The notes under the pieces were generated by a model that saw only the letters and a program-made list of their open reading frames with translations, ran no database searches and was not told the origin of the DNA. This document shows positions 1 through 22,378 of a stretch of DNA of 22,378 bases, piece by piece (the first letter of the stretch is position 1; each line of letters begins with the position of its first letter). The position numbers and the translations under genes were made by a program. The stretch comes from a virus: the IMG/VR virus record IMGVR_UViG_3300036931_000120, positions 1 through 22,378 of that record. One strand, 5' to 3'.

Positions 1-2
1 GC

Positions 3-86
3 TGTGGTTTGCATATCGACCGAGACCTCAATGCTTCCCTAAATATTCTCCGCTTGGGGATACAAGCGGTGGGTGAAAATCCCTAG
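3..86 (+). CDS. tnpB: TnpB (IS200/IS605 family, RNA-guided nuclease) C-terminal fragment
   Basis: This is the last 27 codons of a gene that enters the window from the left and ends at TAG (84-86). The peptide begins CGLHIDRDLNASLNILRLG, which matches the end of TnpB/OrfB. It shows the second half of the zinc-ribbon (CG), then the RuvC-III motif DRDxNA with its catalytic aspartate, and then the NIL helix. TnpB is an RNA-guided DNA nuclease of IS200/IS605-type transposons that promotes retention of the element. The rest of the gene, and any tnpA, lie outside the window, so intactness cannot be judged. It is the only gene on the plus strand and runs convergently toward the phage operon. Confidence 0.88.
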   Translation, partial: CGLHIDRDLNASLNILRLGIQAVGENP

Positions 87-89
87 AAG

Positions 90-109
90 CCTCTGACTTT
101 AGTCAGGGG
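90..109 (+). ncRNA. IS right-end hairpin and probable 3' end of the TnpB omega-RNA scaffold
   Basis: CCTCTGAC and GTCAGGGG pair around a TTTA loop, just after the tnpB stop. In characterised TnpB systems the guide RNA is transcribed through the 3' end of tnpB and the right end, and its guide is the flanking DNA just past the element. Here the guide would start near 118, in the end of the glycosyltransferase gene. The hairpin is seen directly; its RNA role is inferred. Confidence 0.4.
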
Positions 110-114
110 AGTAT

Positions 115-999
115 TCACCCCAGGGCACGTTGTATCGTCATACTCACTCTTCTGTACGCCGTTTTCGGTCTGGGCCACACCATGCCCGCATAGCTACCCG
201 TCGCAATCGACTCCAGACTCGGCCACGCGTTCATTAACTCCCGCAGATGCGCGGGATACAGCATAAGTACGGGGACGCGCATCACATTAGCCAGTATGCT
301 CATCCCCGACGCAAATCCCACCATGTACCTGCACCGCCTTATAACGGCCAATGACACCGGCAGGGCGGTTTGACCAACAATATCGACAACGGGAACGCCA
401 AACCGTTCAAGCATAGGTGCGAGCTGCTCCTTCATGTCGCTGTCCCACCTCGCCCCCAGCAGCACAAACACCACATAAGGGTAGTCGGCGTGGACCTCCC
501 TGATAAAGTCCATCCACTCCCCCGGTCCCCAGCCGTCCCATGCCCTCATGCCGCCAAGACTGGCAGTGTGAATGCCGATGTACATGGCGCCGGGAGGAAG
601 GAGCTCACCACTCGTCGCGATGGCTTCCGGAGGTAGCGGGATATCGTAGTGAAAGTCCGCAGGCAGGTCGGGGAACCACTCTTCCAGGCGGTTGCCGCTG
701 TCCAGCCAGTTATTGCAGCTAAGATAGATGTCAAAGCCCTTGCTCTCCGCATCCAGGACTTCCGCATATGTGCCGTTCCAGCACAATCGCAGCCGCTCGT
801 AAGCAAGCTGTCCGGTACCGTAGCCTGACACGATAGACGGAAAAAGGTCGAGGAACGGTTTGCTGCGCCGGGTTGCGTCTTCGCAGACGGTAAGGTGGAG
901 CGGGCGGCCGCAATTAAGAAATTTGGAGAGCAGCCAGGAAAGATCGCCGACGCCGGGATGGACGGTCATCTTCAGGGGAGTAACGCCAGGCTTGCTCAT
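115..999 (-). CDS. GT9-like (heptosyltransferase-family) glycosyltransferase
   Basis: A GT-B type glycosyltransferase of 294 residues, resembling heptosyltransferases (GT9), which move a heptose from a nucleotide sugar to an acceptor glycan. The N-terminal domain has the loop GVGD near residues 16-19. The C-terminal domain has YIGIHTAS, a W-rich stretch, and then GFASGMSILANVMRVPVLML, matching the GT9 donor-site motif (G.SG...A). The ATG at 999 is chosen because it overlaps the transaldolase stop as ATGA and has AGGAG upstream; an ATG at 1020 is possible. It is the last gene of the sugar cassette. Its stop codon lies inside the IS right end, so the last codons may have been altered by the insertion. 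Acceptor and donor are unknown. Confidence 0.7.
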   Translation of the reverse strand: MSKPGVTPLKMTVHPGVGDLSWLLSKFLNCGRPLHLTVCEDATRRSKPFLDLFPSIVSGYGTGQLAYERLRLCWNGTYAEVLDAESKGFDIYLSCNNWLDSGNRLEEWFPDLPADFHYDIPLPPEAIATSGELLPPGAMYIGIHTASLGGMRAWDGWGPGEWMDFIREVHADYPYVVFVLLGARWDSDMKEQLAPMLERFGVPVVDIVGQTALPVSLAVIRRCRYMVGFASGMSILANVMRVPVLMLYPAHLRELMNAWPSLESIATGSYAGMVWPRPKTAYRRVSMTIQRALG

Positions 1000-1682
1000 G
1001 CTCCCGCTCCTACCTGCCACCCCTTAGAATCCGCCATGAACTTAGCTACGGACTCCGTTGTCCCTGGGTGTTCGCACATCTTCTTTAATATCGGCAGACT
1101 GCAGGTGACGATGTCAGCACCCGCCAGAAAGCAGTCGATAACGTCGTCCGTGGCCCGTATGCTGCCGCAGATAATTTCGGCGGTATCCACCCGGTCGGGT
1201 TCGCTGTTGTAAATCTGCCTGGTATTACGGATGGTTTGGAGCGCAGGAGGCGCAGCCCCTCTATCCTGCATACGGCGGTAGAAGAAACTGACATACTCCG
1301 CTCCGGCTGCCAGCGCCATCACCGCCTGCCCGGTCGTGAATATGGCGGTGCAGTTGACGGGAATACCCATCCTGACCAGTTGCCCTATCACCCCTAATTC
1401 CGCCCACCCGATGGGAATTTTAACGACAAGTCCGGCAGGCATCACCTTTTTTAATTCCTGCGCCTGCGCGATCATTTCCAATGGCGCGGACGCGAACACC
1501 TCTACACTGACAGGGATGCGGCCTTTGACAATCCTGTTTATTGCATGAATGTAGTCGAAGAAGGCCGCCTTTGGCTCCTTTGCCAGTAAGCTCGGGTTAG
1601 TGGTGATGCCGCTGACGATATCATTATCAGCGATCTCTCGAATGTCATTGAGATTGGCGCTGTCAAGAAAGAGGCGCATCAT
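996..1682 (-). CDS. Transaldolase / fructose-6-phosphate aldolase-like (TalC/MipB family)
   Basis: A 228-residue TIM-barrel class I aldolase of the short transaldolase family. The family transfers dihydroxyacetone units between sugar phosphates or cleaves fructose 6-phosphate. Visible motifs are LFLDSAN (catalytic Asp7), SGITTNPSLLAKE, VVKIPIG (Schiff-base Lys88), NCTAIFTTGQA and AGAEYVSFFYRRMQD. The length matches the usual 210-230. Two adjacent ATGs (1682 and 1679) could start it, with GGAG upstream inside the end of the cupin gene, whose TAA is one base away. In the cassette it could supply a sedoheptulose-type precursor, which is inference. Phage transaldolases are known from cyanophages, but this one sits beside sugar-activation genes rather than photosynthesis genes. 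Confidence 0.88.
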   Translation of the reverse strand: MMRLFLDSANLNDIREIADNDIVSGITTNPSLLAKEPKAAFFDYIHAINRIVKGRIPVSVEVFASAPLEMIAQAQELKKVMPAGLVVKIPIGWAELGVIGQLVRMGIPVNCTAIFTTGQAVMALAAGAEYVSFFYRRMQDRGAAPPALQTIRNTRQIYNSEPDRVDTAEIICGSIRATDDVIDCFLAGADIVTCSLPILKKMCEHPGTTESVAKFMADSKGWQVGAGA

Positions 1683-1683
1683 T

Positions 1684-2046
1684 TTACTCCGTGTATGGGT
1701 GTTTGTAGCTCCTGCCATCTTCCACGATGAACACATCAGCAGGGTCGTCATGCGTACTGACTTCGGTAATCAGCACATCGGTAACGGCTATGCGCATGTG
1801 CATCGTCCCCGGCGCAATGTGCCAGGTATCCCCGGCCGTCAACCGTATACTCCCATTCTCTCCCCTTCCATGTCTCGTACCTACGGCCAGCTCCCCCTCT
1901 TCGACTATATACGTTTCCCGCTTCCTGACATGGTACTCAAGACTGCTCTGGCAGCCTGCGCGCATCCATAGCTGCTTCAGGCAATACTCCGGCTGATTGG
2001 TGAGCGTGCGGTGCCTGCCCCAGTACGTTGGTATCCACTTACTCAT
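1684..2046 (-). CDS. Cupin-domain sugar-phosphate isomerase/epimerase-like protein
   Basis: A 120-residue single-domain cupin resembling the C-terminal half of type II mannose-6-phosphate isomerase. Cupin motif 1 is seen as EYHVRKRETYIVEEGE (His39, Glu44, Gly51) and motif 2 as AGDTWHIAPGTMHM (His83), enough for a metal site, though the usual second histidine of HxH is Arg41. WG near the start and a final FIVEDGRSY tract also resemble that family. The ATG at 2046 is chosen over longer frames because the protein aligns from there; it overlaps the kinase stop by 8 bases and has GGAGG upstream. It probably isomerises or epimerises a sugar in this cassette. The substrate cannot be read from sequence. 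Confidence 0.72.
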   Translation of the reverse strand: MSKWIPTYWGRHRTLTNQPEYCLKQLWMRAGCQSSLEYHVRKRETYIVEEGELAVGTRHGRGENGSIRLTAGDTWHIAPGTMHMRIAVTDVLITEVSTHDDPADVFIVEDGRSYKHPYTE

Positions 2047-3034
2047 CTCCAAACACCTCCGCGTATTTCGGGGGTACAGTGCCTGGTAATGCGCACTTCG
2101 CCGCTGCCCAGATGTTTGCTCTGCGCAGGGCTTCCGCATCCCCGAGATGATGGAAGGCGGCGAACGCGGCGAGGAAAGCGTCGCCCGCGCCGCAGGTATC
2201 GGCGACATCGACGGGAATACCTTTCGCCGTGTGGTATGCGGGGAGAATAACGGCCCCATCCTTACCCATCTTGACAATTATGCTTCGGAAATTATCGAGG
2301 GGCCACCTTAAACTATCCAGCCCAGGACCGGCCAAACCGGCGTACTCACGCGAATTGACGAATAAGTAGTCGGCGCCCGAATACCAGCCGTGGTTGCCCG
2401 GTTGCTGACTAACCTGCGAATCGACCATCGTAGTGCAACCACGCTCACGGCAATAGGGTATCGCCCACCGCACGAACTTCTCGGTAAGCAACCCATGGCG
2501 GTAGTCGCTGAAGATAACAAGCCCGCCCCGAATATCCAACGCTTTGAGCGCGGATTCATCCAGGGGGTTTTCCGGAGGGAGCCGGTCTACTTGAAGCAGT
2601 TTACACCCTTCCACCCAATAGCGCTGCTTGGTAACACAGCCGGCGGTGTTTTCATTGGACAAAAAAGTGAAGGAACGGGGACGGAAAGGAGGACGGGAAG
2701 GAGGACGGGGAGGAGGACCTGGACGACTCAGCTCCAAAAGGTTTGTGGCTACAAATGCCGCCCCACCCCTTGTCTCCGTTTCCTTCAATACCTGCATGAC
2801 CAGCGTCGGCGTCTCCGCGCTCACGCCCAGAATACGCCCGTAGGTATTAATGTCGATGATGGTGTCCCCAATCAGGACTAGCCGCCGTTGGTCTGCCGCC
2901 GCCGCCGCCGTTGCTGCTGCCGCCGCCGCCGCCGTTGCTGCTGCCGCCGCCGCTGCCTTCGCCTCCGCACTTGCCGCTGCCAGGACTTCCGCCCACACCT
3001 CTGCCGCCGCCTTCGCCTCCGCCTCCGTCATCAT
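2039..3034 (-). CDS. PfkB-family sugar kinase, HldE kinase-domain-like, with low-complexity expansions
   Basis: Ribokinase-fold kinase resembling the first domain of HldE, which phosphorylates heptose 7-phosphate at C1. Numbering from the GTG at 3037, it shows IGDTIIDINTYG (57-68), RGGAAFVATNL (90-100), KQRYWVEGCKLLQVDR (137-152), IFSDY, VKMGKDGAVIL and the PfkB signature DTCGAGDAF with catalytic Asp286. Two odd segments stand out: an alanine-rich N-terminal tail of about 48 residues, and a Pro/Arg stretch (about 105-122) replacing the segment after the glycine motif that usually carries the VG..G.D part. Both are coded by tandem DNA repeats. Starts at 3037 (GTG), 3034 and 3031 (ATG) are all possible; the aldolase stop overlaps them. 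Kinase identity is firm, activity is not. Confidence 0.8.
   Translation of the reverse strand: MMTEAEAKAAAEVWAEVLAAASAEAKAAAAAAATAAAAAAATAAAAADQRRLVLIGDTIIDINTYGRILGVSAETPTLVMQVLKETETRGGAAFVATNLLELSRPGPPPRPPSRPPFRPRSFTFLSNENTAGCVTKQRYWVEGCKLLQVDRLPPENPLDESALKALDIRGGLVIFSDYRHGLLTEKFVRWAIPYCRERGCTTMVDSQVSQQPGNHGWYSGADYLFVNSREYAGLAGPGLDSLRWPLDNFRSIIVKMGKDGAVILPAYHTAKGIPVDVADTCGAGDAFLAAFAAFHHLGDAEALRRANIWAAAKCALPGTVPPKYAEVFGDE
2679..2714. repeat. 12-bp tandem repeat inside the kinase gene
   Basis: Three near-identical 12-bp units (GGACGGAAAGGA, GGACGGGAAGGA, GGACGGGGAGGA) follow one another, with a partial fourth (GGACCTGG). They keep frame and encode a Pro/Arg stretch within the kinase core, in a place where relatives have ordinary sequence. 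Confidence 0.85.
2894..2957. repeat. 24-bp tandem repeat encoding the alanine-rich kinase N-terminus
   Basis: Two exact 24-bp units (2894-2917 and 2918-2941, made of GCC triplets closed by GTTGCTGC) are followed by a shortened third. They encode an eight-residue period of seven alanines and one threonine. The pattern suggests replication slippage. Confidence 0.85.
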
Positions 3035-3696
3035 CACGATCCTTCTCCTTGTCTGGGTTGGCCGTACTTCGTGTGGTATCTTATATAATTGTCTTCAATC
3101 TGCTTATCCGTCAACATCACCGGCCCCAGGGCCATGGCGTGGTAGATCGTCTTAGCGCAATCCTCCGCCATCACCGCGCGTTTGACGGCCTCCTCCACAC
3201 TGCCGCCCACGGCGAACAGCCCGTGATTCTGTACCAGCACCGCCCCGGCCCTGCTTTTGCCAAGCGCGTCGACAACTACCTCCCCTATCCCCTCCCCGCC
3301 TATTTCCGCGTAAGGAGCACAGGGGATATGGCCTCCAAACTCGTCCGCCATTCCTGTCAGGCAGCATGGAACATCCCTGCCGGCGCAGGCGAAGGCGGTG
3401 GCGAATGTGGAATGCGTATGGACGACGGACATAACGCCGGACAGATGGTTGTGGATGTACAGGTGGCTGGCGGTGTCGGTGGATGGCCGGGGCTCCCTGG
3501 CGTCATACATGCCGTCCATTTCAACCCACACTATCCCGTGCTCATACAGGTTTTCGCAAAATCCACCCGACGCCTTGATGTAGATAAGGCCATTTCTGAC
3601 TGAGCGGACACTGATGTTGCCCTGAGTCCAGACAACGAGACCAAGAGCGTGAAGTTGCCTGTGCCAGTACGCGAGTTGCACCTTCATCCGACTCAA
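3034..3696 (-). CDS. Class II aldolase / L-ribulose-5-phosphate 4-epimerase-like (AraD family)
   Basis: A 220-residue zinc-dependent AraD/FucA-family protein. Members epimerise or cleave pentulose or related sugar phosphates. Seen in order: QGNISV, KASGG, PSTD (Asp74), HTHS with zinc ligands His93 and His95, MADEFGGHIPC (Asp118, matching the AraD catalytic Asp), VLVQNHG (third zinc ligand His158), then YIRYHTKYGQ near the end, close to the AraD terminal motif with its catalytic Tyr. This favours the epimerase branch over fuculose aldolase. The start is probably TTG at 3696, which overlaps the upstream TGA and has AGGGGA upstream at good spacing; ATG at 3687 is the alternative. It may remodel the sugar precursor of the cassette. 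Confidence 0.85.
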   Translation of the reverse strand: MSRMKVQLAYWHRQLHALGLVVWTQGNISVRSVRNGLIYIKASGGFCENLYEHGIVWVEMDGMYDAREPRPSTDTASHLYIHNHLSGVMSVVHTHSTFATAFACAGRDVPCCLTGMADEFGGHIPCAPYAEIGGEGIGEVVVDALGKSRAGAVLVQNHGLFAVGGSVEEAVKRAVMAEDCAKTIYHAMALGPVMLTDKQIEDNYIRYHTKYGQPRQGEGS

Positions 3697-4556
3697 TCGC
3701 CATCCCCTTTATTCTGCTGAATCTTAGTTATGATCGCCGTAGTAGAAACCCCCGGCAGCAACGGACAGACGACAACTTTAATATTCTCCGGTATCCCATC
3801 CCTGCGCCTTACTTCTTCCGCGCCCCACTCCGCCCCCTTTACGACCACATCCGGATTGACCGACAATATAACATCCAGGGTGTTTGTCCCGCAAGCGACT
3901 ACTTCATCCACCGCTCGCAAACTCTCAAGCAGCCGTTTTCTGTCCTCGAACGTGTTCACCGGCCGGCCCTCCCCCTTCAGCTCCCTTACACTCTCATCTG
4001 AGTTCAACCCGACGACCAGCTTGTCCCCCAGCCGCCCAGCAAAATTCAGCATAGTGATATGACCCTGTGTAATGAGGTCGAAGCAACCATTGGCGAACAC
4101 CACCCGCCTGGCCGGCGCGGGGTCGATCTTCGCAATCCTGGGATTGTGCCGCTGCTCTCCAAACTTCGCCGCCAGCCACGCATCGACGATTTCCGCGTTC
4201 CGCTCCGCCGTATTCTTCCAGGTCCCCAGGCACAGTACATTGCTGTCGTTGTGTTCACGGCATAATAGCGCCGTTTCCAGATTATGAACGAGCGCCGCGC
4301 GCACTCCGTTATGCCGGTTGGCGACTATGCTCATTCCCACCCCGGTCCCGCAGACGAGTATCCCCAGTCCGGCATCGCCGGCGGATATTATCTCCGCCAA
4401 CTGGTGGGCGTAGTCTACATAATCCACCGGTGTCTTTGCGGAATACGGCCCAAGGTCGATCACTCTGCGTCCCTTGGAATACAGCTGTATCTTCAAAAGG
4501 CGCTTGGCGTCCACACCGTTATGGTCGGCTGCTAAGAGTATCAGCGAAGAAGTCAT
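3693..4556 (-). CDS. Fusion: RpiB-type sugar-phosphate isomerase + HldE-type nucleotidyltransferase
   Basis: A 287-residue two-domain protein. Residues 1-135 are RpiB/LacAB-like: AADHNG (Asp11), VDYVDYA, ILVCGTGVGMSIVANRHNG with catalytic Cys69, and REHNDSNVLCLG. This domain interconverts aldose and ketose phosphates. Residues 150-285 match the HldE cytidylyltransferase-like domain, which joins a sugar 1-phosphate to a nucleotide: FANGCFDLITQGHITML, GLNSDESVRELKGEGRPVN and PDVVVKGAEW. The usual HxGH motif reads TQGH, so the first histidine is Thr163. The ATG at 4556 fits the RpiB start but has only AGGG upstream. It overlaps the HAD gene by 38 bases. The fusion couples the first and last steps of a heptose-like activation route; the nucleotide and sugar are unknown. 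Confidence 0.87.
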   Translation of the reverse strand: MTSSLILLAADHNGVDAKRLLKIQLYSKGRRVIDLGPYSAKTPVDYVDYAHQLAEIISAGDAGLGILVCGTGVGMSIVANRHNGVRAALVHNLETALLCREHNDSNVLCLGTWKNTAERNAEIVDAWLAAKFGEQRHNPRIAKIDPAPARRVVFANGCFDLITQGHITMLNFAGRLGDKLVVGLNSDESVRELKGEGRPVNTFEDRKRLLESLRAVDEVVACGTNTLDVILSVNPDVVVKGAEWGAEEVRRRDGIPENIKVVVCPLLPGVSTTAIITKIQQNKGDGD

Positions 4557-4821
4557 CCGCGTTAATCCCTTTGTCGTCTACGAATTTATCAGCTTTGGGT
4601 TTGTCCATGATGAGCCTGTGATACGGCACCCCCCAGACCTTCAACTGCGCCTCGGTAAGGCTGCGATGCCCCCCGCCGCGCGCCGTGAATATCCAGATCG
4701 TGTGACCGGCGCGATATAGCCGCTTGATTCGATTGATACGGCGGGTAAAGGGGCGGCAGGACGAGTAGTCGCCGTGGGTCTCGGTAGCCAGTGTCCCGTC
4801 TATGTCCACAGCGATAAGCAT
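4519..4821 (-). CDS. Small HAD-superfamily phosphatase
   Basis: A 100-residue minimal HAD fold. It has motif I VDIDGT (Asp6, Asp8), motif II in IFTARG (Thr46), motif III lysine in MDKPKADKF and motif IV VDDK (Asp82, Asp83). The Asp8 residue points to a phosphatase. It belongs to the short cap-less HAD proteins often found in capsule and phage sugar loci, with the pattern GDYS..P......I..L...GH.I.I.TARG. It is shorter than GmhB (about 190 residues). Its place between methyltransferase and nucleotidyltransferase genes suggests it removes the extra phosphate from a sugar bisphosphate, which is inference. ATG at 4821 follows GGGAG at rather long spacing. Confidence 0.78.
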   Translation of the reverse strand: MLIAVDIDGTLATETHGDYSSCRPFTRRINRIKRLYRAGHTIWIFTARGGGHRSLTEAQLKVWGVPYHRLIMDKPKADKFVDDKGINADDFFADTLSSRP

Positions 4822-4823
4822 GC

Positions 4824-5540
4824 CTACTTCACTCCCAGCGGCAGCAGCCCTCCACAGGCCATTGTCCGCGAAAACCCCGCCCGGCGCAGATACTCTTCCA
4901 CCACCGGCCTGGTAAAGAAGTTAAGATGTTGTTCGGGCTGAATATAATCCTGCCCCCACGAACAGTCCGGCGTCCATCCGTCGAACGGAAACGTCGTGTA
5001 GTAGAATACCCCGCCGGGGCGCAGGCAATCATAGGCCAGCTTGAATATCTCCCGTGGGCTGAAGGCGTGCTCCAGCACCTCGATCGCCGTCACGGTATCA
5101 TAGTAGTCACGCGGTATGCAGCCGGAATCCGGACCATACACCACAAGCCGCCCCCTCCTGCAGTGCTCCAAAGCAAACTCCGCCGTTTCGTAGCCGGCGC
5201 AAAAATACTCAGGGAGGTTACTGGCGAAATCCCCCAAGCCGCACCCAATGTCCAGCAACCTGCCAAGGGGTGGCGTCAACCCCCTGACATGCTCGAGCAT
5301 CCCGCCGTGGACACTGGTCTTCGCAGCCGCAAGGTGGTCGATGCGGCCCTGGTAGAACGCTGCGTCGTACAACGCCTGCAGGGTAGCGGCGTCCGGACGC
5401 GGGTGGATGTATAAGTGCCCGCACCCACGGCATCGGACCATCGTATATGTCACGTCCGGCATCCACATCCCCGGCTTCGTCAGCAATGGTTCACGGTCAT
5501 CGGCGCCGCAGTTGTCGCATTCCGGGCGCACGACTAACAT
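4824..5540 (-). CDS. SAM-dependent methyltransferase with N-terminal zinc ribbon (sugar methyltransferase-like)
   Basis: A 238-residue class I methyltransferase. The N-terminus has two CxxC pairs (Cys8/11 and Cys37/40) followed by HPRPDAATLQALYDAAFYQ, an arrangement typical of methyltransferases that act on nucleotide sugars and surface glycans. The SAM motif LLDIGCGLGDF is near 95-105, followed by AIEVLEH and a late HLNFFTRPVVEEYLRRAGF. The start is the ATG at 5540, not the longer upstream frame: it overlaps the end of the next methyltransferase and has GGAG six bases upstream. It probably C- or O-methylates the sugar made by this cassette; the position is unknown. Confidence 0.78.
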   Translation of the reverse strand: MLVVRPECDNCGADDREPLLTKPGMWMPDVTYTMVRCRGCGHLYIHPRPDAATLQALYDAAFYQGRIDHLAAAKTSVHGGMLEHVRGLTPPLGRLLDIGCGLGDFASNLPEYFCAGYETAEFALEHCRRGRLVVYGPDSGCIPRDYYDTVTAIEVLEHAFSPREIFKLAYDCLRPGGVFYYTTFPFDGWTPDCSWGQDYIQPEQHLNFFTRPVVEEYLRRAGFSRTMACGGLLPLGVK

Positions 5541-6103
5541 CCACGTCTCCGCGCCGCCATCGATATAATCGCCATGTGCCGCCCTGGGTCGCGCAGCGCC
5601 CCCTCGTCGAAATTCCACTCCACCATCTCGTACCCGGCGCAGTGAAGCATCGCGATCAGCGACTTTCGGCTAAAATAGTAAAGATGCTCCACTGGCTTGA
5701 GGTGCTTCCAGCCGATCACATCCCAGGGCGCGTCCTCGACGTTCGGCGTACACAGGAATATCCATCGCGGCGGAGGATGGCCGAAGTTCAGCGTTTCCGC
5801 CGGTGCCCTGAGATGCTCAAGCACATCCCAGAAGGTGACGATGCCCGGATGAAGGCCGTACCGCCAAACGTTATAGGAGGAGAATGGATTGACATCGTAC
5901 CCGTGGCAGTCAAATCCAGGAGGGGCAGCGGAGATAAATGCTCCGGCGCCGCAGCCGAAATCGAGCAGCGTCCCCGCCTGGACATGGCGCAGCACCATCT
6001 GCCAGCGATTAGCCATGATTTGCCGGCCAAGGGGGGACGCCCCCTCGGCCGCATACTCGTCAATGTAGGCTTGTGTAAATTGGTGCTCATGATGAAGTGG
6101 CAT
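5534..6103 (-). CDS. SAM-dependent methyltransferase, class I
   Basis: A 189-residue Rossmann methyltransferase with motif I LLDFGCGAGAF (46-56), an acidic residue after strand 2 (GYDVN, Asp70), FWDVLEH (91-97) and a late HLYYFSRKSLIAMLHCAGY. The last matches the corresponding part of the next gene, so the two may be distant paralogues, but this one lacks the zinc ribbon. ATG 6103 is preferred, with AAGGA about 8 bases upstream; ATG 6112 gives three more residues. The ribosome-binding site is supplied by the last unit of a tandem repeat (6108-6190). It is the first gene of the sugar cassette; a sugar or glycan substrate is likely from context only. Confidence 0.75.
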   Translation of the reverse strand: MPLHHEHQFTQAYIDEYAAEGASPLGRQIMANRWQMVLRHVQAGTLLDFGCGAGAFISAAPPGFDCHGYDVNPFSSYNVWRYGLHPGIVTFWDVLEHLRAPAETLNFGHPPPRWIFLCTPNVEDAPWDVIGWKHLKPVEHLYYFSRKSLIAMLHCAGYEMVEWNFDEGALRDPGRHMAIISMAARRRGC

Positions 6104-6107
6104 TGTA

Positions 6108-6190
6108 TGCATCCTTCGCAGTCTGCATCCTCCGCAGTCTGCATCCCTAGCAGCCGTCAACCTTCGCAGTCTGCATCCTTCGCAGCCGTC
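6108..6190 (-). repeat. 16-bp tandem repeat with Shine-Dalgarno-like units
   Basis: Five units fill the gap between the beta-helix gene and the methyltransferase. The minus-strand consensus is GACTGCGAAGGATGCA. Two units extend to 19 bp (GACGGCTGC form) and one is shortened to 13 bp. Each full unit carries a purine-rich AGGA-like core followed by ATG, and the last supplies the ribosome-binding site of the methyltransferase gene. Confidence 0.85.
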
Positions 6191-6195
6191 ACCCT

Positions 6196-7113
6196 TTAAC
6201 CAGAGCCGGTAGGAAACAGCTCGGCGGAATCAGAGGTATTGCTGCTGCTGTAGTTGTTGGCGCAGTAACAGCCGCCGTTAATCAGGCTGTACGTGAGACT
6301 GCCCCCGCCAAAGAAGTTATCCCGTATCAACCCCTTGACGTTGGCGCCGAAGTTAACGCCCCCTGCCGACGCATACATATACAGGAAGTCGTTGTTCGTT
6401 ACCCTGTCAACGCTTGCCGACCCGCTGCAGTAGATGCCCCCGCCACTCCAGGCGCTCGTCGCCGCCAGGCCGTCGAACAGGTTCCAGCGGATTTCCACCC
6501 GCAGTGGTCCCGACGGGATGTTAATGGCGTGGACAGGGCCGGCCGCACGCAAAAAGAACTCGTTGTTGTAAATCTTCGCGGTGTTGGCGGCCAGTCCAAG
6601 CACAATGCTGTTGGTGTCACTGGCGCCGCAGAAAAATATACTGTTGTAGACCGCGCACTCAGCCGCGTTGAGAAAAACGGCGCCGGCGAGAGCGGAGAGG
6701 GAAATTGGGAAGTAGAGGTTGGAAATGGTGCTGCCGGCGTAGTTGAGCTGGATACCGTAGAGTGCGGCGTTCGCCAGGTTCATTGTGAACTGCGGCCGCA
6801 GATTACCCGTACCCAGGCCGAGAATAGTACAGGCGACGAGCGGGATAATAGGAGCGGTGATCGTCTCCGCATGCTGCGCCTTGACGCAGATGATGTCACC
6901 GGCCACCATGCGCTGATTGAGGACTGCGGTAGCCAGGGACGGATAAGGGTTATTGAAGCCGCCGCGCGCGCCGTGCGTAGTGTTGCTGCCGCCGGCGGAC
7001 GGGGAGGTGGGACTGCACACCCACCAGGCTTTGCCGGTGTACGCGTTGAGTACGGGCATGTCGCGGATGGCGACGCCGTTGGGAAAGCCGTTAGGGTAGT
7101 CTGATATGGGCAT
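6196..7113 (-). CDS. Right-handed beta-helix phage particle protein, putative
   Basis: A 305-residue protein with no catalytic motif that I recognise. After residue 90 it shows short repeated strands with Asn, Gly and hydrophobic residues (IYNNEFFL, IRWNLFDG, VTNNDFLY, IRDNFFGG, CANNYSSS), typical of right-handed parallel beta-helix (pectate-lyase fold) proteins. The first part holds GKAWWVCSP and an NPYPSLATAV segment, as in phage surface proteins that begin with a time-series-like parallel-strand entry. ATG at 7113 has GGAG 9 bases upstream. It lies between the capsid genes and the sugar cassette, so a virion surface or tail role is likely; a glycan-binding or hydrolase role is possible but unproven. 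Confidence 0.6.
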   Translation of the reverse strand: MPISDYPNGFPNGVAIRDMPVLNAYTGKAWWVCSPTSPSAGGSNTTHGARGGFNNPYPSLATAVLNQRMVAGDIICVKAQHAETITAPIIPLVACTILGLGTGNLRPQFTMNLANAALYGIQLNYAGSTISNLYFPISLSALAGAVFLNAAECAVYNSIFFCGASDTNSIVLGLAANTAKIYNNEFFLRAAGPVHAINIPSGPLRVEIRWNLFDGLAATSAWSGGGIYCSGSASVDRVTNNDFLYMYASAGGVNFGANVKGLIRDNFFGGGSLTYSLINGGCYCANNYSSSNTSDSAELFPTGSG

Positions 7114-7207
7114 TGATTGGTGCTCCTGTCACCCAGGCGTCCACGATAAGGGTGGCGAGGGTCCGTTTGAAAGTGAACGGAATGTCTTGCTTTGCCGGAG
7201 CCAGGAT

Positions 7208-7861
7208 TCAAGGCTTCCATGTACGCTCTTTGAGTATAGCATATGCAGTATGGTAGCCAAGCCCAAACGCGGTCGCTACTGCTCGGATGCTTTCTCCGTT
7301 TGCATGTCTACGCCGCATTTCCGGGACTGTGTGTGCATTTACTACATTTATACGACTGTTCTGTGCTTGTTCAGCCTTTGTAGCCCACCGGCAATTATCC
7401 GGGGTATAATCTCCGGCGTTGTTCCTTCTGTCAACCGAATGCTGCGGAGATGGCCGATCTCCCATATCTTCGACAAAAGCCCAGAAATTTTCCAGCCAGC
7501 GATCGCAAACGCCTATCCCGCGACCACCATACTTGAAGTAGGCTTTGTCCTCCGGATTGAGGCAACGCTGTTTAATGTTGTCCCAAATCCGGTAATACGG
7601 ATGCGATCTGCGCTTGCCCCAGTCATCCGGACGCCCGGCATTCAGATCACCGGCGTGCCGTAATTGCCGTGCATAATGCGTAGCACAAAGGCCAATGGTC
7701 ACCTGTGTTTTCTCACAACCCTCGACTTTGCACTTACTGGTATTCCTCACCTTAACGCGCTCAGGACTACCATGCGCACGGTAACGCTGATAACAGGCAC
7801 CGCACCATCCAAACGCAGGGTGTGTAACCGGGTTCTTCTTGCAATACGAGCATAGCTCCAT
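7208..7861 (-). CDS. HNH-type homing endonuclease-like protein
   Basis: A 217-residue protein. Residues 1-70 carry zinc-binding pairs (CSYC, CGAC, then CKVEGC and CATH). The centre has the pattern YYRIWDNIKQRC, YGGRGIGVCDRW, VEDMGDRP, SVDRRNNAGDYTPDNCRWAT, which defines a large phage and plasmid family usually annotated as HNH endonucleases. Residues 178-212 look like a helix-turn-helix (VPEMRRRHANGESIRAVATA). Such free-standing genes spread by cutting homologous DNA lacking them. It interrupts the run from capsid to beta-helix gene, is flanked by non-coding DNA on both sides, and has its own promoter, unlike its neighbours. Cleavage activity is inferred. Confidence 0.72.
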   Translation of the reverse strand: MELCSYCKKNPVTHPAFGWCGACYQRYRAHGSPERVKVRNTSKCKVEGCEKTQVTIGLCATHYARQLRHAGDLNAGRPDDWGKRRSHPYYRIWDNIKQRCLNPEDKAYFKYGGRGIGVCDRWLENFWAFVEDMGDRPSPQHSVDRRNNAGDYTPDNCRWATKAEQAQNSRINVVNAHTVPEMRRRHANGESIRAVATAFGLGYHTAYAILKERTWKP

Positions 7862-7862
7862 T

Positions 7863-7907
7863 TGGGTTTATCCTCTCCTGTATGGGTTTTGTGAAGAGGA
7901 TAACCCA
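7863..7907. promoter_or_regulatory. Inverted repeat overlapping the HNH promoter and ribosome-binding site
   Basis: TGGGTTTATCCTCT (7863-7876) and AGAGGATAACCCA (7895-7907) form an inverted repeat with one bulged base and an 18-base spacer. One arm covers the -10 box and the other covers the Shine-Dalgarno sequence. It could be an operator, or, in read-through transcripts from the capsid operon, a hairpin hiding the ribosome-binding site. Confidence 0.6.
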
Positions 7908-7925
7908 TAATTTTACGGTTGTCAA
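7897..7925 (-). promoter_or_regulatory. Sigma70-like promoter for the HNH gene
   Basis: On the minus strand there is a perfect TTGACA -35 box (7925-7920), a 17-base spacer and TATCCT as -10 box (7902-7897). Transcription would start near 7890, about 30 bases before the HNH start codon. It is the clearest promoter seen in the window. Confidence 0.65.
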
Positions 7926-7944
7926 GACAAAAAATACTCCAACC

Positions 7945-8859
7945 CTAAGAACCTGAGCTGCCGTATAGAGAGCGTTTATCAGTCACGCCCATGCTGTAGC
8001 GCTCCTCACTTTTGAAGAGGGCATTAGATGTAGGGAAATCATCATCGACATCGAACGTCATGGGTTCACGTTGAAAGCACTTCGCACCATCGGGACAATC
8101 TGTCTTCACGAACCAGCTAGACGTACTTGTTAAGAAGTGATTGACCCTGTAGCCTTCAGGGAACGCGCCCATTGTCGCAATCGCGTTAATATCCCTGTCC
8201 GCCGTTCCCGGCCGCCACTGCGTGTTCTTCAATATTCTCACGGTGTCGAACTCAAGCGACGTAGGGATGATGAGCTTCTTGGGGACGATGCGGATACGCA
8301 GGCCGCGCTCGTTGACGAAGTTGGCGATGTCGATAATGCACTGCTCCAGCGCCGCCTCGTTCAAGTCGCTGTCGATCGACGGGCGGTTCGCCCACGTAAT
8401 CCCCATTTTGGTAACGTGCGCGGTGGAGATCAACGTCGCCCCGTCCTCGCCGGTGTAGTTGGTGTCGAACGCGCGGTTCAGCACGTTGGCGCCGACGATC
8501 TCCTTACCCTGGCGCATGGAAAACGCCAGCGACGTTGCCTGCCGCAATCCTACCTGCGGGTAGAGATTGTCCTTGTAGACTTCCTTGGTGACGATAAAAC
8601 CCAGGGCGAACACAGCGTGGTTGTACCGGATCAGATAACCTTGAGACTGGCTATCGTAGCTGATGCCCATACCCTCGGGTTTTATCTGCGGAAGCCCAAA
8701 ACCGGTGATGCCGAGTTCTTCCTCGAACGCCCTCTTGCTGGGGATGGTGTCGAAGATTTCCTGGAACTCAGGCTTATACTCATTATACTTGTTGTTGAAG
8801 ATTTCGTGCAGACCGGGAAACAATAGCCGCGCGAAACTTGAAGAGGTGATGACACCCAT
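7945..8859 (-). CDS. Major capsid protein (HK97-fold type), putative
   Basis: A 304-residue protein placed after scaffold and decoration candidates, as expected for the major head protein. The N-terminus has KYNEYKPEFQEIFDTIPSKR and a YDSQSQGYLIRYNH segment; the middle has the long helix-and-loop stretch LRQATSLAFSMRQGKEIVGANVLNRAF and AALEQCIIDIANFVNERG, followed by VPKKLIIPTSLEFDTVRILKN. These match Mu-like and related HK97-fold capsid proteins. There is no signal peptide or protease motif. ATG 8859 has GGAGG five bases upstream. It would self-assemble into the icosahedral shell with the scaffold-like and decoration candidates encoded upstream in the operon. Confidence 0.75.
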   Translation of the reverse strand: MGVITSSSFARLLFPGLHEIFNNKYNEYKPEFQEIFDTIPSKRAFEEELGITGFGLPQIKPEGMGISYDSQSQGYLIRYNHAVFALGFIVTKEVYKDNLYPQVGLRQATSLAFSMRQGKEIVGANVLNRAFDTNYTGEDGATLISTAHVTKMGITWANRPSIDSDLNEAALEQCIIDIANFVNERGLRIRIVPKKLIIPTSLEFDTVRILKNTQWRPGTADRDINAIATMGAFPEGYRVNHFLTSTSSWFVKTDCPDGAKCFQREPMTFDVDDDFPTSNALFKSEERYSMGVTDKRSLYGSSGS

Positions 8860-8943
8860 TTATGCCTCCAATGGCGTCATCCTTATTTGTGTGGGTAGAC
8901 GTTGGCGTTAAGGTTAGTAGTGGTGCCGGAGTTGCGGGGCAGG

Positions 8944-9015
8944 GCTACATGACTGCGTAGCTACATTACCGCGCAGCTACATGACTACGTAGCTATATGA
9001 CTACATGACTGCGCA
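8944..9015. repeat. 16-bp tandem repeat between decoration and capsid genes
   Basis: Units on the plus strand are GCTACATGACTGCGTA (8944-8959), GCTACATTACCGCGCA, GCTACATGACTACGTA and an enlarged GCTATATGACTACATGACTGCGCA form (8992-9015). The junctions make small palindromes (GTAGCTAC, CTACGTAG). The remaining upstream region of the capsid gene (8860-8943) holds a ribosome-binding site and a short open stretch without a start codon. Confidence 0.85.
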
Positions 9016-9016
9016 G

Positions 9017-9643
9017 TTACAGCCCGGCGATCGACGCGCGATAAACGTGCAGAAGCGGACTGACATACCATTTAGCATACTGGCCAAGCGCATTGTCCAT
9101 CCGATCCACGAGCCGCATCAGCCGCCACGTCTGGGAGCTGGAGTAGGCGCTGGCGGTGTTACTGTCGATCGTAAACCCCGACAGGCCGGAGTTGACATTG
9201 ACGGCGCCGACCGCGCTGCTGATCGAGTTCATAAGCGCGGCGATGGTCAGGGCGGACGGAGAACTGTTCTCCTGCACCTCGAACAGGACATTGGGGTCGT
9301 CAACGACGGCGATGTAGTTAGCCGTGCTCGCCGGCGCATACGCCTTCACGAGGTTGGCGGGATCGTAGAGTTCAACGGGCGCCACACCCTGGATACCGGT
9401 GGGCACGGTGCCGAAGCCAATGGCGACGCCGACGATAATGTCGTTGGCGCCAGCCAGTTTCACGGCGGGGAAGCGACCGGTAGGATCGCCGTAGTTAGTG
9501 GAATCAAACATTACGGGGTCGCCGACGCCGATGGCGCTGGCGTCGCTCGCTGAATGGAAGTAGATGCGAAACTGGCCATTCCATTCAACTCCGTTCAAAT
9601 ACTTTGCAGGAATGAACCCTTGCACCAGACTGGTATTCGCCAC
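9017..9643 (-). CDS. Putative head decoration / capsid-stabilising protein
   Basis: A 208-residue protein beginning MANTSLVQGFIPAKYLNGV, followed by short beta-type segments (VGDPVMFDSTN, DIIVGVAIGFG, APVELYDPANL, NYIAVVDDPNVLFEVQEN). It has no catalytic motif. The position directly ahead of the major capsid gene, and the beta-rich make-up, fit a head decoration protein, but I cannot name a family with certainty. The start is GTG (9643) with a good AAGGAG six to seven bases upstream. The downstream gap to the capsid gene carries the 16-bp repeat. Confidence 0.5.
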   Translation of the reverse strand: MANTSLVQGFIPAKYLNGVEWNGQFRIYFHSASDASAIGVGDPVMFDSTNYGDPTGRFPAVKLAGANDIIVGVAIGFGTVPTGIQGVAPVELYDPANLVKAYAPASTANYIAVVDDPNVLFEVQENSSPSALTIAALMNSISSAVGAVNVNSGLSGFTIDSNTASAYSSSQTWRLMRLVDRMDNALGQYAKWYVSPLLHVYRASIAGL

Positions 9644-9661
9644 GTTATTTCTCCTTCGCAG

Positions 9662-10207
9662 TTATATGGGGGCGCGATTGCCCAGAGGTGAAACTTCTTC
9701 TGCCTTAGCGTTGATGTCAGCCTTGCCATACCGCCCAGGACTGCCCACCATTGTTCTTTTCATGTCGGCTTCCGACTCATCTATGCGCGTGTGCTGTAAT
9801 TTCAAATCTTCCTCTCTATACTCCATGGGCTGCTCCATCAGAAAACCGGTCACTCCTCCGCCGACATGCTTGCTGATTTTGGCGCGCATTGGCGTGGGGT
9901 CGCCGGCTTTTAACGGTCCGCCCGTCTCGTCTCCATATACAAACTCATACCCGGCGTCCAAATGGGCTTGAATGCGTCCGGGGTTCTGAGGGTCATCGTT
10001 TACAACGCGGCGGTAGTAGCCGGGGCGTTGAGAGTATTTAAGGCGATCCGCCTGGCCGACGGGGACACGGTGGGGGCGGTGGGCGCGGGACGGCGCCTGT
10101 TGCTGCTGCGCCGTCTGCCGCTGCTGCTCCGTCTGCTCTTCCCCGATTTCGGGTTGCGCCAGGGATTTGCGTGTGAACTTGCCATCCGGTTGCCGATTGT
10201 CTGTCAT
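9662..10207 (-). CDS. Unknown phage protein in head module
   Basis: I do not recognise this 181-residue protein. The first half is Gln/Arg-rich and probably disordered (EEQTEQQRQTAQQQQAPSR, RAHRPHRVPVG). The second half is more ordered, with GYYRRVVNDDPQNPGRIQA, LDAGYEFVYGDETGGP and a charged tail. Its ATG overlaps the scaffold-gene stop as ATGA and has AGGAG upstream, so it is probably translated by coupling. Lying between scaffold-like and decoration genes, it is probably a minor head or morphogenesis protein. Confidence 0.6.
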   Translation of the reverse strand: MTDNRQPDGKFTRKSLAQPEIGEEQTEQQRQTAQQQQAPSRAHRPHRVPVGQADRLKYSQRPGYYRRVVNDDPQNPGRIQAHLDAGYEFVYGDETGGPLKAGDPTPMRAKISKHVGGGVTGFLMEQPMEYREEDLKLQHTRIDESEADMKRTMVGSPGRYGKADINAKAEEVSPLGNRAPI

Positions 10208-11136
10208 GCTATTTCTCCTGTAGCAACCCATCCTTCGATGATCTTCTGGCCATTACTGCCAAGCTCGACGAACGAGTCGTAGACTTTCTTGTGCTCATCA
10301 TCAAGGCTGGCGCGGGTGAACGTCTTAGTCCCGGCGCCCCGGTTCGCGCCCGCAGCGCTCACGGCCTCAACTCCCCCCATAGGCGCCTTCGCCCTTGCCG
10401 GCTTACCGAACTTATCCGGATACTTCTCCTTGACCTCACTGCCGATGATATTCAACGTCGCCTGATACTCGGCGTCGTCGGTAATTTCGGACAGCCCGTA
10501 AACCTTCGCGCGGGTGTGGGCGTAGGCCCGAAGCGGCGTATCATTCTTATACCAGGGGTTAGCGGCGACCCAGTCATCGAGAATGGCGTCGGGGGCGGCG
10601 TCGGGGGCGACGGCAATGGTGGCGGCGTCCTTCGCCTTGGCGTCCTTGATAGTGTCGATGCGGGCGTCAAGGGCATCCACCTTAGCCGGGTCGTTTTCGG
10701 CAATCGCCGCTTTGCGCTCTGTCTTGAGATTGGCGATCTTCTCGTCAAACTCCTGCTGGCGGGCGGCGGCGACACGCTCGTAATGCGCCTCAAGTGACTT
10801 GGTGGCGGTGAGCATGCGGTCGATCTTGCGCGTCTGGTCGCGAATAGTGCGGCCTTGGGTACGTTGGATTTCCTGCGCGCGCTTGATGAATACCTTGGCG
10901 TCCACAAAGGCGTCGCCAAGCGCTTCCCTGTCCGGATTCCAACCCATCTCTACCGCGAGTTCCTCGGTCTCGGTCAGCTTAGGGGCTGCGGCGGCCGCCA
11001 CGTCGTCTATGGTGATGGTGACGGTGGCTGCGTCACCCGCCGCCTTGGCTGCGGCATCCGCTGCTGCTGCCGCCGCTGCCGCCTTTATCCCGTCCGGCTG
11101 CGTACTCTGTACTGGCAATGTGCCATCTGCTGGCAT
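10204..11136 (-). CDS. Scaffold-like head assembly protein, putative
   Basis: A 310-residue, highly charged, alanine-rich protein. Residues 18-55 are low complexity (poly-Ala blocks). Residues 90-175 form a likely coiled coil (IQRTQGRTIRDQTRKIDRM, RQQEFDEKIANLKTERKAA). The C-terminus is ordered and basic-acidic mixed, ending FVELGSNGQKIIEGWVATGE. A coiled-coil centre and a compact C-terminal domain are typical of phage scaffolding proteins, and the location just before the capsid genes supports this. Sequence homology to a named family is not visible to me. ATG 11136 has AAGGAGA upstream, placed inside the end of the GroES-like gene. Confidence 0.62.
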   Translation of the reverse strand: MPADGTLPVQSTQPDGIKAAAAAAAADAAAKAAGDAATVTITIDDVAAAAAPKLTETEELAVEMGWNPDREALGDAFVDAKVFIKRAQEIQRTQGRTIRDQTRKIDRMLTATKSLEAHYERVAAARQQEFDEKIANLKTERKAAIAENDPAKVDALDARIDTIKDAKAKDAATIAVAPDAAPDAILDDWVAANPWYKNDTPLRAYAHTRAKVYGLSEITDDAEYQATLNIIGSEVKEKYPDKFGKPARAKAPMGGVEAVSAAGANRGAGTKTFTRASLDDEHKKVYDSFVELGSNGQKIIEGWVATGEIA

Positions 11137-11138
11137 GT

Positions 11139-11483
11139 TTAGGTCTCCTTCTTGAAGTTGTAATCGGGGGCCGCGCCCTTCGCGATAACCGCCTTGCAGT
11201 CCTCGTCATTACAGAGGACGCAGCGCTCCAACCCTGTAATCTCGGCGTCTACCGTTATGCCCGAATACCGGGGAAAGCACACACGGTCGCCTACTCCCGC
11301 CCAGGGCGTTCCATCCCCAAACGCCTGCCAGGCCTGCCGGCCTACGGCCAGGATTACCCCGGTGGTGGCCGCTTTCTGATGTGTCTCACGCACAGTGTCA
11401 GGGACATATAGCATTCCGCCGGCTGTTCGTTCTTTGACTTCGTCAAGCTGCACTAAAACTAAATGTCCGCAGGGTTCAATCAT
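11139..11483 (-). CDS. GroES-like co-chaperonin (Cpn10 family)
   Basis: A 114-residue protein matching Cpn10 over its first 85 residues: EPCGHLVLVQLDEVKERTAG resembles the P..DRV.V...E...K.AGG opening, then GGMLYVPD begins the mobile loop, GVILAVG matches G.V.AVG, and VGDRVCFPRYSG matches VGD.V.F....G. A C-terminal extension contains ERCVLCNDEDCKAVI, which parallels the final L...DILA but with extra cysteines. Cpn10 caps GroEL; phages such as T4 (gp31) encode one to fold capsid protein. Location between portal and scaffold-like genes fits that job. ATG 11483 has AGGAG seven bases upstream; a GTG three bases earlier is possible. Confidence 0.78.
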   Translation of the reverse strand: MIEPCGHLVLVQLDEVKERTAGGMLYVPDTVRETHQKAATTGVILAVGRQAWQAFGDGTPWAGVGDRVCFPRYSGITVDAEITGLERCVLCNDEDCKAVIAKGAAPDYNFKKET

Positions 11484-11534
11484 CACATGACTCCTTGTAT
11501 GGGTTGTCGTCGTACTTACTCCCTGTCGTCGTAT

Positions 11535-11807
11535 TCACTCACTGTCATCCTCTTCCCCCTCCCCTTGCAGCAACACCGTTTCCGGCGGCTCGAACGCATC
11601 CTCCAGCCCCTGGATCATGCCGACGCGAAACGCGGTATTAAGAGCGGTGGAGTTAAGATTGTCAACGTCGAGCGTTCCACCGCGACCCAGGTCGATACGA
11701 AGGTCGTCGATCTGCCGCCGGCGGGCGGAGTGGACGATACGGGTGATGGGGTGCTGCAACCACATCCGGAACTCTTCAAGGGTAATATACGCATCAGGGG
11801 TGGGCAT
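11535..11807 (-). CDS. Unknown small phage protein after portal
   Basis: A 90-residue protein of unknown function, starting MPTPDAYITLEEFRMWLQHP and ending in an acidic run. It contains a predicted helical basic stretch (RIVHSARRRQIDDLRIDLG) and an NTAFRVGMIQGLEDAF helix. ATG 11807 is chosen over an upstream ATG at 11849 because it has GGGGAG six bases upstream and overlaps the portal gene by only 14 bases. Placement between portal and co-chaperonin suggests a head or connector accessory role. A 19-bp imperfect direct repeat (11505-11542) straddles its stop codon. Confidence 0.6.
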   Translation of the reverse strand: MPTPDAYITLEEFRMWLQHPITRIVHSARRRQIDDLRIDLGRGGTLDVDNLNSTALNTAFRVGMIQGLEDAFEPPETVLLQGEGEEDDSE

Positions 11808-14019
11808 CGCTGTCTCCCCTTTCCTTGATGTCGAGCTTCCTGTGTTCAAGATGGTGGTCAGCCACCTCCATAGTCTGGCGGTGTCCCTGGTCCTGCGCCT
11901 TCAACGCCGCCTCCAATGCCTGCCTCTCCTTCTCCAATTCAAACTTCAACGCGGTGATCTCGCGCTCAAACTGCTGACCTGCCGCGCGTTGGTCAACCAG
12001 AGCGGAGTCGGACTGCAATTTGGCGGCGCGCGCGGTATCGAGTTCATGCCTGTACTCGATCTCCTTTTCCTTCAACGCCATCTCAGTCTGTTTTAGCTGC
12101 GCCTTTATCTGCTCGATTTCAATACGCGGATCGGTCTTAGGCTCCGGCGCGTCGAGAATAGTCTCGACATCCGGAATATTAAGGGCGGCGAAGTAGCGGC
12201 GGTATATCTCACGATCATTTAGCCCCTGGTCGATACACTCCTTTAGCGCCTGGGCCTTCATCACCTTCTGCATATCGTTGAGGTCGCCGATATCGCTCAC
12301 CGGCGTAATGTCGAGATCGCTGTCGTAGAAGTCCGTCATCACGGCGTCGGGGTCATCCAGTACCCGCTGGTACTCATCCGCCTCGACAAAGAGTTTGTCA
12401 AGGTACTTCAGCTTTTTGAACTCGCGGCTGAGGGACTTGTGGATACGAAGGTAAATGCTTGAGTACACCTTCAGCCCCTGCTCGATGAGCGCTAATGTAG
12501 TCGTGGCGGGTACGTTAGCCGCCGGCTGGTTGCCGCTGAGAACGTCGGCGTTACTCGCCAGTTCCTTCGCCGCCTCGACCATGAACTGAAGGAGCTTGAA
12601 CAGTACCTCGGACGGCGGATTAGCCGGCAATGGGAAGACGTTCTTCCTCAGATCGTCCCCTGTGCTGTCCACGTACTTCCACTCGCCGTGCTTAAACCTC
12701 AAACTCTTCGTCCCCTCCGGCAACCTCACACCCTTGCCCAGAAACCCGCACTGGCGATTGGCCATCGTACCGGCGTCGAGGAGCTGATTAAGATTAGTGT
12801 TCACGGTTTTGTTAATAGGCCCGATCAGCGCGCCGAACCCCATACCATAGAAGCCCCCGTCAAAGGAAGGGAAGAAAAGGTAGCGTGTGAAGTCGATGCG
12901 CGGAGTGATGCGGACAATTTCACCATCGTCGTTAGTATGAATACCGTCCGAGTCATAGCGAGGGACAATGCGGACGACCTGCTGCGTGTCGTAATGCACA
13001 GTGACGACGTAGGGCTCCTGGTATCCGTCGCCGTCGATATCCCACCAGCGGTGTTGCTCGAGGAACAGGTGCGGCTTGTCTTTGTCCCGCGTGTCCTGGT
13101 TCTGCTTGACTTCCGTATGCGACACCGGCTCGCCGAACTCCCTGTCCAAAAACTTCTTCCCGCGTACACGCTCGACTATCTCGTTTGGATACAGGACAAC
13201 GTGCTGGGTAAAGTGGGGGACTCTTTCAAGGGACTTGGCGAAGTAATTGACGACGAGGTCTTCGGCAGGACACATCTCGCTTACGTTTTTCTTATTGACG
13301 TGGTCGCGGTAGGTCTTGCGGAAGACACAGCCGACAACGGGGAGAATGACGAGAAGCTGATCCGTCTCCTCATCCCAGTTATCCATTTGCTGCAACAACT
13401 GCCAGGACATGAACGCCGCCATGCGGTCGGCGCGCTTCTGCTTGGTGCCGGCGTCGTCGTCCCTGCCAAACTTCTTGCCCTTGACGACCTGGTCGCCGTT
13501 GATAATGTTAGGGTAGGCGCGGGCGGCGAACTGAATAGCGGCGATAGCGAGCGTGGGGTACTTGACGTTGGCCACCACACCTTCACCGTAGGTCTTGACT
13601 TTGCCGATCAAGCGCGCTAGTTCCACGGCCTCCCTGTTCTGTTCCAGCCAGTCGCGGCGGGAATCCCGGTCAATCTCATAATCCTCCACGACACGGATGC
13701 CGATGGACATTAAGACCTGCTTGTCCAACTTCTCGGCAACGTTGTCCATATCGAGCTGCGCCATAAGCTGGTTGACAGCGGCTTCACGCATCCAGCGCAG
13801 CTCACGGTCGGCTTGTTCCTCGACGGTGCGCGGGTCCTGGGGCGGCGCTGACAACTGGGGCGGCGACTGTGACTGTGGGGCGCCGCCACTATTAGCATCC
13901 TGCCCGCCGCCGGGAGCGGTTGTGGGCTCCTGGGGGGCGAAGTTAGGCGTAGTGCCGGGGGGAGGCGGAGTTTGGGCATTGGGTGGCTGCTGTGGCTGGA
14001 CATTGGGAATAGCTGACAT
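11794..14019 (-). CDS. Portal protein, P22-like
   Basis: A 741-residue protein forming the DNA-entry channel at one capsid vertex. The N-terminal 65 residues are Pro/Gln-rich and probably disordered. The body has the portal pattern: SRRDWLEQNREAVELARL, VKYPTLAIAAIQFAARAYP, a WQLLQQMDNWDEETDQLL helix, a GCVFRKTYRD strand, EDLVVNYFAK, and later FYGMGFGALIGPINKTVNT, the helix-and-loop that lines the channel. Residues 625-735 are a long charged coiled coil. Length and layout fit the P22-type portal (about 725 residues). ATG 14019 has no clear Shine-Dalgarno sequence; the nearest purine run is about 30 bases upstream. Confidence 0.8.
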   Translation of the reverse strand: MSAIPNVQPQQPPNAQTPPPPGTTPNFAPQEPTTAPGGGQDANSGGAPQSQSPPQLSAPPQDPRTVEEQADRELRWMREAAVNQLMAQLDMDNVAEKLDKQVLMSIGIRVVEDYEIDRDSRRDWLEQNREAVELARLIGKVKTYGEGVVANVKYPTLAIAAIQFAARAYPNIINGDQVVKGKKFGRDDDAGTKQKRADRMAAFMSWQLLQQMDNWDEETDQLLVILPVVGCVFRKTYRDHVNKKNVSEMCPAEDLVVNYFAKSLERVPHFTQHVVLYPNEIVERVRGKKFLDREFGEPVSHTEVKQNQDTRDKDKPHLFLEQHRWWDIDGDGYQEPYVVTVHYDTQQVVRIVPRYDSDGIHTNDDGEIVRITPRIDFTRYLFFPSFDGGFYGMGFGALIGPINKTVNTNLNQLLDAGTMANRQCGFLGKGVRLPEGTKSLRFKHGEWKYVDSTGDDLRKNVFPLPANPPSEVLFKLLQFMVEAAKELASNADVLSGNQPAANVPATTTLALIEQGLKVYSSIYLRIHKSLSREFKKLKYLDKLFVEADEYQRVLDDPDAVMTDFYDSDLDITPVSDIGDLNDMQKVMKAQALKECIDQGLNDREIYRRYFAALNIPDVETILDAPEPKTDPRIEIEQIKAQLKQTEMALKEKEIEYRHELDTARAAKLQSDSALVDQRAAGQQFEREITALKFELEKERQALEAALKAQDQGHRQTMEVADHHLEHRKLDIKERGDSDAHP

Positions 14020-14071
14020 AGTATTTTTGCGGCGAGGGGGTGCCGCCCTTTCTGAAATTTTGGGTTAACCA

Positions 14072-14692
14072 CTAATATCCCGTTAACGGATCAACATCCT
14101 CTTCTTCTTCCACCTTCTTCCCGCCGTCTTCCTCCGCCGCCGGATACAGCTCAAACACCGCCAGCGCGTATCCAAGCGCCGCTACCGCAGGATGCGTATT
14201 GGCGGTCGCAGTCGTCCGCTCATCGGGTGGTATGCTCAGGTACTTGGCGATGTCCGCCGCACCCAGATGCAGATACTTCGAGGCAGGCTGCAGGAGCTTT
14301 ATGCTCATATCAGCATACAGTTCCACTCTGCCGTCCCTACTATACGGCGCGGCGTAGAACTCTATCGCGCGCAGACCACGCTTAACGGCGTCGCCGTTAT
14401 AGATGTACAAATGGACAAGATTGCCCTCGTCCGCTCCACGCCCATACCAGCCTTGGGTACGGTACATCGCCTGGAGTTCGCCGATTTCCGACAGGAACAG
14501 TTGCTTATCGCCATGCGTCGTCTCCGCGAGAACGCGAACGTGATGCTGCCTGCCGCCTTTGCGCGGGAGACGCTCTTCACCCAGGACTACGGCGTATCCG
14601 GGTTTGTCCGCCGGCCATGACATGCCGCCGATGATACGGCCAAGGTCCGGGTCGCCGGCCTTGATGTCAACGGGGTCGATTAGAATCTTCAA
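14072..14692 (-). CDS. Unknown phage protein between terminase and portal
   Basis: A 206-residue protein that I do not recognise. It has an alternating beta pattern (GYAVVLGEERLPRKG, HHVRVLAETTHG, LVHLYIYNGD, AIEFYAAPYSRDG, VELYADMSIKL) and an acidic tail (EEEEDVDPLTGY). The start is probably TTG at 14692, inside the end of the upstream gene with AAGGG about 11 bases away; no ATG lies nearby until residue 24. A packaging or structural accessory role is suggested only by position. Confidence 0.6.
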   Translation of the reverse strand: MKILIDPVDIKAGDPDLGRIIGGMSWPADKPGYAVVLGEERLPRKGGRQHHVRVLAETTHGDKQLFLSEIGELQAMYRTQGWYGRGADEGNLVHLYIYNGDAVKRGLRAIEFYAAPYSRDGRVELYADMSIKLLQPASKYLHLGAADIAKYLSIPPDERTTATANTHPAVAALGYALAVFELYPAAEEDGGKKVEEEEDVDPLTGY

Positions 14693-15038
14693 AACAACTG
14701 CACCCTTCTAACGTGGCCAGGACCGTCTGCAACGTCTCGATTACGCCTGCAGGCCCTCCAACCCTCTCCAGCCCTTCTATCGCTTTGACTACCTTCTTTA
14801 TCAGCAGTTGCCGGGGCGTTTCAGGTTCATCGCGGACGTGAATTGGACATGGGCCGAGCCATGACAGGGACTGTTCTCCGTATTTCGACGCCGTCATCCG
14901 GCGCTTCCATGTCTCCGCGTCCTCTCTGCTCCTGAACGCTGGACTGGTTGGGTAGCTGTTCGTAAGCTTGTTCACAGCCGAATAGCTTCTGTCCCCTACC
15001 AAAACCCAAAGTTCCCTAATCAGCTTTTCCTCATTCAT
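14667..15038 (-). CDS. Unknown small phage protein
   Basis: A 123-residue protein, MNEEKLIRELWVLVGDRSYS at the start, with a basic central part (EDAETWKRRMTASKYG) and a helical LLIKKVVKAIEGLERVGGPA segment. No family recognised. Its ATG has GGAGG upstream within a 27-base leader shared with the DNA methyltransferase gene. It overlaps the next gene by 26 bases. The middle, with RSREDAETWKRRM and then CPIHVRDEPE, resembles short phage proteins found near terminase genes. Confidence 0.6.
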   Translation of the reverse strand: MNEEKLIRELWVLVGDRSYSAVNKLTNSYPTSPAFRSREDAETWKRRMTASKYGEQSLSWLGPCPIHVRDEPETPRQLLIKKVVKAIEGLERVGGPAGVIETLQTVLATLEGCSCFEDSNRPR

Positions 15039-15076
15039 AAAACCTCCGCAAGGAAACCCCTGATTTCAATCAGGGG
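15039..15076 (-). promoter_or_regulatory. Hairpin leader ahead of the 123-residue gene
   Basis: Between the large terminase stop and the next start codon lies a perfect 8-bp stem with a 4-base loop (15057-15076, CCCCTGAT / ATCAGGGG). It is followed on the minus strand by TTTCCTTGCGGAGG and the ATG. The stem plus T-rich tract could act as a weak terminator or as a 5' RNA stabiliser; the GGAGG is the ribosome-binding site. The same leader occurs at 22247-22277. Confidence 0.6.
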
Positions 15077-15120
15077 TAATTGACCTGCCATCTCCTCAGC
15101 TACAGCCGCTTGCCATCCCC

Positions 15121-16689
15121 CTAACTCAGATCGCACCCCGCATAAATATTGTTGGCTCCAAACGCCCGCGCCTGCCCTTCGTAGCTGAAGGCATGGCGAT
15201 AATGGTCCGCCCCCAGCCTCACATAAATATACCGCTTACTTCCCGTTTCCTCATCCTCGACCAGCCGTTTAGCCACATTACAGCATTGCCGGGCGAACGT
15301 TTCCATCTGCTCCGACCTTCTTGGCAGCGCAACTATCTGCGCCGATATTTCCTGGTGGCTGGCGTCCAGGCACTCTGTCCTGTTCCTGCTTACCCGCATG
15401 GTCTGCTCATTCCACACCGCCGGCCCCCGCCTGTGCTCATCATAAAAATTCAGCCACACCCTTCCCGGAAATCTACCCGCGAACGCCTGCGCCGCCCTCA
15501 TCTCCGGCATACCGTCAACTACGCAGCAGCTCACGTGGAATTTCTTCATAAGGCCGTCCAGATCACCCCACTCTTTATATTCATTAATATGCACGATAAC
15601 ACCGGCCTTCCCCCACGCCCGCTTGCCGATGACGACATGCAGCCCTTTGCCCTGATCCACCCCCATAGAGCACGGACCGGCATCCCACTGCTGTATCCCC
15701 ATATCCCCGCAGCAGTCATACACTTCCTCGACGGCGAGTTGATTCTGCGCTTCGATAAACGGCATACCGATCTTACTATTGTACGCTTCCGTCAATCCAC
15801 GCTCAGGGTCTTCAAACGCCGCCAGTATCTTTTCAGGCTTGACGTAAATGGAGTTGAGCTGCGATATCCACCACCCGACCATATCCTGGGTACGCTCCGG
15901 ATAGCTGATGACCCACTCGCCGTTATGCGGGTAGATTTCGCGCGCGCAGTGGCGGCAGGCCCGAATGACCGCGCCACCCACTCTCAGGAGCGCCTTCTGC
16001 CGCTCCCAGCCGTTTTCCTCGAACTCCTGCTCCATACAGGTACGGGCGCCGCAGTGAGTACAGGTAATGAACCACAGACGCATATCCGATTGCCGCCACT
16101 TAACGTCTATCCCATAATTAGGGATAGTCGGCGTACTAATGTAGTCGATCTCCTGGATGGAACTATGGCTAAGCCGTTCTTCGGCTAACTCGACCATGGA
16201 CTTTTCCATTTCGTCCACTTCATCGAACACTATGCGGTCTGCGGGCACGCTTTTCAACTGACTGGATGTTTTTTTAAAACCACCTATGGTTCGTGTGCTC
16301 CTGGCGCCGCGAAAGTACAACATACCCTTCCCGACGCGCTTGATGTTAGCCGCGTCCGTGTCCTTCACATATTCCTGGATTATGGGATTGTCGCTGATTA
16401 ATGGTTGGAAACGGCCCTTGCTGAAGTCGGTAACGTCGTCTCTTGTCGGAAACAGGTACAACACTCCCTGCGGATAACGGTCATATATAAGACCATGAAT
16501 CGACTTGAGCATCTTAATGCTCGTCCACCCGATCTGCGCGCCTTTACGCGAGCATTGCATCGGCGCGTCGAGCTGCATTGGCTCAAGCTGATAAAGGTGC
16601 CCCTGGAGCGTAAACGTCCGGCCGTCGAGCTTTATGCCGTTGTCACACGCCCACATGGCGCAGTCAACCGCCCGCTGGGCGTCGTTCAT
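15121..16689 (-). CDS. Terminase large subunit, GpA-like
   Basis: A 522-residue DNA-packaging motor. The ATPase domain has a diverged Walker A loop SRKGAQIGWT (47-56) and Walker B RIVFDEVDE (152-160). A zinc ribbon follows (CTHC near 210 and CRHC near 245), which is typical of the lambda GpA-like family. The nuclease domain has GVDQGKG with the first metal-binding aspartate, and CCVVDGMPE with a second. It translocates DNA into the prohead through the portal and cuts the concatemer. ATG 16689 is chosen, 5 bases after the upstream stop with AAGGA at long spacing; an ATG at 16725 would overlap the previous gene. Confidence 0.88.
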   Translation of the reverse strand: MNDAQRAVDCAMWACDNGIKLDGRTFTLQGHLYQLEPMQLDAPMQCSRKGAQIGWTSIKMLKSIHGLIYDRYPQGVLYLFPTRDDVTDFSKGRFQPLISDNPIIQEYVKDTDAANIKRVGKGMLYFRGARSTRTIGGFKKTSSQLKSVPADRIVFDEVDEMEKSMVELAEERLSHSSIQEIDYISTPTIPNYGIDVKWRQSDMRLWFITCTHCGARTCMEQEFEENGWERQKALLRVGGAVIRACRHCAREIYPHNGEWVISYPERTQDMVGWWISQLNSIYVKPEKILAAFEDPERGLTEAYNSKIGMPFIEAQNQLAVEEVYDCCGDMGIQQWDAGPCSMGVDQGKGLHVVIGKRAWGKAGVIVHINEYKEWGDLDGLMKKFHVSCCVVDGMPEMRAAQAFAGRFPGRVWLNFYDEHRRGPAVWNEQTMRVSRNRTECLDASHQEISAQIVALPRRSEQMETFARQCCNVAKRLVEDEETGSKRYIYVRLGADHYRHAFSYEGQARAFGANNIYAGCDLS

Positions 16690-16696
16690 AGCGTTG

Positions 16697-17146
16697 TTAG
16701 TCCTTCCCAACTTCGCCCCCGCCATAGCGCTGTTTGAGTATGCTGGCGTTGAGCTTCTTCAACGCCGACTTCTCATCATCGCTAAGATTGATAAGCACAT
16801 TCGAGTGGTCGATGCTAATGGGCGCAGGGGTCTCGGCTACCTTTTTCATCACATAAGGGTAGGCGGCGGCGATCTGCGGAATGCTGTGGGGGGTCCGCGT
16901 CTGGTTGTATATCTCGATGGTCATGTTGAGTGCTGCTAATTCGCGGTAGACATTGGCGGATATTTTGCGGGCGCGGGCTATGGGCATGATATTGTCGTCG
17001 GCGGGCGCCAGACCGGCCGCTACCAATACCGCCAGCATCTCCTCGGCGGTGACGGAGCTTTCAAGCGCCGCCTTGCCGTCGATTGCCCGAATGACTGCGT
17101 TTTCTGCTCGATTGTTGCGCGCCATAGTAGTGTGCCGTCCCTTCAT
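16697..17146 (-). CDS. Terminase small subunit candidate
   Basis: A 149-residue protein directly upstream of the large terminase. It starts MKGRHTTMARNNRAENAVIR and continues with a helical segment (VTAEEMLAVLVAAGLAP), a helical centre (ARKISANVYRELAALNMTIE), and a C-terminal part with LSDDEKSALKKLNASILKQR. A helical DNA-binding and oligomerising layout plus position fit a small terminase, but no family motif is clear. ATG 17146 overlaps the upstream stop as ATGA; an in-frame ATG at 17125 is an alternative. Confidence 0.5.
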   Translation of the reverse strand: MKGRHTTMARNNRAENAVIRAIDGKAALESSVTAEEMLAVLVAAGLAPADDNIMPIARARKISANVYRELAALNMTIEIYNQTRTPHSIPQIAAAYPYVMKKVAETPAPISIDHSNVLINLSDDEKSALKKLNASILKQRYGGGEVGKD

Positions 17147-17403
17147 GGCGTTGGTGCCGGTGTTGGTGCTGATGGCCAATCGTTCATCCATAACCCTCCG
17201 GGAATACAATAAGATGTCCCATTCGATATTGACCCGTCGCCATTAGTAATGCTGCAAACGCAGGGTTGCGCCTGCGGGCAGTCGGTACAAACTGACTGAT
17301 CCGTTCGGATATTTGGCCCTGGCGGTGTCGGCGGGTCATCCGCGAACGTCATTACTGGGACAATAAGTAAAGCTGCTACGATTGCGATGATCATAGATTT
17401 CAA
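17143..17403 (-). CDS. Small secreted Cys-rich protein
   Basis: An 86-residue protein with a clear Sec signal peptide: MKS, then a hydrophobic core IIAIVAALLIVPVMTFA, and a probable cut before DDPPTPP. The mature part of about 65 residues has five cysteines (CTDC, CVC and a later C) and ends in a Pro/Ala/Thr tail. It would be exported to the periplasm or outside. The start is TTG (17403), supported by AGGAG seven bases upstream and by the lysine it adds to the signal peptide; ATG 17394 is too far from it. Function unknown. Confidence 0.6.
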   Translation of the reverse strand: MKSMIIAIVAALLIVPVMTFADDPPTPPGPNIRTDQSVCTDCPQAQPCVCSITNGDGSISNGTSYCIPGGLWMNDWPSAPTPAPTP

Positions 17404-17419
17404 GCGCTTTCTCCTCTCC

Positions 17420-20275
17420 TCAATTAAACACCACGAAGCTCACCGGCGTCTCGGCCGTTACCCCGGCGACCATGTTTATCGTGAAACTACCCGCAGCCGC
17501 CACCACGTTCTTAACCTGGGCGGTCGTGTCATTCGACGCAGGGACAGCGATTACGATACTCCTGGCCGTCACGAGATTATTCGTTACCGTAACTGTGGTT
17601 CCAGCCGCAGCAATTCTAACCTGTCCGGCGCTCTTATTGATTGTCTTGTTACCTGTTGCGCCGGCGGTTATAAGCGTCGGACCAAAGTTTATCCCGCCGC
17701 CAACCGTGATGAAACCACCCTGGATTTCCTGTACGCTAACGCTGGTAATTGTAAACGCCCCCGAAGTTACCCCGCTGACGCTCAGCACGATACTGGCCGG
17801 ACTCGCGGTAGAATAGAAAAGGACAGTGTTCGTACCCGCCGCGATCGGCAAAGTGGCCGATGCTCCGGCAAATCCCGTTGTAAGCAGCATCGTGCCACCG
17901 ACCTCTGTTGGAGCAGCCGAAACGATGTACTGAATTTGGTACTTGCGAAGTCCCGCCGACGCCTGTGCCTGATTAGCCGCCGTTTGCGTAATCGTGCCTG
18001 AACCGGACGACTTCGTGAATGTCGCCGCTGTCCCATTTATGGCGAAGTCACCGGCAAGTGTCCAGGTAGACTGACTAAAGTCTGCCGGGTTGCTGCAAGA
18101 CTCTGTGCCGAGGACCGTCGAGTCCTGAATAGATACTTTTGTGGGCGGGGTCGTGTCTCCTATGCCAACATTGCCGGCTGATATAATCGTTTTAGTAACC
18201 GAGGAGTTTCCTATCGTTGTCGAATTCGAGCCATTACCCACCGCGCTGTAGCCGATGACCGTCTCGTTAGTGTCCCCGTCAGTTAATGGGTAGGCGCTAT
18301 TCCCAAGATAAAGAGAGTTTGTCGCTATGGCATTCGTGACTGAACCACCGGAAATATAGGTACCTGCCTGATAGCCGAGCGCCGTATTCCCCGAACCTGC
18401 GTTCAATGAAGCCACAGGAACACTAAATCCAGAACCAGTACCCCCGATGGAAGCGGCAGGGGCAGTAAGAACAGTCGTAGTGTCTTTAAATCTAGCGCCA
18501 GGAGAAGTTATTGTAACTGAGCTCACCGCGCCACCAGCTGAAACAACAATCGTAGCGGTTGGGTACGTTGTGGCGGTCGACCCGCTTGAAAGCGTCATCG
18601 CGATGCCAGTGTATGTTCCTGGTGTATATAAAGAACCTCCCGTAATCGTCCCAAGCGTTGCGACGTTGGTGGTGTTGTAGTAAAGGGATCGATAGCCATT
18701 GGCATTGGTGTAGCTACCCGTGGTGTTGGAGTAGAGGGATTGATAGCCATTGGCATTGTTGTAGCTACCCGTGGTGTTGGAGTAGAGGGAGGCATAGCCA
18801 TTGGCATTGTTGTTGACGCCTGTGGTGTTGAAGTAGAGGGATTGATAGCCATTGGCATTGTTGTAGCTACCCGTGGTGTTGGAGTAGAGGGAGGCATAGC
18901 CATTGGCATTGTTGTTGACGCCTGTGGTGTTGAAGCAGAGGGATTCATAGCCATTGGCAGTGTTGTAGCTACCTGTGGTGTTGGAGTAGAGGGATTGATA
19001 GCCATTGGCATTGTTGTAGCTACCTGTGGTGTTGGAGTAGAGGGATTCATAGCCATTGGCAGTGTTGTTGACGCCTGTGGTGTTGGAGTAGAGGGATTCA
19101 AAGCCATTGGCAGTGCTGAAGTTGCCCGTGGTGTTGTAGTAAAGGGATTGAAAGCCATTGGCAGTGTTGTAGCTACCTGTGGTGTTGAAGTAGAGGGATT
19201 GATAGCCATTGGCATTGTTGTAGCTACCCGTGGTGTTGGAGTACCCTGCTTGATAACCTAACCAGGTGTTTAGTAAAGTATTGTCAAAATTGATTAAATT
19301 CGCTACTTGAATCGTATTGTCGGGCGTAGTCGTCCCGATGCCGACACTGCCGGCAAAATAAGCCTTCCCACTCGCAAACACCGCATTTTGCAGCACGCCG
19401 GTCGAGTCCGTCTCAGCACTTATTGGAGCCTGCGCGCTGGAAATAGCCGTACCCGCCCCCCAGGAGGGAGAACTGTCTATCACAGCCGTTGTCGAGTTGG
19501 TCCAGGACAGGATATGCGTAGATGTGCCCGAGTGCGTAACCGTAAACCCACGGCTGCCAGGATACCCGGCTGCCACAGCATCGGCGGAACTCGTAAAAGC
19601 CAGGGCGGTCCCGCTCGTACTCATCGTCCCGGCAAAGGACGTGATCGCCGCCGCGCCGGTAATCTGCGGACTGACGGAGGGCGCGCCCCCCAGCACGGAG
19701 AGGGCGCTGGAGGCGGTTGACTGACCCAGGAACGTCTTCATAAACGCACTGAGCGTGCTCAACACTTTTTGCATGGGGGATGACGCCGTCCCCGGCGTCA
19801 CCCATACTTTGATCGTAAACGTCTTCGCGCTGCCCACGCCGGACGCGCCCGGAATCAGCAGCCGGTTGGGAATCGGCGCCACGTACCCGCTGTCGGTATC
19901 GAAGATCGTACTGGCGGAGTTGCTGCATGACGCCGCCAATCCCTGGAGAAAATCGCTGGTAGTGTCCGGAGTCGTGCCTGTGCGAACAGGGTTGAGGGTA
20001 ACGGCGAAGCCTGTGGTGGGCTGAGCGCCGGCCGTACCTGGAATGATTTCGACACGGGCGGCGGCGCCGGCGATGGGGTAGTTGGGCGTGCCGGTGAGAG
20101 TGGGCGCGTTGACGTTGCCGCTGGCGTCGGCTGTGCAGGACCATACCAGCTCCGTACTCCCCATGCTGGCGGTAGGAGCGGGAGTGAAGACGCAACTACC
20201 GGCGGCGAAGGAGGGGGGTGTGAACATGCACATGTGGATAAGCAGGACAATCAGGATCGCGATGAGTCGTTTCAA
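17420..20275 (-). CDS. Tail-fibre-like or adhesin protein with Sec signal peptide and YadA-type repeats
   Basis: A 951-residue fibrous protein. Residues 1-24 form a Sec signal peptide (MKRLIAILIVLLIHMCMF..SFAA). A beta-rich N-terminal part leads to VGIGTTTPDN, a motif common in bacterial and phage fibres. Residues 347-533 hold eleven 17-residue repeats of the type NTTGSYNNANGYQSLYS, like the trimeric YadA/fibre head repeat. About 545-622 is a glycine-rich module (VSAGGAVSSVTITSPGARF) known from phage fibres, inserted before the repeat-like NTALGYQAG resumes. Near 710-830 is a jelly-roll, carbohydrate-binding-like module. The start is TTG with a perfect AAAGGAGGTG upstream. Host recognition or surface adhesion is inferred. 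Confidence 0.72.
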   Translation of the reverse strand: MKRLIAILIVLLIHMCMFTPPSFAAGSCVFTPAPTASMGSTELVWSCTADASGNVNAPTLTGTPNYPIAGAAARVEIIPGTAGAQPTTGFAVTLNPVRTGTTPDTTSDFLQGLAASCSNSASTIFDTDSGYVAPIPNRLLIPGASGVGSAKTFTIKVWVTPGTASSPMQKVLSTLSAFMKTFLGQSTASSALSVLGGAPSVSPQITGAAAITSFAGTMSTSGTALAFTSSADAVAAGYPGSRGFTVTHSGTSTHILSWTNSTTAVIDSSPSWGAGTAISSAQAPISAETDSTGVLQNAVFASGKAYFAGSVGIGTTTPDNTIQVANLINFDNTLLNTWLGYQAGYSNTTGSYNNANGYQSLYFNTTGSYNTANGFQSLYYNTTGNFSTANGFESLYSNTTGVNNTANGYESLYSNTTGSYNNANGYQSLYSNTTGSYNTANGYESLCFNTTGVNNNANGYASLYSNTTGSYNNANGYQSLYFNTTGVNNNANGYASLYSNTTGSYNNANGYQSLYSNTTGSYTNANGYRSLYYNTTNVATLGTITGGSLYTPGTYTGIAMTLSSGSTATTYPTATIVVSAGGAVSSVTITSPGARFKDTTTVLTAPAASIGGTGSGFSVPVASLNAGSGNTALGYQAGTYISGGSVTNAIATNSLYLGNSAYPLTDGDTNETVIGYSAVGNGSNSTTIGNSSVTKTIISAGNVGIGDTTPPTKVSIQDSTVLGTESCSNPADFSQSTWTLAGDFAINGTAATFTKSSGSGTITQTAANQAQASAGLRKYQIQYIVSAAPTEVGGTMLLTTGFAGASATLPIAAGTNTVLFYSTASPASIVLSVSGVTSGAFTITSVSVQEIQGGFITVGGGINFGPTLITAGATGNKTINKSAGQVRIAAAGTTVTVTNNLVTARSIVIAVPASNDTTAQVKNVVAAAGSFTINMVAGVTAETPVSFVVFN
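18677..19237 (-). repeat. Eleven 51-bp repeats coding the fibre head region
   Basis: Eleven units of 51 bp (17 codons) lie in tandem within the fibre gene. Units differ mainly at the positions coding SYNN/VNNN and YQSL/YASL/YESL. Their length is a multiple of three, so several false open frames run through the same stretch on both strands. Confidence 0.9.
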
Positions 20276-20280
20276 ACGCT

Positions 20281-20290
20281 CACCTCCTTT
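20281..20290 (-). promoter_or_regulatory. Strong Shine-Dalgarno sequence deciding a TTG start
   Basis: AAAGGAGGTG on the minus strand is almost fully complementary to the 16S rRNA 3' end, with its GGAGG core seven bases ahead of the TTG at 20275. It fixes the fibre start there, although no ATG is present at that point. Confidence 0.75.
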
Positions 20291-20298
20291 CTTAAACC

Positions 20299-20682
20299 TT
20301 AAAATTTGATAACCTGGACATATGCGAACTCAAGCCGCTGCTTCGCCCCGCTCGCCAAATTTAGGACGAAGACGAGGCGGTGGTTGCCGGCCATGGCGTC
20401 GCCTGGGTATTGGAGACGCAGGGAAACAAGAGTACCGGCGACAGTGACGGACGCGGGTGTGATGAGGTTGGCGGTGGAGGAGACATCACCGGCGCCCGTA
20501 CCCGTGAACTCGCTGGTGACGGCGGCGGAAACAAGGGAGTCGCCAAAAGGAATGACGCCGGGAGCGCCGGCGCAGTCGGCGATAGGGAAGTCGAATGTGA
20601 ACGGCCCCCAGTCGAGAGTAGACTGGTTGATGGCGATGGCGGCGGCAGGGCGCATACTCATGTTGAAGTAGAACTCGGGCAC
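20299..20682 (-). CDS. Beta-rich virion-associated protein, putative
   Basis: A 127-residue protein of probable beta-sandwich fold: alternating strands such as LDWGPFTFDFPIADC, GDSLVSAAVTSEFTG, SVTVAGTLVSLRLQYPGD, NHRLVFVLNLASG and LEFAYVQVIKF. Similar short proteins lie near fibre and tail genes of many phages, where they are taken as Ig-like or tail-accessory proteins. The start is GTG (20682), overlapping the upstream TAG by one base, with GGAGGA about 9 bases away; the longer upstream frame is rejected because it overlaps the membrane protein. Exact role unknown. Confidence 0.6.
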   Translation of the reverse strand: MPEFYFNMSMRPAAAIAINQSTLDWGPFTFDFPIADCAGAPGVIPFGDSLVSAAVTSEFTGTGAGDVSSTANLITPASVTVAGTLVSLRLQYPGDAMAGNHRLVFVLNLASGAKQRLEFAYVQVIKF

Positions 20683-20885
20683 TAGAGTCTTCCTCCGCGT
20701 GGCAGACCAGGCATCATCGGCAGCATTGAAAATAGCAGGTAGAGCACAACTATCGCGAAGATCACGATAAGGATTATTTGGAAGATTCGCAGGAACGGAC
20801 CAGGTAGCGGAATCATCCCCGCGATGTAGTAGGCGGCTCCGCAAATAATCGCCGCAATAAGAAGATAGAACAGTATTCCAAGCAT
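20682..20885 (-). CDS. Small two-helix membrane protein
   Basis: A 67-residue protein with two hydrophobic helices (LGILFYLLIAAIICGAAYYI and IFQIILIVIFAIVVLYLLFS) joined by GMIPLPGPFLR. The MIPLP.PF loop is shared by short phage and bacterial membrane proteins such as the Thivi_2564-type family. It sits in the inner membrane. A holin or lysis role is possible, since it is close to another holin-like gene, but no endolysin is in the window. ATG 20885 has AGGAGGA upstream. Confidence 0.65.
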   Translation of the reverse strand: MLGILFYLLIAAIICGAAYYIAGMIPLPGPFLRIFQIILIVIFAIVVLYLLFSMLPMMPGLPRGGRL

Positions 20886-20900
20886 ATTATGTCCTCCTGA

Positions 20901-21044
20901 TCACGGGATGGCCTCGTGTCTCTTTTCGGCCCTCGCCGCCGCGTAGTCCAGGCAGTACTCACGGCAACTCACATGCCGCTCCGCCTGCCACCAAGTACTG
21001 CAGTGCAAACAAGGAGACGGCCGTTCGCCGTCGGTATCGGGCAT
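20901..21044 (-). CDS. 47-residue Cys-rich protein, possible zinc-binding
   Basis: A short gene found by reading the gap between the two membrane-protein genes. The peptide begins MPDTDGERPS and then shows PCLHCSTWWQ, VSCREYC and a charged helix (AAARAEKRHEAIP). Four cysteines (CxxC and CxxxC) suggest a zinc site, as in small phage proteins of unknown role. Its ATG follows directly on the upstream stop (TGAATG), and its own stop is 15 bases before the next ATG, so translation is probably coupled. Confidence 0.55.
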   Translation of the reverse strand: MPDTDGERPSPCLHCSTWWQAERHVSCREYCLDYAAARAEKRHEAIP

Positions 21045-21290
21045 TCAGCCTGGCGGCGCGACGTACGGTGTGCTCCTGATCGGGTCTCCGGGAGCGCCGG
21101 TGCCGACTTTATTGTGGTCCTTCGTGACAAGTCCGAAGACTGCGAAAAGCGCGGCCATTTCCCATTGATGCGCGGTCGGTAACTGCCCGGCGGTAAGTAT
21201 TGGCTCTATGATTACGGACAATCCAAGCAGAAATCCTGTCAATGTAGTTTGCCAGCTACCCAGCATGGTTGTCTGGATGAATTTTAGCAT
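21045..21290 (-). CDS. Holin-like membrane protein, putative
   Basis: An 81-residue protein with a hydrophobic helix (TLTGFLLGLSVIIEPILTAG), a second weaker one (WEMAALFAVFGLVTKD), and a polar tail DHNKVGTGAPGDP. The pattern TTLTG at the start of the helix and TKDH.. at the end recurs in phage holin-like proteins that permeabilise the inner membrane. ATG 21290 shares one base with the DNA methyltransferase stop (TGATG); GTG 21293 is an alternative. No endolysin is visible nearby, so lysis function is only suggested. Confidence 0.55.
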   Translation of the reverse strand: MLKFIQTTMLGSWQTTLTGFLLGLSVIIEPILTAGQLPTAHQWEMAALFAVFGLVTKDHNKVGTGAPGDPIRSTPYVAPPG

Positions 21291-22246
21291 CACGTTACTG
21301 CTACCTTTCTGCTAACTTTCGTTAACAAATGCACTCTACGGTTGATCTTCGTAACGCTGCCAGCGCTGGCGTATGACAAAATAGCGGCAGCGACGTATTT
21401 AGCCAATTTAACGGGAACGGCGTTTCCGATTAGTTGTTCCAAATCAGTCTTCGTGCCCTTCCATTGAAATCTCTTTGGAAAAGTTTGCAGCCGCGCCCGT
21501 TCAATTGTTGTTAATGGCCGTATTTTAGCGACGGGAACAGGATCGCCCGGATGACCTGTGTAGCCAGAAGGAAGCGGACGGTTTACGCCACGTACCGTAG
21601 GAGCTGGCTCGTCAATTGAAAATATGCCTCTGCGGCTGTAATTGCGAGGATGACGATAATAGTGTGTCAAACCGAATTCATCACCCAGATAGTCCCGCAC
21701 AGTCATTGGCCCTTCTGAAAGGCCCGCCTCTAAAAAAGGCATTAGAAATTCGTCGTTCTCGCCACGCTTTCCAATACAAAAGAAGCGTTTGCGTTTCTGC
21801 GGAACGCCGCAAAAACTCGCGTCTAACACCCGCTCGGTTAATCCATAGCCTGAACTTTTGAATATCTCACGCGCGGCAGCGTAAGCGCCGCTGTTTTGCG
21901 CTCGATCTACATTTTCCATAAGAAACCATTCCGGTCGGACGTTCCTGATGATTTCCGCGTAGGCTTTCGTCAGGCTCGCCCTGTCCCCTTCGCTCCTTTT
22001 GCCTGCGTGCGAAAAGTCCTGACAAGGAGGCCCGCCGATGATGATGTCCGGCGCCTGCGCCGCTATTTCTTTCGATACGGCGCGGACATCGCTTAAATCC
22101 GTTTTAACGACGGGGTGTTTGAAATTAAGTTTGTAGCAGGAGATTGCGGAGTCCCACGCGTCGTATGAGCACAGTACGTTAAATCCGGCCTGCTCAAACC
22201 CAAGCGACAACCCACCGCAGCCACAGAACAGATCAACTACCTTCAT
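21290..22246 (-). CDS. DNA (cytosine-5) methyltransferase, Dcm-like
   Basis: A 318-residue C5-cytosine methyltransferase with all main motifs in order: I DLFCGCGGLSLGFEQAGF, IV GGPPCQDFS with catalytic Cys75, VI MENVDRA, VIII VPQKRKRFF, IX RPLTTIERARLQTFP and X LIGNAVPV. The target-recognition part, between VIII and IX, includes VRGVNRPLPSGYTGHPGD. It methylates cytosine at an unknown site. No restriction enzyme is visible beside it, so it acts as an orphan, probably protecting phage DNA or mimicking host marks. Start ATG 22246 has GGAGG upstream, within the leader shared with the 123-residue gene. Confidence 0.92.
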   Translation of the reverse strand: MKVVDLFCGCGGLSLGFEQAGFNVLCSYDAWDSAISCYKLNFKHPVVKTDLSDVRAVSKEIAAQAPDIIIGGPPCQDFSHAGKRSEGDRASLTKAYAEIIRNVRPEWFLMENVDRAQNSGAYAAAREIFKSSGYGLTERVLDASFCGVPQKRKRFFCIGKRGENDEFLMPFLEAGLSEGPMTVRDYLGDEFGLTHYYRHPRNYSRRGIFSIDEPAPTVRGVNRPLPSGYTGHPGDPVPVAKIRPLTTIERARLQTFPKRFQWKGTKTDLEQLIGNAVPVKLAKYVAAAILSYASAGSVTKINRRVHLLTKVSRKVAVT

Positions 22247-22277
22247 AAAACCTCCACAAGGAAACCCCTGTCAGGGG
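22247..22277 (-). promoter_or_regulatory. Hairpin leader of the DNA methyltransferase gene
   Basis: From the ATG upstream, the sequence matches the 15036-15060 leader over about 27 bases with one mismatch, including GGAGG and the TTTCCTTG tract. It also carries a shorter palindrome, CCCCTGTCAGGGG (22265-22277), at the same place as the long stem of the other copy. Confidence 0.6.
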
Positions 22278-22378
22278 AGGAATTGCGGCTTGACTCGCCG
22301 CATGGGTTAAAATATACTTAGTCCCGCTGTGGCAGCATGTTCTGGCGTTTTGTCAATCCGCCAATCGCAGTCCGAACT
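22278..22378. other. Non-coding upstream region, right edge
   Basis: No gene is seen. It holds a 5-bp hairpin (GCGGC / GCCGC, 22285-22301) and an AT-rich tract (about 22306-22321) that might include a -10 box. A TTGACA lies on the minus strand near 22354, but no -10 box lies at the proper distance from it, so a promoter is not claimed. Confidence 0.45.

Follow-up and report, generated by a model that had tools for sequence, protein, structure and literature searches.

The gene cassette and its location

We analyzed a 22,378-nucleotide stretch of viral DNA (IMG/VR record IMGVR_UViG_3300036931_000120; hereafter, the window). At positions 115-6103, nine tightly packed genes lie on the minus strand, within a tailed-phage head/neck module. 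Profile matches in Pfam, NCBIfam and PHROG recovered all nine as described in an earlier note made from the sequence alone. Starts were refined for the cupin (1684-2046), the transaldolase (996-1682), the GT9 enzyme (115-999) and the first methyltransferase (5534-6103, where the earlier note also ended the cassette). The genes, all on the minus strand, are as follows:

115..999, minus: GT9-family glycosyltransferase (heptosyltransferase family; PF01075, weak TIGR02193/TIGR02195 matches)
996..1682, minus: transaldolase, small TalC type (PF00923, 143 bits; residues; PDB 3r8r)
1684..2046, minus: single-domain cupin, putative metal-dependent sugar isomerase/epimerase (phrog_7851, 9.8e-16; AlphaFold model)
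2039..3037, minus: HldA/HldE-N-like PfkB kinase (PF00294; TIGR02198 rfaE_dom_I, 81 bits; predicted fold)
3034..3696, minus: AraD-type L-ribulose-5-phosphate-4-epimerase-like enzyme (PF00596, 157 bits; profile and residues)
3693..4556, minus: RpiB-type isomerase/HldE-C-type nucleotidyltransferase fusion (PF02502, 155 bits; PF01467/TIGR02199, 132 bits)
4519..4821, minus: small HAD phosphatase, EcbF/BcbF-like (phrog_1238, 8.7e-26)
4824..5618, minus: SAM methyltransferase with N-terminal Cys pairs (PF13489, 62 bits)
5534..6103, minus: SAM methyltransferase (PF13489, 64 bits; phrog_6564)

Neighboring reading frames in the cassette overlap or abut, and GGAG/AGGAG-like sites lie upstream of several of the gene starts. 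Terminase, portal and capsid genes are found on the same strand, marking the window as a bona fide phage contig, and as a stretch of 14,556 bases is shared at 100% identity with a second contig (L001), an assembly accident is unlikely. By its gene content, with genes for sugar nucleotides and a glycosyltransferase carried on a phage contig, the cassette fits the viral auxiliary gene clusters for glycan synthesis. The GC content of the cassette is close to that of the rest (58% vs 56%) and composition is thus uninformative on recent transfer. In the window, the cassette has the major capsid gene to one side and SU10-like adaptor/head-closure genes to the other, such that the earlier description of a pathway packed with head genes holds here; it does not hold in the T4-like contig L002, where the cassette is near replication genes. 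Both methyltransferases are local, with only weak or partial methyltransferase matches near other cassettes, and as neither belongs to the conserved gene set described below, the proposed methylation of the sugar is not supported as a property of the cassette.

Recurrence of a six-gene set

Six genes, namely those encoding the RpiB-HldE-C fusion, the HldA-like kinase, the AraD-type 4-epimerase, the cupin, the transaldolase and the small HAD phosphatase, recur in about 50 IMG/VR contigs from uncultured viruses, unrelated T4-like phages included, and the cassette is thus more than a chance grouping. The earlier note had allowed that homologues might always occur apart; instead, the six co-occur across contigs, with a gene order that is identical or nearly so. 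The AraD-type gene is optional, being present in most loci and missing from others. T4-type gp23 and gp21 were found in 10 of 34 other contigs. Among 84,980 cellular genomes, the fusion was seen in only eight contigs, and no complete copy was found in cultured phages. A description of the gene set was likewise not found in the literature searched, which comprised open-licence papers only. The best explanation is that the cassette is mobile and mostly viral.

The isomerase-nucleotidyltransferase fusion

In a single reading frame, a modified RpiB-type isomerase domain (residues 1-147) is followed by an HldE-C-type nucleotidyltransferase domain (residues 149-287). In the isomerase domain, the catalytic Cys69 and ring-opening His102 are kept, as are the phosphate residues Arg136 and Arg140. 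Position 113, however, is Trp in all 58 cassette sequences as compared to Arg in 71 of 72 ordinary RpiBs, and Ala13 is replaced by Asn (again 58 of 58). Arg113 of RpiB is a phosphate-binding residue (PMC4783025, PMC3755991), and in LacAB, the equivalent phosphate contact is relocated and the pocket is longer, fitting hexose phosphate (PMC3755991). The change of Arg113 to Trp, together with the separate RpiB-family gene kept in all four CPR hosts examined, argues against a role as an ordinary, housekeeping ribose-5-phosphate isomerase. It should be noted that these separate copies are not uniform controls, as the residues at positions 13, 113 and 69 vary: two copies carry Ala13 and Arg113, one carries Ala13 with a gap at 113 and one is divergent (Arg13, Asp113), while the Cys69 column holds Gly in three of the four. 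That an RpiB-type enzyme is encoded instead of GmhA, as previously noted, is borne out by the presence of the domain and by a search for GmhA-type SIS genes (PF13580), which gave no matches in 45 phage records (possibly fragments), with the control being positive in 11 of 14 genomes.

The nucleotidyltransferase domain best matches TIGR02199, at 132 bits and thus under the family cut-off of 181.5. The (H/T)xGH and STT motifs are kept, which speaks against the destroyed active site considered in the earlier note.

The remaining enzymes

The kinase scores 81 bits against TIGR02198, under the cut-off of 345. HldA (4e84) is its best PDB profile match (92 bits, with the next at 62) and also the structure closest to its predicted model (Z 27.5, 2.4 Å over 258 residues). 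The catalytic GAGD motif is kept, while the VDPKG and RVD motifs of HldA are replaced by SQxS and QxN/D, respectively. As these positions diverge from HldA, the kinase may act on something other than heptose 7-phosphate. The copy in the window has an Ala-rich N-terminus and a Pro-rich stretch in place of the middle segment; with such low-complexity tracts and the segment missing, this copy could be impaired. Degeneration is, nonetheless, not borne out, as the model of the fold is of good confidence (pLDDT 85) apart from residues 60-82, where confidence is low. Catalytic motif and predicted HldA fold are thus both intact, rather than the active site being destroyed.

In the transaldolase, we identified the Schiff-base Lys88, Ser174/Arg176, Glu61 and Phe134. 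The latter two occupy the positions of Gln59 and Tyr131 in fructose-6-phosphate aldolase (FSA), with Glu61 found in at least 90% of the transaldolase sequences and Phe134 being invariant. As the best PDB match is the B. subtilis transaldolase 3r8r (209 bits, as compared to 138 or less for fructose-6-phosphate aldolases), both profile scores and residues rule out a fructose-6-phosphate aldolase at 996..1682. Similarly, the AraD-type family profile scores 295 bits with 1jdi and 108 with the best fuculose-phosphate aldolase, and D74, D118 and Y211 are invariant in 22 sequences. These scores and epimerase-type residues rule out a fuculose-phosphate aldolase (FucA) at 3034..3696; the zinc histidines H93, H95 and H158 are kept. 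The two enzymes previously taken for aldolases are thus of the epimerase and transaldolase types, respectively.

The cupin is weak in Pfam and was assigned by phrog_7851 (9.8e-16). Its AlphaFold model (pLDDT 93) is closest to the C-terminal cupin of CapF (Z 15.9, 2.0 Å over 108 residues), and also near D-lyxose isomerases and cupin phosphomannose isomerases, in a fold search where 825 chains reached a Z of at least 8. The small HAD protein keeps its catalytic residues and matches PDB entry 9iqw, annotated "Capsule biosynthesis protein", at 77 bits.

The GT9 assignment in the window is marginal (PF01075, 22.6 bits; cut-off 22). Most contigs have no match above the PF01075 cut-off, which is exceeded in 9 of 44. 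When GT9 genes were sought by local iteration, the search settled on a small number of genes and overlooked divergent GT9s detected with PF01075. The fusion and GT9 genes lie less than 6.5 kb apart in 16 of the 18 contigs with a GT9 match, as compared to about four expected under uniform placement, although this null ignores the general clustering of glycan genes and the use of the nearer match where a contig has two slightly favors proximity. In two Parcubacteria contigs, clear GT9 genes adjoin the cassette. The GT9 enzyme probably uses the activated sugar.

Proposed pathway and alternative readings

The proposal that the cassette makes an activated heptose-like sugar is supported, as every catalytic step of the ADP-heptose type is present and catalytic residues are kept. 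The analysis shows the gene set, its order and recurrence, the catalytic residues and the predicted kinase and cupin folds; the substrates, nucleotide, cupin step, step order and target are inferred, with substrate length and nucleotide being read from homology. The transaldolase would yield sedoheptulose 7-phosphate or a closely related ketose phosphate, of which the AraD-type enzyme, in most loci, would epimerize C4. The modified RpiB domain, in the place of GmhA, may then convert the ketose phosphate to an aldose phosphate, the HldA-like kinase would phosphorylate C1, the small HAD would remove the terminal phosphate from the sugar bisphosphate and the fused HldE-C domain would form the nucleotide sugar, probably ADP-linked. 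The cupin could catalyze one further isomerization or epimerization. The GT9-type transferase would attach the sugar to a glycan on the surface of the infected host, with the virion being a less likely recipient. On balance, we favor the reading in which the cassette enzymes make and activate an unusual aldose (most likely a heptose isomer) that is transferred to a glycan.

More tentatively, the cassette may represent a virus-dominated, GmhA-independent route to an NDP-heptose unknown from cells, in which the Arg113-to-Trp RpiB replaces GmhA and the presence or absence of AraD switches between two C4-epimeric sugars. If so, the AraD gene would offer phages a modular means of varying surface glycans.

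Less probable is that the same architecture yields a six-carbon sugar (a galacto/allo-type hexose, LacAB-like) or an eight-carbon one. Indeed, RpiB/LacAB relatives use allose-6-phosphate and tagatose/galactose-6-phosphate, fructose-6-phosphate epimerized by the AraD-type enzyme would give tagatose-6-phosphate, and a transaldolase with ribose-5-phosphate as acceptor can form an octulose phosphate. Hexose phosphates, however, need no transaldolase, and for either chain length, the kinase and nucleotidyltransferase being closest to heptose enzymes and the GT9 association favor a heptose.

We consider it unlikely that phage DNA or the proteins of the virion, and not a host surface glycan, receive the activated sugar. 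Although the window operon lies in a late head/neck module and a C5 DNA methyltransferase is also encoded in the window, the flanks of the cassette elsewhere are rich in surface-polysaccharide genes (glycosyltransferases and sugar-nucleotide epimerases), cellular copies are accompanied by a Wzx-like flippase (upstream of the cassette in L059) or glycosyltransferases, and no DNA-hypermodification enzyme was seen adjoining the cassette. A boost of the pentose phosphate pathway by transaldolase, RpiB and AraD for nucleotide supply, of the kind proposed for cyanophage talC, with the sugar-activation genes as mere neighbors, is highly improbable: cyanophage transaldolases are linked to this pathway and phage transaldolases form their own family (phrog_440), but Arg113 is lost in all cassette copies, RpiB is fused to a nucleotidyltransferase, all six genes recur jointly in phages that are unrelated and in cells, and the four CPR hosts examined have their separate RpiB-family gene.

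Comparison with known systems

The cassette resembles the canonical ADP-heptose (gmh/hld) pathway in its logic of isomerase, C1 kinase, phosphatase and nucleotidyltransferase, in the predicted kinase fold and the best-matching nucleotidyltransferase family, and in the GT9-family transferase nearby. It differs in using an RpiB-type enzyme rather than GmhA and a small EcbF-like HAD rather than GmhB, in the diverged pocket motifs of the kinase and in the added transaldolase, AraD-type epimerase and cupin. As compared to the RpiB/AlsB and LacAB isomerases, the cassette domain is alike in family, Cys69, His102 and Arg136/Arg140, yet differs by Arg113 to Trp, Ala13 to Asn and the nucleotidyltransferase fusion. 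Trp113 in an RpiB domain, in most cases joined to HldE-C, offers a precise signature by which such systems can be searched for.

Among phages, cyanophage P-TIM68 carries kinase, HldE-C, cupin (phrog_7851) and HAD (phrog_1238) genes clustered with glycosyltransferases, as in the cassette, but the precursor genes are a transketolase and epimerases, and that cluster is without the RpiB fusion, AraD and transaldolase. The rfaE/LPS genes of pelagimyophages are a phage sugar cluster already on record (PMC7029224), and individual LPS genes in phages are known. A complete, portable and conserved pathway with a modified isomerase would, if true, mean that viruses maintain dedicated rare-sugar biosynthesis. 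The cassette also offers a candidate for a new sugar nucleotide, along with new enzymes that rare-sugar chemistry could use.

Organization of the operon and its place in the phage

An earlier note on this DNA had claimed nine genes at 115-6103, and all nine were found, tightly spaced and with gene content that agrees with the claim. In the window, the terminase, portal and capsid genes precede this operon on the same strand. The window is one complete IMG/VR record (22,378 bases), and a second contig (L001, 74.9 kb; 100% identity with the window across 14,556 bases) carries, beyond it, a TnpB/IS605 OrfB gene followed by genes for an SU10-like adaptor and for head closure, in that order. With capsid-side genes on one flank and adaptor and head-closure genes on the other, the operon, with the insertion-sequence gene behind it, is thus embedded among the late virion genes of a tailed phage. 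The TnpB/IS605 OrfB gene is possibly a relic of the operon's entry into the head/neck module. The features concerned are:

115-6103, minus strand: in transcription order, methyltransferase 1, methyltransferase 2, small HAD, RpiB-HldE-C fusion, AraD-type enzyme, HldA-like kinase, cupin, transaldolase, GT9
L001:14471-15577, overlapping window 1-86: TnpB/IS605 OrfB gene, immediately behind the cassette
8980-9007: two copies of ATGACTAC within a short stretch rich in repeats, upstream of the capsid gene
11139-11486: GroES-like co-chaperonin gene, between scaffold-like and portal genes
17420-20275: 951-aa virion-protein-like ORF with many imperfect NGxxSLYxNTTG repeats

The modified RpiB isomerase

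The cassette RpiB domains were compared with 72 ordinary RpiBs and the comparison was then extended to all 58 cassette rows. The catalytic residues (Asp11, His12, Cys69, His102, Arg136 and Arg140) are retained, while position 113, Arg in 71 of the 72 ordinary RpiBs, is Trp in all 58 cassette rows, and position 13 (Ala13) is Asn in every one of them. The same two changes are found in the unfused, yet cassette-linked, RpiB of contig L056 and are missing from that of L142, which lacks such a cassette. Arg113 has been listed with the residues on which substrate recognition critically depends (PMC4783025). In the hexose-phosphate relative LacAB, its phosphate contact is made instead by Arg39 and the pocket is 3 Å longer (PMC3755991), whereas the cassette enzyme has Trp113. 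Taken with these published data, the changes suggest that the domain acts on something other than ribose 5-phosphate, by analogy plausibly a longer substrate.

The other enzymes and the proposed route to the sugar

Against the AraD-type family, E. coli L-ribulose-5-phosphate 4-epimerase scores 295 bits and the best fuculose-phosphate aldolase 108. The transaldolase family scores 209 bits against B. subtilis transaldolase and at most 138 against fructose-6-phosphate aldolases, and it has the Glu and Phe characteristic of transaldolases. For the kinase, HldA is the top profile match (92 bits; next, 62) and also lies nearest to the predicted model of the window protein (Z 27.5, 2.4 Å over 258 residues); the catalytic GAGD is retained, while SQxS stands where HldA has VDPKG. 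In the window kinase (2039-3037), the N-terminus contains an Ala-rich tract, and the middle segment seen in relatives is replaced by a Pro-rich one; repeat expansion or relaxed constraint may lie behind these tracts. The small HAD retains its catalytic residues, its nearest PDB entry being a 'capsule biosynthesis protein'. The cupin is predicted to fold well, nearest to the CapF C-terminal cupin with sugar isomerases also close, this fold itself being common. In a Parcubacteria contig (L062:10073-11338), cupin and HAD phosphatase are fused, which suggests that their reactions are adjacent.

No gene of the type of GmhA, the sedoheptulose-7-phosphate isomerase of the canonical ADP-heptose pathway, was found in 45 phage records. 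Six loci have no AraD but keep transaldolase, fusion, kinase and cupin, a distribution that takes four changes on the tree to explain; AraD is thus an optional tailoring step. On chemical reasoning, it would convert sedoheptulose 7-phosphate to manno-heptulose 7-phosphate, from which heptoses of the galacto or talo type would follow. The heptose-like sugar of the earlier note is the best supported, still tentative, reading; the main rival is a hexose or octose built by the same enzyme logic.

Distribution among viruses and cells

Scans with the fusion protein found the full fusion in 50 viral contigs, many of them near-duplicates; the 58 fusion rows, cells included, represent 45 distinct proteins. 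Neighbour mapping gave fusion, kinase, AraD, cupin, transaldolase, HAD as the commonest order (most contigs); AraD precedes the kinase in the window, L141 and two bacterial MAG contigs (L059, L061). T4-type gp23 and gp21 occur in 10 of 34 contigs tested, and the head module of the window phage is of another kind; the cassette has thus moved between unrelated phages. Isolate records gave half-matches only, save one HldE in a bacterial record, and none of the best places listed in the plasmid search was a fusion. A search of 84,980 cellular genomes gave just eight contigs with the fusion, of which four are Parcubacteria/Taylorbacteria, three are MAG contigs and one is from a Prochlorococcus single cell. 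The fusion is present in 1 of 300 genomes belonging to the Prochlorococcus family and in 2 of the 286 from the Parcubacteria class. In the tree, a phage clade encloses the Prochlorococcus sequence (support 100/96); the branch of the window fusion is long and not firmly placed.

Probable glycan target and related clusters

The sugar most likely goes onto a surface glycan, because GT9-like (heptosyltransferase family) genes, where present, lie near the cassette, glycosyltransferases and GDP-mannose-dehydratase-type enzymes abound in its flanks, and cellular copies adjoin a Wzx-like flippase (L059) or GT9 (L062, L064). The late-gene setting of the operon in the window would fit decoration of the virion, a less likely alternative. 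Some contigs have a second module behind the main cassette, either NT/kinase/cupin (L021:11682-13176, L027:12678-14185, L028:10372-11879) or HAD/NT/kinase (L056:14558-16323), a layout that would suit the making of two related sugars.

Our searches of open-licence papers found no description of this cassette or of the Trp113 signature. Marine phages have been noted to carry rfaE and other LPS genes (PMC7029224), and the cultured cyanophage P-TIM68 of Prochlorococcus (L008:6323-11607) has a variant cluster, based on transketolase, with kinase, HldE-C, cupin, HAD and epimerases.
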